Source: Aquiflexum balticum DSM 16537 (lineage in GTDB: Bacteria; Bacteroidota; Bacteroidia; Cytophagales; Cyclobacteriaceae). Taken from it: a stretch of DNA of 64,000 nucleotides. The stretch's first letter is position 1, and each line of letters begins with the position of its first letter. Position numbers and translations under genes: made by a program. The notes under the pieces were generated by a model. It did not search any database. It was not told the DNA's origin and saw only the letters and a program-made list of their open reading frames with translations. Location: contig NZ_LT838813.1 in assembly GCF_900176595.1 (NCBI RefSeq), positions 62,001 through 126,000 on the forward strand, read 5' to 3'. Of this stretch, positions 1 to 64,000 are shown piece by piece.

Positions 1-1
1 T

Positions 2-163
2 GCTTTTCTCCATACCAGTGGATATTATGAACCTATCCGGGATTTCAAAGGTAAGACAGATAAAAAGTTCCTGACAAAATTCAGAGAACCTGGCACATTA
101 CCTAAATTCAGCAAGTTTAAATTTTTGGAATTGGCAGGTGATACATATTTAGGATCAAACTGA
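2..163 (+). CDS. C-terminal fragment of an unidentified protein (5' end outside window)
   Basis: An open frame enters from the left edge and runs 53 codons to a TGA at 161-163, seven bases before the next start codon, so the two genes are probably co-transcribed. The visible tail is basic and aromatic-rich and ends in GDTYLGSN. I recognise no family. It is called a gene because the frame is open to the edge and lies close to the radical SAM gene in operon-like fashion. Confidence 0.45.
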   Translation, partial: AFLHTSGYYEPIRDFKGKTDKKFLTKFREPGTLPKFSKFKFLELAGDTYLGSN

Positions 164-170
164 TTTAAGT

Positions 171-1379
171 ATGCTACTGGAAGAGAATACCTCAATTGAT
201 ACTGAACAAGCCAAGTTGGATCGATTATTCGATGATGCGCCTAGAAGACCCCTGCTTTACCCATGGCAGGAAGAATTAATTCGCTATTGGATAAAAGTCC
301 ATTTTTTTTTCCTGGCTTTGAACACTTATAAAAACTTCAAAAAAACCTTTGAGGTGCTTAAAATATTTCAGGAATTCAAAAAAAAGACATTTGGCAGAGA
401 CGGGGAAAGGAAGATTACTTTAAAAAACGGCAAGATTTGGTTTGGTATTCATATACCTCCTTTCCCCTCCAAGAATTTCAACAAATATATACTGACTGAA
501 TTTCACCGTTATGTACCTCATTCAAGGTCTATCAATACCTTTCAACAAGTTAATTTTGCTATTACTACCAAATGTCCCATGCGCTGTGAACACTGCTTTG
601 AATGGGACAACCTGAACATGCCTGAAACTTTTTCTTTGGAACAGCTTCAACAACTTACCAAAAAGTTACAAAATCAGGGTCTCGCCCATATTTCTTTGAG
701 TGGTGGTGAACCTATGATTCGGTATGAAGAAATGGTAAAATTGATTGAGAACGGAAATAAAGATACCCATTGGTGGGCAATAACTTCCGGATTTAATCTG
801 AATGAGGAAAAGGCAAAACGATTAAAAAAAGCAGGGGCTACAGGTTTAGTGGTAAGTATTGATCATTATCTACCCGCGTCACATAACAAATTCAGGGGGC
901 ATAAAGATGCCTTTAACCATGGAGTAAATGCGGCAATTTCCGCAGGGAAAGCAGGTTTGATGGTGGCCATTTCTGTTTGTGTTACAAAAGAAAATGCTAA
1001 CAGAGTATTTCTGATGAATTTTATGCAGATGGCCATAAATTTGGGTGCGGACTTCGTGCAGTGGCTGGAACCAAAAGCAGAGGGGCATTATAGAAATAAG
1101 GATGTTGAAATGAATGAAGGGCAAATTCAATTAATGGAAGAAGTATATGAAGAACTTTGCCATAATCCAAAGTACAGAAAATATCCGCCGGTAATGTACT
1201 ATGGCTATTACCAGAGGAGAATTGGTTGTTTTTCCGCGGGAAGATCCAGTTTCTACGTGGATTCTGTGGGGATGGTGCATTCCTGTCCATTTTGCCATTC
1301 TGCTGATTTCAAAATTACCGATTGGCTGGAAATGCCTGCTATAAGTGGTAAAGAGATTACAAAATGTGAATTATATTAA
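171..1379 (+). CDS. radical SAM protein
   Basis: A 402-residue radical SAM enzyme. The [4Fe-4S]/SAM motif CxxxCxxC is at C135, C139 and C142 (TKCPMRCEHC), and the SAM-binding GGEP is at about 178-181. The first ~125 residues are a mostly helical, basic extension that I cannot assign. The C-terminal part has further cysteines (GCFSAG, SCPFC, and a last one four residues from the end) that could bind an auxiliary cluster in SPASM style, but the chain stops right after the last Cys, which is short for a full SPASM domain. The substrate is unknown. The gene starts seven bases after the preceding frame and is followed by a strong hairpin terminator. Confidence 0.85.
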   Translation: MLLEENTSIDTEQAKLDRLFDDAPRRPLLYPWQEELIRYWIKVHFFFLALNTYKNFKKTFEVLKIFQEFKKKTFGRDGERKITLKNGKIWFGIHIPPFPSKNFNKYILTEFHRYVPHSRSINTFQQVNFAITTKCPMRCEHCFEWDNLNMPETFSLEQLQQLTKKLQNQGLAHISLSGGEPMIRYEEMVKLIENGNKDTHWWAITSGFNLNEEKAKRLKKAGATGLVVSIDHYLPASHNKFRGHKDAFNHGVNAAISAGKAGLMVAISVCVTKENANRVFLMNFMQMAINLGADFVQWLEPKAEGHYRNKDVEMNEGQIQLMEEVYEELCHNPKYRKYPPVMYYGYYQRRIGCFSAGRSSFYVDSVGMVHSCPFCHSADFKITDWLEMPAISGKEITKCELY

Positions 1380-1443
1380 TTTGAGATGAATCCAAACTTT
1401 CTTATGAAAGAAATCCTTTAAGGTGTGGGGCCTTTAACCAATA

Positions 1444-1481
1444 AGGGAAGTCCAATTCCAATAATTGGACTTCCCTGTTTT
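1444..1481 (+). terminator. Rho-independent terminator after the radical SAM gene
   Basis: A perfect 14-bp inverted repeat (1444-1457 with 1463-1476) has a 5-base loop and is followed by GTTTT and a further T-run. The T tract is on the + strand, so it serves the radical SAM gene and insulates it from the convergent oxidoreductase. Confidence 0.85.
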
Positions 1482-1532
1482 GAATTTTTCAATCTCGATT
1501 AAGGATTTGGTTTTATCTCTATGAAAAGGTTT

Positions 1533-3152
1533 TTAGCTTATATCATTGTTCAGAAGGATTTGATCCAAATCTTCCCCGGGTAAGGCAACGATTCTTTCAT
1601 TTTCTTCATCCCATTCTATCCTTCTTCCTATTTTGTAGGATAAGCCGCCCATATGGGCTGTAATGGCTTCCTCGAAACCTTCAACTATCCCGCAACTTGG
1701 CTCTCCTCCATTACGGATACAGCTCAGCCATTCCCTGATATGCAGGAAGGTAGAATCAACCCTTTTACCATCTCTATAGGTCCATAATAATCCTTTATTG
1801 GCAAAATATTTGGCAGTAGCTGAAGTCACCGCATCCACGCCATTGGCACTTGGATCATATTGGTAAATCGGTACCATGGGGTCTATGCGATTTTCTTTAA
1901 TCAAATCCGCATATTTTGTAGATCTTGGGTCAGCATGAATGGTTAGCATATTTCCCAACTCCATAGTGGCATCGTGTCCCATCAACAAGGTTCCTCTTTC
2001 GAACTGATTTCCCAAAGTGGCACTATAGACCAAAGTCATTCCTTTTTCTTTTCCGGGTTCCTGACTGCTGCCTGTACTGAAATCCGGGAAATCCATATTG
2101 ATCTGCATGACATCGGGAACATTTCTTCCATCTCTATGGGTATAAATCCCTCCCGATGCTGTAATGTATTTTGGAATTCCCATTTTCAACACACAGTTGA
2201 TCCTGTCATAATCATGGGTCAACAAATCACCGGAAAGTCCTGAACCATAGGCCCACCATTTCCTCCACCGGAAGAAATGTTCCGAATTGAAAGGTATTTT
2301 GGGTGCTGTTCCCAAAAAGGCATCCCAATCGATGGTACTTGGGGAAGCATCAGGATGGATGTCATATTGCCAGGCGCCATTGTCGTCGTTTCTATTTGTA
2401 GTCGTGGTGACCAACGATACATGGCCTAAAGTCATTTTTTCAATGGCATCTTGGGCTGTCAGGAAGCTTTGTGTTTGGCGATGTTGGTGACCAACAGCCA
2501 TGACTACATCGGGATTTCTCCTACAGGATTCTCTGAGGTCATAAGTCTCCTGAATTGTATGGGTCATTGGTTTTTCGATGTACACATGCAGACCGGCTTC
2601 TATGGCCTCTATAGCCATTGGTGCATGCCAATGATCAGGAGTTGCAATGATAATGGCATCAATTTCGCCACTGTTTATCATTTCGCTATGGGTACGATAG
2701 CGTTTGCATACATTCCCATCCTGATTGAAAGACGCAAGTGCTTTTTCGGCCCTTACATCAAAGATGTCACAGATCCCGGCCAATTTAACATTGAGGTTTT
2801 CCTGTGCCTTAAAATCCTCCAATCTTTTATCATTCGGATTCTCAGCACTGGATTTGGCCATTTGTTCTAACCATTCGGTGGTGGCAAATCCCAAAGACCG
2901 CATCAATTGCTCACCTCGTATCCCAAAACCAATGAGTCCGATTCTGAGCGGTTCCCCACTCATAGGGCCGGAAGCAGGTGGTGCAGAGGCTTTAATATTC
3001 AAGGTTTCCAAGAGAAGATTACGTTCAGATTTGGCTTTTTCACTAAACCTAAAGCCCGCAGTCCAAACTGCACCTACAATAGGGATACCTCCTAGTATTT
3101 TTAGCCAATCTCTTCTCGAAAGGCCTTTGAATAGATTTTTGTCAGTTTCCAT
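1533..3152 (-). CDS. Gfo/Idh/MocA family oxidoreductase with Tat signal
   Basis: A 539-residue NAD(P)-dependent oxidoreductase of the Gfo/Idh/MocA family. The N-terminus carries a twin-arginine-type signal (LSRRDWLKILGG then a hydrophobic stretch), so export in folded, cofactor-loaded form is likely. The Rossmann fingerprint GFGIRG is near residue 76 and the family motif IEKPMTH near 193. In this phylum such exported members act on glycosides or free sugars, for example by forming 3-keto sugars. The exact substrate cannot be read from sequence. It lies 5 bp downstream of the DoxX gene on the same strand, so the two form an operon. Confidence 0.88.
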   Translation of the reverse strand: METDKNLFKGLSRRDWLKILGGIPIVGAVWTAGFRFSEKAKSERNLLLETLNIKASAPPASGPMSGEPLRIGLIGFGIRGEQLMRSLGFATTEWLEQMAKSSAENPNDKRLEDFKAQENLNVKLAGICDIFDVRAEKALASFNQDGNVCKRYRTHSEMINSGEIDAIIIATPDHWHAPMAIEAIEAGLHVYIEKPMTHTIQETYDLRESCRRNPDVVMAVGHQHRQTQSFLTAQDAIEKMTLGHVSLVTTTTNRNDDNGAWQYDIHPDASPSTIDWDAFLGTAPKIPFNSEHFFRWRKWWAYGSGLSGDLLTHDYDRINCVLKMGIPKYITASGGIYTHRDGRNVPDVMQINMDFPDFSTGSSQEPGKEKGMTLVYSATLGNQFERGTLLMGHDATMELGNMLTIHADPRSTKYADLIKENRIDPMVPIYQYDPSANGVDAVTSATAKYFANKGLLWTYRDGKRVDSTFLHIREWLSCIRNGGEPSCGIVEGFEEAITAHMGGLSYKIGRRIEWDEENERIVALPGEDLDQILLNNDIS

Positions 3153-3157
3153 AGGAT

Positions 3158-3652
3158 TTAGTTTATAGGGTTAGAGGTCTGCAGCTTCTTCCTGTTGAAA
3201 AGCTTTTCAATGCCAAATACAAAATCTGTGGGAAACAAAAACACAACAAACAAAGCTGCTGCCTCAATCAGGTTTTTGTTTACCAACCAATAACTTCCTT
3301 CGCTTGGTCCTTGAGGGTAACCCGGAAACGGTGGGTGGGCAAAATAATACATCAACAACAAACCTATCCCTATGATACTGGCCCACTTGGTTTTAAATCC
3401 AATGATCAATGAAATGCCTACAAGAACCAAAGCGGCAATATTCAGGGTGTCGACAATGGATATCATTGACTCACTTGCCAACCATTTGAAAAAGGATTGC
3501 ATGTAAGTAGCACTTAATAGATATCCTTTTGCAGTCCAGGATGGACTATACAATTTGATCACACCTTCATATAGAAAGTGCCATCCTATCAGCAAACGCA
3601 TCAACACAAGGCTGAAGGTCTGCACAGAGGTGAATTTCGGGTTTTGAACCAT
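3158..3652 (-). CDS. DoxX family membrane protein
   Basis: A 164-residue membrane protein with about four hydrophobic segments and the DoxX-type N-terminus (RLLIGWHFLYEGVIKL). The loop FAHPPFPGYPQG, followed by a conserved region near the last helix, is typical of the DoxX/DoxD superfamily. Family members are linked to quinone or thiosulfate redox chemistry, but most are uncharacterised. Immediate coupling to an exported Gfo/Idh enzyme suggests it could pass electrons or anchor the complex; that role is inference. Confidence 0.85.
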   Translation of the reverse strand: MVQNPKFTSVQTFSLVLMRLLIGWHFLYEGVIKLYSPSWTAKGYLLSATYMQSFFKWLASESMISIVDTLNIAALVLVGISLIIGFKTKWASIIGIGLLLMYYFAHPPFPGYPQGPSEGSYWLVNKNLIEAAALFVVFLFPTDFVFGIEKLFNRKKLQTSNPIN

Positions 3653-3798
3653 AAGTATATACCGTTGATTTGATTCACGAAAGTACCTACGGAAACATTC
3701 AGAAAATATGACTTATGTCAATCTAAAACATGATGTACAACCTTAAATACCAGAAAATTCCAGTCAGAAAAATCGTTTCAAACAAGTCAAAATATCAT

Positions 3799-4305
3799 TT
3801 ACATGACTACTTTAATGTTCAAAAAATACTTGAGTAATTTGATCTCTTCATTCTCATACTTTTCTACCCTCAGGTGTTTGAAACAGTCATCATATTGAAT
3901 CCTGATAAAGAATTCAGCGCTGTCCAGTTCAATGGTTTTGGCCGTCAGAATAGAGATATCGTCGGTCTCTGCATATTCTACTTTTTTGATCATCGGATTT
4001 TCGACGATTGTTTTGGAACAAACAATATTTGCCTCATTCAAAAATGAAATAATCAAATCTCCCTCCCATGGTTCTGATTTTGAATATTGCTCTCCTCTCA
4101 ACCTCCCCGGGTTTTTCATAGAATTAATCAGTTTCACTGAATCCCTGGAGTCCATAGTAAAGCTGACCATAAGGATTTCAGGCGTGTTCTGCACCAACAA
4201 TATTTCTGCTTCATTTTCCTCCGCTACTTGTTCTTTGGAAGCTTTGCAACCGCTCAAAACAAACAATAAACAGACAAAGAGGAGAAAATTTGAATTATTT
4301 TTCAT
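3799..4305 (-). CDS. small lipoprotein, function unknown
   Basis: A 168-residue protein with a clear lipoprotein signal (hydrophobic stretch ending LSGC, Cys at about 20), so it is probably attached to the inner leaflet of the outer membrane or to the inner membrane. The mature part is acidic and mixed alpha/beta with no motif I recognise. It lies between the DoxX operon and the M64 peptidase on the same strand, with more than 40 bp to either neighbour, so it may be transcribed alone. Confidence 0.7.
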   Translation of the reverse strand: MKNNSNFLLFVCLLFVLSGCKASKEQVAEENEAEILLVQNTPEILMVSFTMDSRDSVKLINSMKNPGRLRGEQYSKSEPWEGDLIISFLNEANIVCSKTIVENPMIKKVEYAETDDISILTAKTIELDSAEFFIRIQYDDCFKHLRVEKYENEEIKLLKYFLNIKVVM

Positions 4306-4350
4306 AAGTACTTAATCAAACTTTTGAAGCTTTAATCGAGCTGAAGTGAA

Positions 4351-6192
4351 CTACCTGACAATACCAAATCTCAATATTTTTACAGATTTTTGGGCATTTA
4401 ATCTTATAAAATATTGCCCGGATTGAAGCTCCTTCACTTCAATGGGGATAACATTCCCGTTCCTTTCAAAAGCCCTGATTTCATTCAATATTCTGCCATT
4501 AATATCGATGATCTCAATGGATTCCAATAGAGGATCAATAAATTTCAGGTATTCAATAAAGACAATGTCGTTTGCTGGATTGGGATAAAATTTAAGACTT
4601 TCTGAAATCTCACCTTTTTCTGCAGACAGAATGATATTTACTGTTACTGTTACTTCAACTGAAACAGAATTGGAACAAGAATCCTTTATGGTAAATATCA
4701 CCTTGTTTTCTCCGACATCACCTCTTCCAAATTCAGTTTTGGACAATTTCATCTCAGTTATTTCACAATTATCAAAAGATCCATCATCCACATCTTCGGG
4801 ATTCAAAGTACCAAATCCATCAGAATCCAAGAAGATTTCAACATTTTTCGCTTTGATGGTGGGTTTAATGATATCGTCTACAGTGACTATCACCTCAGCT
4901 TCGGCTTCATTTCCACTGGAATCTATAGCTTTAAAGATAACTTTATTGTTACCCATATCTTCGCAAGTGAATTTTTCTTTAGAAATGCTGATTTCCACAA
5001 GCTCCACATCATCATAAGTGCCATCATCTATATCTTCTGCACAAACAATCGCTTCCCCATTTTCATCCAATTCGATTTTGACATTTTTGGTAACTATAAC
5101 AGGAGGCGTCAGGTCAGCAGCAGGCCCAATCACATTTATAAATTCTTCCCTGGAAAATACATTTTCGCCAGAACTATTTTTTGCTTTCAAAATGACTTTA
5201 TACTTTCCTCCGAATCTATAGGAAACCTCGGGATTTTTCTGATTACTTTTTTCGGGAGTTCCCCCTTCGAAAGTCCACTCCCAGGAGGTGGGATTGTGGG
5301 TAGACAAATCAAAAAACTTAACTTTTTCCAAAGACTTTACTTCCAATTTGTTGGCTCCAAACAGGACTATGGGTCTTGCGGGTGCTTCCGGCGTAGAAAG
5401 GAATTTCAATCTTGCTTCCAAATGATGGCTACATACATCACAAAAGTTTCTACCCAAAAATCTCATTTTACAATTTTGATGTGGCCTGTGCCAGGTAGGT
5501 GATTCGGCATGAGGATAAATTCCTATCCCATTTCTGTTCAAAAAACTCCTCCATTTATTTGTCAAAGGGTTGGCATCTTGAGTCATATTATGTCTTTCTC
5601 TGGCATATTGCGGCCCTGCCCAATATTCATCCCCCAAATCCCCATAGGTATGGCCCAATTCATGTATCATGATTTCAGCGGCCGAGGAATGTGTCGAAAA
5701 GACCGCAAAGGTTCCGCCGGATCCGCCATATTTGCTATCATTGACCACAAGTACCCCTATATCATAGAATGGCGTATTGTAAAATAAAACTGATAGAATC
5801 TTAATTGAGCGCCAAGCGACCAATAAGCGTTCAATATTATGAGACCAATAAGAGCTGCCAAAATAGTTATCAATCAGGTTATTGGGGTTCATAGCCGCCC
5901 CAGATACATTTGAAACTACTTTGATGGCATAAACATTGATAGCATTTCTGTAATTTCTCCATGGCATTTGTTCCAGCATTCCTGCTGTTGCATTTTTTGC
6001 ATCGTTGATAAATTTATCCTGTTGAGCGGCGGTGTAGCCATCTCCCAATATCACCATGTTGGTCACTTCATTTGGTGAACCACTGTAATGAATAATCTCC
6101 ATGGGCATCAACTGCGCCTTGGATTGAAGGGAAAACAATATGAAGACAAATGTCAAAATAACTTGAATTTGCTTTGTGTAAAATTTAACCAT
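4351..6192 (-). CDS. secreted M64-type metallopeptidase with PKD/HYR-like domains and T9SS sorting tail
   Basis: A 613-residue secreted zinc peptidase of the IgA-peptidase M64 type. The signal peptide ends near residue 26. The zinc motif HELGH is at 177-181, followed by a conserved GDLGDEY stretch. A PKD-like domain lies at about 275-355 (SWEWTFEGGTPEKS), followed by two successive ~75-residue HYR/Ig-like repeats, each starting with a KNV(K/E)I strand and containing EDIDDG or EDVDDG. The last ~85 residues (FYPNPANDIVFIEY through KILRFGIVR) match the type A C-terminal domain used for type IX secretion. It is probably surface-bound or released and degrades proteins outside the cell. No substrate can be named. 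Confidence 0.88.
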   Translation of the reverse strand: MVKFYTKQIQVILTFVFILFSLQSKAQLMPMEIIHYSGSPNEVTNMVILGDGYTAAQQDKFINDAKNATAGMLEQMPWRNYRNAINVYAIKVVSNVSGAAMNPNNLIDNYFGSSYWSHNIERLLVAWRSIKILSVLFYNTPFYDIGVLVVNDSKYGGSGGTFAVFSTHSSAAEIMIHELGHTYGDLGDEYWAGPQYARERHNMTQDANPLTNKWRSFLNRNGIGIYPHAESPTWHRPHQNCKMRFLGRNFCDVCSHHLEARLKFLSTPEAPARPIVLFGANKLEVKSLEKVKFFDLSTHNPTSWEWTFEGGTPEKSNQKNPEVSYRFGGKYKVILKAKNSSGENVFSREEFINVIGPAADLTPPVIVTKNVKIELDENGEAIVCAEDIDDGTYDDVELVEISISKEKFTCEDMGNNKVIFKAIDSSGNEAEAEVIVTVDDIIKPTIKAKNVEIFLDSDGFGTLNPEDVDDGSFDNCEITEMKLSKTEFGRGDVGENKVIFTIKDSCSNSVSVEVTVTVNIILSAEKGEISESLKFYPNPANDIVFIEYLKFIDPLLESIEIIDINGRILNEIRAFERNGNVIPIEVKELQSGQYFIRLNAQKSVKILRFGIVR

Positions 6193-6485
6193 GGCATACT
6201 TTATTGAAAAAAAACTTTAAAACTATCCTGACTATACCAAACCCTTGAGTTATAAGCGAAATAAAACCCAAAGTACCTAACCAAAATGATATCTTTCAAA
6301 AAAAGAAAGATACCTGCATAATGGGATTAACAAATCTCAATCAAAATTTCAATTACTTAGATTTCACCGCAACTCAGATACAAATAAAAAAGAGTGTGGC
6401 ACTAAGTGAAGGTAATTGAAAATGAAACGATGGTTTAATTTACCAAAATTGTTTTATCCCAGCACAAAATATTTACTTTTTTTCC
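6193..6485. other. intergenic region without genes
   Basis: 293 bp between two same-strand genes. It is AT-rich, with no open frame of interest and no strong hairpin. It presumably contains the promoter of the peptidase gene on the minus strand and the 3' end of the FAD oxidase transcript. Confidence 0.5.
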
Positions 6486-7847
6486 TTATTTTCCAAAGAT
6501 ATTTTTATTCAGATATGCATTTCTGAATTTTCCTTCAGGATCATACTTTGACAATAAGCCTTTAAAATCTTCAATTTTCGCATATCTATTGCTTAAAATT
6601 TCATAAGGAATGGTAAAAAGTTTAGCCCAATGAGGTCTGGGTTGAAACTTGTCCAACTTGGCTTCCATTTGAGGAAGTAAGGCCATAACTTCGGGTATTT
6701 CTTGCTTCCAGGTTGTATGGATAGCTACTGAGTCTCTTTGATAGGCTGTACTCATCCACAAATCATCTGCTTTGATGGTCCGGATTTCTGAAATAAAAAG
6801 ATGCGGATGAATCTGTGCTGACATGCCCCTGACTGCCATCATGGCTTCGTATCCATTTTCCAATGGGACAAAATATTCGGATTGCAGTTCTTTTCCTGCG
6901 CTTGGCTGGAACTCCATCTTGAAATGGGGAAGCCTGTCATACCACGGCCCTGCAACTCCCAACTGTTCCGAACAACTTTCAGCAGACATCGAGGGGACGG
7001 GGTGCATTTTGATACTTGCTTTTTTGGCTCCAAAAAAATCCTCAGGAAATTCAGGAGTTTCACCTTGCATTATTCTTTTTTTGACCCAAACTTCATTGAT
7101 CTTATCACTTCCCCAATCCAAAAACAAACTTACACTGTATCCTGAACCCATAATTTCCAGAAAATTGTCTTTTAGGGATTCCCAAGGTAAATCCATATAA
7201 ACCACCTGGGCCACTTCAAAAGTAGGTTGCAAATCCAATGTCACTTTGGTCACAGGCCCCAATGCTCCCAAACCCACTACAGCCCCATAAAATTCCTTAT
7301 CGGCTTTTCCCAAACTGACCAAGTCCCCATTTGCATTTACAAATTCTATGGCAGCTACTCCTGTGGAAAGATTTCCATTTTCCAATCCTGATCCATGGGT
7401 AGCTGTAGCAATTGTACCCGCTACGGAAATATGTGGCAAAGAAGCAAGATTATGCAAGGCAAAACCTTGCTCATGCAGATAGGTGCAAAGTTCGCCATAT
7501 TTGATACCGCCCTCCACCGTAACCTGCATTTTGTCTCTGTCCAAAGAAATCACCTTGTTCAAATGGTCAAAAGAAACCAACATCTCTTCAGAATCAGCTA
7601 TTCGGTTAAAAGAATGTCTTGAACCCAACACCCGAAGAGACTTACTTTTTCTTACAATTTCCTGCACTTCAGCAATTGTCTTGGGAAAGTGGACATTGTC
7701 GGTACTGAATTGAAAATTTTCCGCCCAGTTTAAAAGGTAATCCGCTTCCATTGTTTCGGGTTTTTTAGGTGAACAGGAAATCCATGGTGAAACCAAAGCT
7801 GCCCCAATCAGGGCCGAGGTGTTTTTGACAAAGGTTCTTTTGTTCAT
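6486..7847 (-). CDS. FAD-linked oxidase, alditol/aldonolactone oxidase family, exported
   Basis: A 453-residue vanillyl-alcohol-oxidase-fold flavoprotein. The motif VLGSRHSFNRIAD matches the segment of alditol oxidase and gulonolactone oxidase whose His attaches FAD covalently. ATATHGSG is the next FAD-binding loop, and the C-terminal half is the arabinonolactone-oxidase domain ending HWAKLF...KYDPEGKFRNAY. It probably oxidises a polyol or aldonolactone with oxygen or another acceptor. I start it at 7847 (MNKRTF) rather than the in-frame ATG at 7898, because this places a Tat/lipoprotein-like signal (TSALIGAALVSPWISC) at the N-terminus and leaves the -7 box TACCTTTC at 7861-7868 upstream. Confidence 0.85.
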   Translation of the reverse strand: MNKRTFVKNTSALIGAALVSPWISCSPKKPETMEADYLLNWAENFQFSTDNVHFPKTIAEVQEIVRKSKSLRVLGSRHSFNRIADSEEMLVSFDHLNKVISLDRDKMQVTVEGGIKYGELCTYLHEQGFALHNLASLPHISVAGTIATATHGSGLENGNLSTGVAAIEFVNANGDLVSLGKADKEFYGAVVGLGALGPVTKVTLDLQPTFEVAQVVYMDLPWESLKDNFLEIMGSGYSVSLFLDWGSDKINEVWVKKRIMQGETPEFPEDFFGAKKASIKMHPVPSMSAESCSEQLGVAGPWYDRLPHFKMEFQPSAGKELQSEYFVPLENGYEAMMAVRGMSAQIHPHLFISEIRTIKADDLWMSTAYQRDSVAIHTTWKQEIPEVMALLPQMEAKLDKFQPRPHWAKLFTIPYEILSNRYAKIEDFKGLLSKYDPEGKFRNAYLNKNIFGK

Positions 7848-7860
7848 GGGTTTGGTTTTT

Positions 7861-7868
7861 GAAAGGTA
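7861..7868 (-). promoter_or_regulatory. candidate -7 box of the FAD oxidase gene
   Basis: The minus strand reads TACCTTTC, 7/8 to the Bacteroidota TAnnTTTG consensus, 14 bp before the chosen start. It supports the short start. No convincing TTG box was seen at the right distance. Confidence 0.35.
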
Positions 7869-7944
7869 AGTTAGGGAAAAAAGACTTGCTTTACTCAATC
7901 CATAACTGATAAAGGGTTTCGGTTCAATTGTGCATTGTTCCTCG

Positions 7945-8021
7945 CCTTGTCATTTCGACCGGAGGGAGAAATCTATAAACCTGAAGGCAAAACAGATTTC
8001 TCCTTCGTCGAAATGACAAGG
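7945..8021. repeat. dispersed palindromic intergenic repeat (REP-like)
   Basis: Two complementary arms, CCTTGTCATTTCGAC at the left and GTCGAAATGACAAGG at the right, enclose a second inverted pair GAGAAATCT/AGATTTCTC. The transcript would fold into one long hairpin in either direction. Near-identical sequences are widespread between genes in Bacteroidota genomes. A degenerate relative is at 10245-10320. Confidence 0.75.
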
Positions 8022-8166
8022 AAAACCTTTTTCCAGTCCTAAGGCGTCTATTCATATTCTATCGTTTCATTCTCTTTAATCATGTTCCTCATTTGCTACG
8101 GAAAAGTCGTCTCAAATCTCAGGTTATATATCTTTCTTCTCCAGAAATGTAATCGGCACAAACTCC

Positions 8167-10137
8167 TCAATAATTCACCTTCAATTCCTTCACTTTGGTC
8201 GGTAACCAAACCTGCATTTCGCTGGCACCACGATTGGCCCAGGTGTAATAAGGAATAGCAGTGATTTTTTGATTTTTGGTGAGTACACTATTTCCATCTT
8301 CAGCTACAGTCACTACATTTACATTACCCTGAATGGCCATCACTTTTTCCTGAAGAACTGTATACTCTACTGCCTCAAAACTACTGTTTTCAGGCACGAC
8401 TATATTCCAGGCTTTCCCCTCATTATCCGCTCCCTCCACACAATAGACCATGGGGCCTCTTTGCAATGCAATCCTATCCTGATTGGCCTGTACTTCATTT
8501 CTTGCCCTGATTTTCCTGACTTCCATAGGGAGCTTATAGGTGATGACATCTCCTTTTCCCCACTTCCTGTCAATGGTAATATATCCGTTTTCGAGATTAT
8601 GTGCCACAGGTCTGCCGTTCAGCATTACTGAATAAGTCTGCTTGCTTTTTCCTTCAAATTGGTACAATCCACCCGGCACAGCTTCCTCCTTGGCCCAACC
8701 CGGCAACCTCATTCTCAATGCATACTGAGTCTTTTTGGAGGGATTCATGGCAATTGTAATCTCACCATCCAAAGGATAATTAGTGCTCATTTCAAAAGGA
8801 ACCTCCACCTTACCCATTTGGAAAGTAGTTGTGCTCCCGATGAAGAGATTGACCCAAATGGTGTTTTCGGAAGTTGCATAGATATAATCCCCGACCGAAG
8901 CGACCAACCGGGAAATATTGGAAGGACAGCAAGCTGTTCCAAACCAAGCCCTTCGGGAATGCTGTCCATTGGAAGCCAAGGGATTTCCATAAAAGAAGCT
9001 GTCCCCTTTCAGACTCAATCCATCCAGGGCCGCATTGTATAGACTTCGCTCCAATACATCCACATACTTGGAATCTCCTTCCAGGGAATTCATTCTTTGA
9101 TTCCAGAAAACCATACCCACCGAAGCACAGGTTTCACTGTATGCCCGCTCGTTGGGAAGGTCGTAATCCACTGAAAAACCTTCATTGCTACCCGAAGATC
9201 CTATCCCCCCTGTGATGTACATGTTTCTATGAACCACATCCTCCCACACTGTCTTCATGGCATTCATATATCCATCATCTTTTTTGGCGGCACCCACATC
9301 GGCGGCACCGGTGTACATATACATGGCCCTGACTGCATGACCTGTAATTTCTTTTTGATCTTTGACAGGGACATCATCTTGGGCATATTTTGGCCCCCAA
9401 TGTGGATTATTCCAAATCGCACCTACACCATGTCCCCTACCCCTTTGTTCCAAAAACCAATCGGACAATTCCAGATACTTTTCCTCATTAGTGACTTTGT
9501 ACAATTTGACCAAAGCCAGTTCGATTTCCTGATGGCCTACTACCCACGGCGTATTGCTTTGCCTGAACTGCTGATCGATATGGTCAGCCATTTTGATCCC
9601 TACATCCAATAATTTCCTTTTTCCGGTGGTCTGATAATAAGCCACACCGGCTTCTATCAGATGTCCCGCACAATAAGCCTCGTGTTTGTCCATGTCCTTC
9701 CACCTGTTTTCCAATCCGGTCAAGGTATAGAAAGTATTGATATAGCCATCCTCCTCTTGGGCAGCGGCTATTTTATCAATCCACTCATCTGCCTTTGCTT
9801 CCAATTCAGCATCCGAATGGTTTTTCAAAGAATAAGCAATGGCTTCCAAAGCTTTGTAGACATCACTGTCATCGTAATAAATGCCCTCATGCTTTTCATT
9901 TGCCCGCCTCGCTGCTTTTTCGAAATTGCGGATCCGGCCGGTTTCCACCTCTGTTTGTTGGATGCATACCTGCAAAGTGGTATTGGCTACTTTTTCCAGT
10001 TTTGGCTTCCAAAAATTGTCTGTGATAGTAACTTTGGAAAAGCTGACAGATTCAAGCCTTATCAGGTCAGATTGAGCATTTAGCGAGCTTGTGCCAAAGG
10101 TTATGACGGCTAGAATGAAATGCTTTAAAGTTCTCAT
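8167..10137 (-). CDS. glycoside hydrolase family 127 protein (beta-L-arabinofuranosidase type)
   Basis: A 656-residue secreted protein with a signal peptide (cleavage near 21) and a full DUF1680/GH127 fold. In the characterised enzyme HypBA1 the nucleophile is a zinc-bound Cys assisted by Glu. The corresponding positions here are E335 and C337 (ERAYSETC) and the pair C403-C404 (TACCPSNISR), all present. The expected activity is hydrolysis of beta-L-arabinofuranosides in the periplasm, though other activities occur in the family. The gene stands alone on the minus strand with a candidate promoter 26 bp upstream. Confidence 0.9.
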   Translation of the reverse strand: MRTLKHFILAVITFGTSSLNAQSDLIRLESVSFSKVTITDNFWKPKLEKVANTTLQVCIQQTEVETGRIRNFEKAARRANEKHEGIYYDDSDVYKALEAIAYSLKNHSDAELEAKADEWIDKIAAAQEEDGYINTFYTLTGLENRWKDMDKHEAYCAGHLIEAGVAYYQTTGKRKLLDVGIKMADHIDQQFRQSNTPWVVGHQEIELALVKLYKVTNEEKYLELSDWFLEQRGRGHGVGAIWNNPHWGPKYAQDDVPVKDQKEITGHAVRAMYMYTGAADVGAAKKDDGYMNAMKTVWEDVVHRNMYITGGIGSSGSNEGFSVDYDLPNERAYSETCASVGMVFWNQRMNSLEGDSKYVDVLERSLYNAALDGLSLKGDSFFYGNPLASNGQHSRRAWFGTACCPSNISRLVASVGDYIYATSENTIWVNLFIGSTTTFQMGKVEVPFEMSTNYPLDGEITIAMNPSKKTQYALRMRLPGWAKEEAVPGGLYQFEGKSKQTYSVMLNGRPVAHNLENGYITIDRKWGKGDVITYKLPMEVRKIRARNEVQANQDRIALQRGPMVYCVEGADNEGKAWNIVVPENSSFEAVEYTVLQEKVMAIQGNVNVVTVAEDGNSVLTKNQKITAIPYYTWANRGASEMQVWLPTKVKELKVNY

Positions 10138-10498
10138 AGGTCTGTATTTTGGGTTTGATTTTAAAAGGTACTAAAGTTCGATCTTTCATGCATCATTTTT
10201 TATTTGGACTGCGGATTTTGGGGTCAATTGTGTCAAAGGCTTATCCTTGTCTTTTCGACCCCGATGACTATCGGGGGAAAAATCTATTTACCCGGGAGGT
10301 TCAGACCTCTCCTGTCTTTCATGCGAAAGGGGAAGATCATTTTGAACTCTTCATCCCTTTTATTAAAACAATAGGGCTTTATTCCTATAAATCCTTTTGC
10401 GTAAAATCCTGCTAATCCTTACATTTAGAATAATCTTAAGGTAAAACCTAATCAAATTGAAGTTCAATTTTCTTTAATCGCCCTAAAGTAATCCCATC
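10138..10498. other. divergent intergenic region with promoter and a degenerate repeat
   Basis: 361 bp between divergent genes. The minus strand has TACCTTTT (10163-10170), 7/8 to TAnnTTTG, for the GH127 gene. At about 10245-10320 is a decayed copy of the CTTGTC...TTTCGAC...GAAAAATCT repeat seen at 7945-8021, with an added GATGACTATCGGGGG segment. I see no gene. Confidence 0.5.
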
Positions 10499-13400
10499 AT
10501 GTCAAAACCTTATTTTAAATTATTTCCACTTAATTCTGCTTTTTTATTACTATTGCTTGCGTGCCTTTCCTGCCAATGGTCTGCCAATGACTCCATGGAA
10601 AGGTCTTTGGAGAATGCACTTCAGACTTTTGAATTAGAAGAAGGATTCCAGATTGAACTGATTGCCGGAGAGCCATTGATATCAGATCCTGTGGATATGG
10701 AAATTGATGAGTATGGGAGAATGTATGTCGTGGAAATGCATGGTTATCCTTTGGACCTGAGTGGCAGTGGAAAAATCAAACTCTTGTCTGATACCAATGG
10801 GGATGGCAAAATGGACCAAAGTACAGTCTTCGCTGAAAATCTGGTTTTGCCAACAGGAATCCTACGCTGGAAAAATGGGATTTTGGTCACCGACCCACCA
10901 CATGTTTATTATCTGGAAGACAATGATGGGGATGGTAAAGCGGATATCAAAGAAATTGTCTTGACAGGATTTGCGGTATCAAACCCACAACATAATGTCA
11001 ATAGCCCAAGGTTGGGATTGGACAATTGGATCTATCTTGGCCATGAACCTGCGGTATCGACCAACACCTTCCAGGATCTGTTAGGCGACAGGGGCTCTGA
11101 AGTTCATTTCCCCTCAAATCCTGAAGGTGTGCGATTACCCCAAAACGCTGGCGGCAGAAGTGTGAGATTTCGTCCTGATAGTTTTGAATTGGAAGTTTTG
11201 GCAAGCCGCACCCAATTTGGGCATACTTTTGATAAATGGGGCCATCGTTTCGTCATCAATAACAACAACCATATCATTCAAGATGTCATTCCCGCAAGGT
11301 ATCTTAACCGAAATCCCTATCTGCTGGTTTCACAGAGTACCGAATCCATTTCTGACCATGGTAATGCCGCTGAAGTTTTCCCCATCACCAAAAATCCCGA
11401 GCATCAACTCCTGACTGATTTAGGAGTAATGACATCTGCCTGTGGCATCACAGCGTATCTTGGCGGAGCTTTTTCCAACGAATATGATAAGGCTGTTTTT
11501 ATTGCCGAACCTGTCAGTAATATCCTACACATAGATTTGCTTTCAGACAATGGGACACTCTTCAAAGCCAGTCGCCAACATCCTGACAAGGAATTTCTTG
11601 CCTCCACTGATTCCTGGTTCAGACCTGTTAATATGTATATCGGTCCTGATGGAGCCCTTTATCTCCTTGATTATTACAGACAGTATATCGAGCACCCTGA
11701 GTGGATGGCTGATGATGTCGTGAATTCCGGGGCATTGTATAATGGTACAGACAAAGGGAGAATTTACAGAATCACGCCTAAAGGAACAAAGCCATTGAAT
11801 TGGTCCAACAAATTGAAATTGGGGGATTTTACTGATCAGGAACTGGTCGAAAAACTTGCTGATTCCAATATCTGGTGGAGAAGAAATGCCCAGAGACTTT
11901 TGGTGGACAGGGAAATTTCAGAAATTCCGGATGAGTTATTTTTCATGGCAAACAACAATCAAAAGCCTGAAGGTAGGGTTCATGCTTTGTGGACCTTAGA
12001 AGGTCTTGGTAAAACAAATCCGGAACTGATCATCAATGCACTTCAGGACAAAGAGGCGGGAGTACGGAAAAACGCCATTCAGATTGCAGAACTTCATCTG
12101 TCCAAATACCCCGAAATGGAATCTGCCTTGTTTCAAATGGTTTCGGATTATGATCCCAAAGTTCGTTTTCAGCTACTTTGTACCTTGGGATTTTTAAAAG
12201 GGGAAGCCGTTTCATTGGCAAGGGAAAAATTACTTTTTGAGGATATAGAGGATAAATGGATGCAAGTAGCAGCATTGTCCGCCCCTTTTGAGGATAACAA
12301 AACATTAATGCAAGCCACCCTATCAAATTATAAAGAAGAAATTCCTGCTTATGGTATTTTGGTGCAGCGATTAAGTGCCATGACAGCATCCAGTTTGGAT
12401 AAAGATGCCATTATGGATTTAATCAGCAAAGGGACTTCTACCACCACAGGACAAGTCAGTACTTGGCAGGCCCCACTCCTTGCAGGCTTGGCACAAGGAC
12501 TTCAAAGTAAAACAATAGAGGGACCAACATTTCTTCCTGCTGAAAATATGCTTTTGACTGCCTGTTTTGAAAATCCGTCCATTCCGGTCAGAGATGCATC
12601 TGTAGAACTTTTAAAAGCGTTAGGTGTGACCGAATCTTCCCAGTCAAAAATCTTATTGGAAAAAGCCAAAACCATCGCAGCAAACAAAAACTTGTCTGAG
12701 CAGGAAAGAGTCATTGGTATCAATTTCCTTTCCCTTTTTAATCCAGAGGATAACAAAACTTTTTTCAAAAGTCTGCTAAAGCCCATTGAACCAAATGAGG
12801 TGCAGTTGGCAGCACTTAAGGCAATAAGTCGCATTCCTGATACTTCAGCAGCTGAATTGGTGGTGGAATTATGGCCATCATTTACTCCCGTAATCCGGGA
12901 AGAAGGGTTGAACACTTTAATGGCCAACAATGACAGGATCGGCATTTTGTTGGATGCGATGGAAAAGGGAATCATCCAAGCCAACAACCTTGGTTGGCCA
13001 AGAAGTGTCAGGCTGATGAACAATTCCAATATTCCCCTTCGTACCCGTGCCAGATTACTGATCAACAGTGAAGAGAAAAGCAATGAGGAAATCCTGCAAC
13101 AATACCAAACCAGTCTGACATTAAATGGATCACAATTAAAAGGTCAAACTGTATATCAGGAGAATTGTGCTGTTTGCCACAAGATGGGACAGGATTTGGG
13201 GATGGCATTTGGTCCTGATCTGGCTACCATGAAAAACAGAAGGCCCGAAAATATCCTCAGTGACATACTTCTTCCCAATCTGTCCATTGCAGATGGCTAT
13301 GATCTTTGGGCTGTAGAAATGCAAAATGGGGAAAATTTACAGGGTTTGATTGCTTCGGAAACCCCAACTGCAATCCTACTTAGATTTGCTGGTGGTCAAG

Positions 13401-13534
13401 AAAGAAATGTAGCAAGACAGGATATCCGGTCCTTGAAGGTGATGGAAATGTCAGGCATGCCCTCGGGTCTTGAAAACAATATCAATCCTCAGGAAATGGC
13501 TGATTTATTGGCCTTTATACTTAAATTCAATTAA
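10499..13534 (+). CDS. PVC-type haem-binding CxxCH protein (membrane-associated dehydrogenase)
   Basis: A 1011-residue lipoprotein (LLLLACLSC near residue 26). Residues ~35-420 form a beta-propeller of the putative membrane-bound dehydrogenase type, with Ca-binding-like DTNGDGKMD and DNDGDGKAD segments. The middle (~430-850) has helical HEAT-like repeats. The C-terminus is a c-type cytochrome domain with the haem site C890-x-x-C893-H894 (ENCAVCHKMG) and a later Met-rich region. Family members are abundant in Planctomycetes and Cytophagales and are thought to oxidise sugars or other carbohydrates and pass electrons to the respiratory chain. It is followed 29 bp later by a polysaccharide deacetylase gene on the same strand. 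Confidence 0.88.
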   Translation: MSKPYFKLFPLNSAFLLLLLACLSCQWSANDSMERSLENALQTFELEEGFQIELIAGEPLISDPVDMEIDEYGRMYVVEMHGYPLDLSGSGKIKLLSDTNGDGKMDQSTVFAENLVLPTGILRWKNGILVTDPPHVYYLEDNDGDGKADIKEIVLTGFAVSNPQHNVNSPRLGLDNWIYLGHEPAVSTNTFQDLLGDRGSEVHFPSNPEGVRLPQNAGGRSVRFRPDSFELEVLASRTQFGHTFDKWGHRFVINNNNHIIQDVIPARYLNRNPYLLVSQSTESISDHGNAAEVFPITKNPEHQLLTDLGVMTSACGITAYLGGAFSNEYDKAVFIAEPVSNILHIDLLSDNGTLFKASRQHPDKEFLASTDSWFRPVNMYIGPDGALYLLDYYRQYIEHPEWMADDVVNSGALYNGTDKGRIYRITPKGTKPLNWSNKLKLGDFTDQELVEKLADSNIWWRRNAQRLLVDREISEIPDELFFMANNNQKPEGRVHALWTLEGLGKTNPELIINALQDKEAGVRKNAIQIAELHLSKYPEMESALFQMVSDYDPKVRFQLLCTLGFLKGEAVSLAREKLLFEDIEDKWMQVAALSAPFEDNKTLMQATLSNYKEEIPAYGILVQRLSAMTASSLDKDAIMDLISKGTSTTTGQVSTWQAPLLAGLAQGLQSKTIEGPTFLPAENMLLTACFENPSIPVRDASVELLKALGVTESSQSKILLEKAKTIAANKNLSEQERVIGINFLSLFNPEDNKTFFKSLLKPIEPNEVQLAALKAISRIPDTSAAELVVELWPSFTPVIREEGLNTLMANNDRIGILLDAMEKGIIQANNLGWPRSVRLMNNSNIPLRTRARLLINSEEKSNEEILQQYQTSLTLNGSQLKGQTVYQENCAVCHKMGQDLGMAFGPDLATMKNRRPENILSDILLPNLSIADGYDLWAVEMQNGENLQGLIASETPTAILLRFAGGQERNVARQDIRSLKVMEMSGMPSGLENNINPQEMADLLAFILKFN

Positions 13535-13563
13535 CCCCAATCTTTAACCTCAAAACGATTGAC

Positions 13564-14802
13564 ATGAAATCTAATCATATCCTCATTCAAATCTTAATTC
13601 TCTTGGCTTTTGTAAATCAGACCTTAGCGCAAGGCCAAAAATTCCCCTGGCCTGATGGGAAGAAGATGGCGCTTAGTTTGAGTTTTGACGATGCCAGGGC
13701 CAGCAATACGAGTTTAGGGATTCCACTTTTGGATGAATACGGAATCAAAGCCACTTTTTTTGTAATTCCTGCCAGTGTGAAAAAAGACCTTAACAACTGG
13801 AAAAAGGCTGTAGCTAACGGCCATGAAATAGGTAACCATTCCATTATGCATCCATGTAGCGGAAATTTTATTTGGTCAAGAGAACGGGCATTGGAAAACT
13901 ATACCCTGGATAAAATGAGGGCGGAGTTGGTACAGGCAAGTGCGGAAATCGAAAAACTTCTGGGAGTTGTTCCCAAGGTGTATGCCTATCCCTGTGGGGA
14001 GAAATTTGTCGGAAAAGGAATACATACCCAAAGTTTAGTGCCCTTGATTTCAGAGATGTTCTTGGCAGGAAGAGGTTGGATGGATGAAGCTCCGTCTGAC
14101 CCGATTTATGCTGACTTGGCACAATTGACCGGTATGGAAATGGATCAAAAGGAATTTGAGGAAATATTGCCATTGATCGAATCTGCTTCCAAAAACGGCC
14201 AATGGTTGGTACTTGCAGGACATGAAACGGATCATTCAGGAAATCAAACAACTCGCCTGAGCATGCTGAAAAAACTGGCAGCTTATGCCAATGACCCTTC
14301 CAACGGAATCTGGATCGCTCCAATTGGTACGATCGCCAAGTATGTAAATGAAACAAGGCTTGCTATTGCCGACACCATGAATATACCCCAACTGGTCAGA
14401 CCATCCGTAGATGGTCAGTTGCGACTAACCGCTGAAAATGGCAGAGGAATTGGCCCAGCCATTCAATATATGCCGGAGTGGAAAGCTTTTGGATGGTTCA
14501 CCTCCAATGATAGCGTGGTGTGGGAAGTAGATGTACCTATGGATGGAAACTATGAAGTCTGGCTGGATTGGTCAGTTTCTGATGAAGAAGCCGGAAAAGA
14601 ATTTATTTTGACTGCCGGAAAAGAAAAACTGTTGGGAATAGTTGAAAAATCGGGTTCATGGGAGACTTTCCAAAAAAAATCCATAGGAACAATCCCATTG
14701 AAAAAAGGATATGGAAAAGTAATCTTTAAATCCAATGAAGCTTTTGAAGAGGATGGGGCGATCTTGGATTTAAGAGAGCTCACATTGATCAGGAAAGACT
14801 AA
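13564..14802 (+). CDS. secreted polysaccharide deacetylase (NodB/CE4 type) with C-terminal beta domain
   Basis: A 412-residue secreted protein with a signal peptide ending near LAQG (23). The NodB domain has the catalytic/metal motif SFDDAR (D42-D43) and the metal pair H92...H96 (NHSIMHP), with YAYPCG later, as in CE4 deacetylases. Residues ~290-412 form a beta-rich module (WEVDVPMDGNYEVWLDW) resembling CBM6/35-like or DUF5077 domains, perhaps for glycan binding. It probably removes acetyl groups from an N- or O-acetylated polysaccharide in the periplasm. It is co-oriented with and close to the CxxCH protein gene. Confidence 0.85.
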   Translation: MKSNHILIQILILLAFVNQTLAQGQKFPWPDGKKMALSLSFDDARASNTSLGIPLLDEYGIKATFFVIPASVKKDLNNWKKAVANGHEIGNHSIMHPCSGNFIWSRERALENYTLDKMRAELVQASAEIEKLLGVVPKVYAYPCGEKFVGKGIHTQSLVPLISEMFLAGRGWMDEAPSDPIYADLAQLTGMEMDQKEFEEILPLIESASKNGQWLVLAGHETDHSGNQTTRLSMLKKLAAYANDPSNGIWIAPIGTIAKYVNETRLAIADTMNIPQLVRPSVDGQLRLTAENGRGIGPAIQYMPEWKAFGWFTSNDSVVWEVDVPMDGNYEVWLDWSVSDEEAGKEFILTAGKEKLLGIVEKSGSWETFQKKSIGTIPLKKGYGKVIFKSNEAFEEDGAILDLRELTLIRKD

Positions 14803-14809
14803 ATGATGA

Positions 14810-15988
14810 TCATTCTTTATCCCAAGTAATTGGTTTGAAAACAATCTCCGTATAATTGTCCCTTTCGTACAGAATGCCAACCGTATTTTGGTCAAGGTTT
14901 ACCAAATCACTGTAAGCTGTCCAGGAAGATTTTTTTGGATCATCTGTTCTGTCTACCAAAATGGATTTTGACCAGGTCTTTCCTTCATCGTAGCTGATTT
15001 TGATGGTCAGGTTATTCCTGTGATTTGGGTCCGCAGCATTGGAATGTGCAAGTACCGTCTTCCCATTCCTCATCCCAATCGGTAAAATAGAGGCCTGACA
15101 AACGGGGTCAGGAAGGGATTCTTCAAAATATGCTGTATCCCAAGAAGTACCACCATCGCTGGAATAAGCCAATATCCTATTTCGGATATCACCTCTTTGG
15201 TTCCGAATGCTCATAATCATCCTATTGTCAGACAATTCGGCAGCAATGGATTCATTTGAGCCTGGGAAGGTAATGGATTCAGAAAGTTGAAAAGTTTTAC
15301 CATGGTCATCTGTGAAAAATCCATGGGCCTGATATTCTTCGAAATTATCCTTTGGAGGACCTACGGAATGATTGGCTGCCACAAATATCCTACCCTTAAA
15401 TTTTCCTTCCTGAAACTGAAAAGCATGTCCGGGTGTATTGGCATAATGTCTCCAATCTTCTTTGAAGTTATAATTTGGGTTGAATTGAGGATTATTTGGC
15501 CTGTGTGTTTGTAAGGTGATGTTAAGAGGTTCTTCCCAAGTATTTCCCAAGTCAAATGATTTCATCATCCAAACTTCTCTGACACCCTGATTCATTCTTA
15601 CTTCATACTCGTGGTTGTTTCCGGTATTGAAAAACAGGTAGATCACACCTTGGGGATATTTGGGGTCATGTAGATCCACTACAGGGGCGGGATTACCAGC
15701 CTGAAGGGAGTCATAATCTACCAGCATCTTTAAAGAAGACCAAGTCTGTCCCTGATCCATACTTCTTTTCATCACCAGATTGATATCTCCAAAATCATCT
15801 GTCCCATGAACCCTGCCCTCAGCAAAAGCCATGAGTTCGCCATTGGGCAATGAAATGATGGCAGGAATCCTATAAATGGCATGGCCTTCTTTTCCACCTT
15901 CGAATACTATGGTTTCCTGGGCATTACTTACGAATGCTGCAAATAGAAATAGTAATAATGGCCCGAGAAACTTAACGGTATAAGACAT
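14810..15988 (-). CDS. exo-sialidase (GH33-like, six-bladed propeller)
   Basis: A 392-residue secreted sialidase-fold enzyme with a signal peptide of about 23 residues. The arginine motif YRIP is at 39-42, and the acid/base region GRVHGTDDFGD follows. Several Asp-box repeats are visible (SMDQGQTW, SFDLGNTW, TDDHGKTF, SSDGGTSW, SYDEGKTW). The sequence matches bacterial GH33 sialidases that release terminal sialic acids. The nearby amino-sugar-6-phosphate isomerase would suit the use of amino sugars, although the genes lie on opposite strands. The 3' end converges on the deacetylase gene with only 7 bp between stops. Confidence 0.87.
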   Translation of the reverse strand: MSYTVKFLGPLLLFLFAAFVSNAQETIVFEGGKEGHAIYRIPAIISLPNGELMAFAEGRVHGTDDFGDINLVMKRSMDQGQTWSSLKMLVDYDSLQAGNPAPVVDLHDPKYPQGVIYLFFNTGNNHEYEVRMNQGVREVWMMKSFDLGNTWEEPLNITLQTHRPNNPQFNPNYNFKEDWRHYANTPGHAFQFQEGKFKGRIFVAANHSVGPPKDNFEEYQAHGFFTDDHGKTFQLSESITFPGSNESIAAELSDNRMIMSIRNQRGDIRNRILAYSSDGGTSWDTAYFEESLPDPVCQASILPIGMRNGKTVLAHSNAADPNHRNNLTIKISYDEGKTWSKSILVDRTDDPKKSSWTAYSDLVNLDQNTVGILYERDNYTEIVFKPITWDKE

Positions 15989-16139
15989 AGATCAAGAAAT
16001 TTGGTTAAAAATAAAGTATTTATTTAAAATCCGTTGCTCATCTCATACGCCCCTCTCTTTAATTCTCCTTTTTCAGGTAGTATTTAAATGTTATATTTTG
16101 AATAACATCCGATTAATTCTCAAAATCCATTTTAAATAC

Positions 16140-16838
16140 ATGAAAATTACCTACTGCAATGATTACCAAAATATGAGCCAAATAGCAGCTCAAATAGTGA
16201 TAGAGGAGGTTTCTTGCAAACCTGATTTGCTTTTTTGTGCCGCCACAGGAAATTCGCCTACAGGGATGTATGCCGGGATGGCTGAGAATAAAGAAATGTT
16301 CCATAAAATGAAGGTGGTCAAAATGGATGAATGGGGAATCATCCCACTTTCCCATCCTGATTCCTGCGAAAGCTATCTTCAAAAGCATCTGTTGGATCCT
16401 TTGGAAATTCCAGACGCTCGTTACACGGGTTTTGATACTGCACCCCAAATTGTGGTTCAGGAGATCGGCCGCATGCAAAACTTTATCTCACAAAATGGAC
16501 CATTCGATATCTGTATCCTGGGATTGGGAAAAAACGGCCATATTGCTTTCAATGAACCGAATGAATATTTAGTACCGGAATTTCACAAAGCGAAATTGGC
16601 TGCATCAACCATCCAACATGACCCGGCTTTATCGCAAGGAAGCGAACCTGCTTATGGGCTTTGTGTTGGTATGAGAGATATTTTGTTAAGCAAAAAAATA
16701 ATCTTCTTGGTGACAGGAAAAGGCAAACAGACCGCCATTGATCAGATTTTGTCTAAAAAAATCACTACCCAATGTCCGGCATCTTTTCTTTGGATGCATC
16801 CCAATGTGGAATGTTTGATTGATAACTCAAGTCTTTAA
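16140..16838 (+). CDS. glucosamine/galactosamine-6-phosphate isomerase family protein
   Basis: A 232-residue NagB/AgaI-type protein. The phosphate-binding ATGNSPTG loop (35-42), the KMDEW segment with D63-E64, and GLGKNGHIAFNEP (128-140) are typical. In E. coli NagB the position here occupied by N132 is a catalytic Asp; H134 is kept. An Asn there is also seen in AgaI-like proteins, so galactosamine-6-phosphate or another sugar is possible. I chose the ATG at 16140 over an upstream in-frame ATG at 16098, because family alignment starts at MKITYCND. It is followed 10 bp later by an SDR gene. Confidence 0.82.
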   Translation: MKITYCNDYQNMSQIAAQIVIEEVSCKPDLLFCAATGNSPTGMYAGMAENKEMFHKMKVVKMDEWGIIPLSHPDSCESYLQKHLLDPLEIPDARYTGFDTAPQIVVQEIGRMQNFISQNGPFDICILGLGKNGHIAFNEPNEYLVPEFHKAKLAASTIQHDPALSQGSEPAYGLCVGMRDILLSKKIIFLVTGKGKQTAIDQILSKKITTQCPASFLWMHPNVECLIDNSSL

Positions 16839-16848
16839 AAATAATTTT

Positions 16849-17646
16849 ATGGAAAACTTAGAAGAATACAGTAAGCTACCGGGAATCAAGCTTTTTGACC
16901 TGAAAGGAAAATCAGCCATCATCACAGGTGGTTCAAAAGGACTTGGATTAGCAATGGCTGCGGGATTGGCCTCAGCAGGTGCGGACATCATGTTGGTAAG
17001 CCGGAATCTTGATGAAGGAGAAGCTGCTGCAAGAGAATTATCCCGGGCTTATGATGTTAAATCCATTGCATTTTCGGCAGATGTTTCGGATCAAAAGCAG
17101 ACCGAGGCCATGGCCAAAGCTGCTATGGATGCCTTTGGTAAGATTGATATTTTGATCAATTCAGCCGGAATCAATATCCGGGGACCTATAGACGAACTAA
17201 GCTTAGAAGATTTTTCGAGAGTCATGGATACCAATGTCACCGGAACTTGGCTTTGCAATAGGGCAGTGACCCCATATATGAAAAATGCCAAAAAGGGAAG
17301 TATTATCAATTTGGCCAGTACGCTTGGAATAGTCGGTCTGGCAAACAGGACGCCATACACTTCCAGCAAAGGGGCCGTGGTCCAAATGACACGGGCTTTG
17401 GGTTTGGAGTTGGCGCCATTTGGAATCCGGGTCAATGCCATTTGTCCGGGTCCATTTCTGACAGCCATGAATGTCCCGATTGCAAATACAGAGGAAGGAA
17501 AGAAATTTATCGTCGGTGCGACTGCCCTGGAAAGATGGGCTGAGCTCAGAGAAATCCAAGGGGCAGCACTTTTGTTGGCAAGTGAGGCGGGAAGCTATAT
17601 GGTCGGTTCGCTGATAACTGTAGACGGAGGTTGGACAGCACGTTGA
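16849..17646 (+). CDS. SDR family oxidoreductase, gluconate/deoxygluconate dehydrogenase-like
   Basis: A 265-residue classical short-chain dehydrogenase. The cofactor motif TGGSKGLG is near 26-33, the NSAG motif is present, and the catalytic Tyr and Lys are in YTSSKGA. The N-terminal KLFDLKGKSAIITGG and the C-terminal GSLITVDGGW resemble gluconate 5-dehydrogenase and 2-deoxy-D-gluconate 3-dehydrogenase. I start it at 16849, 10 bp after the NagB-like stop; an upstream alternative would overlap that gene. The partner gene and the convergent GntP transporter suggest acidic- or amino-sugar catabolism. Confidence 0.82.
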   Translation: MENLEEYSKLPGIKLFDLKGKSAIITGGSKGLGLAMAAGLASAGADIMLVSRNLDEGEAAARELSRAYDVKSIAFSADVSDQKQTEAMAKAAMDAFGKIDILINSAGINIRGPIDELSLEDFSRVMDTNVTGTWLCNRAVTPYMKNAKKGSIINLASTLGIVGLANRTPYTSSKGAVVQMTRALGLELAPFGIRVNAICPGPFLTAMNVPIANTEEGKKFIVGATALERWAELREIQGAALLLASEAGSYMVGSLITVDGGWTAR

Positions 17647-17653
17647 TTATTTT

Positions 17654-18982
17654 CTAATGGAACAGCGTAATAATGAAAATCACAGAAATTGCCGTAAGGG
17701 ATAAAATCAAAGTACCTAAACTGTGAGTCTTGTTTCCCTGTCGGATGGACATTCCTGAAAGTTGGGTGACTGCCCAGAAAAAACTGTCATTGGCATGGGA
17801 AATGGCCATAGCACCGGCACCGATTGACAAGACCGTAAACACTTTCATAGTTTCGGAATCCAATCCCAAGCTCACCAATAAAGGAGCAATGATCGATGCA
17901 GTGGTTATCATGGCAACTGTGGATGAACCCTGAGCTGTTTTCAAAGAAAAAGCAATCAAAAAAGGCAGAAATATACCCCAACTCGCTCCGCTCATATTTT
18001 GACTTACCAAATCACCTATTCCTGAATTTTGAAGCATTTTCCCAAACACCCCTCCTGCCCCGGTAATCAAAATAACAGGTGCTGCTATCCGAATAGCTTC
18101 CCCCATCCAACCACTGGCAGATAAGAGTTTGCGGTCAAATTTGGTAGGAAGTGTAAAAGATAAAACTGCCCCCAATAAAAGCGCAATGACTGGACTGCCC
18201 ACGAATTCAATAATAGAAACCCATTCACCATCCCCAAATGGTTTAGAGGGATATTTTGCAATTGACGCCAAGATAATCAGGACCAGTGGAACGATGACCG
18301 GAAGAAAGGATTTTGTAGCAGTCGGGGCTTTAGCCGCAACTGTATTCAAATCAATTTCCGCCAAAATAGGCTCTAAGGGGATTTTTGATACATATTTCTT
18401 GATAAAAAAATAAGCCGGAATAAGCGCAATCAAGCTGACGATTATCCCCCAAAAGATGATCATTCCCAAATCTGCTTCCAATATACCTGCTGTCGCAATT
18501 GGACCGGGAGTAGGCGGAACCAAAGAATGGCTGGCTGTAGCACCCAAAGCAACTGCAATAGTCGTAGCAGCGTAGGGTACCTTGCTTTTTAAGGAAAGAG
18601 ATTTGCTGATGGGATTCAGCATGATAAAGGTACTGTCTCCAAAAACAGGAATAGACAGGATATAACCACAGATGAGCATGGCCTTGGTGACTGATTTCTG
18701 ACCAATCCAAGAGAGAATCTTTTCCGCTATGACCAAAGCCCCTCCGGTTTTTTCCAGGAAGGTCCCCATAATCACCCCTAATAGAATCAATAAGCCTATA
18801 TTTCCCAAAACACCCCCAAAACCATCAGAAATAGATTTAAGGATAAGTTCTGTCGACATCCCTGAAACCAATCCATACACAATGGCACCAACAAAAAGGG
18901 CTAAAAATGGATGGATATCAAATTTGACAATGGCCACTAATATCAGTACCAAGGCGAAGAGGATTGTCAAAAGTATCAGCAT
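17654..18982 (-). CDS. GntP family permease (gluconate:H+ symporter type)
   Basis: A 442-residue, very hydrophobic protein with about 12 membrane segments. Features typical of the GntP/GntT family are GGVLGNIGLLILLGVIMG near 55-72, SLVPPTPGP near 150, AQGSSTVAMITT near 350 and SHANDSFFW near 400. It transports gluconate or a related sugar acid with protons across the inner membrane. It converges with the SDR gene (7 bp between stops). A -7 box TATCTTTT lies 22 bp upstream of the start. Confidence 0.9.
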   Translation of the reverse strand: MLILLTILFALVLILVAIVKFDIHPFLALFVGAIVYGLVSGMSTELILKSISDGFGGVLGNIGLLILLGVIMGTFLEKTGGALVIAEKILSWIGQKSVTKAMLICGYILSIPVFGDSTFIMLNPISKSLSLKSKVPYAATTIAVALGATASHSLVPPTPGPIATAGILEADLGMIIFWGIIVSLIALIPAYFFIKKYVSKIPLEPILAEIDLNTVAAKAPTATKSFLPVIVPLVLIILASIAKYPSKPFGDGEWVSIIEFVGSPVIALLLGAVLSFTLPTKFDRKLLSASGWMGEAIRIAAPVILITGAGGVFGKMLQNSGIGDLVSQNMSGASWGIFLPFLIAFSLKTAQGSSTVAMITTASIIAPLLVSLGLDSETMKVFTVLSIGAGAMAISHANDSFFWAVTQLSGMSIRQGNKTHSLGTLILSLTAISVIFIITLFH

Positions 18983-19004
18983 TTGGGTTTTATGGTTTGG
19001 TTTG

Positions 19005-19012
19005 AAAAGATA
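19005..19012 (-). promoter_or_regulatory. candidate -7 box of the GntP gene
   Basis: The minus strand reads TATCTTTT, 7/8 to TAnnTTTG, at a distance from the start like that of the other candidates in this window. Confidence 0.35.
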
Positions 19013-19097
19013 GGTTAAATTAAGAAAATAAAGGAGTTATTTAAGTCTTCATTCCAATAATCCATCTTAGTACACGCATCCAATTAAAATAAACTTA

Positions 19098-19946
19098 TCA
19101 ATTACGGTTTTTAAAAATCGCTCTGAATGACTGGGGGTTTGTCTTTTTTTCCTTTTTGAATACCCTATTAAAATGTGTTACAGTTTGGAAGCCTACCTCA
19201 TATGCGATCTCGGACACATCCTTTTCTGTTCCGATAAGCCATCTGGCAGCATGTTCGATACGCAATTTATTAAGATAGGTGATAAAAGTATGACCCATGG
19301 TCCTTTTAAACCAACTGCAGAAATAGGTAGGAGTCATGTGCATCATCATCGCCATAATATCCAATTCCAAAGGCTCGTGATAATGTTCATGCAAAAACTT
19401 CTTTACCTGCTCCATCCTACCAAGTTCTTTGGAAATCGTATTTTGAGTTTGAATTTCACTATTTGATAATCGAATCTTTTCTGAAATAGCTAATTTTTCA
19501 AGGATTTCAAAAAGCACATACAATTGCCGGTTGGAAGTTAAGAACTCAAATTCAAGCATCTTTTTGACCAACTCATTATCCGGAGAAGGAAAATGAAAAC
19601 CATTTTTAGCCTGACAAATAAACTCGCTCAAATTTCTGAGTTCTGGAAAAAAGTTGATCAGGATAATTGGGAACTGAAAGACCAATGCTTTTTGAATTTT
19701 TGAAACTTGTTCTCCTTGCGAAACCCAAGAATGGGGCAAATTTTCACCCAGCAATACCAAATCACCTTCCTTAAATGAGCTGATATTGTCCCCGACATAT
19801 CTGATACCCCTACCCTGAATGATATAGGTCAATTCCACTTCAGGATGATAATGCCATTGATGTGGAAATCCCTCAGTTTCCAGTTTCAGAAATTGAAATG
19901 ATTTTTGAAGGGATAAATCGGGAATCAGTTCGAGTTTTGGCCTCAT
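19098..19946 (-). CDS. AraC family transcriptional regulator with cupin sensor
   Basis: A 282-residue regulator. Residues ~15-110 are a cupin sensor (HQWHYHPEVELTYI, GRGIRYVG, GDLVLLGENLPHSW), as in sugar-responsive AraC proteins. The C-terminal ~100 residues hold two helix-turn-helix motifs (MAMMMHMTPTYFCSWFKR and VSEIAYEVGFQTVTHFNRVF). It is divergent from the PhyH gene across a 124-bp gap, so PhyH and the following PLC-like gene are plausible targets, as is the GntP gene downstream. Confidence 0.9.
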   Translation of the reverse strand: MRPKLELIPDLSLQKSFQFLKLETEGFPHQWHYHPEVELTYIIQGRGIRYVGDNISSFKEGDLVLLGENLPHSWVSQGEQVSKIQKALVFQFPIILINFFPELRNLSEFICQAKNGFHFPSPDNELVKKMLEFEFLTSNRQLYVLFEILEKLAISEKIRLSNSEIQTQNTISKELGRMEQVKKFLHEHYHEPLELDIMAMMMHMTPTYFCSWFKRTMGHTFITYLNKLRIEHAARWLIGTEKDVSEIAYEVGFQTVTHFNRVFKKEKKTNPQSFRAIFKNRN

Positions 19947-20046
19947 TGACTTATATTACTATCATCTACCTATTATTTCTTAAAATTAGTGCAATATACG
20001 TTAATCAAAACATAAAATCAGATAAATGAAATTCTGCTAACTATGG

Positions 20047-20054
20047 TAATTTTG
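20047..20054 (+). promoter_or_regulatory. candidate -7 box of the PhyH gene
   Basis: TAATTTTG matches the TAnnTTTG consensus exactly, 16 bp before the start codon, in the divergent gap between the AraC-type regulator and the dioxygenase. No clear TTG box is seen about 20 bp upstream, which would fit an activator-dependent promoter. Confidence 0.45.
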
Positions 20055-20070
20055 TATAAACCAATAGACC

Positions 20071-20874
20071 ATGAACTTCCCTTTACTCCAAGAAACCTAT
20101 CCTGTCTCAGACGAAGCAAAAGCATTTTATCTGGAAAACCGCTTTATCAAACTTAAAAATGTATTGAGTCCTGAGGTGATCGCCCATTTCAATGAGATCA
20201 TCAGTAAGGAAGTGGACAAACTGAACAAGCAAAAAGCTCCTTTAGATGAAAGGGATACTTACGGCAAAGCATTTTTGCAGATATTCAATCTTTGGAGGGA
20301 AAATGTGGAAGTGGCCAAGTTGGTCCTGAGTAAAAGGTTGGGACAGATCGCTGCAGACTTGATGGATTGTGAGAGAGTCAGGATTTACCACGATCAGGCA
20401 TTGTTCAAAGAGCCGGGAGGAGGAATCACTCCCTGGCATGCAGACCAATACTATTGGCCGATCGATACCGACAAGACCATCACTGCTTGGATTCCTTTAC
20501 AGGAGACACCCCTCGAAATGGGGGCATTGGAATTTTCGGCAAAAAGTCATCAGATTGTATTTGGAAGGGAATTGGCCATAGGAGACGAATCAGAGGTTCA
20601 GATTAAAAAAAATCTCCGCATCAATAATTTTGAGCATGTCATTGAACCTTTTGATTTGGGCGAGGTCAGTTTTCATTCTGGTTGGGTTTTTCACAGGGCC
20701 GGAGCCAATCAAACCGATCAGGTCAGAAAAGTAATGACCATTATCTACATGGATGCCAAATCCAAACTCAAAAACCCGGAAAATGCCAATCAGATCAATG
20801 ACTGGAATACCTGGTGCCCCGGGGCAGAGATAGGTAAGGAGATTGATAGCCCTTTGAATCCCGTTGTAGAATAG
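20071..20874 (+). CDS. phytanoyl-CoA dioxygenase (PhyH) family protein
   Basis: A 267-residue Fe(II)/2-oxoglutarate dioxygenase of the PhyH family. The iron ligands are the HAD of TPWHADQYYW (near 127-129) and the His of SGWVFHRAG (near 208). An Arg a few residues after the second His would bind 2-oxoglutarate. Bacterial members hydroxylate varied small molecules, so the substrate is open. It is transcribed away from the AraC regulator and followed 57 bp later by a secreted PLC/GDPD-like gene. Confidence 0.88.
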   Translation: MNFPLLQETYPVSDEAKAFYLENRFIKLKNVLSPEVIAHFNEIISKEVDKLNKQKAPLDERDTYGKAFLQIFNLWRENVEVAKLVLSKRLGQIAADLMDCERVRIYHDQALFKEPGGGITPWHADQYYWPIDTDKTITAWIPLQETPLEMGALEFSAKSHQIVFGRELAIGDESEVQIKKNLRINNFEHVIEPFDLGEVSFHSGWVFHRAGANQTDQVRKVMTIIYMDAKSKLKNPENANQINDWNTWCPGAEIGKEIDSPLNPVVE

Positions 20875-20931
20875 TGAGCAAATATTACCAAAAATTAACT
20901 TTCAAGAAGCATTTTTTTTACAATTCCAGTT

Positions 20932-21708
20932 ATGAAAAAAATTCTCTTCCTCATCCTTTGTTCTTTTTTGGTTTTCCAATTTTCTATAGCCCAGGAACGC
21001 AAATCCTTTAAACTCCATTCCCACAACGACTATCTAAGAAAAGTCCCTTTTTGGGAAGCATTCGGAGCAGATTGCGCTTCTATTGAAGCAGATGTGATTC
21101 TTCAGGATGGGGAACTGATGGTAGCCCATGAAAGGGCAACTATCAAAAAAGAAAGGACTTTGAAAAGCTTATACCTTGCTCCTATCCAAAAGGCTAAAGA
21201 ACTTAGTCTAGTAGATGAGTTTGGATTTCACTTAATGATTGACATCAAAACCGAAGCCTATGCCACTTTGGAGCTATTGGTCAAACAGTTGAAAGAATTT
21301 GAACCGATGTTATATTCACCCGCCAATCAAAACGGGTTGAAGATCATCGTGTCAGGAAACAGGCCGAAAGTGGAAGATTATAATGATTATCCCTCTTGGA
21401 TACTTTTTGATTATCAAAGTAGGATCTTGAATGATCAGCTTCCTTGGGGAAAGATCGGAATGGTCAGTTTGAATTTCCGGCAGTTTTCTGTTTGGAACGG
21501 AGAAGGAAGTATTGTCGAACGGGAAAAGGAAAAGCTGATTTCTTTTATCCAACAGGTACATAACTTTGGAAAACCGGTAAGATTTTGGGGTACTCCCGAT
21601 TCACAATCAGCCTGGAAAGCATTTTATGACCTTGGCATAGACTATATCAATACGGACATGCCCTACGAAGCAGATCAATACTTAAGCAATCTGGATAAAA
21701 ACTTTTGA
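20932..21708 (+). CDS. secreted PI-PLC/GDPD superfamily protein
   Basis: A 258-residue protein with a signal peptide (cleavage near AQER, 21). The start of the TIM barrel, LHSHNDYLRKVPF, and the metal-binding pair IEADV...MVAHE match the uncharacterised branch of the phosphatidylinositol phospholipase C/glycerophosphodiester phosphodiesterase superfamily that includes AIM6-like proteins. It is probably a periplasmic phosphodiesterase; the substrate is unknown. It may be co-transcribed with the PhyH gene. Confidence 0.78.
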   Translation: MKKILFLILCSFLVFQFSIAQERKSFKLHSHNDYLRKVPFWEAFGADCASIEADVILQDGELMVAHERATIKKERTLKSLYLAPIQKAKELSLVDEFGFHLMIDIKTEAYATLELLVKQLKEFEPMLYSPANQNGLKIIVSGNRPKVEDYNDYPSWILFDYQSRILNDQLPWGKIGMVSLNFRQFSVWNGEGSIVEREKEKLISFIQQVHNFGKPVRFWGTPDSQSAWKAFYDLGIDYINTDMPYEADQYLSNLDKNF

Positions 21709-21723
21709 ATTTCACAGCTACCG

Positions 21724-21765
21724 ATATCAGCGTAAATCCATTAAATCAGCGTCATCTGCGTGCAA
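21724..21765. repeat. dispersed short repeat (ATCAGCGT...AATCAGCGTCATCTGCG type)
   Basis: The segment contains ATCAGCGTAAATCC and AATCAGCGTCATCTGCGTG, an internally redundant non-coding sequence often found between genes in this phylum. A relative using ATCACAGATT and CGCAGATTT occurs at 33612-33677. No function is known to me. Confidence 0.5.
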
Positions 21766-21857
21766 AAAAAACGGATAAATCAGGCCCGACAGATAGTTTG
21801 AGAAAACATTAGAATCGACCAAATCAATTGCCTTCACTTGTTTGACTCCTATGCCAA

Positions 21858-22334
21858 TTAAGTTAATTTCTCAATTATGTCAACATGCTCTGGCCATTTT
21901 TCCAACAATTCCTCTTCACCATACAACTTGAAATCCCTGAAATCAAAACCGGGGGCAACCATACAGGAAACCAAAGCATAAGAATTCTCCTCTTCAACGG
22001 TTGAACCAAAAATCACCCCCTCCGGAACCAATTGTTGGGGTTGATGACCTTTTGAATCCACTGGCCCAACCAATAATTTTTCATAGCCACTGTCAGACAA
22101 GAGGTGAACGGTAAGGGGACTCCCTTCATGATGGAACCATATTTCTTCCCCGGCAATACTGTGGAACTTAGAAATATCAGATGAGGTCAAAAGAAAGTAG
22201 ATAGAAGTCACCAAAGATCTGGAACCATTTGGAGTTTCAACAGCTGAATTTGCCCGGTAAGTTTCTGAATAAAACCCTCCCTCAGGATGAGGTTTCAAGT
22301 TCAATGCTTCAACGAGTTGTTGGATACGATTCAT
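21858..22334 (-). CDS. cupin_5 (DUF985) family protein
   Basis: A 158-residue cupin protein of the DUF985 family. Typical segments are LNLKPHPEGGFYSETYR at the N-terminus, SIYFLLT, FHSIAGEEIWFHHEGSP with the cupin His residues, and VAPGFDFRDF near the end. Structures of the family show a beta-barrel; the activity is unknown. I use the ATG at 22334 because conservation begins at MNRIQQLVEAL; an in-frame ATG 51 bp upstream would add an unusual tail. It is divergent from the first ncRNA gene. Confidence 0.85.
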   Translation of the reverse strand: MNRIQQLVEALNLKPHPEGGFYSETYRANSAVETPNGSRSLVTSIYFLLTSSDISKFHSIAGEEIWFHHEGSPLTVHLLSDSGYEKLLVGPVDSKGHQPQQLVPEGVIFGSTVEEENSYALVSCMVAPGFDFRDFKLYGEEELLEKWPEHVDIIEKLT

Positions 22335-22415
22335 TTGCAAGTGTTTAATGGTTAAAGATACCATAATTTCCAAAAAAGAACCCAAACTGTTTCCGACTGA
22401 ATGGCACTTTAAGTA

Positions 22416-22424
22416 TGTGGATAA
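22416..22424. promoter_or_regulatory. conserved TGTGGATAA box upstream of ncRNA copy A
   Basis: TGTGGATAA is the reverse complement of the DnaA-box sequence TTATCCACA. It is part of a longer block (22414-22436) that recurs with two or three changes at 23774-23796, exactly 91 bp before the -7 box of each ncRNA copy, although the sequence between is poorly conserved. It may be a DnaA or other regulator site, or only a remnant of the duplication. Confidence 0.4.
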
Positions 22425-22506
22425 CTTTGTGATTTCTATGAAATATATGTGGGAAAATTGTGGAGAAAAAAGTATAAATATTATTGATAAACAGGTTATT
22501 AAATGC

Positions 22507-22514
22507 TAGCTTTG
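22507..22514 (+). promoter_or_regulatory. -7 promoter box of ncRNA copy A
   Basis: TAGCTTTG matches TAnnTTTG exactly. TTG lies 20 bp upstream (in ATTGATAAAC), as expected for the housekeeping promoter of Bacteroidota. It predicts transcription from about 22520. Confidence 0.6.
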
Positions 22515-22519
22515 ATTAT

Positions 22520-22812
22520 ATCAAGTGAGAGATAAAAGGCTGAAAGTAAAATTTCAGACAACGATCCAAAACTCGTGATGAAGGTACAAAGGGGCTGATA
22601 CTTCAAAGTTGAAAGTCTGAGATGGTTTACCACAGAAATACTGGAATCAAGGCGCAAAATCGAAAGGTGGAGATTGCTAGAGTTTGAAATCTAAAGTTAA
22701 GCACTCGGGCAACTGGGGAAATGTCATAATAACTGCAGCTTGGCATGGTTTGAGGACTATGGTTTTCAAGTCATGGAGCGGGAAAAATTCGAAAGAGTTT
22801 TTCCCGTTTTTG
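22520..22812 (+). ncRNA. candidate structured ncRNA, copy A
   Basis: A stretch with no useful open frame that recurs at 23880-24172 with about 93% identity and no net length difference (constant offset of 1360 bp). It has its own promoter and ends in a strong terminator. Visible hairpins are CTGAAA/TTTCAG (22540-22557), ACGA/TCGT (22561-22576), and a stem formed by TCTG/CAGA (22616-22619 with 22633-22636) that continues as TGG/CCA around a TTTA loop. In the last stem, T22623-A22632 is C-G in copy B, a compensatory change, and the C of ACGA becomes T in copy B, keeping a G-U pair. I see no marks of RNase P RNA, tmRNA, SRP RNA or a typical 6S RNA. Ends are predicted. Confidence 0.65.
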
Positions 22813-22817
22813 TTTTT
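22779..22817 (+). terminator. terminator of ncRNA copy A
   Basis: CGGGAAAAA (22779-22787) pairs with TTTTTCCCG (22798-22806) around a 10-base loop and is followed by TTTTTGTTTTT. The T-tract direction sets the + strand for the ncRNA. Confidence 0.8.
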
Positions 22818-22945
22818 ACCCAACTGATTTTACAGCTTCGACAGCCCAAGCGAAATATAAGAAGATTCCAAACTAAGAAAACACGTTTATTGGAGGTCTA
22901 TTAAAACCATTCCTCTGAGAGAATAAAAACAATAAGAAAAAATTG

Positions 22946-22986
22946 AAGAAGCCCTATGAAATATGGTTCATAGGGCTTCTTTTTTC
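22946..22986. terminator. bidirectional terminator beside the peroxiredoxin gene
   Basis: A 15-bp perfect stem (22946-22960 with 22967-22981, core GAAGCCCTATGAA) with loop ATATGG has T-runs on both strands. It ends the minus-strand peroxiredoxin transcript and could also stop read-through from ncRNA copy A. Confidence 0.85.
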
Positions 22987-23000
22987 TAATCAAAAATAGT

Positions 23001-23648
23001 TTAAATATCCTTTTTTGCGAGGTAGAAATCTACCATTTCATAATCACTTGCTTCTCTTTCGATCATTTCGGCTACAGTTTTTGGCGGCGGAACAATCACT
23101 TTCTGACCAGGTCTCCAATCCAATGGCATGGCTACCTTATATTTGTCTGCGGTCTGAAGGGCTATCAAAACTCTTTTGATTTCATCCATATTCCTACCAA
23201 CATTCAAAGGATAGTACATGATCAGTCTTATTTTTCCGGTCGGATCTATAAAGAATACGGCTCTGACCGCAGCAGTTTCGCTTTCCCCAGGTTGCAACAT
23301 ACCGTAGAGTTTTGAAACTTTCATGTCGATATCGGCAATGATCGGAAATTCAAACAAAACCCCGGTATTCTTCTTGACATTGTTTACCCAGGCAATATGC
23401 GAGTGAATGGAATCAATGCTCAATCCAATCAACTTGGCATCATGCTCATCAAAGAATTTTTGTTCCAAAGCAAAACCGCTCATTTCTGTGGTACAAACAG
23501 GAGTGAAATCAGCAGGGTGGGAAAACAGGACTGTCCAGCTGTCTTTAATATATTGCGAAAACTGTATAGGACCCGTTGTAGTCATCGCTTTAAAATCAGG
23601 GGCCAGATCCCCAATTCTTGGCATAGTAAATACTTCTTGTTCATTCAT
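23001..23648 (-). CDS. 1-Cys peroxiredoxin (Prx6 type)
   Basis: A 215-residue peroxiredoxin. The peroxidatic cysteine is C52 in FTPVCTTEMSGF, preceded by SHPADFT, and the C-terminal dimerisation domain (DWRPGQKVIVPPP) is that of the Prx6 subfamily. There is no resolving Cys in the usual place, so a 1-Cys mechanism with an external thiol is likely. It reduces hydrogen peroxide and organic peroxides in the cytoplasm. The gene stands alone between two + strand ncRNA copies and ends at a strong bidirectional terminator. Confidence 0.92.
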   Translation of the reverse strand: MNEQEVFTMPRIGDLAPDFKAMTTTGPIQFSQYIKDSWTVLFSHPADFTPVCTTEMSGFALEQKFFDEHDAKLIGLSIDSIHSHIAWVNNVKKNTGVLFEFPIIADIDMKVSKLYGMLQPGESETAAVRAVFFIDPTGKIRLIMYYPLNVGRNMDEIKRVLIALQTADKYKVAMPLDWRPGQKVIVPPPKTVAEMIEREASDYEMVDFYLAKKDI

Positions 23649-23775
23649 GATTATATGTTTTTTTATCCTTTACTAAAATTTTGATAATCAAATATCAGGT
23701 TAACTAAACTTTCTAAAGGAGACAAAAGTCACAATAAGGATTAATATTCCATAGGTAAAATCTATGGCTCATATA

Positions 23776-23784
23776 TGTGGATAA
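23776..23784. promoter_or_regulatory. conserved TGTGGATAA box upstream of ncRNA copy B
   Basis: This is the second occurrence of the box at 22416-22424, at the same spacing to the -7 element. Here it also lies upstream of the divergent peroxiredoxin gene. Confidence 0.4.
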
Positions 23785-23866
23785 CTATGTGATTTCAGCT
23801 GAAAATTGGTGGGAAAGTTGTTGAAAAATAACTTGGTAATAAATAGTATTTCAGTTAATTATCATC

Positions 23867-23874
23867 TAAATTTG
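23867..23874 (+). promoter_or_regulatory. -7 promoter box of ncRNA copy B
   Basis: TAAATTTG matches TAnnTTTG exactly, at the position equivalent to TAGCTTTG of copy A. The two variable bases differ while the fixed bases are kept, as expected for a functional promoter. The upstream TTG of copy A is not preserved. Confidence 0.55.
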
Positions 23875-23879
23875 ATTAT

Positions 23880-24172
23880 ATCAAGTGAGAGATAAAAGGC
23901 TGAAAGTAAAATTTCAGACAATGATCCAAAACTCGTGATGAAGGTGCAAAGGGACTGAAACTTTAGGGTTGAAAGTCTGAGACGGTTTACCGCAGAAGTA
24001 CTGAATTCAAGCCTCGAAACCGAAAGGTGGAGATTGCCAGAGTTTGAAATCTAAAGTTAAGCACTCGGGTAACTGGGGAAAAGTCATAATAACTGTAGCT
24101 TGGCATGGTTTGAGGACTATGGTTTTCAAGTCATGAAGCGGGAAAAATTCGAAAGAGTTTTTCCCGTTTTTG
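23880..24172 (+). ncRNA. candidate structured ncRNA, copy B
   Basis: Paralogue of copy A, with the same predicted length and about 20 substitutions. Differences cluster in two segments (about 23955-23977 and 24003-24017), while the 3' third, from GAAATCTAAAGTTAAGCAC to the terminator, is almost unchanged. In the TCTG/CAGA stem the pair is C23983-G23992, against T-A in copy A. It is read towards the frameshifted hydrolase gene, but a strong terminator separates them. Confidence 0.65.
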
Positions 24173-24178
24173 TTTTTT
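24139..24178 (+). terminator. terminator of ncRNA copy B
   Basis: The CGGGAAAAA/TTTTTCCCG stem is the same as in copy A (24139-24147 with 24158-24166), followed by TTTTTGTTTTTT. Confidence 0.8.
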
Positions 24179-24225
24179 GACTACTTCATAAAGATTTGCC
24201 AAATGCAAAAAGCCAATGGTACCCC

Positions 24226-25135
24226 ATGAAGATAAAACCAATATCCCATTTCAAAGACGAAATCAGGGATAGAGAATATTTTGAACATTGGGTAAAACAA
24301 CTTGAAAAAGCTAATCAAAGAAAATACGAGCGGATCGAGGTCAAAACATCACTTGGAATCACCCAAGTCTGGGGTTTAAATTCCGCTGATCCGAAACTGG
24401 AGACTTTAGTGATCTTCCCAGGCGCCAGGACGACAGCTTTGATTTGGGATTTTGATAGGGGTCTGGACAACCTGAACCAAAAAATTAGGATCTTTTTGGT
24501 AGAAACGAATGGTTTGCCAAATCTGAGCGATGGGACCACACCGGATATCAAAACCTTGGATTATGGAATTTGGGCCAATGAAGTTTTTGACAAGTTAGAA
24601 ATTAAAAAAGCATTTATTGCCGGAGCCTCATTTGGGGGATTGATCTGTATGAAACTTGGAATTACCAATCCTGGAAAAATAAAAGCAGCATTTCTTCTTA
24701 ATCCAGGCTGTCTTCAATTTTTTTTCACTCGGTTTGACAAACCTTTTCTATAACATTTTACCCATACTAAGTCCTAAACCTCGAAATGTTTTGAGATTTT
24801 TGGATAAGGCCATTTTTGCAAAGCCCAACCACCAACTCTCGCCCCATTCAGAGAAAATGCTGGTGGACTATGAAGTATTTGCTATCAGTCGCTATAAGGA
24901 CAATACCCAGAAACCTTACTACATGAACCAAGAACTAGCAAAAGTAAAAGTGGACACTTACCTCCTTCTAGGGGACAAGGACTTATTATTCCCATATCAA
25001 AAATCCATTGAAAATGCCAAGAAGCACATCAAACAGTTAAAGGACATCAAAATATTTCAAAATGTTGGGCATGGTATAGAAACCTATCCCCACGCCATGC
25101 AATATATCGGGGAAAGGATTAAAGAGGTTTCTTAG
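24226..25135 (+). pseudogene. alpha/beta hydrolase, frameshifted at a T8 run
   Basis: Two overlapping frames together encode one alpha/beta hydrolase of about 300 residues. The first frame (from ATG 24226) has the nucleophile elbow GASFGG and ends in TGA-free read-through to a stop at 24753. The second frame, entered at the T-run, carries the acid segment LLGDKDLLFP and the catalytic His of NVGHGIE. The frames meet at eight consecutive T bases (24718-24725); with seven the reading would be continuous (Q-F-F-S-L-G-L-T-N). It is either a recent inactivation, a phase-variable tract or a sequencing error. The second frame alone has no ATG at the junction. Confidence 0.75.
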
Positions 25136-25188
25136 CCCAAAGCTGTCTGCTGATTTTTAAAAAAAACAAACAATTTAGCTCTCGTCCG

Positions 25189-26505
25189 TCAATTCTCAAA
25201 CTCCACCTCATACAGTGACATATATTTCCCTAAATCTGAAAATTTGAAAAATAGGCGTGCCTTTTTCCCCAATCGCAAACTGGTGTACTTATTTTCAATA
25301 TCTCCTGCTGTATTCAAGGGTTGTAAAGAGGGGTACCACAGAACATGTCCTGGCTTTTCAACCAATAGTTGGGGTTTGGTCCAAGCTTGGGATTTTGTAC
25401 CTTCTCCCAAATCTCTATTTGGATTGAAAGAAATATACAACTTATCTCCAACCCAGGATTGTCCATCCACTCTTCCCATAAGCATGACCCAACATTCCAA
25501 ATAATCGTTCCAACTTACAGAGGGTCCCCAATGGAACCCTCCTCCAGGAGAGGAAGCCGGCCCTCCTCCTTCTGAAACTGGTATCTGCAAGGATGCCACA
25601 GGCTTTCCTATACCATCCCAAGCTGCATTGAACCCTGTCCCATCCCATCGTTTTGCCTTGCCTTGAGGATCATCCAAATCATCTAAACTAATCCGTGCAA
25701 TGCTGATACATTGACCGCTTGCCTCAACCAAAGGGTCATAATTTTGGGCGTCATATACTCCCGGATAACCATATTCCCCAAAAAACAAATACAGGTATTC
25801 GCCAACTGCCACTGCGGAAGGGTCACCTACACCACCGGCAAATGTTTTGGAAATATTGTGTGGTTTTAAAATCATCCTCGGTTGTTTATCCTCCAAAAAC
25901 AGACCTTTGTTTACCCAGGACCAACCCCCATCTGTGGATTTCATTACCCCGATGCGGCATACCGCGGCAGGAGTAATCCGTTCTGTCAATCCCAAAGGCC
26001 AATCTTTGTCAATATAACCTTCCCCGGTTTCCGGATCGAAAGGCAAGGTTTCCGGATAATTTTCATTGTGATATATGGCATACAAAGTTTTGCCACTCGT
26101 GTCTCTTTGGTCCTGGTACACCGTCTCAAACCAAACGGCTCCATGAAGCCCGGGCTGGCCTAGAGATGCATTTTTCGGTAATTTAGGAGCGATGTAAGCA
26201 GATGCAGGGGAAGAAAAAACCTCATCAGCATTGAAACCGGAAGCAAACTTCAAATCCTCAGCAAACCCCCAAACCGGGTCCTCTCCATATTTTCCTGGAA
26301 AAATCCGTAAGGTATCCCCAATCCATACTTCGGCCATATTACAGTCAACAAAATTATTGAAATGAAAGGTATCGGTTTCGATAAGACGGAATTTTGGAAC
26401 TTCAAATGTTTCCATTGAAAGCAATTCGGAATTTTGATTTTTGGTCTGGCATGCTTCAAAAGCAAAAAGGACAAGGGAACTAATGATAAGCCGTTTAGTA
26501 TTCAT
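25189..26505 (-). CDS. lipoprotein with predicted beta-propeller fold, possibly carbohydrate-active
   Basis: A 438-residue protein with a hydrophobic signal ending FEAC (Cys near 19), probably a lipoprotein. The sequence is rich in Trp, Gly and Asp turns, with one Asp-box-like STDGGWSW and repeats such as VGEYLYLFFGEYG and GDKLYISFNPN, suggesting a five- or six-bladed propeller as in GH43/GH33-like or DUF4185 proteins. I cannot assign catalytic residues. It lies downstream of the sulfatase on the same strand (181 bp gap), so a role in the same glycan pathway is plausible. The start at 26505 is preferred to 26550 because of the signal sequence. Confidence 0.7.
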   Translation of the reverse strand: MNTKRLIISSLVLFAFEACQTKNQNSELLSMETFEVPKFRLIETDTFHFNNFVDCNMAEVWIGDTLRIFPGKYGEDPVWGFAEDLKFASGFNADEVFSSPASAYIAPKLPKNASLGQPGLHGAVWFETVYQDQRDTSGKTLYAIYHNENYPETLPFDPETGEGYIDKDWPLGLTERITPAAVCRIGVMKSTDGGWSWVNKGLFLEDKQPRMILKPHNISKTFAGGVGDPSAVAVGEYLYLFFGEYGYPGVYDAQNYDPLVEASGQCISIARISLDDLDDPQGKAKRWDGTGFNAAWDGIGKPVASLQIPVSEGGGPASSPGGGFHWGPSVSWNDYLECWVMLMGRVDGQSWVGDKLYISFNPNRDLGEGTKSQAWTKPQLLVEKPGHVLWYPSLQPLNTAGDIENKYTSLRLGKKARLFFKFSDLGKYMSLYEVEFEN

Positions 26506-26686
26506 AGGATTATTTGGTGTATACCTATAAATATAAAAAAGTAAAGGCACAATAGAAATAACTGAAATTTTATTGACTTAGTGAAAACCTCTTCTGTGTT
26601 TTGACAGGCTTAATGCAAACCAGGTTAATCCTATAATGCACACTTTGTCATTTTGTTCTCTTATTTAAATGGCCAAAAAATCCTGA

Positions 26687-28153
26687 TTACTCCTTCACGT
26701 TAAAATATTTTTCCAGTGTATAAGAGGGTTGCCTTTGGTCAGGTTTTCTTTTCAATGTATCCGGATCATATCCCAATGGCAATATTTGGGATGCTTTTAA
26801 TTTGGCAGTATCTCCTGATTCCCTTTGCCACTCTTCTAAAAGCCCCATTAATTCCTCTTTTTTCTTTTCATATTGAATGTCCTCAGCTAGATTTTTCATT
26901 TCGTGGGGATCATCCGACAAGTTGAATAATTGGGAATAATCCCTTTCAGGATACCTGATGAGCTTCCATTCTTTATCCCTTACAGCCCGTACCGTATGAC
27001 GGTATGCAGTAAATATGGAAGATCTAACTTCATTGATGGTTCCGTTTAAAACATCCACCAAACTGAACCCGTCAATCCCCTCCGGAAATGGAACTCCTGC
27101 CAATTCCGCCAAGGTAGGATATAAATCATATAAGTAAACGAATGCATCAAACTGCGCATTTTCGGGAATTCCAGGGCCTTTGAGTATGACCGGGACTTTG
27201 GTACTGTGTTCATAAAGATTCTGCTTGCCCAATAATCCATGGCTCCCTATGGCGAGACCGTTATCGGCAGCATAGACTATGATGGTATTGTCATAAAGCC
27301 CATTCTTCTTCAATACCTCCACAATATCTCCTACACGATCATCCAAATGGTGGATCAACGCATAATAATCAGACAATATGGATTGGATAACCTCCGGTTT
27401 TCTCGGCCAGGAAGTTAGATTTTCATCCCTCACAGTCATGTGGTCAAAAATAAATGGATGATAAGGCATATAATTCTCTGGCAGCGGAAGTGATCCTTCC
27501 CTATACTTGCCGATATATTCAGGTTTGGGAGAGTAGGGGTCATGGGGCACAGTAAAGGAAACATAACAGAAAAAGGGTTTTTCCTCACCTGAAGAAGAAT
27601 ACTCATCTATAAATCCAATTGCTGCATCGGCAAATAGATCAGTTGAAAAACCCCTCTTGATAGGTTCTGAAAGAATGCCATCTTCAGAAAGTTCTCTGAC
27701 CGCAACATTGAAATGATCTGCCATGCCACCTAAATAGACCCGGCTGCCCTTTTGAAAGGAGGCCTCAAAAGCCTCTTTTTCATTATGCCATTTCCCGGTC
27801 CCAAAAGTTACATAGCCATGATTACCGAATCGCATCGGCATAGTTTCCACACCCTTGAGACGGTCATAAACATTGAATAGACTTTTTCCGCTCAATAGCA
27901 TTGCCCTGCTCGGCGCACAGATGGCTCCATGATGTCCTCCCATTACATAAGCATTGGTAAAATAACTTCCCTCCTTGGCCAGCTGGTCAATATGGGGAGT
28001 TTGGATATGTTTGTTGCCACTGATACCCAAGGCATCCGCCCTTTGGTCATCTGCAAAAAGAAATAAGACGTTTGGTCTGATAGTTTCTTTTTGGGTACAG
28101 GAAAACATCAAAATTAAAAGGGTAATGAGTAGAGAATCGGTAAATGATTTCAT
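26687..28153 (-). CDS. sulfatase (formylglycine type), lipoprotein
   Basis: A 488-residue S1-family sulfatase. The N-terminal signal ends in LMFSC, a likely lipobox. The metal-binding start is VLFLFADDQRADALG, and the active-site signature CAPSR, in which C79 is converted to formylglycine, is complete with SGK behind it. The C-terminus has a conserved EWKLIRYPE segment. It removes sulfate esters from a glycan, substrate unknown. It lies 126 bp after an operon with a GH88-like hydrolase and a symporter, suggesting a sulfated, uronate-containing polysaccharide. I start it at 28153 (MKSFTDS); an in-frame upstream ATG at 28207 would hide the signal. No maturase is in the window. Confidence 0.88.
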   Translation of the reverse strand: MKSFTDSLLITLLILMFSCTQKETIRPNVLFLFADDQRADALGISGNKHIQTPHIDQLAKEGSYFTNAYVMGGHHGAICAPSRAMLLSGKSLFNVYDRLKGVETMPMRFGNHGYVTFGTGKWHNEKEAFEASFQKGSRVYLGGMADHFNVAVRELSEDGILSEPIKRGFSTDLFADAAIGFIDEYSSSGEEKPFFCYVSFTVPHDPYSPKPEYIGKYREGSLPLPENYMPYHPFIFDHMTVRDENLTSWPRKPEVIQSILSDYYALIHHLDDRVGDIVEVLKKNGLYDNTIIVYAADNGLAIGSHGLLGKQNLYEHSTKVPVILKGPGIPENAQFDAFVYLYDLYPTLAELAGVPFPEGIDGFSLVDVLNGTINEVRSSIFTAYRHTVRAVRDKEWKLIRYPERDYSQLFNLSDDPHEMKNLAEDIQYEKKKEELMGLLEEWQRESGDTAKLKASQILPLGYDPDTLKRKPDQRQPSYTLEKYFNVKE

Positions 28154-28279
28154 GGAATTATTTTTAGAAGAGTGGTCTTTGCCAATTTTTTTTAATGCTA
28201 ATGTCACTTAAAGAAACACATGTTTTGCGCGACCTGAGGCAGGAATTTATCCAACGGTAAAAAACAATGTCCTCCCCAA

Positions 28280-29050
28280 TTACAACCGCTCCACTGTCAA
28301 GCCCCCATCCACTGTAATTACTTGTCCTGTGGCGTAAGGCAAATCTCCTTTGGCAAGGGCAGCCACTACTTTCCCCACGTCATCCGGTAAGCCCATCCGT
28401 TTTTCCAAGGTCAGTCCGTTTTGAATCCTTTCCTGATAAGCAGATTTAACTTTTTCAGTCATATCTGTTGCTATGACCCCAGGACGGACTTCATATACCG
28501 GAATATTTTTATCAGCCATTCTGACGGCCATCAGTTTGGTAAACATGGACAAGCCTGCTTTGGAAATACAATAAGCTGCCCTATTGATCGAAGCCATTGA
28601 AGCGGATACAGAAGTGATGTGGATAATGGAAAAGGAATCGGATGGATTTTCCTGCTTTTGTCCCAACATCCATTGGGCCAAAGATTGTGTCAGAAAAAAA
28701 GTGCCTCTCAGATTAATATCCATCAATTCATCAAAATCTTCAGGAGTGACTTCTAATATGTCTGCCCTGACTTTTGGTGCTACTCCGGCATTATTGACCA
28801 AAACATTCAGTTTCCCAAATCTACTTTTTACTTTTTTGACAATTTCCCGACGGTCAGCTTCAAGGGCTATATTGCCCTTAGCATAGCAAACCTCCACGCT
28901 CATTGACCGGAGAATTTTGAGTACAGATTCCACTTCAATCTCTTCCCTTACGCCGTTCAAAATAAGATCATATCCATTGGAAGCAAGCTGGTGCGCGATG
29001 CCCAAACCAATGCCCCTTGTTCCACCGGTTACAAATGCCACAGGCCTCAT
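28280..29050 (-). CDS. SDR family oxidoreductase (FabG-like)
   Basis: A 256-residue short-chain dehydrogenase with TGGTRGIGLG near residue 8, NNAG, and the catalytic YCISKAG, ending GQVITVDGG. The annotation often given to such proteins is 3-ketoacyl-ACP reductase, but the operon points to a sugar dehydrogenase. It overlaps the preceding OYE gene by 4 bp (ATGA). Confidence 0.85.
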   Translation of the reverse strand: MRPVAFVTGGTRGIGLGIAHQLASNGYDLILNGVREEIEVESVLKILRSMSVEVCYAKGNIALEADRREIVKKVKSRFGKLNVLVNNAGVAPKVRADILEVTPEDFDELMDINLRGTFFLTQSLAQWMLGQKQENPSDSFSIIHITSVSASMASINRAAYCISKAGLSMFTKLMAVRMADKNIPVYEVRPGVIATDMTEKVKSAYQERIQNGLTLEKRMGLPDDVGKVVAALAKGDLPYATGQVITVDGGLTVERL

Positions 29051-30492
29051 GACTCTTTGATTTTTTTAAGCTTTTCATGTATTTCCATCTCCTTGTAATA
29101 AGGATCTAAGGGGAAGCAACCTGAAATCATTCCGTTTCTGGGAGCAGTGGTACAATCCGAAAAAGTCCTGCAAAGCTTTTGTCTTTTCAATCCCTTCCCG
29201 TTGAGTACGTCATCGGGCAATTCCGGATAACTCAGCACCATTCTACCCAATCCTATAGAATCTGCCATACCCCTTAGCAGAACCTCCTGTGCCACCAGTG
29301 GAAGCCATTCTTGCAGGTATGAGTACGCTGAACCTACCACATAAAAATCAGAAAAAGCTTTTTTTATTTTTCCTGTCACATCTATTTGTCTTGCTACACC
29401 ATGAAGCGGATCTTCTGGGGGAAGGTAACCATCTGAAGGTGGAAAAAGGGCGGGCCTTTGAATATGAGGATTATAATAAGGACTGCCTGCTGTGGTACAG
29501 ACCAACTCTATGTCAAGTTTTTGAATGATTTTCAGAAAATCGTAGGGTTCCAAAAGATTGATATTTGTCCCTGAAAGATCGGAACCAAAGGCAAAAGGAT
29601 AAGGAGGTGTCAAAGCAGGAACTCCTGTTCCGTCTTCTCTTTTTTGAAATGGCATCCAGTCAAATACGCTAACTCTCACTCCTATTTCCAGGCCAGGCGC
29701 TTTGGCCCTTATTCCATTCACCACCTCTCTCAGAAATCTACTCCGGTTTTCAATGCTCGTGCCATAATCACCCTCTCTCTGAACAGCATTCAAAAATTCA
29801 TGTCCCAAATAGCCATGGCAATGTTTGATGTCTACAAAATGAAAACCCGCTTTTTGGGCCAAAACCGCTGCTTTCACATAATCATCCACCAAGGTTCTGA
29901 TCTCATCATCTGTCATTACGGGATAATCTTCGGGCAATCCAAATTTCTGGTTCAAATAAGGATGGGCATAAAGAATCTTTGGCTCCATCTTATCCTGATG
30001 ATTGGGCTTGGAAAACCTGCCTGAATGTGTTAGCTGCAAGCCCACCAAAAAATCATCAGTCCTGCCAAAAGCTTCCTCGTGTTCTTTCATCAGCAATTTG
30101 AAAAGACCCTCGAAGTCTTTCAGGTTTTCTTCATTAAGCAATAATTGGTTTGGATTCGCCCTTCCGTCATGACGCACAGCTACTGCCTCACAGCCCCACA
30201 GCAATTTAGCTCCACTTCGGGCAAAATTCCGCCAGCGTCTTTGGGTATGTTCCGTAGGTTTTCCTTCGGAAGTACCATCCCAACCTTCCATGGGCAGGAT
30301 ACAAAATGAATTACCGATCAATCTTCCCGAACGAAGCCTGTGCCCTTTGGAAAGTGGAGTCTGTTTTCCGGACAAGGGTTGATCAGGCAAAGGGATATTT
30401 ATTCCTTCTTTGTTGAGGTATTCCCTAAACTGCTCCAAAGTTTTCAATTGGGCAATTCTGGTGTATTTGGGTTTGTTTTTACCTTCACTCAT
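29047..30492 (-). CDS. NADH:flavin oxidoreductase, Old Yellow Enzyme family
   Basis: A 481-residue FMN-dependent TIM-barrel oxidoreductase of the OYE family, with LQLTHSGRFS, HCHGYLGHEFLN and DYGTSIENRSRFLREV, the usual substrate and FMN segments, and a C-terminal GLGRMVLSYP. It has a ~50-residue N-terminal extension and a Cys-containing C-terminal tail (LCRTFSDCTTAPRNG) that lacks a full [4Fe-4S] set. It probably reduces or eliminates an unsaturated sugar or ketone in the pathway. It overlaps both neighbours by 4 bp. Confidence 0.85.
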   Translation of the reverse strand: MSEGKNKPKYTRIAQLKTLEQFREYLNKEGINIPLPDQPLSGKQTPLSKGHRLRSGRLIGNSFCILPMEGWDGTSEGKPTEHTQRRWRNFARSGAKLLWGCEAVAVRHDGRANPNQLLLNEENLKDFEGLFKLLMKEHEEAFGRTDDFLVGLQLTHSGRFSKPNHQDKMEPKILYAHPYLNQKFGLPEDYPVMTDDEIRTLVDDYVKAAVLAQKAGFHFVDIKHCHGYLGHEFLNAVQREGDYGTSIENRSRFLREVVNGIRAKAPGLEIGVRVSVFDWMPFQKREDGTGVPALTPPYPFAFGSDLSGTNINLLEPYDFLKIIQKLDIELVCTTAGSPYYNPHIQRPALFPPSDGYLPPEDPLHGVARQIDVTGKIKKAFSDFYVVGSAYSYLQEWLPLVAQEVLLRGMADSIGLGRMVLSYPELPDDVLNGKGLKRQKLCRTFSDCTTAPRNGMISGCFPLDPYYKEMEIHEKLKKIKES

Positions 30493-31868
30493 CGCGGTAT
30501 GCAGTTAAAGTAACTGTAATATTTTTCTTCCTTAATTTTTCTCTGAATATACAAGGCCAATTCCCTTGCATGATAATCTCCCCACATGGAAGATTCCCCA
30601 AAAGGGACTTTCCCTTTTTCCGGGACATAGTCCCAGCCGTTTGGTCTGTGGTAAATGGAATGTAATATTAAACCTTGATGTTTCGGATCAAGTGAAAGGT
30701 AGGGTTCCTGAAACAATCCTTTTGCGATTTGATAGCCCGACCTCAGGTATTTTTCTGACTTATCTTTATCTTTTGATCTTAACCAATCCCCAATCCGCAG
30801 TAAACCTTGTGCAGCGATGCATGCTGCTGAACTGTCTACAGGCTCAAATTCATTAAATGGATCAGATGGCCTGTTCAGGTAATCTCCCATTTGAAACAAA
30901 TGAGGCGCCCCTGTATCCCAATAAGGAATCCCATCTGTTGGGGTATTTTGCAGGTAAAATTCTACAGTAGCCAAGGCCGCTTTCTCAAGGGTTTGAGTCA
31001 ATTTTTCTTTTGAAATAACTGCCGCATAATCTTCCTCTGGAAGCTTATCCAATATTTCCAAAGTCTCCCCCAAACCACAAATAGCCCAGGCCAAACCTCT
31101 AGTCCAAGTACTGAAGCCCGTATATCCCTGTTGGGAGTTAGGGCAACGGTAGTTGCCATCATTGGTATTGAAAATAATTTCGTGGGCTGTTCTGCCTGGA
31201 ATATCATATTCATCGCGGCCTTCTCCATAGTAAATGGAATACTTCACCGTGGCCAGCAAATGTTGGATGGCCCTTTGCAATAGATTGATTTTTTTATCAT
31301 TCTCGCCTTGTAACACATGCCCTAGCATATGGGAAAGAATAACAGCTCTGCAGGTCCTGATAGTATCTACAAAAAGAGAATGTGGACCGTTAAAGGAATA
31401 CATATAGCCTCCCCCAGGAATCACCGTCCATCTTAACGCCTGCACTGCCCCACTGACTTTAATGGCAAGTTTGTAATACTCTTTTTCCCAATTTGAGGCA
31501 TCCAATTTACCCTCCTCAATCATCCGCAACAAGCTGCCATAGGTACTGACATTGTTAAACCCATGATCATGAACTCCTGTATGCGTAAGGTGGGGTGTCA
31601 TTTTTCGCGAAGTGTTTTCCCTGCCCAACTCAAGAAACTTATCATCCCCTGTTGCATCAAATTGTAGCAAAGCAGAACCAAACTGAAATCCCTGCGTCCA
31701 CTCGGTCCAGCCTCGGGTGACATACTTTCCTTTCTCGGTAAAAACAGGAGCCCCTTTGGCAGTATCAAACGATTTTTCGATCATGAGAATTTTTTGCCCG
31801 GAGAGTTCCCAAAACTGATTCAGATTGATGTCATTGATGGATTGTTCTATATTAAAGTCAATTTTCAT
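30489..31868 (-). CDS. glycoside hydrolase family 88-like (unsaturated glucuronyl hydrolase type)
   Basis: A 459-residue (alpha/alpha)6-barrel protein. D101 in GVHDHGF and D168 in SLFVDTIRTC fit the two catalytic Asp positions of unsaturated glucuronyl hydrolase, and GFSTWTRGLAWAICG matches the conserved S/T-W-x-RG-x-AW segment. Such enzymes remove 4,5-unsaturated uronic acids produced by polysaccharide lyases. There is no signal peptide, so it is probably cytoplasmic. The start is set at 31868, where ATG overlaps the symporter stop as ATGA; a longer in-frame start would lie inside the symporter gene. Confidence 0.83.
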   Translation of the reverse strand: MKIDFNIEQSINDINLNQFWELSGQKILMIEKSFDTAKGAPVFTEKGKYVTRGWTEWTQGFQFGSALLQFDATGDDKFLELGRENTSRKMTPHLTHTGVHDHGFNNVSTYGSLLRMIEEGKLDASNWEKEYYKLAIKVSGAVQALRWTVIPGGGYMYSFNGPHSLFVDTIRTCRAVILSHMLGHVLQGENDKKINLLQRAIQHLLATVKYSIYYGEGRDEYDIPGRTAHEIIFNTNDGNYRCPNSQQGYTGFSTWTRGLAWAICGLGETLEILDKLPEEDYAAVISKEKLTQTLEKAALATVEFYLQNTPTDGIPYWDTGAPHLFQMGDYLNRPSDPFNEFEPVDSSAACIAAQGLLRIGDWLRSKDKDKSEKYLRSGYQIAKGLFQEPYLSLDPKHQGLILHSIYHRPNGWDYVPEKGKVPFGESSMWGDYHARELALYIQRKIKEEKYYSYFNCIPR

Positions 31869-33271
31869 TTGCTTCGGTTTACTTTGAGTTGATGCCTGAC
31901 CATGATCAATGCTGTCAGTATAAGCAGCACACAATAGAGAAAGAAATCAAGGTTCCATCCCCAATACTGATCCGGTACCAATTCAATGATTGAAAATATA
32001 AAATAAAGCAGCGCAATAAAAGAAAGCCAGAGAAGTTCTTTGGGTGGATTTGCGAAAATCACAGCCCCTAAAATGGCCGGTGCTACCATGGAAGTTCCCG
32101 TAAAACTCACTCTTGCCAATAAAACAAGCTCATCGCTCATGTAAGTAGAGAATACCAATACGATCATGGAAAACACAAAAACAGAAGTTTTGGTAATCCG
32201 CATAATCCGTTTATCCGAGCCAGTCAGAAGTGACCGGAGTTCGGTTCCCAATGCAAAAATCTGGGCATTGGTCGTTGAGAGACAGGCGGCAAAAAGCCCA
32301 ACCACTGCCAAGGCAGCCACTGGTACTGCCTGATCAAATAACAGGGCTTGGGAAAGAAATTCGGCAGTACTGGCATCAGGATATTTTACAGCTCCATACA
32401 ACCCAATTGAAGCTGTTGGCAGAATGACCAAAATGGCAAAAATCCCGACAGCATAAGCCATCTTATGTACTGATTTCAGGTCTTTCATCACCACCAATCT
32501 TGTGGTAAACTGGGGCTGAGAAACAGGAATCAGTACTATGGCAATGGCAGAAGCAATCAGAAACTGAGAACTGAACAAGCCTTTTGGACCGGGCAATGAG
32601 CTCAGAGATGGATTGCGCTCAGCCACCACAGCCATGGCGTTTTGAAGCCCGCCGCTCATTTCAAGGCAGGCAGCACCAATAATCCAAATAACAGCTAAGA
32701 GGATGACCCCTTGGATGGCATCGCTGTACATGATGGCCTTCAACCCACCAATAGCTGCATAGGCCAACATGATCGCGACCATCATGGCTGACCAGGACCA
32801 ATCAGGCAGGAAATTTGGAAAAGCCGCATTCAAAAAGATCGAAATCCCACGAATCTGAATAGCCACATAGGGGATCAAAAAGATAAAGGCACTGGCAAAT
32901 ATCAGGTAGCCGGCGAAGTTGCTCCCATAGCAGGTTTTCATCAATCCGGCTACACCTTTGTATCCCCTAAGGCTAGCCCTTTGTCTCAACTTGTATCCAA
33001 ACCAGATCAGGAAAAACACCATCAGGGCATCAGAAAAAGCCAAAAAGACCCATGCTCCTACCCCGTGTACCCTAAAGAAGTCAGGCATGCCCATAAAGGT
33101 AAAGGCACTGAACAAGGCAGCTGAAAAGGTCAGAAAACCGAGAATAGCTCCAATATTGGATCCGGCAAAGATGAATTCATCAGAGGTTCGATCCTTGCGG
33201 TATGACTTGTAAGAGGCATATGCCAAGGAAGCCAGGAAGATAGCGAAAAAAAATATCAGCCAACCTGTCAT
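31865..33271 (-). CDS. sodium:solute symporter (SSS family)
   Basis: A 468-residue transporter with about 13 membrane segments of the SSS family. FAGSNIGAILGFLTFSAALFSAFTFMG near the N-terminus and PAILGAVIFANPP near the C-terminus are typical. It probably brings the sugar or unsaturated oligosaccharide into the cytoplasm with Na+. It overlaps the small upstream membrane gene and the downstream GH88-like gene by 4 bp each. Confidence 0.9.
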   Translation of the reverse strand: MTGWLIFFFAIFLASLAYASYKSYRKDRTSDEFIFAGSNIGAILGFLTFSAALFSAFTFMGMPDFFRVHGVGAWVFLAFSDALMVFFLIWFGYKLRQRASLRGYKGVAGLMKTCYGSNFAGYLIFASAFIFLIPYVAIQIRGISIFLNAAFPNFLPDWSWSAMMVAIMLAYAAIGGLKAIMYSDAIQGVILLAVIWIIGAACLEMSGGLQNAMAVVAERNPSLSSLPGPKGLFSSQFLIASAIAIVLIPVSQPQFTTRLVVMKDLKSVHKMAYAVGIFAILVILPTASIGLYGAVKYPDASTAEFLSQALLFDQAVPVAALAVVGLFAACLSTTNAQIFALGTELRSLLTGSDKRIMRITKTSVFVFSMIVLVFSTYMSDELVLLARVSFTGTSMVAPAILGAVIFANPPKELLWLSFIALLYFIFSIIELVPDQYWGWNLDFFLYCVLLILTALIMVRHQLKVNRSK

Positions 33272-33480
33272 TGTTCTTTGGGATCATGATAAGGGAAAAA
33301 TCTTGAACCCAGGTAGGTGGCCAATACCAGGAATACAGTTGCCAGAAACCCGGTCCAAAAAACATAAGGAATGTTCCATAATTCCGGGCTGTGTTTGTTT
33401 TCCCTGAAGAGGAAAGCAAAAGAGCCTATAGTAATGACCAGCACCGTTAACACGATCAGGTTCCAGATTTTGGGTTTCAT
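33268..33480 (-). CDS. small two-helix membrane protein, likely symporter partner
   Basis: A 70-residue protein with two hydrophobic segments (LIVLTVLVITIGSFAFLF and FWTGFLATVFLVLATYLG). Small proteins of the DUF3311/DUF4212 kind are often encoded directly before SSS transporters, and this gene overlaps the symporter by 4 bp. Family assignment is by size and position only. I use the ATG at 33480; an in-frame start at 33507 is possible. Confidence 0.7.
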   Translation of the reverse strand: MKPKIWNLIVLTVLVITIGSFAFLFRENKHSPELWNIPYVFWTGFLATVFLVLATYLGSRFFPYHDPKEQ

Positions 33481-33799
33481 AGGAGGAGGGTTTATTGTTT
33501 GATTCAAGAGGTAAAATACTAAAGCGCTTTCAGATTACTTTGATTTGGGTGGATTTTTTTCAATTATCTATTGGAATCCATGAGGAATTATATTGGCTGT
33601 CTCAAAAAATTGGAATCACAGATTTGTTTGATTTTCGCAGATTTTTTCCCTGTGTGTCTATGCTATCTGTGAAACACAAAGCATCCTCTTTAAAAGCAAG
33701 GGCTTTTTCTACTTTGCACTTTTGCCGAAAAAAGATGACTTTTAGCCCTTATACACTCATACTATCAGTAAATAATATTTACCAACCGCCATTTCTATA
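33481..33799. other. divergent intergenic region with dispersed repeat
   Basis: 319 bp between divergent genes. It contains a copy of the dispersed sequence with ATCACAGATT, TTCGCAGATT and ATCTGTGAAA (33612-33677), related in style to the repeat at 21724-21765. Promoters for the operon on the minus strand and the DUF1080 gene on the plus strand must lie here, but I see no exact TAnnTTTG box. Confidence 0.45.
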
Positions 33800-34588
33800 A
33801 TGAAAACCTCCTTGATTATTTGCCTATCCATACTTTTAATTTCGGGATGCAATCCCAATCCCCCTCAATCGGACTCAAATGACGACTGGCAAGTTCTCTT
33901 CAACGGCAAAGACCTTGATGATTGGGTAGTAAAAATCCACCATCACGAAGTGGGTGATAATTATGCCAATACCTTCCGGGTAGTCGATGGAATCATTCAG
34001 GTAAATTATGACGGCTATGACACATTTGACAATAGGTATGGACATCTGTTTTATAAAAACCCCTTATCATCATTTCACCTCAAGTTCGAATACCGTTTTA
34101 CAGACCAATGGATGAAAGACGCTCCAAATTATACCTATAGAAACAGTGGCGTCATGTTCCACTCTCAGGATCCTAACAGTATTTCAAAGGAGCAAGATTG
34201 GCCGATATCCGTTGAATACCAGATGTTGGCCCGGGAGATGGATGGGCAGGCCCGTCCCACTGGTAATATGTGCTCCCCCGGAACAGAAATATTTTATGAA
34301 GGAACTTTATATCCCCAACATTGTCTGAATTCGTCCTCTGCTACATTTGATTGGGATGAATGGGTCAAAGCAGATCTGATTGTTTATGGGGACTCATTGA
34401 TCATTCATATGGTCAATGGAGATACGGTGCTGCGCTACTCCAAACCTCATATTGGAGGAGATGTGGCCAATGGATTTGATCCGGAAATCAAAATTGACGG
34501 AAAAGCCCTGACATCAGGATATATCGGATTACAGGCAGAAGGCCAAGGGGTAGAGTTTAAAGAAATCAAGTTAAGGAAGCTTGATTGA
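33800..34588 (+). CDS. DUF1080 (3-keto-disaccharide hydrolase) lipoprotein
   Basis: A 262-residue lipoprotein (LLISGC, Cys17) with one DUF1080 concanavalin-like domain: WQVLFNGKDLDDWVVK at the start, FEYRFTDQW, NSGVMFHSQ and GYIGLQAEGQGVEFKEIKLR at the end. Family members include enzymes that cleave 3-keto-glycosides made by exported dehydrogenases, which would connect it to the Gfo/Idh and CxxCH proteins of this window. It converges on and overlaps the EamA gene by 23 bp at the 3' ends. Confidence 0.87.
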   Translation: MKTSLIICLSILLISGCNPNPPQSDSNDDWQVLFNGKDLDDWVVKIHHHEVGDNYANTFRVVDGIIQVNYDGYDTFDNRYGHLFYKNPLSSFHLKFEYRFTDQWMKDAPNYTYRNSGVMFHSQDPNSISKEQDWPISVEYQMLAREMDGQARPTGNMCSPGTEIFYEGTLYPQHCLNSSSATFDWDEWVKADLIVYGDSLIIHMVNGDTVLRYSKPHIGGDVANGFDPEIKIDGKALTSGYIGLQAEGQGVEFKEIKLRKLD

Positions 34589-35519
34589 TATCCGTTGGAT
34601 TGGCTTGCTTTTCTTCAGGCTTCTTTGCCAAGGTCAAAATAGCCACCGTTACCAAGATGAAAACTGTCCCTAACCAATCCATTGCTGTAAATGTCACTCC
34701 AAGCCAAGCCACAGCAACCAAAGCAGCGGATAAAGGTTCCACCGAACAGAGCAAACTTGCCGTCTGGGCACCGATAAGAGTAAGGGAATACAGGAAGATT
34801 GAAAATGAAATCACTGTACCAAAAATAATGATGTAAGAAAAAGCACCGACCGTACCCATATCCCAAGTTCCGGAAACCATCCATGGTTTGGTATATAATG
34901 AAAACATAATTCCTCCAATCACCATGGCCCAACCCGTGACGGTAGGTGCGGAATATTTTCGGAGCAACTGAACTGGCTGAATGGTATAAACTGCAAGGGC
35001 TATTGCGGATAGAATCCCCCAAAACAAAGCTTTCTCAGAAATAACCAATACTTGAAAACTGCCGTGGGTGACCAATAAAAAAGTTCCTGCCAAAGCCAAA
35101 AACAATGCTGAATATTCCATCAACGATGGCCACCTTCTGTTTTTGAGTGCATAAAACCCTACCACAAAGACAGGCCCAATGTACTGAATGACTGTCGCTG
35201 TCGCTGCATTGGAGAGATTGATGCTGTAAAAATAGGTGTACTGCACAGTGACCATACCAAATATGCTGAATATCAGCAATTGGATAATATCTTTATGACT
35301 TTTCCATATCTGAAAGGCATCACTGTCTTTTCTGAATATGGCGAAGAGGATCAAGATCACTCCAGCCAAGAGCATGCGCCAAGAAACCAGCCACGCAGGG
35401 TCCATTTCTTTTTGCTCAAAAAGAAACTGGGCACATGTGCCTGATATACCCCAAAAGATGGCAGCAGAAAGAGCCAAAATAAAACCTGAAACACTTCTTG
35501 AAGCAGTAAGTCGGGGCAT
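34566..35519 (-). CDS. EamA/DMT family transporter
   Basis: A 317-residue inner-membrane protein with about ten hydrophobic segments in two EamA repeats. SAAIFWGISGTCAQFLFE is in the first, YIGPVFVVGFYAL closes it, and SVEPLSAALVAVAWLG is in the second. It is a drug/metabolite exporter of unknown substrate. The 3' end overlaps the DUF1080 gene on the other strand. Confidence 0.88.
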   Translation of the reverse strand: MPRLTASRSVSGFILALSAAIFWGISGTCAQFLFEQKEMDPAWLVSWRMLLAGVILILFAIFRKDSDAFQIWKSHKDIIQLLIFSIFGMVTVQYTYFYSINLSNAATATVIQYIGPVFVVGFYALKNRRWPSLMEYSALFLALAGTFLLVTHGSFQVLVISEKALFWGILSAIALAVYTIQPVQLLRKYSAPTVTGWAMVIGGIMFSLYTKPWMVSGTWDMGTVGAFSYIIIFGTVISFSIFLYSLTLIGAQTASLLCSVEPLSAALVAVAWLGVTFTAMDWLGTVFILVTVAILTLAKKPEEKQANPTDINQASLT

Positions 35520-35766
35520 AGGTTTGAGCGCTGATTATCAATTAAAAAACGAATGTAGCAATTGGAATGGAAATTTGATAAAAAGTAAAATAAATACCGA
35601 TGAGTAAATTTTACTTTACCACAAAAAACTGTTAGGCAATTATACTTGGCAATTTTTACACTTGTTTATCTTATTCCTTATTCAATATCCGAACCAACAT
35701 TCGGGTTCGAATTTTTGTTAACTATTCTAGAGGATGAAAATGGCATTAAACAGTTAAATTGGACGC

Positions 35767-36375
35767 ATGGATTTATTTGATTCGACATCGGGAAAAAACA
35801 AAAACTGGCTTCCAAAAGAAGGTATTGTCAATTATTATGGAAAAGTATTCAACCAAAAAGAGTCTGATTTTTTCTTTGAAACACTTTTGAATACCATCGA
35901 ATGGAAAAACGATGAGGCCTATATTTTTGGAAAAAAATATGTTACCAAACGCAAAGTCGCCTGGTATGGAGACCGGGATTTTGAATATACCTATTCCAAT
36001 GCCACCAAAAGGGCCTTACCTTGGACTAAGGAATTGCTTGAATTGAAACAAACCATCGAAGAAGAAACCAAAGAGACCTTCAATTCCTGCTTGCTCAATC
36101 TCTACCATACCGGCGAAGAGGGTATGGCTTGGCACAGTGATGGAGAAACTGACCTCAAGAAAAATGGTGCTATAGCTTCAGTGAGTTTTGGGGCAGATCG
36201 AAAATTTGCTTTCAAACACCGGGAAACAAAGGAAAAAGTCGAATTGCTCTTGGAACACGGAAGTCTTTTGGTTATGGCAGGTACTACCCAATCCCATTGG
36301 CTTCACCGCTTACCTCCCACCAAGTTGGTCCGGAGGCCAAGGGTCAACCTCACATTTAGAACGATTATAGGTTAG
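35767..36375 (+). CDS. AlkB-like alpha-ketoglutarate-dependent dioxygenase
   Basis: A 202-residue Fe(II)/2-oxoglutarate dioxygenase of the AlkB family. The metal ligands are H123 and D125 (AWHSDGE) and H180 (HRLPPT), and the 2-oxoglutarate arginines are R191 and R197 in RPRVNLTFR. It probably reverses alkylation damage on DNA or RNA (N1-methyladenine, N3-methylcytosine) in the cytoplasm. The length is that of the short ALKBH2/3-like bacterial members. It is a single gene. Confidence 0.9.
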   Translation: MDLFDSTSGKNKNWLPKEGIVNYYGKVFNQKESDFFFETLLNTIEWKNDEAYIFGKKYVTKRKVAWYGDRDFEYTYSNATKRALPWTKELLELKQTIEEETKETFNSCLLNLYHTGEEGMAWHSDGETDLKKNGAIASVSFGADRKFAFKHRETKEKVELLLEHGSLLVMAGTTQSHWLHRLPPTKLVRRPRVNLTFRTIIG

Positions 36376-36566
36376 GCCAAATGGCCCTAGTTGCAAACTT
36401 TGATTTAAAATAGAAATAGACTTTGCTTATAATAAAATGGGGTTTTTAAATGCCGTTGATTCATTTCATGAAAATACTCAAGTAATTTTCATGAAATTTT
36501 GTTCTGTACTTTGAGATTTTAAAACATTCATCATCCAAAAAAGTTACTTTTAAAACCCAAAAGATT

Positions 36567-37373
36567 ATGAAGTCCATCACTTTAACCAAATCAGTTCTTC
36601 TTCTGATTTTATCAACTATTTTTGTATTCACCAACTGTTCAGAACCGGAAGAACCTGCAGTCATTGATTGCTCTATTTCAAACCTTCTGGTGGAATTTAC
36701 CTCATCGAATCCAACTTCCTGTTCTGCCAAAGACGGAAGCATTATCCCCGTAGTAAAAGGAGGAAACGGTCCATTTCAATTTAATCTTGATGGACAGCCT
36801 TTTCAGTCTGTTTCTAGATTTGAGAATTTAGGGGCAGGAATCTATCAGTTGAATGTCAAAGACCAAAACGGATGTGAAAGATCTGTTAGTGTGCAACTGA
36901 ATTCGCCTGAATCAACCTTATCGGCCAATTTGGAGACGACAGAGAGCGGTTGCAATTTAGAAAATGGAACCATTCTTATTGGACCTGCGGGAGGTATTGA
37001 GCCATATACTTATAGATTGAACGATGGGCCCGCCACTTCTACCAATGCATTTTTTGGTCTTGGTTCAGGAAACTATAAGATAGAAATCGCTGATGCAAGC
37101 GGCTGTTCTACTACACAAACTATCAGGGTTTCAAACGGTGTTAAGTTTGGAGCTACCATCAAACCAATCATTGAGACCAATTGCGCATTTACAGGTTGTC
37201 ATTTGGATCAGGGCAACATCACCTTTGCTGTTTTCTCTAATATTCAGGTCCGGACTGCCGACATCATAGCCAGAATCCAAAGCGGCAATATGCCAAAAAA
37301 CCGTCCCAAACTGAATCAAGCAGATATAGATGCCATTATCTGTTGGGTTAATGACGGGGCCTTGGAGAATTAA
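36567..37373 (+). CDS. lipoprotein with SprB-type repeats and a CX4CH haem-like site
   Basis: A 268-residue lipoprotein (FVFTNC, Cys25). Two ~70-residue SprB-like repeats follow (CSAKDGSIIPVVKGGNGPF and CNLENGTILIGPAGGIEPY), each with a later YxLxxxD element. The last ~80 residues have NCAFTGCH (a CX4CH motif), a Met (NMP) about 45 residues later and IDAIICWVNDGA at the end, a pattern seen in short c-type cytochrome domains of this phylum. It is probably on the cell surface or periplasmic and may bind one haem through the unusual spacing. No partner gene is adjacent. Confidence 0.75.
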   Translation: MKSITLTKSVLLLILSTIFVFTNCSEPEEPAVIDCSISNLLVEFTSSNPTSCSAKDGSIIPVVKGGNGPFQFNLDGQPFQSVSRFENLGAGIYQLNVKDQNGCERSVSVQLNSPESTLSANLETTESGCNLENGTILIGPAGGIEPYTYRLNDGPATSTNAFFGLGSGNYKIEIADASGCSTTQTIRVSNGVKFGATIKPIIETNCAFTGCHLDQGNITFAVFSNIQVRTADIIARIQSGNMPKNRPKLNQADIDAIICWVNDGALEN

Positions 37374-37403
37374 AGAAGAATATTTTTTATTCCTCCTTTA
37401 ATT

Positions 37404-38198
37404 CTACCCTTTCAATTTTCCACTCTCATCAATTTCAAACTTCCAGAAAAAATCTATGCATTCATTGGATACATTTGGCGTATCACAAGCCTGATGAGTA
37501 CCCTCAATGGAATATCCATTAGAATCAGAAAGCCTCGATATCTTTTTCCCATAGTCATTGAAAAATCCTCCGTACGTTTCCTGCCAAATCAATTCACCAT
37601 CTACATTGATTTTTAAAAGCAGTGCATCATAATTTCCTTTGCCAAATGAGCTTGTAGACCCTACCACCAAGCATCCCCCATCTTTGGTAGAAATAACCTC
37701 TCCCGCCCTATCATAGCTGCTGCCTCCAAATGTATGTTGCCAGAGAATCTTTCCATCTTTTTCTTTTTTGGTTACTTCAATATCACAGACACTTTCATCT
37801 CCACAATTGATGGTAGCAACGGAATATTGGTGATCATTTGGAGAATAATCAGTAACTGATTTGGTAGGCAGCCATAGATAAAGTGAAAAAACAATGATGA
37901 GCATAATACTTGAAACAAAAACTTTTCTAATTGTAAAATTGCCTAGGATTGGATTGATTATGTTCATAAGTGATTTTGATAAATTAAGGTGAAAAGAATT
38001 CTTTTTTTGTGAATTCAGAGCTTTCAAATCAATCTCCAATGCCTTACTAAGCATTTTTAGGGAAAAGGTACTTGGATTGACTTCGTTGTTTTCCATTCGC
38101 TGTATGGTACGGATGGATAGCCCACTTAACTCTGCAAGTTCTGCTTGAGTAAGTCCTCTTTCTTTCCGTAAGGATTTGATTCTTGCTCCTTGATTCAC
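37404..38198 (-). CDS. membrane-anchored XRE-type regulator with extracytoplasmic propeller-like domain
   Basis: A 264-residue protein with an N-terminal XRE/Cro-type helix-turn-helix (residues 6-60; ERGLTQAELAELSGLSIRTI), a single membrane segment at about 93-110 and a C-terminal extracytoplasmic part. The latter has two repeats of the type ILWQHTFGGSSYDRAGEVI and LIWQETYGGFFNDYGKKI, as in secreted beta-propeller (SBBP-like) proteins, too few to close a propeller alone. It looks like a one-component membrane sensor that binds DNA directly. It ends convergent with the lipoprotein gene. Confidence 0.78.
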   Translation of the reverse strand: MNQGARIKSLRKERGLTQAELAELSGLSIRTIQRMENNEVNPSTFSLKMLSKALEIDLKALNSQKKNSFHLNLSKSLMNIINPILGNFTIRKVFVSSIMLIIVFSLYLWLPTKSVTDYSPNDHQYSVATINCGDESVCDIEVTKKEKDGKILWQHTFGGSSYDRAGEVISTKDGGCLVVGSTSSFGKGNYDALLLKINVDGELIWQETYGGFFNDYGKKISRLSDSNGYSIEGTHQACDTPNVSNECIDFFWKFEIDESGKLKG

Positions 38199-38919
38199 TT
38201 TTCAAATGTCTTAATAACCAACCTAAAAATTAACGTCAGACATACGTCATGTTTACGACATCTTAACAGATGGATTGATCTCAATGTTTGACTGTTGTGA
38301 TTTTTTTTTAGAAGATCCAATCAAAACTTAAAGCGCTGTCCTTTTGGCAGGTTGAAGGAAAACAATCATTAATGCCAATCAAACTACTATATCAATACCT
38401 CAAATAAAACGGAGCATTAGAACGAAATTATCAAAAATGGGATCAAGGCATTGGCGTGGACTATGACGCCTCAGTGGGAAATCTGAAATCCTTTTTACAG
38501 CAGAGGGCAAGTTGGATGGATGGTGTAATTGGTGGGTTTTAAGAATCCCTTTAAAATCAAAAACCATTGAGGGTAATTAAATTAAAAAAGTAATTCGGCA
38601 ATACCTGAAGTAATTGGTCAACAATCACATTTAAAGGATGGGGTTTTAAGCGCTTCTTGTGTCTTCGGACTTCTAACCATTTCCAAAATTTTAGAAGCTT
38701 ATTGGATAGAGAGCAGATAACCTTACATTTTGCTTAGGATATACTTACCGGAATAAAGGGAAAACCAAATCAGGTTGATTTTTTGTCCAAAATAATAATC
38801 CCTGCATTTTATAAACTTGATAATTGATTAATTTTAGAGTTATACCTAAAATCCTGACAGTACAGGATACTGACAAGAGTTTCTGATGATATCTTGAATT
38901 TTTAATACCTCTTATATTT
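38199..38919. other. 721-bp region with a gene remnant and no intact gene
   Basis: AT-rich sequence. Apart from the CotH-like fragment at 38408-38542 there is no plausible gene. The right end holds the presumed promoter of the DUF4432 operon; TACCTCTT about 10 bp before the start is a weak match to the -7 box. Confidence 0.5.
38408..38542 (+). pseudogene. remnant of a CotH-like protein C-terminus
   Basis: A 44-codon open stretch between stops reads with RNYQKWDQGIG followed by VGNLKSFLQQRASWMD before TAA. The spacing of RNY-x-x-W, then L-K-x-[FW]-L-x-x-R-x-x-W-[ML]-D, is that of the C-terminal end of CotH kinase-family proteins. There is no start codon, and the upstream sequence is interrupted in all frames. 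It is read as a decayed gene end; the assignment rests on one short segment. Confidence 0.4.
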
Positions 38920-40002
38920 ATGAATGGTCCCAATCAATCTGAAAATTATTTTTGGAAAGACAAAATATCGAATTCCAATCAACTTGGTGGAATAGAAACT
39001 TCTGTTTTGGACAATGGGCCTGGGAAAGGTGTCAGGATTGCGTGGTTCAGTACAGGGACTGGATTGAGGTATAAGATTATTTTGGACAGAGGCATGGACA
39101 TAGCAGATGCTTTTTTCAATGCCCACAGTTTGGCTTGGATCAGCCACGCAGGGGTAGTGGCACCACAACCCTTTTCCAATAAAGGAATTGATTGGCTAAG
39201 GACTTTTGCTGGGGGACTTTTGACCACCTGTGGTTTATCCCATATCGGAGGTCCTGAATCTGACGAATCCGGTTCAAGAGGACTTCACGGAAATTTCAGC
39301 AATATTCCGGCAGAGATTGTTTCCATTCAACAACCTGATCCAATAAATGGCAAACTGGAAATGAGTATTACAGGTATTGTCAGGGAGACTACTACCTTTG
39401 GGCCAAGCCTTGAATTGAAAAGGACAATCTCAGGAACACTTGGGCATGCCTATTTGAAAATCCACGATGAGGTCACCAATATGGGCAATACTGATGCACC
39501 ACATATGTTGCTGTATCATATCAACTGTGGGTATCCTCTGATTGACGAAGGCACAGATATTATATGGCAAGGCAGTTGGCATTCGATGGACTATAACCCC
39601 GAAAACAGGATTTTCAATACCAACAATAATTTCAAAAAGTGTCCTGCCCCTATGGATGAGCATGCCGGGTTTGGGGAAGATGTTGCGTTCATTTCCCCTC
39701 AATCAGATCAAGGCGGAAATTGTACTTGTGGATTTGTCAACCAAAATTTAGGGATAGGCTTATCCATTAAGTTCAATACCAAACAGCTTCCCTGGCTGGT
39801 CAACTGGCAACATTGGGGAAAAGGAGAGTATGTCACAGCACTGGAACCTGCCACCAACCCTCCAATTGGACAGGCCAAAGCCCGAAAAAAAGGAACTTTG
39901 ATTCAATTGGCACCAGGTGAAAGAAGGATTTATGATCTTGAAATCAGTGTCATAAACCACCCGAATGAATTAAAAAATCTATTGAAAATAAATAACCATT
40001 AA
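38920..40002 (+). CDS. DUF4432 (aldose 1-epimerase-like) protein
   Basis: A 360-residue galactose-mutarotase-like beta-sandwich protein of the DUF4432 family, with LDRGMDIADAFFNAHSLAW, GLLTTCGLSHIGGP, GLHGNFSNIPAE, LLYHINCGYPLIDEG and a C-terminal ALEPATNPPIGQ. It is expected to bind and perhaps epimerise a sugar in the cytoplasm. It is the first gene of a four-gene set with a 26-bp gap to the next. Confidence 0.85.
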   Translation: MNGPNQSENYFWKDKISNSNQLGGIETSVLDNGPGKGVRIAWFSTGTGLRYKIILDRGMDIADAFFNAHSLAWISHAGVVAPQPFSNKGIDWLRTFAGGLLTTCGLSHIGGPESDESGSRGLHGNFSNIPAEIVSIQQPDPINGKLEMSITGIVRETTTFGPSLELKRTISGTLGHAYLKIHDEVTNMGNTDAPHMLLYHINCGYPLIDEGTDIIWQGSWHSMDYNPENRIFNTNNNFKKCPAPMDEHAGFGEDVAFISPQSDQGGNCTCGFVNQNLGIGLSIKFNTKQLPWLVNWQHWGKGEYVTALEPATNPPIGQAKARKKGTLIQLAPGERRIYDLEISVINHPNELKNLLKINNH

Positions 40003-40028
40003 CAATAAACCCAATAACAAACAAGCAC

Positions 40029-41234
40029 ATGAGTTTGGCAAAAAAAGCATTAGAACAAGGTGAAGGAATTCTCAGATTGGCACCTACTTGGGTACCAAGG
40101 TCTTTTTGTGTACCTGGACGTAGAATCAAATTGCATCCCGATGACTATTATGTCCTTGGTGGAGCAAGAGGCGGTATAGATGAAAGGTGGCTTTCTTCCA
40201 CTACCCCGGCCCAAAATGGTCCCTTGACTGGAAAAAATGAAGGTTTGAGTCCTGTGGTTTTTCAGGATGGTAAGGAAGAAAAGCAGTTTTTGCTCAAAGA
40301 TGCCATCGAGGAACTTGGCAGTGAAATCATCGGTCCCCGTATTTGGGGAAAGTACAAAAGCTGGCCCATGTACTCCAAATTTTTTGACAATATGGGACCA
40401 CTCCCCCACCACATCCATCATAATGATGAATATGCTTCCATGACAGGTCAGAAGGGGAAACCCGAAGCCTATTATTTCCCACCACAACTCAATAACCATG
40501 GAGGGGATTTTCCTTATACCTTTTTTGGAATAGCACCGGGCACCACCAAAGAGCAGATTAAAGAATGCCTGATGAATTTCAATAAGGGTGACAATAAGAT
40601 CACCAACTATTCCCAAGCATTCAAATTGGAGCCCGGAACAGGTTGGGATGTACCTCCCGGAATGCTGCATGCCCCGGGGAGTTTGTGCACCTATGAACCA
40701 CAAAAGGCCTCCGATATTTTTGCCATGTATCAATCTTTGGTCAATGAAGCGATCATTCCGGAAGAATTACTTTGGAACGGAACTCCCAAAGACAGAATTG
40801 GCGATTATGACCTGTTGGTGGAGGTCATAGATTGGGAACTGAATACCAATCCAAATATTCTTGAAACCCGCTTTATGTTACCAAAACCAGTCTCTGAACT
40901 GGAAAATATGAAATCCAATGGCTATATTGAAAACTGGATCTGCTATTTATCCCATGACTATAGTGCCAAAGAACTGACTGTATTTCCAGGTCAGACAGTA
41001 ACCATTACCGATAATGCTGCTTATGGCCTGATTATGATGCAAGGTCATGGAAAAATGGGTGTTTGGGACATTGAGACGCCTGCTTTGATAAGATACGGTC
41101 AATTGACGCACGACGAATATTTCGTCTCTGAAAAAGCCGCATCGGCAGGGGTGAAAATTACCAACCACTCAAAGACAGATCCCATTGTCATGTTGAAACA
41201 TTTCGGGCCGGACAATCCGGATTTGAAGCTTTGA
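40029..41234 (+). CDS. class I mannose-6-phosphate isomerase-like cupin protein
   Basis: A 401-residue two-cupin protein. PLPHHIHHNDEYA has the metal-binding HxH...E pattern of type I phosphomannose isomerases, and GTGWDVPPGMLHAPGS supplies the later His. Similarity to characterised enzymes is remote, so the substrate may be a sugar related to mannose or an inositol derivative. It lies within the DUF4432/TIM/Gfo operon. Confidence 0.72.
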   Translation: MSLAKKALEQGEGILRLAPTWVPRSFCVPGRRIKLHPDDYYVLGGARGGIDERWLSSTTPAQNGPLTGKNEGLSPVVFQDGKEEKQFLLKDAIEELGSEIIGPRIWGKYKSWPMYSKFFDNMGPLPHHIHHNDEYASMTGQKGKPEAYYFPPQLNNHGGDFPYTFFGIAPGTTKEQIKECLMNFNKGDNKITNYSQAFKLEPGTGWDVPPGMLHAPGSLCTYEPQKASDIFAMYQSLVNEAIIPEELLWNGTPKDRIGDYDLLVEVIDWELNTNPNILETRFMLPKPVSELENMKSNGYIENWICYLSHDYSAKELTVFPGQTVTITDNAAYGLIMMQGHGKMGVWDIETPALIRYGQLTHDEYFVSEKAASAGVKITNHSKTDPIVMLKHFGPDNPDLKL

Positions 41235-41235
41235 A

Positions 41236-41262
41236 AAAAGACGGAAGACAGAAGACGGAAGA
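41236..41262. repeat. short imperfect repeat of GACGGAAGA units
   Basis: GACGGAAGACAGAAGACGGAAGA is a direct repeat in the gap between operon genes. A comparable low-complexity cluster is at 42357-42385. Both look like non-coding drift. Confidence 0.45.
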
Positions 41263-41321
41263 TGCTGATAGTTAACCAAAAATAATAACTCAATAACCAT
41301 TAACTTTAAACTAAAATAACC

Positions 41322-42353
41322 ATGTCCCAAAATAACTATCCCAAACTTCACAATGCCACTTGGCCGGGTATTGTAGGAAAAGGGCCTGATTCTGAGCCTG
41401 TCATTTCTTTTGATGAGATGCTAAAACATACTGCAGCCGCCGAAGTTGGCGGTGTAAAATTTGACGGTATCGATATTGGACTTTTTGATCCACATATCGA
41501 CTTGGATATGTCAGATGATGGCATCAAGAAATTGGCTGAAAAAGTTCAAAACCTCAATCTCAATATCGGTAGCTTAGTCGCTCCGATTTGGGGAGGACCC
41601 GCAATGGGCAGCAAAGAAGAGCGGGCCACTTTTGTGGAAATGGTCCGAAAATCATGCGTATTCGGTCAGAAACTGAAAGAACTTGGGGTAAGACCTTATG
41701 GTGTGGTTCGGATTGACTCTGCCAGCAGCGTGGAAAACTGGGCAAAAGACCCGATTAACAACACCAAACTGATTGCACAAACATTTAGAGAGGCCTGCGA
41801 TGTAGCCGCTGATTTTGGGGAGAAATTGGCTGCAGAAGGAGAGATTTGCTGGGGGGGAATGCATAGTTGGCGCGCAATGATAGACACCCTTGACCAGACA
41901 AACCGTCCCAATATCGGTTTTCAGGCAGATATGTCCCATACCTTTTTGTATATGTTGGGATACAATAGCCCTGATGACAGAATCCTTCCAAAAGATTTTG
42001 ACTGGAACGATCGGGAAACTTTGGATGAAGCTTTCAAAAAACTCACCAAAGCTTTACGCCCTTGGACCATTGATTTTCATGTAGCCCAAAATGATGGAAC
42101 TGTTTTCGGTTCAGGTTCTCATGACAAAACAGGAAGACATTGCTTGGCAACAGATCCCAATGGAAAATTGGATATTACCCATGATGCCGGCCATTGGTTA
42201 AGGAATGCCGATGGTCAACTTACAAAAGCATTCAAACATATTTGTTGGGATGGCTGTATGTTCCCAAATGCTGTCATGGGGAAACAGAATACCTGGAATG
42301 ATATCCTCGCTGCCATGATCAAGGTTCGGGAAGCGCATGGATGGGTGGGGTAA
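41322..42353 (+). CDS. sugar phosphate isomerase/epimerase-like TIM-barrel protein
   Basis: A 343-residue AP-endonuclease-2-type TIM barrel. Metal ligands are probably in the segments EGEICWGGMHSW, GFQADMSHTF, IDFHVAQNDG and DPNGKLDITHDAGHW. Members act as sugar or inosose isomerases and dehydratases. It is preceded by a short AGACGGAAGACAG-type tandem repeat and follows the PMI-like gene by 87 bp. With the Gfo/Idh enzyme downstream it fits an inositol- or keto-sugar-like pathway. Confidence 0.8.
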   Translation: MSQNNYPKLHNATWPGIVGKGPDSEPVISFDEMLKHTAAAEVGGVKFDGIDIGLFDPHIDLDMSDDGIKKLAEKVQNLNLNIGSLVAPIWGGPAMGSKEERATFVEMVRKSCVFGQKLKELGVRPYGVVRIDSASSVENWAKDPINNTKLIAQTFREACDVAADFGEKLAAEGEICWGGMHSWRAMIDTLDQTNRPNIGFQADMSHTFLYMLGYNSPDDRILPKDFDWNDRETLDEAFKKLTKALRPWTIDFHVAQNDGTVFGSGSHDKTGRHCLATDPNGKLDITHDAGHWLRNADGQLTKAFKHICWDGCMFPNAVMGKQNTWNDILAAMIKVREAHGWVG

Positions 42354-42716
42354 GTGTCGGATGTCCGATGACGGATGACCGATGTTGAGGGACGGGAGAA
42401 GGACGATGATAAAGATTTGTGCCGTCTTTGGTAGTAGTAGAGAAAATTAGCACTTACAGAAAAGGAATGACATTAAGATGGGCATCATTCCGATGCACGA
42501 GGAATCTCTAGAGGTCCTATTTATGCTTGTATTTATCATTTCCTGGACCTTATGAGATTCTTCTCTACGTTCAGCATGACGGTGACTCCCAAAATCTGAC
42601 AGTAGTTATCAGGTAAACGGATTTAAGCAAATCCACTTTGCTTTTCTAACTTCTAATTCCATTTTATACTGGAATTTAAATCTAAAATCTGCAATCAAAA
42701 ATCTAAAATTCAAATC
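42354..42716. other. intergenic region with a CGATGTCCGATGACGG cluster and a palindromic dispersed repeat
   Basis: 363 bp inside the operon region. The left end has repeated GGATG/CCGATG units (42357-42385). At about 42470-42585 is a dispersed repeat with arms CGAGGAATCTC and GAGATTCTTCTCTACG, followed by TTCAGCATGACGG, a sequence very common between genes in this phylum. I see no gene. The gap means the last operon gene may have its own promoter. Confidence 0.55.
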
Positions 42717-43877
42717 ATGAGCAACAAAAAACAAATCCGAATAGGCCTGATAGGGACAGGTCTAATGGGTCGAATCCATACCAATGCTTACAAAAGAATA
42801 CCCGATTTCTTTCCTGAATATGAATATCAACCAGTCCTTCAGGCAGTATGTGCCAGACGGGAAGACAAGGTAAAAGCATTTGCAGCACAATGGGGTTATG
42901 CCTCCTTCGAAACTGATTGGAAGAAATTAATTGCCCGGGAAGATATCGATGCAGTGGACATTTGCACCCCCAATTCTTCCCATGCAGAAATAGCCATTGC
43001 TGCTGCAGCAGCAGGAAAAATGATACTTTGCGAAAAACCGCTTTCAAAAACAGTGAAAGAAGGAGAAGCAATGGTCGAAGCTGTGGAAAAAGCAAGAGTC
43101 AAAAATACAGTTTGGTACAATTACCGAAAAGTTCCTGCGGTGACTTTGGCCAAGGAAATTGTTGCTTCCGGAAAACTTGGGAAAATATTCCATTACCGCG
43201 CCAACTTCCTACAGGACTGGACAATCAATCCCGAACTGCCACAAGGCGGAGATGGGCTCTGGAGATTGGATGTGGACGCAGCAGGTTCAGGTGTTACAGG
43301 TGACTTGTTGGCACATTGCATTGATACAGCCATGTGGATCAATGGTGGTATCAAAGATGTTTCTGCCATGACCGAAACTTTCGTCAAAGAAAGGGTGCAT
43401 CAGGGAAGCGGACAGGTTCAGAAAGTCGGCATTGACGATGCCTGTATTTTCCATTGCCACTTTGACAATGGTTCACTAGGGCTTTTTGAGGCTACAAGGT
43501 ATGCAAGGGGTCACAAGGCGCTTTATACCTTTGAAATCAACGGGGAAAATGCCTCGATCAGATGGGATTTGCATGATATGAACTGGCTGGAATATTTTGA
43601 CCATAAAGATGATCCGCATGTCAGGGGATGGAGAAAAATCCACATCACGGAAGGAGAGCAACCCTATATGAAAAGGTGGTGGATTCCTGGAACCTCTATA
43701 GGTTACGAGCATTCCTTTATCCATCATGCTGCTGACTTCTTTTATGCTCTAGAAACCGGAAAGCCTTGCCATCCGACTTTTCAGGACGCTTTGGAAACCC
43801 AAAAAGTCTGTCAGGCTGTTTTGGATTCAGCCAATGAAAAGAAATGGAAGGATACTGGTGTAGATTGGAAGGGGTGA
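42717..43877 (+). CDS. Gfo/Idh/MocA family oxidoreductase
   Basis: A 386-residue cytoplasmic NAD(P)-dependent oxidoreductase with [12 protein letters not shown] near residue 10 and the family motif CEKPLSKT near 103, followed by a C-terminal alpha/beta domain ([13 protein letters not shown], with the His expected near the active site). Similar proteins oxidise inositols or sugars. No signal peptide is seen, unlike the exported homologue at 1533-3152. It is the last gene of the 38920-43877 set. Confidence 0.88.
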
Positions 43878-44102
43878 TTTCAGTTGGCAGTCGCGGTGAT
43901 CAGTCTCAGTATTCAGTGATCCTTCGGCAATAAATGCATCATTCTCTTTACTCCAAAAGATAATCACTTCATATTTCGGTATAAATGTTTGCTTTTCTTT
44001 AAAATGCAAACTGCCAAATGAGACTGAAACTTAGGAAGGTCTACCTATTCCAGAGCCTAAAGGGAAATTGATATTTGCCTGATTTTATTGCCAAAAAAAA
44101 TT

Positions 44103-44128
44103 CCCCCAGATTCCAATAAATCTGGGGG
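44103..44128. terminator. bidirectional terminator
   Basis: A 10-bp stem CCCCCAGATT/AATCTGGGGG with loop CCAATA has TTTTGCTTT after it on the + strand and a long T-run (A8 upstream on the + strand) on the minus strand. It ends both the Gfo/Idh operon and the convergent DUF2911 gene. Confidence 0.85.
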
Positions 44129-44154
44129 TTTTGCTTTAATGTCAAATAATGAAT

Positions 44155-44760
44155 TTAGAATACTCCTTTGAAGCCCTCCATTTTTTGATCCACTTGCGTA
44201 TCAATCATAAATGAAAGCCTTACTTTATCCCAGGCCATGGTCACTTTCGCCACTTTATTATCCTCAGCAGATATATGATAAGAAAGTCTTTCATGTGAAT
44301 CCGCTGCCATTCTTGGGGTTACATTGATCGCTACCACATCATCTTTTGCCAATGCTTCCTCGTCAATTTTACCGTCTTTCATGTAGGTGAAAACAGAATT
44401 TCCTTTTCCGTTCAAATGAACCGTCCAATCACCTGAAGCTTGGGGAGTGATGAACATCGTGTACTTTCCGGGACGGATATTTTTCCCTCCAATACTTACT
44501 CCTGTGCTGAATTCGATAGTGGTGGCAGCATTGGCACCTGCTCTCCAAGTGACACCATATTTCTCGATTCCACCGAATATTTGTCTCCCCTTCAATGCCG
44601 GTGAAGAATAATCAATACTGATTTTGGTAAAACCAACATTTTGGGAAACAAAGGCTGCTGGACTGGCTGCCGGGGCCTGTAATTGCGCAAAGGTCAATTC
44701 TGTGGCTGCAAAGAAAAGAACCATTATAGCAATGGAATAAAATTTTAGGTTTTTCATCAT
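44155..44760 (-). CDS. DUF2911 domain secreted protein
   Basis: A 201-residue protein with a signal peptide ending TFAQ (about 24) and a single DUF2911 domain (SPRALKG-like stretch ISIDYSSPALKGRQIFGG, then WRAGANAATTIEFS and PGKYTMFITP). The domain is almost restricted to Bacteroidota and its role is unknown. I start it at 44760; a longer in-frame ATG at 44871 would place 37 residues before the signal. It is monocistronic. Confidence 0.87.
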   Translation of the reverse strand: MMKNLKFYSIAIMVLFFAATELTFAQLQAPAASPAAFVSQNVGFTKISIDYSSPALKGRQIFGGIEKYGVTWRAGANAATTIEFSTGVSIGGKNIRPGKYTMFITPQASGDWTVHLNGKGNSVFTYMKDGKIDEEALAKDDVVAINVTPRMAADSHERLSYHISAEDNKVAKVTMAWDKVRLSFMIDTQVDQKMEGFKGVF

Positions 44761-44944
44761 TTTAATGTTTTTTGAGTTTTTGATGTGTGAAGATACAATA
44801 AGGAAAGAAAATTGTTTTCTTTTCTTTTGATTTATAAAATAATTACCTTTCATTTCTTTTGAAACACTCACCTATTAAAACCTGTTTAAACTAGAAATTC
44901 ATTGGCATTGAGTCAATCTTAAACCACAACGATTGATAATTAGG

Positions 44945-44952
44945 TATCTTTT
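44945..44952 (+). promoter_or_regulatory. candidate -7 box of the NRPS cluster
   Basis: TATCTTTT, 7/8 to TAnnTTTG, lies 14 bp before the first synthetase start in the context TTAGGTATCTTTTTATA. A similar TTAGGTATTTTGTTTTT is at 54958-54974 before the second synthetase, suggesting related promoters. Confidence 0.35.
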
Positions 44953-44966
44953 TATAGCTTTTAATT

Positions 44967-47900
44967 ATGTCAATTCTTAATAACCCAAAGAATCAATTCT
45001 CCAAAAGAGATAATGGAGAACAACCAAAATATTGGAAATCAAAGCTGCATGGTCTTGAGCCCATTAATTTACCCAAAGATCTATTTGGTTCATTGGATGA
45101 AAAAGGCAAGTTCCTGAAAGTCCATTTTCCAAAAGATTCAATCCCAATTGAACATCTAAAGAATTCATTTGAAGATTCATCTATTCTATTTCCCCTAATA
45201 GGTAGTCTCCAAGTACTTCTTTACCGATATAGTAGCCAAAATGATTTTTGCATAGGCTTATCTTTAGAAGATTTGAATTTAAAAGAATTATCTGAGAATA
45301 ATGGGCTCAAAATAGATTTAAGCCCCTTGCCAATTAGATCACAACTTGATAGCAGTATTTCATTTGACAGCCTCATTCAAAACACAAGAGACACTTTTTT
45401 TGAGGCACTAGAAAACAGTAATATTACTATTGTGGAGTTTATTAATGGGTTGGGAAATGACCAAATCAGTGATTTCCTACTAGATGTAGTGTGCATTTTT
45501 AGAAATCAAAGAAAAACAGAAAGTGACCATAATAATAGGAAACCAAATGGTTTATTAGATAAAAATTACAACCCTATTTTGGTTTTTGAATTTGAGGAAT
45601 CAAATAAATACCTCAATGGATCAATTTCCTTTAGAAGCGATGTGTATGGTGAAGCGTTTATCAATCGAATGATTGAACATTTTTCACAACTATTGGATTC
45701 CATCCGCCTTTCTCCCAATACTAAAATTAGCGAATTGAACATTTTAAGTAAGAAAGAAAAATCATTTCTTATCAAAACCCTTAACGATACCACAACAACA
45801 TTCGATGAAAGTGTAACTCTCTTAGATCTTTTTGAAGATCAGGTTAAAAAAAATCCCAAAGCCATAGCGCTAGAATTTGAAGGTAATCAGCTTACCTACA
45901 GACAACTTGATAGCAAGTCTAATCAACTGGCAAATTACCTCAATAGTATTTATTTCACTTTCGAAAATCCAATTCCCATTTGCTTGGAACGTTCCTTGGA
46001 AATGGTCATTGCTATTTTTGGAATCCTCAAATCAGGGAGGGCTTACGTTCCCATCGATCCTGCTTTACCCAAGGACAGGATTGACTATATGATTGAAGAT
46101 ATCAAAGCAGAATTTATCATTTGTTCCTCAGAAATAGCATACGATTTTGCCGATGAAATAGACTGTGTCATATTGGATCAAAAAATGGATGTTCTAAACA
46201 GTATGCCTTGTGAGAAACTACCGATCTTGGTCTTGCCTGAAAACTTGGCTTACATCATCTACACTTCTGGTTCTACCGGAAGACCCAAAGGGGTGATGAT
46301 AGAGCATCGGAATGTGGTCAACTTTTTGGCCAGTATGTCGAAAAATGTAGAATTCGAAGCTTATTCAAGTTTACTCTCGGTTACTACCTACAGTTTTGAC
46401 ATCTTTTACCTTGAACTTTTTCTTCCTCTTGTTAACGGTGGTAAGGTATTTTTGGCAACCAGGGAAGTTGCTATGGACGGATTCAGTCTTGCCCAAAAAC
46501 TGCGAGAAGTCCAACCTACCCACGTGCAGGCTACTCCCTCTGGATGGCAGATGCTTCTCAATTCTGGTTGGAAAAATCCACAAAATATCAAAATGCTGGT
46601 CGGGGGAGAAGCCCTAAGTGAGGAATTGAAGGATAATCTAGTTGGATTAGGCCCTCTTTGGAATATGTATGGTCCCACCGAAACAACCATCTGGTCAACC
46701 TATAAAAAAATGGAGTTAAACGAAAGGGTTAACATCGGGAAACCAATAGACAATACATCTGTATATATCCTAGGTCCGGACGGTGGGCTAAACCCTATTG
46801 GAATTCCCGGTGAACTCTGCATTGGTGGAAATGGTGTCGGAAGAGGATACCTCAACAGGGAGGAACTTACAGCTCAAAAATTCCTTCCCGACCCATTCAG
46901 TCATGTTCCTGGTAACAGGATGTACCGTTCTGGTGATCTTGCCAAATGGCTCCCAGATGGAAATATCGAATACCTCGGCAGGATGGATGACCAGGTCAAA
47001 ATCAGGGGATACCGCATCGAACTCGGCGAAATCGAATCCATCTTGCTGCTCCATCCCAATGTGAAGCAAGCGGTAGTCATGGCAAGAGAAAACGGACTGG
47101 GTGATAAAAGGCTCGTGGGGTATGTCGTCTGCGACGGGAATTTCGACAAAGAATCCGTCAGTGCATTCCTCAGATCAAAATTACCCGAATATATGGTGCC
47201 GGCACTTTGGCTTCAGCTCGAAAAACTTCCACTCACCTTCAGCGGCAAAACAGACAGAAAAGCACTGCCGGATGTCGGGATCAGTGATATGGTGACAGCT
47301 GAATATACCGAACCAAGGAATGATCAGGAAAAACAGCTTGCAGTCATCTGGCAGAGAATCCTCGGACTGGATCGTGTGGGCATCCACGATGACTTTTTTG
47401 CATTGGGGGGACATTCGCTGCTGGCAATGCGTACTGTTGCAGCAATCAGGAAAGAAATGGGTTCTGAAATCAGCATCCGCGACTTCTTCTCGGCTCCTTC
47501 TGTGGCCCAGCTTGCCCAGAAACTGATTTTCAGAGGCAGGGACCTCTACAGCCATGTACCGGCGGTTGTGGCCAGGCCTGAAACCATCCCTCTTTCTTTC
47601 AACCAGCAGAGTCTCTGGTTCATCCATCAGCTCGAAGGAAGCATTCAGTACCACATTCCACTGATTCTGGATATTAAAGGGAAACTGGACTTCACAGCAC
47701 TTGAAGAGGCATTCAAAATCATCCTCAACCGTCATGAACCACTCCGTACCGTGATCAGGGAAAAGGACGGAATGCCTTGTCAGATTTTACTCGGTATGGA
47801 CCGCTGGAAACTTGATAGCATGGAACTGCTGGATCAGAAACTTCTTGATAAGCAAATAACCTCCTTGATCAGAATTCCTTTCGACCTGAGCGCAGACTAC

Positions 47901-50900
47901 ATGATGAGGGCCTGTCTGATTTCATTGGGACCGGACCGCCATTGTCTGGTCATCACATTACACCACATCGCCTCTGACGGATGGCCTTCCAACATCCTGA
48001 AAAAAGAACTGATGGAATCCTATGATGCCACCGTCAACGGAATTGAGGCTTCACTTCCTCCGCTCTCCATACAGTACATTGACTATGCGATATGGCAGAG
48101 AAAATTCCTCAACAGTGATCTGATCCAGAATAAAATCGATTATTGGAAAGGCAAACTTCAAAACCTATCCACACTACAGCTCCCGACTGATTTTGCAAGG
48201 CCGCCGGTTCAGAGTAACAATGGGAACAGTTACCGTTTTTCAATCGACAATTCCCTGGTCTCCCAATTGAGAGAATTGGGACAAAGTCATCAGGCAACTC
48301 TTTTTATGACTTTGCTTGCCGCATTCAAAACACTTCTTTATCGGTACAGCGGGCAGGAGGATATCTGCATAGGCACGCCCGTGGCAGGCAGAGAAAGCGG
48401 AGAAATGGATGATCTCATCGGGTTTTTTGTCAACACGCTGGCTGTTCGGTCCAATCTAAGGGGAAATATGGGCTTTACGGAACTTATTAAAGATATCCGG
48501 GCCACTACGCTGGAGTCTTTCGAGTTCCAACAGGTACCCTTTGAAATGGTGGTGGAATCACTTAGACAAAAAAGAGACCTGAGCAGAAATCCTGTGTTCC
48601 AGGTTTTATTTGTTCTGCAGAATATTTCCAAAAATGAAGCCCATCTTGATGATGTCTCCATTTCTGAAAAGACTTATGAGCATTTTACTTCTAAGTTTGA
48701 CATGGCTTTTGAACTCACGGAAGTTGATTCTGGCATAAATGGGATTGCTGAATACAATACAGACCTCTACAGACATGAAACAATAGTACGTTTCGTAAAC
48801 CACTTTATCCATCTTCTGAAATCAATCCTTGAAAATCCATATTTAAACCTTGATCTCTTAAACATTATTCCCGAGGAGGAAAAAACCCTGCTGTTAGAAA
48901 CTTTAAATGCTACGGAAGCGAAATACCCCCATGATAAGACAATCGTGGACTTGTTTGAGGAGCAGGTAGATAAAACCCCCGAAGCAGTTGCATTATTGTT
49001 CAGGGAAAAGAAATTAAGCTACAAGGAGCTGAATGAATGGTCGAACCAGTTTGCACATTATCTTATTGAAAGATACAATATTCAACCCGATGATCTGGTA
49101 GGAATAGAGTTGCAGCGCAGTGAGTGGATGGTGATAGGCATATTGGCAATCATCAAATCGGGAGGCGCCTACGTACCGATAGATCCGGAGTACCCTGAGC
49201 AGCGAAAAGAGTTTATCAAAGAAGATGCGAAGTTGAAAGTACTCATCGATCAGGTTGAACTGGAAGGAATCAAGAAAACCTTAAATCAAGGAAAGTATCC
49301 AAAGACAAATCCGAAAATCCGGATAAGTCCCGAGAATCTGATGTATGTAATTTACACTTCAGGTTCAACGGGTAAACCGAAGGGTTGCATGCTGGAGCAT
49401 AGGGGCTTGGTCAACAGATTGGCCTGGATGCAGAAGTCTTATCCTCTGACAGAAAAAGATTGTATCCTGCAAAAGACCACTTTTACTTTCGATGTATCGG
49501 TATGGGAACTTATCTGGTGGTCATTGCAGGGAGCCTCTGTGAGTATGCTGGAACCGGGAGGAGAGAAGCAGCCCGAAAAGATAGTTGCAACAATAGAAGC
49601 CTCGCAGGTTACCGTGATACATTTTGTGCCGAGTATGCTTGAAGTCTTTTTGGAATATCTGGGCAGCTCAACTGAAGACATTTTGAAGCTAAGGAGTCTG
49701 AAGCAGGTATATACCAGCGGGGAAGCCTTGAAGACGGAACAGGTCAGGCGTTTCAAAGAACTGTTGCCGAATGTGAGTCTAATGAATCTTTACGGACCTA
49801 CGGAAGCGAGTATAGATGTGAGTTACTATGCCTGTGATACAGCAGTGGAACAAAGCATTCCGATAGGAAAACCTATTGATAACACAGCACTTTACGTTTT
49901 AAGCTCCACCCACCAGCTTGTTCCTTTCGGTACCGTCGGGGAGATCTGCATAGGCGGAGTAGGTCTGGCAAGGGGATATTTAAACCGGGATGAGCTCACC
50001 AGAGAGAAGTTTATAAAAAATCCGTACAGGCCAAAAGAGCGGTTATACAGAACGGGAGACTTGGGCAGATGGCGCGGGGACGGTAATTTGGAATATTTGG
50101 GCAGAATGGATGACCAGGTCAAAATCAGGGGATACCGCATCGAACTCGGCGAAATCGAATCCATCCTGCTGCTCCATCCCAATGTGAAGCAAGCGGTAGT
50201 CATGGCAAGAGAAAACGGACTGGGTGATAAAAGGCTCGTGGGGTATGTCGTCTGCGACGGGAATTTCGACAAAGAATCCGTCAGTGCATTCCTCAGATCA
50301 AAATTACCCGAATATATGGTGCCGGCACTTTGGCTTCAGCTCGAAAAACTTCCACTCACCTTCAGCGGCAAAACAGACAGAAAAGCACTGCCGGATGTCG
50401 GGATCAGTGATATGGTGACAGCTGAATATACCGAACCAAGGAATGATCAGGAAAAACAGCTTGCAGTCATCTGGCAGAGAATCCTCGGACTGGATCGTGT
50501 GGGCATCCACGATGACTTTTTTGCATTGGGGGGACATTCGCTGCTGGCAATGCGTACTGTTGCAGCAATCAGGAAAGAAATGGGTTCTGAAATCAGCATC
50601 CGCGACTTCTTCTCGGCTCCTTCTGTGGCCCAGCTTGCCCAGAAACTGATTTTCAGAGGCAGGGACCTCTCCAGCCATGTACCGGCGGTTGTGGCCAGGC
50701 CTGAAACCATCCCTCTTTCTTTCAACCAGCAGAGTCTCTGGTTCATCCATCAGCTCGAAGGAAGCATTCAGTACCACATTCCACTGATTCTGGATATTAA
50801 AGGGAAACTGGACTTCACAGCACTTGAAGAGGCATTCAAAATCATCCTCAACCGTCATGAACCACTCCGTACCGTGATCAGGGAAAAGGACGGAATGCCT

Positions 50901-53900
50901 TGTCAGATTTTACTCGGTATGGACCGCTGGAAACTTGATAGCATGGAACTGCTGGATCAGAAACTTCTTGATAAGCAAATAACCTCCTTGATCAGAATTC
51001 CTTTCGACCTGAGCGCAGACTACATGATGAGGGCCTGTCTGATTTCATTGGGACCGGACCGCCATTGTCTGGTCATCACATTACACCACATCGCCTCTGA
51101 CGGATGGTCTTCCAACATCCTGAAAAAAGAACTGATGGAATCCTATGATGCCACCGTCAACGGAATTGAGGCTTCACTTCCTCCGCTCTCCATACAGTAC
51201 ATTGACTATGCGATATGGCAGAGAAAATTCCTCAACAGTGATCTGATCCAGAATAAAATCGATTATTGGAAAGGCAAACTTCAAAACCTATCCACACTAC
51301 AGCTCCCGACTGATTTTGCAAGGCCGCCGGTTCAGAGTAACAATGGGAACAGTTACCGTTTTTCAATCGACAATTCCCTGGTCTCCCAATTGAGAGAATT
51401 GGGACAAAGTCATCAGGCAACTCTTTTTATGACTTTGCTTGCCGCATTCAAAACACTTCTTTATCGGTACAGCGGGCAGGAGGATATCTGCATAGGCACG
51501 CCTGTGGCAGGCAGAGAAAGCGGAGAAATGGATGATCTCATCGGGTTTTTTGTCAACACGCTGGCTGTTCGGTCCAATCTAAGGGGAAATATGGGCTTTA
51601 CGGAACTTCTTAAAGATATCCGGGCCACCACACTGGAATCTTTCGAGTTCCAACAGGTACCCTTTGAAATGGTGGTGGAATCACTTAGACAAAAAAGAGA
51701 CCTGAGCAGAAATCCTGTGTTCCAGGTTCTATTTGTTCTGCAGAATATTTCCAAAAATGAAGCCCATCTTGATGATGTCTCCGTTTCTGAAAAGACTTAT
51801 GAGCATTTTACTTCTAAGTTTGACATGGCTTTTGAACTCACGGAAGTTGATTCTGGCATAAATGGGATTGCTGAATACAATACAGACCTCTACAGACATG
51901 AAACAATAGTACGTTTTGTAAACCACTTTATCCATCTTCTGAAATCAATCCTTGAAAATCCATCTGAGACTATTGAAAAATTAAAATTCCTGTCCAAGAA
52001 CGAAGAAACAGAACTGATTAAATTATTCAATTCACCCCCTCAAATTCTCCCCAATCAAAAGACAATCCTTGATTTGTTTCAGGAGCAGGTAAGAAAATCA
52101 CCTGACGCCATTGCTGTTGTATTTGAGGGCAAAAAACTGAGTTACTCTGATCTAGATAAAAAATCAGATCAAATTGCCAATTATCTTTTGGCAAAAGGCA
52201 TTAAAAATGAAGCCATGATTCCAATTTGTCTGGACAGATCTTTTGAAATGATTATTGGGATTTTGGGTATTATAAAAGCAGGAGTAGCATATGTCCCTAT
52301 TGATCCAACTTACCCTGAGGACAGAATTAATTTTATTTTGAGAGATTCAGGGGCCAACATCCTTTTGACCACTTCAGATATAAGTGAGAAATTTCCTGAC
52401 TCAATTGAAATCCTTTGCCTAGATACCTCTCAATTGGAACTAGAGAAAACATTATTTGAGGTAGAGAAAAAAGAAATCAGTCCAAATAACCTTGCATATG
52501 TGATTTATACCTCGGGTTCTACAGGAACACCGAAGGGTGTGCTGATCGAGCATAAGGGTTTATTGGCATCTACCTTGGCAAGAAAATCCTATTATGATAA
52601 AACAGGTGCAGTATTGATGATACCTTCATTTGCATTTGATTCATCAGTTGCAGTGATTTTTGGGGCCTTGACCTCAGGTGAACAATTGATTTTGTGCAAA
52701 AGTGAATTGATAAAAAGTCCTCACCATATCCAGGAACTACTAAAAGACACTGAAACAATTCTTTGTGTCCCATCCTACTATAGGTTCTTGCAGGAAGAAA
52801 ATTTGCTTTCAGATTCCAAGTTGCTGAATGTAATACTTGCCGGGGAAAATTTGGATCAATCACTCGTAAAGCTGCATTTTGATAAAATCCAAAACGTCAA
52901 ATTATTTAATGAATATGGTCCAACGGAAGGAACTGTTTGGGCTTCAGTAGCGCAAATCCATTCACCTGATGAAAACGTTACCATAGGCAAACCTATTGAT
53001 TTTACTAAAATCTATATTCTCAATAAAGATAATCAGCTCAACCCCATAAATGTCCCCGGAGAGTTATGCATTTCGGGACATGGTGTTGCCAGAGGATATT
53101 TAAACAAACCTGAACTTAATTTGGAGAAGTTTGTCAAAAATCCATTTGACAAAACCGGAAAAGAAAAAATGTACCGAACCGGAGACCTAGCCCGATGGCT
53201 TCCTGACGGAAATATTGAATATCTGGGAAGGATAGATGATCAGGTTAAAATCAGAGGATATAGGATTGAGCTAGGTGAAATTGAATCTGTTATTAATAAA
53301 CTAAATGATATTAAAGAATCTGCAGTGATTTTGAGAGAAGATACACCTGGCCAAAAAATGCTTGTTGGCTATGTGGTTTTGAAGGACTCGACCAATGCGG
53401 ATTTCATTTCAAAAAAACCCGCTATTTTGAAAAAAGAACTGCGTTCAATTTTACCGGAATATATGGTCCCAAATAGTATCATGATACTTGAAAACCTGCC
53501 ATTGACTTCCAACAATAAGATTGACAGAAAAAGACTACCAAAACCCGAGGAACAAAAAATATCCCAAAGAGAACCCATCACTGAAATTGAAAAACTCATA
53601 TCCAAAATTTGGTGTTTATCCCTTAAAAAAGAAAAAATAGATATCAATGCAGACTTCTTTGAAATCGGTGGCAATTCATTGCTTGCAGTAAAAGTTCTTT
53701 CGCTACTTGAAAAAGAATTGGATCAAAAAATTCCAATCAATATTATTTTCAAATATCCAAGAATTGTGGATTTAGCTGAATATATAGAGGGCAGTAGTAT
53801 TACTGAAAGTATTGGAAATTCTTTGGTGCACATAAAACCAAGTGGGAATAAACCTCCAATATACATTGTTCATGGAGTGGGTTGCAGTGTGACGAGTTAT

Positions 53901-54644
53901 TATAAGCTAGCAAAAATAATGGAAGAGGAACAGCCTATTTTAGGTTTTCAAGTGAAAGGTTTGGAAGGAAATGATGAACCTCACCAAAGTATTGAGGAAA
54001 TGGCATCTTATTATGTATCATTGATGCTACTTAATAACCCGAGAGGACCCTATCATATTTCAGGATATTCATTTGGTGGCTATGTAGCATTTGAAATGGC
54101 AAAGCAGATTCTGAATATGGGAAAAGAGGTTGCTTCTTTAGTTATATTTGATACAAATGCATATATAAATATGGAGAAAACATCCTTTAATCAAAAAGTT
54201 CTAAATGGTATCAGAAAGGTTATAACAGAGCTAAAGTTTTTTCCAAAGTATCCTAATTATTATCTGAATAAAAAATTGACTGCACTAAATAGAAGGATTG
54301 AAAAACAGCTTATAAGAATGGGATTTAAGTTCGAAAATAAAAGAGTGTTAAATGAACGGATGAAAATCATCAAGAAACTTACACATAACAATCATCAAAT
54401 GTTATTGAAATACCATCTTGTTCCGATTAAAGTTGATATGACGTTGTTTAGAGTTGAAGATAGAGATTTTTTTTTGGAGGATGAAAAATTTTATGGTTGG
54501 AAAAAGTTCGTGGAAAATTTGCAAATAATTCAGATTCCTGGACATCATGATATGATTTTCAAAGAAAAACATATTTTGAATATAGTTTCCAAAAAACTCC
54601 AAAATGTTCTTGACGAGAAAAACTCAGTGAATAATCTGAAATAA
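44967..54644 (+). CDS. trimodular nonribosomal peptide synthetase (Chalf-A-T-C-A-T-C-A-T-TE)
   Basis: A 3225-residue NRPS. Order: half condensation domain (1-~265, no HHxxxDG), A1 (~283-765; YTSGSTG near 432), T1 (Ser817), C2 (~871-1292; HHIASDG from 999), A2 (~1326-1806; YTSGSTG near 1463), T2 (Ser1858), C3 (~1912-2333; HH from 2040), A3 (~2366-2850; YTSGSTG near 2514), T3 (Ser2904), TE (~2962-3225; Ser3035 in GYSFGG, His near 3193). Pocket residues aligned to GrsA read D-I-L-Q-L-G-M-I-W for A1, close to known Gly codes; D-V-W-H-Y-S-L-I-D for A2, close to Ser; and D-S-A-L-I-A-E-V-W for A3, not assigned. No epimerase or methylation domains. The thioesterase would release a tripeptide. Confidence 0.93.
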   Translation: MSILNNPKNQFSKRDNGEQPKYWKSKLHGLEPINLPKDLFGSLDEKGKFLKVHFPKDSIPIEHLKNSFEDSSILFPLIGSLQVLLYRYSSQNDFCIGLSLEDLNLKELSENNGLKIDLSPLPIRSQLDSSISFDSLIQNTRDTFFEALENSNITIVEFINGLGNDQISDFLLDVVCIFRNQRKTESDHNNRKPNGLLDKNYNPILVFEFEESNKYLNGSISFRSDVYGEAFINRMIEHFSQLLDSIRLSPNTKISELNILSKKEKSFLIKTLNDTTTTFDESVTLLDLFEDQVKKNPKAIALEFEGNQLTYRQLDSKSNQLANYLNSIYFTFENPIPICLERSLEMVIAIFGILKSGRAYVPIDPALPKDRIDYMIEDIKAEFIICSSEIAYDFADEIDCVILDQKMDVLNSMPCEKLPILVLPENLAYIIYTSGSTGRPKGVMIEHRNVVNFLASMSKNVEFEAYSSLLSVTTYSFDIFYLELFLPLVNGGKVFLATREVAMDGFSLAQKLREVQPTHVQATPSGWQMLLNSGWKNPQNIKMLVGGEALSEELKDNLVGLGPLWNMYGPTETTIWSTYKKMELNERVNIGKPIDNTSVYILGPDGGLNPIGIPGELCIGGNGVGRGYLNREELTAQKFLPDPFSHVPGNRMYRSGDLAKWLPDGNIEYLGRMDDQVKIRGYRIELGEIESILLLHPNVKQAVVMARENGLGDKRLVGYVVCDGNFDKESVSAFLRSKLPEYMVPALWLQLEKLPLTFSGKTDRKALPDVGISDMVTAEYTEPRNDQEKQLAVIWQRILGLDRVGIHDDFFALGGHSLLAMRTVAAIRKEMGSEISIRDFFSAPSVAQLAQKLIFRGRDLYSHVPAVVARPETIPLSFNQQSLWFIHQLEGSIQYHIPLILDIKGKLDFTALEEAFKIILNRHEPLRTVIREKDGMPCQILLGMDRWKLDSMELLDQKLLDKQITSLIRIPFDLSADYMMRACLISLGPDRHCLVITLHHIASDGWPSNILKKELMESYDATVNGIEASLPPLSIQYIDYAIWQRKFLNSDLIQNKIDYWKGKLQNLSTLQLPTDFARPPVQSNNGNSYRFSIDNSLVSQLRELGQSHQATLFMTLLAAFKTLLYRYSGQEDICIGTPVAGRESGEMDDLIGFFVNTLAVRSNLRGNMGFTELIKDIRATTLESFEFQQVPFEMVVESLRQKRDLSRNPVFQVLFVLQNISKNEAHLDDVSISEKTYEHFTSKFDMAFELTEVDSGINGIAEYNTDLYRHETIVRFVNHFIHLLKSILENPYLNLDLLNIIPEEEKTLLLETLNATEAKYPHDKTIVDLFEEQVDKTPEAVALLFREKKLSYKELNEWSNQFAHYLIERYNIQPDDLVGIELQRSEWMVIGILAIIKSGGAYVPIDPEYPEQRKEFIKEDAKLKVLIDQVELEGIKKTLNQGKYPKTNPKIRISPENLMYVIYTSGSTGKPKGCMLEHRGLVNRLAWMQKSYPLTEKDCILQKTTFTFDVSVWELIWWSLQGASVSMLEPGGEKQPEKIVATIEASQVTVIHFVPSMLEVFLEYLGSSTEDILKLRSLKQVYTSGEALKTEQVRRFKELLPNVSLMNLYGPTEASIDVSYYACDTAVEQSIPIGKPIDNTALYVLSSTHQLVPFGTVGEICIGGVGLARGYLNRDELTREKFIKNPYRPKERLYRTGDLGRWRGDGNLEYLGRMDDQVKIRGYRIELGEIESILLLHPNVKQAVVMARENGLGDKRLVGYVVCDGNFDKESVSAFLRSKLPEYMVPALWLQLEKLPLTFSGKTDRKALPDVGISDMVTAEYTEPRNDQEKQLAVIWQRILGLDRVGIHDDFFALGGHSLLAMRTVAAIRKEMGSEISIRDFFSAPSVAQLAQKLIFRGRDLSSHVPAVVARPETIPLSFNQQSLWFIHQLEGSIQYHIPLILDIKGKLDFTALEEAFKIILNRHEPLRTVIREKDGMPCQILLGMDRWKLDSMELLDQKLLDKQITSLIRIPFDLSADYMMRACLISLGPDRHCLVITLHHIASDGWSSNILKKELMESYDATVNGIEASLPPLSIQYIDYAIWQRKFLNSDLIQNKIDYWKGKLQNLSTLQLPTDFARPPVQSNNGNSYRFSIDNSLVSQLRELGQSHQATLFMTLLAAFKTLLYRYSGQEDICIGTPVAGRESGEMDDLIGFFVNTLAVRSNLRGNMGFTELLKDIRATTLESFEFQQVPFEMVVESLRQKRDLSRNPVFQVLFVLQNISKNEAHLDDVSVSEKTYEHFTSKFDMAFELTEVDSGINGIAEYNTDLYRHETIVRFVNHFIHLLKSILENPSETIEKLKFLSKNEETELIKLFNSPPQILPNQKTILDLFQEQVRKSPDAIAVVFEGKKLSYSDLDKKSDQIANYLLAKGIKNEAMIPICLDRSFEMIIGILGIIKAGVAYVPIDPTYPEDRINFILRDSGANILLTTSDISEKFPDSIEILCLDTSQLELEKTLFEVEKKEISPNNLAYVIYTSGSTGTPKGVLIEHKGLLASTLARKSYYDKTGAVLMIPSFAFDSSVAVIFGALTSGEQLILCKSELIKSPHHIQELLKDTETILCVPSYYRFLQEENLLSDSKLLNVILAGENLDQSLVKLHFDKIQNVKLFNEYGPTEGTVWASVAQIHSPDENVTIGKPIDFTKIYILNKDNQLNPINVPGELCISGHGVARGYLNKPELNLEKFVKNPFDKTGKEKMYRTGDLARWLPDGNIEYLGRIDDQVKIRGYRIELGEIESVINKLNDIKESAVILREDTPGQKMLVGYVVLKDSTNADFISKKPAILKKELRSILPEYMVPNSIMILENLPLTSNNKIDRKRLPKPEEQKISQREPITEIEKLISKIWCLSLKKEKIDINADFFEIGGNSLLAVKVLSLLEKELDQKIPINIIFKYPRIVDLAEYIEGSSITESIGNSLVHIKPSGNKPPIYIVHGVGCSVTSYYKLAKIMEEEQPILGFQVKGLEGNDEPHQSIEEMASYYVSLMLLNNPRGPYHISGYSFGGYVAFEMAKQILNMGKEVASLVIFDTNAYINMEKTSFNQKVLNGIRKVITELKFFPKYPNYYLNKKLTALNRRIEKQLIRMGFKFENKRVLNERMKIIKKLTHNNHQMLLKYHLVPIKVDMTLFRVEDRDFFLEDEKFYGWKKFVENLQIIQIPGHHDMIFKEKHILNIVSKKLQNVLDEKNSVNNLK
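46983..48840 (+). repeat. NRPS repeat copy 1 (A-end, T, C)
   Basis: A 1858-bp segment from the A8 motif (MDDQVKIRGYR) to the end of the condensation domain, nearly identical to 50106-51963 (offset 3123 bp) and very similar to 57080-58937. Only scattered changes are visible, for example GWPSN against GWSSN after HHIASDG. Confidence 0.9.
50106..51963 (+). repeat. NRPS repeat copy 2
   Basis: Second copy of the segment. Together with the upstream A domain, 48876-51963 also aligns without gaps to 55850-58937 of the second synthetase (offset 6974 bp). Confidence 0.9.
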
Positions 54645-55060
54645 AACTATAAATTAATTGAAAAGTAATTCTACATGGAAAAAATCAAAAAAATCTTTTA
54701 AATTCAATCAAACGGGTCAAGGATTTGCAAAATCACCAAATGGTTTGTTAAAATAGTGGAATTCCTTCCCCTAAGTAATCAGAAAAATTATCGCTGATAT
54801 CCAGAAAAAGGAATAATCTTAGTTTTCTTGCCAACACAGTTTCGAAAAAAACCTTTGAAAATAAAACCTAGGCTATGGATATCAATTTGTGAAATTTTGT
54901 TAAAATGTGCTGATAAGACAATAGAGTACAAAACCTCTGGTTTCTAAAATTTAAATATTTAGGTATTTTGTTTTTAAGGAAAACGCTTATATTCCCATCT
55001 TATAAATACAAGCTTCAAATAAAGTTATGACACATTTTTAGTGATACAAACAAAAAGATA
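54645..55060. other. intergenic region between the two NRPS genes
   Basis: 416 bp, very AT-rich, with no open frame and no strong terminator hairpin. TTAGGTATTTTGTTTTT at 54958-54974 resembles the promoter-like sequence before the first synthetase, so the second gene may be transcribed separately with a ~90-nt leader. Confidence 0.45.
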
Positions 55061-58000
55061 ATGCCATCAACGAAATCGCAAATCACCCAATCAGCGACAG
55101 AGTCTTCCTTTCCAATCAATGAATATTGGATTAAAAAGCTTGAAGGTATCGAAGAATTAAATCTGCCAAAGAATTATTCAAAATCTTTGGCTAAAGGAAA
55201 AAAAAATAACAAAATCGATTTCCGGATAGACAAGTCGTTAATTGAAAATATCGGGACACAATTTCCCAAGTCAAAGACCTCGCCATCTTTGGTCCTATTC
55301 GCTGCACTGAAAGTATTAGTATATAGATACAGCAATCAAATTGATTTTTGCATTGGCACAACCTTAAGGGAAGCAGCCCTTGACAATCCAACTGATAAAG
55401 ATGTAAAAAACGTTTATTTGGACGTCCTGCCCATAGGCACCAAAATAGATGCCACTATGCCTTTTGGTGACTTTGTCTACAAATTAGGCATTGATTTAAT
55501 GGAAGCCAATTCCAATAATCAAATCTCTGTTGATCAGCTAATTTCCTTATTGGGAAAAAAGGATGAAAAAGATTTGAGGTTACTTTTCCCTGTCATCTTC
55601 GACTATCACAAAAACAATGATATTGATATTCTGAGCCAATCATCTAAAATAAATCTTGAGAATTTTAATTCAACTTTACTGGTCAGGTTTGTAGAAAATG
55701 ATGGGAAAATTGAAGGGCGCATCACCTTTGATAAAGAATTCGTTTGTTATGAAAGCGCAAATAGGATGGTTTCCCATTATATAACACTTCTTGAATCCAT
55801 CCATTCCAATCCCCACCAAAGCCTAAGTCTTTTAAACATTATCCCGACAAAGGAAAAAACCCTGCTGTTAGAAACTTTAAATGCTACGGAAGCGAAATAC
55901 CCCCATGATAAGACAATCGTGGACTTGTTTGAGGAGCAGGTAGATAAAACCCCCGAAGCAGTTGCGTTATTGTTCAGGGAAAAGAAATTAAGCTACAAGG
56001 AGCTGAATGAATGGTCGAACCAGTTTGCACATTATCTTATTGAAAGATACAATATTCAACCCGATGATCTGGTAGGAATTGAGTTGGAGCGCAGTGAGTG
56101 GATGGTGTTAGGCATTTTGGCAATCATCAAATCGGGAGGCGCCTACCTACCGATAGATCCGGAGTACCCTGAGCAGCGAAAAGAGTTTATCAAAGAAGAC
56201 GCGAAGTTGAAAGTACTCATCGATCAGGTTGAACTGGAAGGAATCAAAAAAACCTTAAATGAAGGTAAGTATCCAAAGACAAATACAAAAATCCGGATAA
56301 GTCCAGAGAACTTGATGTACGTCATTTACACTTCAGGTTCAACGGGTAAACCGAAGGGCTGTATGCTCGAGCACAGGGGCTTGGTCAACCGATTGGCCTG
56401 GATGCAGAAGTCATATCCCCTGACAGAAAAAGATTGTATCCTGCAAAAGACCACTTTTACTTTCGATGTATCGGTATGGGAGCTTATCTGGTGGTCCTTG
56501 CAGGGAGCCTGCGTGAGTATGCTGGAACCGGGAGGAGAGAAGCAACCCGAAAAGATAGTTGCAACAATAGAAGCCTCACAGGTTACGGTGTTACATTTTG
56601 TACCAAGTATGCTTGAAGTCTTTTTGGAATATCTGAGCAGCTCAACTGAAGACATTTTGAAACTGAGGAGTCTTAAGCAGGTATATACTAGCGGGGAAGC
56701 CTTGAAGGCGGAACAGGTCAGGCGTTTCAAAGAATTGTTGCCGGATGTGAGTCTAATGAATCTTTATGGACCTACGGAAGCAAGTATAGATGTGAGTTAC
56801 TATGCCTGTGATACAGCAGTGGAACAAAGCATTCCGATAGGAAAACCTATTGATAACACAGCACTTTACGTTTTAAGCTCCACCCACCAGCTTGTTCCTT
56901 TCGGTACCGTCGGGGAGATCTGCATAGGCGGAGTAGGTCTGGCAAGGGGATATTTAAACCGGGATGAGCTCACCAGAGAGAAGTTTATAAAAAATCCGTA
57001 CAGGCCAAAAGAGCGGTTATACAGAACGGGAGACTTGGGCAGATGGCGCGGGGACGGTAATTTGGAATATTTGGGCAGAATGGATGACCAGGTCAAAATC
57101 AGGGGATACCGCATCGAACTCGGCGAAATCGAATCCATCCTGCTGCTCCATCCCAATGTGAAGCAAGCGGTAGTCATGGCAAGAGAAAACGGACTGGGTG
57201 ATAAAAGGCTCGTGGGGTATGTCGTCTGCGACGGGAATTTCGACAAAGAATCCGTCAGTGCATTCCTCAGATCAAAATTACCCGAATATATGGTGCCGGC
57301 ACTTTGGCTTCAGCTCGAAAAACTTCCACTCACCTTCAGCGGCAAAACAGACAGAAAAGCACTGCCGGATGTCGGGATCAGTGATATGGTGACAGCTGAA
57401 TATACCGAACCAAGGAATGATCAGGAAAAACAGCTTGCAGTCATCTGGCAGAGAATCCTCGGACTGGATCGTGTGGGCATCCACGATGACTTTTTTGCAT
57501 TGGGGGGACATTCGCTGCTGGCAATGCGTACTGTTGCAGCAATCAGGAAAGAAATGGGTTCTGAAATCAGCATCCGCGACTTCTTCTCGGCTCCTTCTGT
57601 GGCCCAGCTTGCCCAGAAACTGATCCCCAGAGGAAGTGATCTTTCCGATCTTGTACCGGTGGTTGAGACTAGGCCTCAAATCATCCCTCTTTCCTACAAT
57701 CAGCAGAGTCTCTGGTTCATCCATCAGCTCGAAGGAAGCATTCAGTACCACATTCCACTGATTCTGGATATTAAAGGGAAACTGGACTTCACAGCACTTG
57801 AAGAGGCATTCAAAATCATCCTCAACCGTCATGAACCACTCCGTACCGTGATCAGGGAAAAGGACGGAATGCCTTGTCAGATCTTACTCGAAATGGACCG
57901 CTGGAAACTTGACAGCATGGAACTGCTGGATCAGAAACTTCTTGATAAGCAAATAACCTCCTTGATCAGAATTCCTTTCGACCTGAGCGCAGACTACATG

Positions 58001-61000
58001 ATGAGGGCCTGTCTGATTTCATTGGGACCGGACCACCATTGTCTGGTCATCACATTACACCACATCGCCTCTGACGGATGGTCTTCCAACATCCTGAAAA
58101 AAGAACTGATGGAATCCTATGATGCCATCGTCAACGGAATTGAGGCTTCACTTCCTCCGCTCTCCATACAGTACATTGACTATGCGATATGGCAGAGAAA
58201 ATTCCTCAACAGCGATCTGATCCAGAATAAAGTCGATTATTGGAAAGGCAAACTTCAAAACCTATCCACACTTCAGCTACCGACTGATTTTGCAAGGCCG
58301 CCGGTTCAGAGTAACAATGGGAACAGTTACCGTTTTTCAATTGATAATTCCCTGGTGTCCAAATTGAGAGAATTGGGACAAAATCAACAGGCAACTCTTT
58401 TTATGACATTGCTTGCCGCATTCAAAACACTTCTTTATCGGTACAGCGGGCAAGAAGATATCTGCATTGGCACGCCTGTGGCAGGCAGAGAAAGCGAAGA
58501 AATGGAAGAACTCATTGGCTTTTTTGTCAACACGCTGGCTCTTCGATCCAATCTAAGGGGAAACATGACCTTTACAGAACTTCTTAAAGATATCCGGGCC
58601 ACTACGCTGGAGTCTTTCGAGTTCCAACAAGTCCCCTTTGAAATGGTAGTGGAATCCCTTAGACAAAAAAGAGATTTAAGCAGAAATCCTGTTTTCCAGG
58701 TCTTATTTGTACTGCAGAATTTTCCCAAAAATGAGGTCCATCTGGACAATGTCTTCGTTTCGGAAAAAACTTTTGAGCATTTCACTTCTAAGCTTGACAT
58801 GACTTTTGAACTAACGGAAGTCGATACAGGAATTTCAGGCATTTTAGAATACAATACAGACCTCTACAGGCATGAAACAATAGAACGTTTCGTAAAATAC
58901 TATATCCACCTTTTGGAATCAATCCTTGAAAATCCATCTGAGGATGTTGGAAAATTGAAAATCCTGACCAAGGAAGAAGAAACAGACCTGATTAAATTAT
59001 TCAGGTCACCCCCACAAGTTCTCCCGAATCAAAAGACAATCCTTGATCTATTTCAGGAGCAGGTAAGAAAATCACCTGACGCCGTTGCAGTTGTATTTGA
59101 GGGCAAGCAACTTACGTACGGCGCTCTTAACAAAAAATCCAATCAACTAGCAAACTATCTCCTAAAGAAAAATATCCGACCTGAAAGCTTGATACCGATT
59201 TGCCTTGACCGTTCTTTAGAAATGATCATTGGTATATTTGGCATTTTAAAATCAGGGGCGGCATATATCCCCATCGACCCTGACTTTCCCAAAGACAGGA
59301 TTGATTATAAGGTTGAAGATAGCAAAGCGGATTTTGTTATATGCTCTAAAGAAACTGTCCACAATTTCAGCGATAAGACAAGCTGTATCATTATAGACCA
59401 AGAAATGGAGGCCATTTACAGCATGCCTGATGAAAAAGTAAATGTTTCCATATTACCAGAAAACCTTGCCTACATTATCTACACTTCAGGATCTACAGGA
59501 AAGCCAAAAGGTGCAATGGTCAATCATGAAAACCTCATCAATTTTTCTATTAGTCTATCAAAAATTGTTGAGTACGATTCCTCCTCGCGCCAGTTATCAG
59601 TGACTCCTTTCATTTTTGATGCATTTTGTCTGGAACTATTTGTTCCCTTGATTAATGGCGGGTCTGTTCATTTGGTAAAAAAAGAAATTACCATGGATGG
59701 CTACGCACTTTCCAAAAAACTGGCAGAAGTCCGTCCAACCCATATGCAGGCTACCCCTTCGGGATGGCAAATACTCCTGAGCTCAGGATGGAACAATCCT
59801 GACAGAATCATAATGACCACAGGAGGGGAAGCTCTTGGGGAAGAGACAAAAAATCTTTTGGCCCAAACAGGAAAGCTTTGGAATCTTTACGGTCCTACAG
59901 AGACTACGATAACTTCGACATTTAAAAAAATGGAGGTGGGTGAAAAGGTAACCATAGGAAAACCTATCGACAATACCTCTGTCTACATCTTAGGTCCGGA
60001 CGGGGGATTAAACCCTATAGGGATTCCCGGTGAACTCTGTATTGGTGGAAAAGGTGTCGGTAGGGGCTACCTCAACAGGCCTGAACTTACAGCCCAAAAA
60101 TTCCTTCCTGATCCGTTCAGTAACGTTCTCGGTGAGAGGATGTACCGGACAGGTGACCTTGCACGTTGGCTTCCCGACGGCAACATCGAATATCTCGGAA
60201 GAATGGACGACCAGGTCAAAATAAGGGGATACCGCATAGAACTTGGGGAGATCGAATCTGTCCTGCTCCTCCATCCTGACGTAAAGCAAGCTGTGGTTAT
60301 AGTAAAAGAATACGGACAGGTAGACAAAAGGCTTATCGGATATGTTGTCTGCGAAGGGAATTTTGACAAAAATTCAATCAATGAATTTCTTAGGTCAAAA
60401 CTTCCTGAATACATGGTCCCCGCTCTTTGGGTTGAGCTCGAAAAACTCCCTTTGTCCTTTAGCGGAAAAGTCGACAGAAAGGCACTTCCGGATGTCAGTG
60501 CCCAGGATATGGTGACAGCCGACTATACTGAACCAAAAACCCACCTAGAAAAACAGCTCGCCTCAGTTTACAAGAAAATCCTTGCTATAGACAGAGTTGG
60601 TATCCATGATGATTTCTTTGAATTGGGGGGACATTCACTTTTAGCTGTTAAGTTAATATCGGCCCTGGAAAATGTAATTGGGCAAAGACTTAGCATTAAC
60701 CTGATATTTAAATTCCCCAGTATATCGGAACTGGCTGGTGCAATAGAGAACAGCAATCAAAATAAGGTTGGATTGAAGTCATTATTATTGGATGTAAAAA
60801 CCTCGGGAAGCAAACCGCCATTATATATGGTTCATGGAGGAGGATCTTCAGCATCTATCTATTATAGTTTAGCAAAACACATTGACTCCGAACAGCCTAT
60901 TTATGGCTTTCAACCCAAAGGTTTGGATGGGATCGAGGAACCAAACAAATCCCTTGAAGAAATGGCTACTTTCTATATTTCGCTTATGGTGGAACAAAAT

Positions 61001-61588
61001 CCGGATGGCCCTTACAATTTATCAGGCTATTGCTTTGGTGGAATTGTGGCTTATGAAATGGCCAAGCAGCTTCAATCGATGGGGAAAAAAGTCGGTAAAC
61101 TTATTCTATTTGACACTGCTGCGTACTATTACCGGAAAAAACATTCAAAATTTGAGAAAATTAAACTTGTGTTAAACATCATCATAGCTCAATTAAACTT
61201 TTTTTTGGATGAACCTGAATCCTATTTAGGAAGGAAAAAAAGGGCTGTTGAACGAAAAATAAATTCGCTGTTTACCAAAATTAAATTGAATCCAAATCCA
61301 CAAATTGCGAATGAAGCCACAAACAGCCTTACTAAAGTTACAAAAAATAATACCACCATATTAAATAAATACAATTTGACCCCTTACAATGGCCCTGTAT
61401 ATTTATTCCGGGCAAAAACAAGGGAAAAATATGTCGAAGATCCAAAACTCTATGGGTGGACATCATATGTTGAAAAAGTCAATGTTATAAATATTGGTGG
61501 ACATCATGATATTATTTTCAAAAGACCAGAAATCGTGAAAGATATTGCCAAAAAAATTCAAAAGGTTTTAGATGAAAGAACCTCATAA
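55061..61588 (+). CDS. bimodular nonribosomal peptide synthetase (Chalf-A-T-C-A-T-TE)
   Basis: A 2175-residue NRPS. Order: half condensation domain (1-~270, no HHxxxDG), A1 (~285-766; YTSGSTG near 423), T1 (Ser818), C2 (~872-1295; HHIASDG from 1000), A2 (~1326-1815; YTSGSTG near 1474), T2 (Ser1859), TE (~1918-2175). The TE nucleophile is C1991 in GYCFGG rather than Ser, with His near 2148. Pocket residues are the same Ser-like set D-V-W-H-Y-S-L-I-D in A1, and D-A-L-Q-T-G-L-I-T in A2, which I cannot assign. A1-T1-C2 is a near copy of module 2 of the first synthetase. It is followed with no gap by the phosphopantetheinyl transferase gene. Confidence 0.93.
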   Translation: MPSTKSQITQSATESSFPINEYWIKKLEGIEELNLPKNYSKSLAKGKKNNKIDFRIDKSLIENIGTQFPKSKTSPSLVLFAALKVLVYRYSNQIDFCIGTTLREAALDNPTDKDVKNVYLDVLPIGTKIDATMPFGDFVYKLGIDLMEANSNNQISVDQLISLLGKKDEKDLRLLFPVIFDYHKNNDIDILSQSSKINLENFNSTLLVRFVENDGKIEGRITFDKEFVCYESANRMVSHYITLLESIHSNPHQSLSLLNIIPTKEKTLLLETLNATEAKYPHDKTIVDLFEEQVDKTPEAVALLFREKKLSYKELNEWSNQFAHYLIERYNIQPDDLVGIELERSEWMVLGILAIIKSGGAYLPIDPEYPEQRKEFIKEDAKLKVLIDQVELEGIKKTLNEGKYPKTNTKIRISPENLMYVIYTSGSTGKPKGCMLEHRGLVNRLAWMQKSYPLTEKDCILQKTTFTFDVSVWELIWWSLQGACVSMLEPGGEKQPEKIVATIEASQVTVLHFVPSMLEVFLEYLSSSTEDILKLRSLKQVYTSGEALKAEQVRRFKELLPDVSLMNLYGPTEASIDVSYYACDTAVEQSIPIGKPIDNTALYVLSSTHQLVPFGTVGEICIGGVGLARGYLNRDELTREKFIKNPYRPKERLYRTGDLGRWRGDGNLEYLGRMDDQVKIRGYRIELGEIESILLLHPNVKQAVVMARENGLGDKRLVGYVVCDGNFDKESVSAFLRSKLPEYMVPALWLQLEKLPLTFSGKTDRKALPDVGISDMVTAEYTEPRNDQEKQLAVIWQRILGLDRVGIHDDFFALGGHSLLAMRTVAAIRKEMGSEISIRDFFSAPSVAQLAQKLIPRGSDLSDLVPVVETRPQIIPLSYNQQSLWFIHQLEGSIQYHIPLILDIKGKLDFTALEEAFKIILNRHEPLRTVIREKDGMPCQILLEMDRWKLDSMELLDQKLLDKQITSLIRIPFDLSADYMMRACLISLGPDHHCLVITLHHIASDGWSSNILKKELMESYDAIVNGIEASLPPLSIQYIDYAIWQRKFLNSDLIQNKVDYWKGKLQNLSTLQLPTDFARPPVQSNNGNSYRFSIDNSLVSKLRELGQNQQATLFMTLLAAFKTLLYRYSGQEDICIGTPVAGRESEEMEELIGFFVNTLALRSNLRGNMTFTELLKDIRATTLESFEFQQVPFEMVVESLRQKRDLSRNPVFQVLFVLQNFPKNEVHLDNVFVSEKTFEHFTSKLDMTFELTEVDTGISGILEYNTDLYRHETIERFVKYYIHLLESILENPSEDVGKLKILTKEEETDLIKLFRSPPQVLPNQKTILDLFQEQVRKSPDAVAVVFEGKQLTYGALNKKSNQLANYLLKKNIRPESLIPICLDRSLEMIIGIFGILKSGAAYIPIDPDFPKDRIDYKVEDSKADFVICSKETVHNFSDKTSCIIIDQEMEAIYSMPDEKVNVSILPENLAYIIYTSGSTGKPKGAMVNHENLINFSISLSKIVEYDSSSRQLSVTPFIFDAFCLELFVPLINGGSVHLVKKEITMDGYALSKKLAEVRPTHMQATPSGWQILLSSGWNNPDRIIMTTGGEALGEETKNLLAQTGKLWNLYGPTETTITSTFKKMEVGEKVTIGKPIDNTSVYILGPDGGLNPIGIPGELCIGGKGVGRGYLNRPELTAQKFLPDPFSNVLGERMYRTGDLARWLPDGNIEYLGRMDDQVKIRGYRIELGEIESVLLLHPDVKQAVVIVKEYGQVDKRLIGYVVCEGNFDKNSINEFLRSKLPEYMVPALWVELEKLPLSFSGKVDRKALPDVSAQDMVTADYTEPKTHLEKQLASVYKKILAIDRVGIHDDFFELGGHSLLAVKLISALENVIGQRLSINLIFKFPSISELAGAIENSNQNKVGLKSLLLDVKTSGSKPPLYMVHGGGSSASIYYSLAKHIDSEQPIYGFQPKGLDGIEEPNKSLEEMATFYISLMVEQNPDGPYNLSGYCFGGIVAYEMAKQLQSMGKKVGKLILFDTAAYYYRKKHSKFEKIKLVLNIIIAQLNFFLDEPESYLGRKKRAVERKINSLFTKIKLNPNPQIANEATNSLTKVTKNNTTILNKYNLTPYNGPVYLFRAKTREKYVEDPKLYGWTSYVEKVNVINIGGHHDIIFKRPEIVKDIAKKIQKVLDERTS
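57080..58937 (+). repeat. NRPS repeat copy 3
   Basis: Third copy of the A-end/T/C segment. It is nearly identical up to about 57620, more divergent over the T-C linker (57625-57700), then again very close, with increasing differences after about 58330. This is a patchwork that suggests gene conversion. Confidence 0.88.
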
Positions 61589-62302
61589 ATGACTTCAAAC
61601 TTTTCTATAGAATGGAATGAGTTAACCCCAACCTGGAAAAATTTCCAAGTTGAGCCATTTTCCAATGAAATCCATGTGGTCCGTATAAACATTTCTAAAA
61701 ACCTCCACCAAGTTTCGAATCATAAAAACCTGCTCACCTATCCCGAAAAGCAGAAATTATCCAGAATCATAAGGCAAGAAGATAAAAACATTTTTCTCTG
61801 TAGTCAGGTAATGAAAAGAATTGTTTGTGGCCACTACCTAAATTTCCCTCATGATGAAATCAGTTTCGATTTTACGGAAAACAAAAAGCCATTCATCAGC
61901 GGCCAACCTGATTTTCATTTCAATATCAGTCATTCAGGGGATTGGATGACCATGATTATTTCCAAATATCCCTGTGGAATTGATGTGGAAAAAATACAAC
62001 CTGACTTTGATTTTGAGGGAGTAATTCAGTTAACTTTTCACCCTGAAGAAATTGGATACATATTTCAGAATCCTGATCAGACTAAAGCTTTTTTCAGAAT
62101 ATGGACCATCAAAGAGTCCTTTCTTAAAGCCACAGGAGTAGGGTTGATAGATAACCTTAGCGACCTGAATATGATGAAAAATTCAACACCCTTGGCAAAT
62201 CTTAATCCTTGGCAAATTCAGAGTTTTATAATTGACGGAAATTATTGGTGCAGTATCTGTTATCAAGCCCAAAATCCTAAAATAAAGTTTTATGACTATT
62301 GA
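61589..62302 (+). CDS. 4'-phosphopantetheinyl transferase, Sfp type
   Basis: A 237-residue Sfp-type transferase. The Mg-binding GIDVE is at 130-134 and W172-x-x-K175-E176-x-x-x-K180 follows (IWTIKESFLKATG), both complete. It transfers phosphopantetheine from CoA to the serines of the five carrier domains in the two synthetases. The start codon directly follows the NRPS stop codon, so translation is probably coupled. Confidence 0.92.
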   Translation: MTSNFSIEWNELTPTWKNFQVEPFSNEIHVVRINISKNLHQVSNHKNLLTYPEKQKLSRIIRQEDKNIFLCSQVMKRIVCGHYLNFPHDEISFDFTENKKPFISGQPDFHFNISHSGDWMTMIISKYPCGIDVEKIQPDFDFEGVIQLTFHPEEIGYIFQNPDQTKAFFRIWTIKESFLKATGVGLIDNLSDLNMMKNSTPLANLNPWQIQSFIIDGNYWCSICYQAQNPKIKFYDY

Positions 62303-62441
62303 AGAATCATGTTTTTTTTAAGACTATAAATGAGTCATAAACAAGCTGATTTTAATCATGTTAATTGATAACAATTTGAATTCTTTTATTGAAACTGAAA
62401 CATTAAATTGCCCCTGATTGAAGGGCCTATTAATTGCAAAA

Positions 62442-62481
62442 AAAACTATGTTCTTTCGCACAAAAGAACATAGTTTTATTG
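62442..62481. terminator. strong terminator after the NRPS cluster
   Basis: A perfect 15-bp stem AAAACTATGTTCTTT/AAAGAACATAGTTTT (62442-62456 with 62463-62477) with a 6-base loop is flanked by A-run and T-run on the two sides, so it works in both directions. It separates the NRPS cluster from the ebo genes within the 307-bp gap 62303-62609, where nothing else is evident. Confidence 0.85.
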
Positions 62482-62609
62482 AAATACTTGAATAAGCCCA
62501 AGCTTCAAATCAATAACAAACTACACCGAAACGACAGCCAAACTTAACATTCTGAAAAAATCAATTAACTTTAAACATTGATTTTTGAGCCCAAATACAC
62601 CTTGTAATT

Positions 62610-63506
62610 ATGAATCATTCCATCGACATCGAAAAAACAAAGATTTTCCTTTTTGAACTTCTGAAGCAGGAAGTGGAAACCAAATCAATGGAATGGCTGG
62701 TTCTACAAAAAGAGAAAATTGAAAAAGATGGCTCATACCTCAAGTTTTATATGGCCTTTGGTCAGGCTTCCAGATTTTTTAAGAAGACGATTTTACAACT
62801 CACTGATCAACAAAAAAAGCTTGCCAATAGCATTAGAGAAGGTTTCAGCCCTCATACTTGGGATCAGCTTCAGACTGCAAGAGGTTATTTACTCCTACAT
62901 TTCGAGGAAAAAGAAGCTTCAAGTTGGGTAAATGCCCTCAACAAACTTTTTGAAACTGCGGATATGCATGAGCAACAATCCCTGTACGCCGCACTTCCAA
63001 TCATGCCCTTTCAACCGGAAATGATAGAAAGGGCCATTGAAGGTCTTAGGACAAATATCAGTTCAGTCTTTGATGCTGTAGCTCTCAACAATCCTTATCC
63101 TTCGGAATATTTCGATGAAAGGGCCTGGAATCAGATGGTCTTGAAAGCCATATTTATGCAGCGCCCATTATATCAAATTCAGAATGCTGACAGTAGAGCT
63201 AATCCGGTTTTGGCCAAGATACTTGTTGATTTTGCCCACGAAAGATGGGCTGCAGGTAGAACTGTCATGCCTGAGCTTTGGCGATTTGTAGGCCCTTATG
63301 TCAATGAAGAAAATTTTGCTGATATTCAAAAAGTACTTCAGACCAATGACCCCAATCAAAAGAAGGCCGCATTGTTAGCATGTGGCAGCAGTGATTACGT
63401 GCCGGCCAAAAAACTCCTTGAAGATCATTCTGAAATCAACAAAGCCATAATAAATGGAGAAATCACTTGGGAACACATCGGTGTAGAATTTCAATCCTCC
63501 ATATAA
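62610..63506 (+). CDS. eboA: EboA domain protein
   Basis: A 298-residue, largely helical protein matching EboA, the first protein of the conserved ebo (edb) operon of bacteria and algae. Recognisable stretches are RFFKKTILQLTDQQ, SAHTWDQLQTAR-like PHTWDQLQTARGYLLL and the segment AWNQMVLKAIFMQRPLYQI. The ebo set (EboA, a TatD-like hydrolase, a UbiA-type prenyltransferase, a DHQ-synthase-like enzyme, a TIM-barrel protein and a phosphodiesterase) has been linked to moving metabolite precursors to the periplasm in scytonemin producers and in Pseudomonas. It is followed by the TatD-like gene. Confidence 0.85.
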   Translation: MNHSIDIEKTKIFLFELLKQEVETKSMEWLVLQKEKIEKDGSYLKFYMAFGQASRFFKKTILQLTDQQKKLANSIREGFSPHTWDQLQTARGYLLLHFEEKEASSWVNALNKLFETADMHEQQSLYAALPIMPFQPEMIERAIEGLRTNISSVFDAVALNNPYPSEYFDERAWNQMVLKAIFMQRPLYQIQNADSRANPVLAKILVDFAHERWAAGRTVMPELWRFVGPYVNEENFADIQKVLQTNDPNQKKAALLACGSSDYVPAKKLLEDHSEINKAIINGEITWEHIGVEFQSSI

Positions 63507-63579
63507 TCCACAGATCAATATCAGATTTGATATAAGAGCTAAAACCATTAGTTTTCAACAATATTAAAAATACAACAAG

Positions 63580-64000
63580 ATGGAAATGTTTATCGATCCC
63601 CATATACATGTCATATCAAGGACCACTGATGACTATGAAGCCATGCGCAAAGCGGGTATAGTGGCCATTATTGAACCGGCTTTTTGGTTGGGTCAGCCAC
63701 GGACAGAAGTAGGCAGTTTCAAGGATTATTTCAGCACTTTGGTTGGTTGGGAAAGATTCCGCGCCAAGCAATTCGGTATCGTTCACTATTGTACCATGGG
63801 TCTGAATTCCAAGGAAGCTAATAATATTCCTTTGGCAGAAGAAGTGATGGAATTATTGCCGCTGTATGTTGGCAAAGAGGGTGTGGTTGCCATTGGGGAA
63901 ATCGGTTATGATGACCAAACTGAAGCTGAGGATAGATTTTATAGGTTACAGTTGGAACTTGCCAAAGAGGTCAACCTCCCCGTTTTGATCCATACGCCCC
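63580..64000 (+). CDS. TatD-like metal-dependent hydrolase (EboB-like), 3' end outside window
   Basis: The first 140 codons of a TatD/amidohydrolase protein begin at ATG 63580, 73 bp after eboA, and are open to the window edge. The N-terminal metal site DPHIHVISR is clear, GVVAIGEIGYD is the strand with the metal-bridging Glu, and LPVLIHTP at the edge carries the next His ligand. This is the expected second gene of an ebo operon. Confidence 0.88.
   Translation, partial: MEMFIDPHIHVISRTTDDYEAMRKAGIVAIIEPAFWLGQPRTEVGSFKDYFSTLVGWERFRAKQFGIVHYCTMGLNSKEANNIPLAEEVMELLPLYVGKEGVVAIGEIGYDDQTEAEDRFYRLQLELAKEVNLPVLIHTP

Follow-up and report, generated by a model that had tools for sequence, protein, structure and literature searches.

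A family of structured RNA genes in Bacteroidota with upstream same-strand arrays of DnaA-type boxes

What do two nearly identical segments on either side of a putative peroxiredoxin-like gene encode, and what might control them? The question was raised by a 64,000-nt stretch of the Aquiflexum balticum DSM 16537 genome (contig NZ_LT838813.1, positions 62,001 to 126,000; hereafter the window), in which an initial annotation, made without database searches, proposed two paralogous copies of an undescribed structured RNA gene. The proposal was sound, and the finding proved larger than stated. The two segments (22520-22812 and 23880-24172) align without gaps, as had been reported, and differ at 21 of 293 nt, where about 20 substitutions had been estimated. 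Each is preceded by the TAnnTTTG -7 element described for it, and both copies contain the common terminator CGGGAAAAA...TTTTTCCCG (Table 1). The compensatory change noted between the copies (T22623-A22632 versus C23983-G23992) is genuine and represents the outermost pair of helix P4c; of the 21 substitutions, unpaired columns account for 13, a further six keep pairing and two leave a pair that is non-standard in one copy. The absence of a conserved frame also held up: the longest ATG-initiated ORF on the RNA strand spans 5-48 codons in 40 of 41 related RNAs and 75 codons in the remaining one, ruling out a coding gene.

Searches with DNA and with a covariance model located just these two copies (84.5 and 85.9 kb) in the single 5.99-Mb contig of the genome. 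The sister species carries this pair with gene order preserved, together with a third, diverged copy. Between copy 2 and its sister-species counterpart identity is 97.6%, as against 92.9% between the two window copies, and over the upstream 140 bp of copy 2 the figures are 88.7% and 57.0%, respectively; because copy 2 and its upstream region are nearer to this counterpart than to copy 1, the duplication appears to predate the split from the sister species. The history of copy 1 is less clear: the gene is 91.9% identical to its sister-species counterpart and 92.9% to copy 2, with upstream identities of 69.0% and 57.0%, respectively, and exchange between the copies may have occurred.

Single-sequence folding of the window copies was not decisive (copy 1, z = -2.06, with 8/200 shuffles folding equally well; copy 2, z = -3.48, with 0/200), and the firm evidence for structure is comparative. 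A structural alignment was built from 44 elements of 280-312 nt, of which 41 remained after removal of near-copies and 36, all of the ~295-nt type, after removal of five having a lineage-specific insert. The resulting structure comprises 70 pairs in 13 helices, and 91.8% of the cells in the 36 sequences are paired, a percentage that is biased in favor of the structure because the structure was derived from the same sequences. Two-sided changes are the stronger evidence: they occur at 54 of the 70 pairs and in 380 cells, as compared with 35.6 and 117.1 in shuffles (reached by 0/500) and at most 106 cells in slid controls. A lack of covariation would have refuted the initial annotation; the covariation found is strong, and covarying structure, a criterion for a structured non-coding RNA gene, is met. 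Transcription is inferred, in the absence of expression data.

The predicted fold consists of a core closed by P1, which holds P2, the long-range P3, a module of P4, P4b and P4c, P5 and P6, followed by a 14-bp hairpin and then the terminator (Table 1). Inspection by eye placed GNRA loops on P4c, P5 and P6 in most rows of the alignment, the P4c of the window copies being without one. Members from a small-genome family are ~230 nt long among the matches listed, and 14 forms in one genus (g103) reach 602-617 nt with the three-way-junction module repeated, a repetition that had gone unreported. A regular expression counted four modules in nine of these long forms, three in four and two in one; these counts include some matches with poorly closed stems and overlook divergent modules.

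Table 1. Predicted features of the two RNA genes and their upstream regions (window coordinates).
Feature	Position	Strand	Remark
DnaA-type box TGTGGATAA (copy 1)	22416..22424	+	exact TTATCCACA on opposite strand; position recurs across family
DnaA-type box TGTGGGAAA (copy 1)	22448..22456	+	1 mismatch; 32 bp past first box
DnaA-type box TGTGGAGAA (copy 1)	22459..22467	+	1 mismatch; 11 bp past second box, forming a "double box"
-7 promoter element TAGCTTTG (copy 1)	22507..22514	+	TAnnTTTG; also in upstream sequences of homologues
Structured RNA, copy 1	22521..22815	+	start inferred from promoter and first P1 base
Core domain closed by P1, copy 1	22521..22743	+	P1 = 22521-22526 with 22738-22743
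P1b, copy 1	22538-22540/22723-22725	+	within core domain
P2 hairpin, copy 1	22541-22556	+	within core domain
P3, copy 1	22557-22565/22689-22698	+	within core domain
Three-way-junction module, copy 1	22583..22642	+	P4 22583-22587/22638-22642; repeated in long homologues
Hairpin P4b, copy 1	22593-22617	+	part of three-way-junction module
Hairpin P4c, copy 1	22623-22632	+	part of three-way-junction module
P6 hairpin, copy 1	22704..22717	+	GNRA-type loop (GCAA)
P7 14-bp hairpin, copy 1	22744..22775	+	UNCG-like loop: UAUG in window copies, UACG in most homologues
Intrinsic terminator hairpin and T-run, copy 1	22776..22815	+	
DnaA-type box TGTGGATAA (copy 2)	23776..23784	+	exact
Weak DnaA-type box GGTGGGAAA (copy 2)	23808..23816	+	2 mismatches; 32-bp offset as in copy 1
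DnaA-type box TGTTGAAAA (copy 2)	23819..23827	+	1 mismatch
-7 promoter element TAAATTTG (copy 2)	23867..23874	+	
Structured RNA, copy 2	23881..24175	+	
Three-way-junction module, copy 2	23943..24002	+	
Intrinsic terminator, copy 2	24136..24175	+	

The structure bears on how such an RNA might act. We favor action in trans by protein binding, with the RNA serving as a scaffold or decoy, over antisense pairing, because the fold is compact, junctions and GNRA loops are where the conserved unpaired bases are found, and the number of modules varies. Most bacterial regulatory RNAs act by base pairing, and this common mode, together with the proximity of several copies to sugar, sulfatase and sugar-acid genes, keeps alive the idea of a base-pairing mRNA regulator made from the same promoter; it remains doubtful, as the fold and repeated junction modules speak against it and no obvious long conserved unpaired stretch that could serve as a seed was seen by eye. 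There is some likeness to CsrB and CsrC, which are protein-sequestering RNAs. The present RNA resembles them in having a variable number of protein-binding-like modules, but its unit is a three-way junction, whereas the CsrB repeats are GGA hairpin loops, and no link to CsrA is implied.

A match to a known family would have undone the case for a new RNA. Rfam 15 gave none at curated thresholds, whether the query was the whole window or a divergent member. Relaxing the cut-off to E = 10 brought up a few matches that overlap the copies, all far below threshold and situated at the terminator or promoter. Nine loci of divergent homologues gave no Rfam match (just two tRNAs elsewhere, in L128), nor did a further eight. 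The signatures of tmRNA, RNase P RNA and 6S RNA had been called absent, and no Rfam match to any of the three was found in the window. ARAGORN likewise detected no tmRNA there, the genuine one lying at genome positions 2435718-2436122 (118.7 bits), and the genuine RNase P RNA (RF00010) is at 3829121-3829532 (279.1 bits). 6S RNA was rejected also on structural grounds, the consensus fold being multibranched rather than a long hairpin with a central bubble, and a search for 6S-Flavo, run without a positive control, had no match in the genome. 6S RNA and 6S-Flavo share with the present RNA the character of a stable RNA with its own promoter, for which a growth-linked logic is conceivable. An orphan structured RNA gene has precedents as a kind of thing: OLE, GOLLD, ROOL and raiA are large orphan structured RNAs with complex conserved folds and functions that are unknown or scaffold-like. 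The present RNA resembles them in its complex fold and dedicated gene, but differs in having no Rfam match at curated thresholds.

Confinement to this locus would also have counted against the initial annotation, and relatives were found far beyond it. A covariance model of the 3' domain (R1) matched 121 of 390 genomes and 31 of 84 genera in the window's family at E up to 0.001, leaving 269 genomes (about two-thirds) without a match; individual matches behind the genome counts at this threshold were not inspected singly. R1 matches in an order-wide sample occurred in 49/390 genomes, 37 of them from the window's family, nine from a small-genome sister family (eight of which have two matches each) and three, weak ones in f13 and f16, that we excluded as members. 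Named records with the 3' motif come from Cyclobacterium, Cecembia, Mongoliitalea, Pleomorphovibrio, Algoriphagus, Aquiflexum and uncultured Marinoscillum. A broader model (R2), made from 95 sequences, matched, again at E up to 0.001, 13 of 395 genomes phylum-wide, one judged false (L191), as well as 105 of 301 genomes and 14 of 25 genera of f23, a family of the same class and another order whose sequences are more divergent. The number for f23 should be taken as an upper limit, because 3/10 phylum-wide R2 loci that were read were terminator-only. Reading 29 f23 loci revealed 25 that begin with the common ATCAAnnACGnnGTA motif (up to two changes), making it likely, not proven, that the f23 loci are homologues. 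Loci that were terminator-like only (L079, L191, L193, L194) were dropped, as were three chance matches to a sequence pattern (L144, L161, L163; 8 of the 23 stretches with the pattern were read), and one locus set omitted loci repeating others. Large structured RNAs conserved across such evolutionary distances tend to have central roles.

No protein partner or constant neighbor was found across 93 loci with flanks of up to 8 kb (shorter in several), the commonest neighbor ORF cluster, represented by a sulfatase, being present at 17 of them. The ORF between the window copies (23001-23648, minus strand) was named peroxiredoxin-like from a reading of its sequence alone. Its link to the RNA looks incidental, because among 20 homologous stretches it recurs between the copies in the sister species only (in L051 it lies ~6 kb off), and it was rejected as part of the system. 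Nor is the RNA a leader of the next gene: it ends in a terminator, and the downstream called ORF is on the same strand in 61 of 112 elements, on the opposite strand in 50 and absent in one.

Upstream of the RNA lies an array of DnaA-type boxes, which, like the occurrence of the gene in two orders, was absent from the initial annotation. DnaA is the protein that starts chromosome copying, and we take TGTGNAWAA to be the reverse complement of its box, TTWTNCACA. From 112 elements, we retained the 98 that have the 5' motif plus 200 nt of upstream sequence, and 89 promoters once near-copies were removed. Between -150 and -30, these carry 77 TGTGNAWAA boxes on the RNA strand and one on the reverse strand (shuffle mean 4.9, maximum 14; 200 shuffles), with at least one strict box in 53/89 promoters and none in 36/89. 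When one mismatch is allowed, there are 274 forward and 16 reverse boxes, two or more in 73/89 promoters and none in 10/89. The counts are not independent, because these promoters share common ancestry; windows upstream of the start codons of 681 ORFs at the same loci contained 0 forward and 5 reverse boxes. Box-to-box distances peak at 11-12, 21-23, 32-34, 43-45, 54-55 and 65-66 bp, and the offsets of 32 and 11 bp are identical in copies 1 and 2 despite upstream regions that are just 57% identical. Of 109 direct double boxes in 1.24 Mb, 92 are no more than 170 bp upstream of an RNA and on its strand. In the A. balticum genome itself, TGTGNATAACTTTGTG with up to one mismatch occurs at three places, namely the two RNA promoters and a site inside a 490-codon frame, and with two mismatches it yields 24 matches versus 13 for the reversed control pattern. 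The DnaA of this genome carries the DnaA C-terminal domain (108.1 bits).

The spacing has a measured parallel. E. coli DnaA favors pairs of boxes 2-3 bp apart, i.e., with a pitch of 11-12 bp (PMC11317965), and the pitch of the putative boxes in the window's family equals that of this "double DnaA box". A same-strand pair with a 2-3 bp gap is present upstream of the RNA, in the window at 22448 and 22459 (gap 2 bp). The E. coli DnaA regulon likewise has DnaA boxes with a 2-3 bp gap upstream of its targets; in the portions of the source available to us, those targets are protein-coding genes and DnaA control sites, and no RNA gene is among them (PMC11317965).

We therefore lean, with some confidence, towards a stable non-coding RNA with a DnaA-controlled promoter, probably acting in trans through a protein. 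The window would thus hold two paralogous ~295-nt RNA genes, each with its own promoter and terminator, on which DnaA would act via the upstream same-strand box array phased by one helical turn. The RNA family, its structure and the box arrays are established, while transcription, DnaA occupancy, protein binding and function are inferred. We propose that, because DnaA would set the promoter, RNA output would track DnaA-ATP or the replication state. Control could take the form of either activation or repression, both of which have been described for E. coli DnaA in the accessible part of the literature source (PMC11317965). The wider claim that, across much of Bacteroidota, DnaA directly drives a large modular RNA and thereby links replication to a protein-based control circuit is one on which we are evenly divided. 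If true, it would tie the initiation of replication directly to RNA-based control in this phylum, whose cell-cycle control is, to our knowledge, little known. The promoters (89 non-redundant, most with boxes) also form a large set for studying DnaA action on transcription.

Two other uses of DnaA boxes have to be weighed. The arrays could be DnaA-titration or reactivation sites to which the RNA gene is secondary, akin to datA and DARS, which are DnaA-bound sites beside genes (PMC11317965, as far as available). We consider this quite improbable, given that the array stands at a fixed distance from the promoter, that the RNA itself is maintained with strong covariation, and that the promoters of a minority class with FNR-like dyads, 6/7 of them without any box, drive the same RNA (by inference). 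A mobile or phage-derived element carrying a DnaA-type origin of its own would fit the several copies per genome, some in tandem, seen in some species. To this we attach hardly any credence: the pair is syntenic in the sister species, and blastn with copy 1, the only query, found 0 matches in 72,556 plasmid and 50,697 phage records. The window copies also lie away from the rough origin, since the GC-skew switch falls at ~0.5-1.3 Mb (20 samples of 20 kb, noisy) and the RNAs at 84-86 kb, so a location at the replication origin was rejected.

The closest published idea that we found to a DnaA-controlled RNA is CcnA of Caulobacter crescentus (alphaproteobacteria), a cell-cycle RNA of 182 nt whose gene lies at the origin and contains weak DnaA boxes; it is presumably activated by CtrA and acts on the ctrA and gcrA mRNAs (PMC8959179). 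Both are non-coding RNAs tied to DnaA boxes, CcnA also to the cell cycle; however, the present genes are dispersed or in tandem, have their boxes upstream and encode a complex fold, and nothing in the present analysis indicates kinship. A transcriptome of Flavobacterium psychrophilum described 85 new RNAs without mention of DnaA in the text available (PMC9723704). Searches of open-access papers turned up neither an RNA gene preceded by a conserved array of DnaA boxes nor a Cyclobacteriaceae or Algoriphagus RNA matching the present family. We count the finding as new because no known RNA family matched and these searches revealed no RNA under such putative DnaA-array control.

Whether DnaA is indeed the reader can be approached through f23, where the boxes follow TGTKNAWAA. 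A first set of six promoters from three genera (6 of the 9 loci L186-L194) contained 23 forward and 0 reverse boxes (shuffle mean 1.2, maximum 5; 500 shuffles). A larger set, mostly from one genus, was drawn from the 29 loci read among the 105 matching genomes, of which the 25 with the 5' motif gave 23 non-redundant promoters. Every one of the 23 carries boxes, 73 on the RNA strand and a single reverse one (a count without a shuffle control), mainly at -61/-62 (20), -93 to -95 (18), -157 to -159 (16) and -182 to -184 (11). Most have the sequence TGTTNATAA, which departs from the E. coli consensus at one base; T predominates at the fourth position, and strict TGTG is found in 9/73. The dnaA gene, its start inferred from a GGRDH motif, was found on 4 of 11 f23 contig starts fetched: three genomes of one genus (G1249, G1363, G1300) have five or six f23-type boxes within ~260 bp upstream of it, on mixed strands, and G1265 has four within ~410 bp. 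These clusters, without binding data, would support DnaA as the reader of the f23 box variant. Against DnaA as the reader, the dnaA genes of A. balticum and of G380 have no such box cluster beside them.

An array belonging to the same RNA family could instead be read by another transcription factor, one preferring TGTKNATAA repeats, so that the RNA would answer another signal. The prevalence of T at the fourth position in f23 leaves room for this, as does the absence of DnaA binding data, yet the consensus, the same-strand order and the 2-3 bp gap fit the measured preference of DnaA (PMC11317965, in the part available), and boxes of the f23 type are clustered upstream of dnaA in 3/4 f23 genomes (three of one genus). 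In favor of another reader there is also a minority class of promoters with FNR-like dyads, five of whose loci lie beside Crp/Fnr-type, PAS-kinase and LuxR-type genes. On balance we hold another reader to be unlikely, and retain control by DnaA as the preferred reading for the promoters with arrays.

The minority class is defined by a TGAYN4RTCA dyad, which we take to be FNR-like and which occurs as TGAYNNNNRTCA at -49/-50 in seven elements (L099, L100, L137 twice, L138, L140 and L141). Four of the seven have a further dyad at -71, and six are box-free; L101 (-36) and L085 (-59, with a looser gap) match the pattern, carry DnaA boxes and were excluded from the class. ORFs of three clusters recur near L100, L137, L138, L140 and L141, their members at L100 being a PAS histidine kinase, a LuxR-type response regulator and a Crp/Fnr-type regulator. 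The existence of this class argues that the RNA is not tied to one regulator and, because FNR-like dyads replace boxes in it, one RNA scaffold seems to have been plugged into different switches.

Downstream of the RNA pair, two overlapping ORFs in the window both match a single intact ORF of the sister species, and the alpha/beta-hydrolase gene they represent is therefore, judging from sequence, either interrupted or affected by a sequence error. The strong hairpin with a T-run located 3' of the peroxiredoxin-like gene, which explains several weak Rfam matches, is probably an ordinary terminator.

Sugar-metabolism genes also lie near the RNA pair, and related ORFs were found again in five homologous stretches (L044, L052, L057, L107 and L108). 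In L057, from a Cecembia-type genome (G095), four RNA model matches occur less than 10 kb from a sugar-oxidation cluster; the match at 5101 is without the 5' motif, and may be decayed.

Coordinates of features in the window and in homologous stretches
Feature	Location	Details
Overlapping ORF pair	window 24196-24753 and 24734-25135 (+)
Intact alpha/beta-hydrolase ORF	L044 (sister species) 6188-7126	312 aa; counterpart of the overlapping pair
Hairpin with T-run	window 22939-22986
Sugar-metabolism genes	window 16098-18982	6-phosphogluconolactonase/glucosamine-isomerase-type gene, GntP permease
RNA model matches	L057 570-9699
Sugar-oxidation cluster	L057	SMP-30/gluconolactonase, SDR, zinc ADH, aldonolactone oxidase, xylose-isomerase-like
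TGTGNAWAA boxes	L180, genome 616000-635000	17 in 19 kb
DnaA-type box cluster	L248 (G1249) 9020-9138	5 boxes, both strands

FNR-like dyads were observed at -49/-50 in the RNA-copy promoters of six loci (L099, L100, L137, L138, L140 and L141), with a second dyad at -71 in four of these copies; Crp/Fnr, PAS-kinase and LuxR-type clusters occur nearby in 5/6 of the loci.

TGTGNAWAA boxes reach 0.89 per kb in L180, as compared with 0.00-0.67 per kb in seven other stretches counted, a comparison biased by the selection of L180 for such hits. The five-box cluster of DnaA-type sites in L248 precedes the inferred start of dnaA by ~80-200 bp and is likely an origin or autoregulation site.

In family f23, from another order of the same class, the ~610-nt RNAs of L188, L189 and L192 each carry, by eye, their own, differing internal repeats, suggesting that module multiplication arose more than once.
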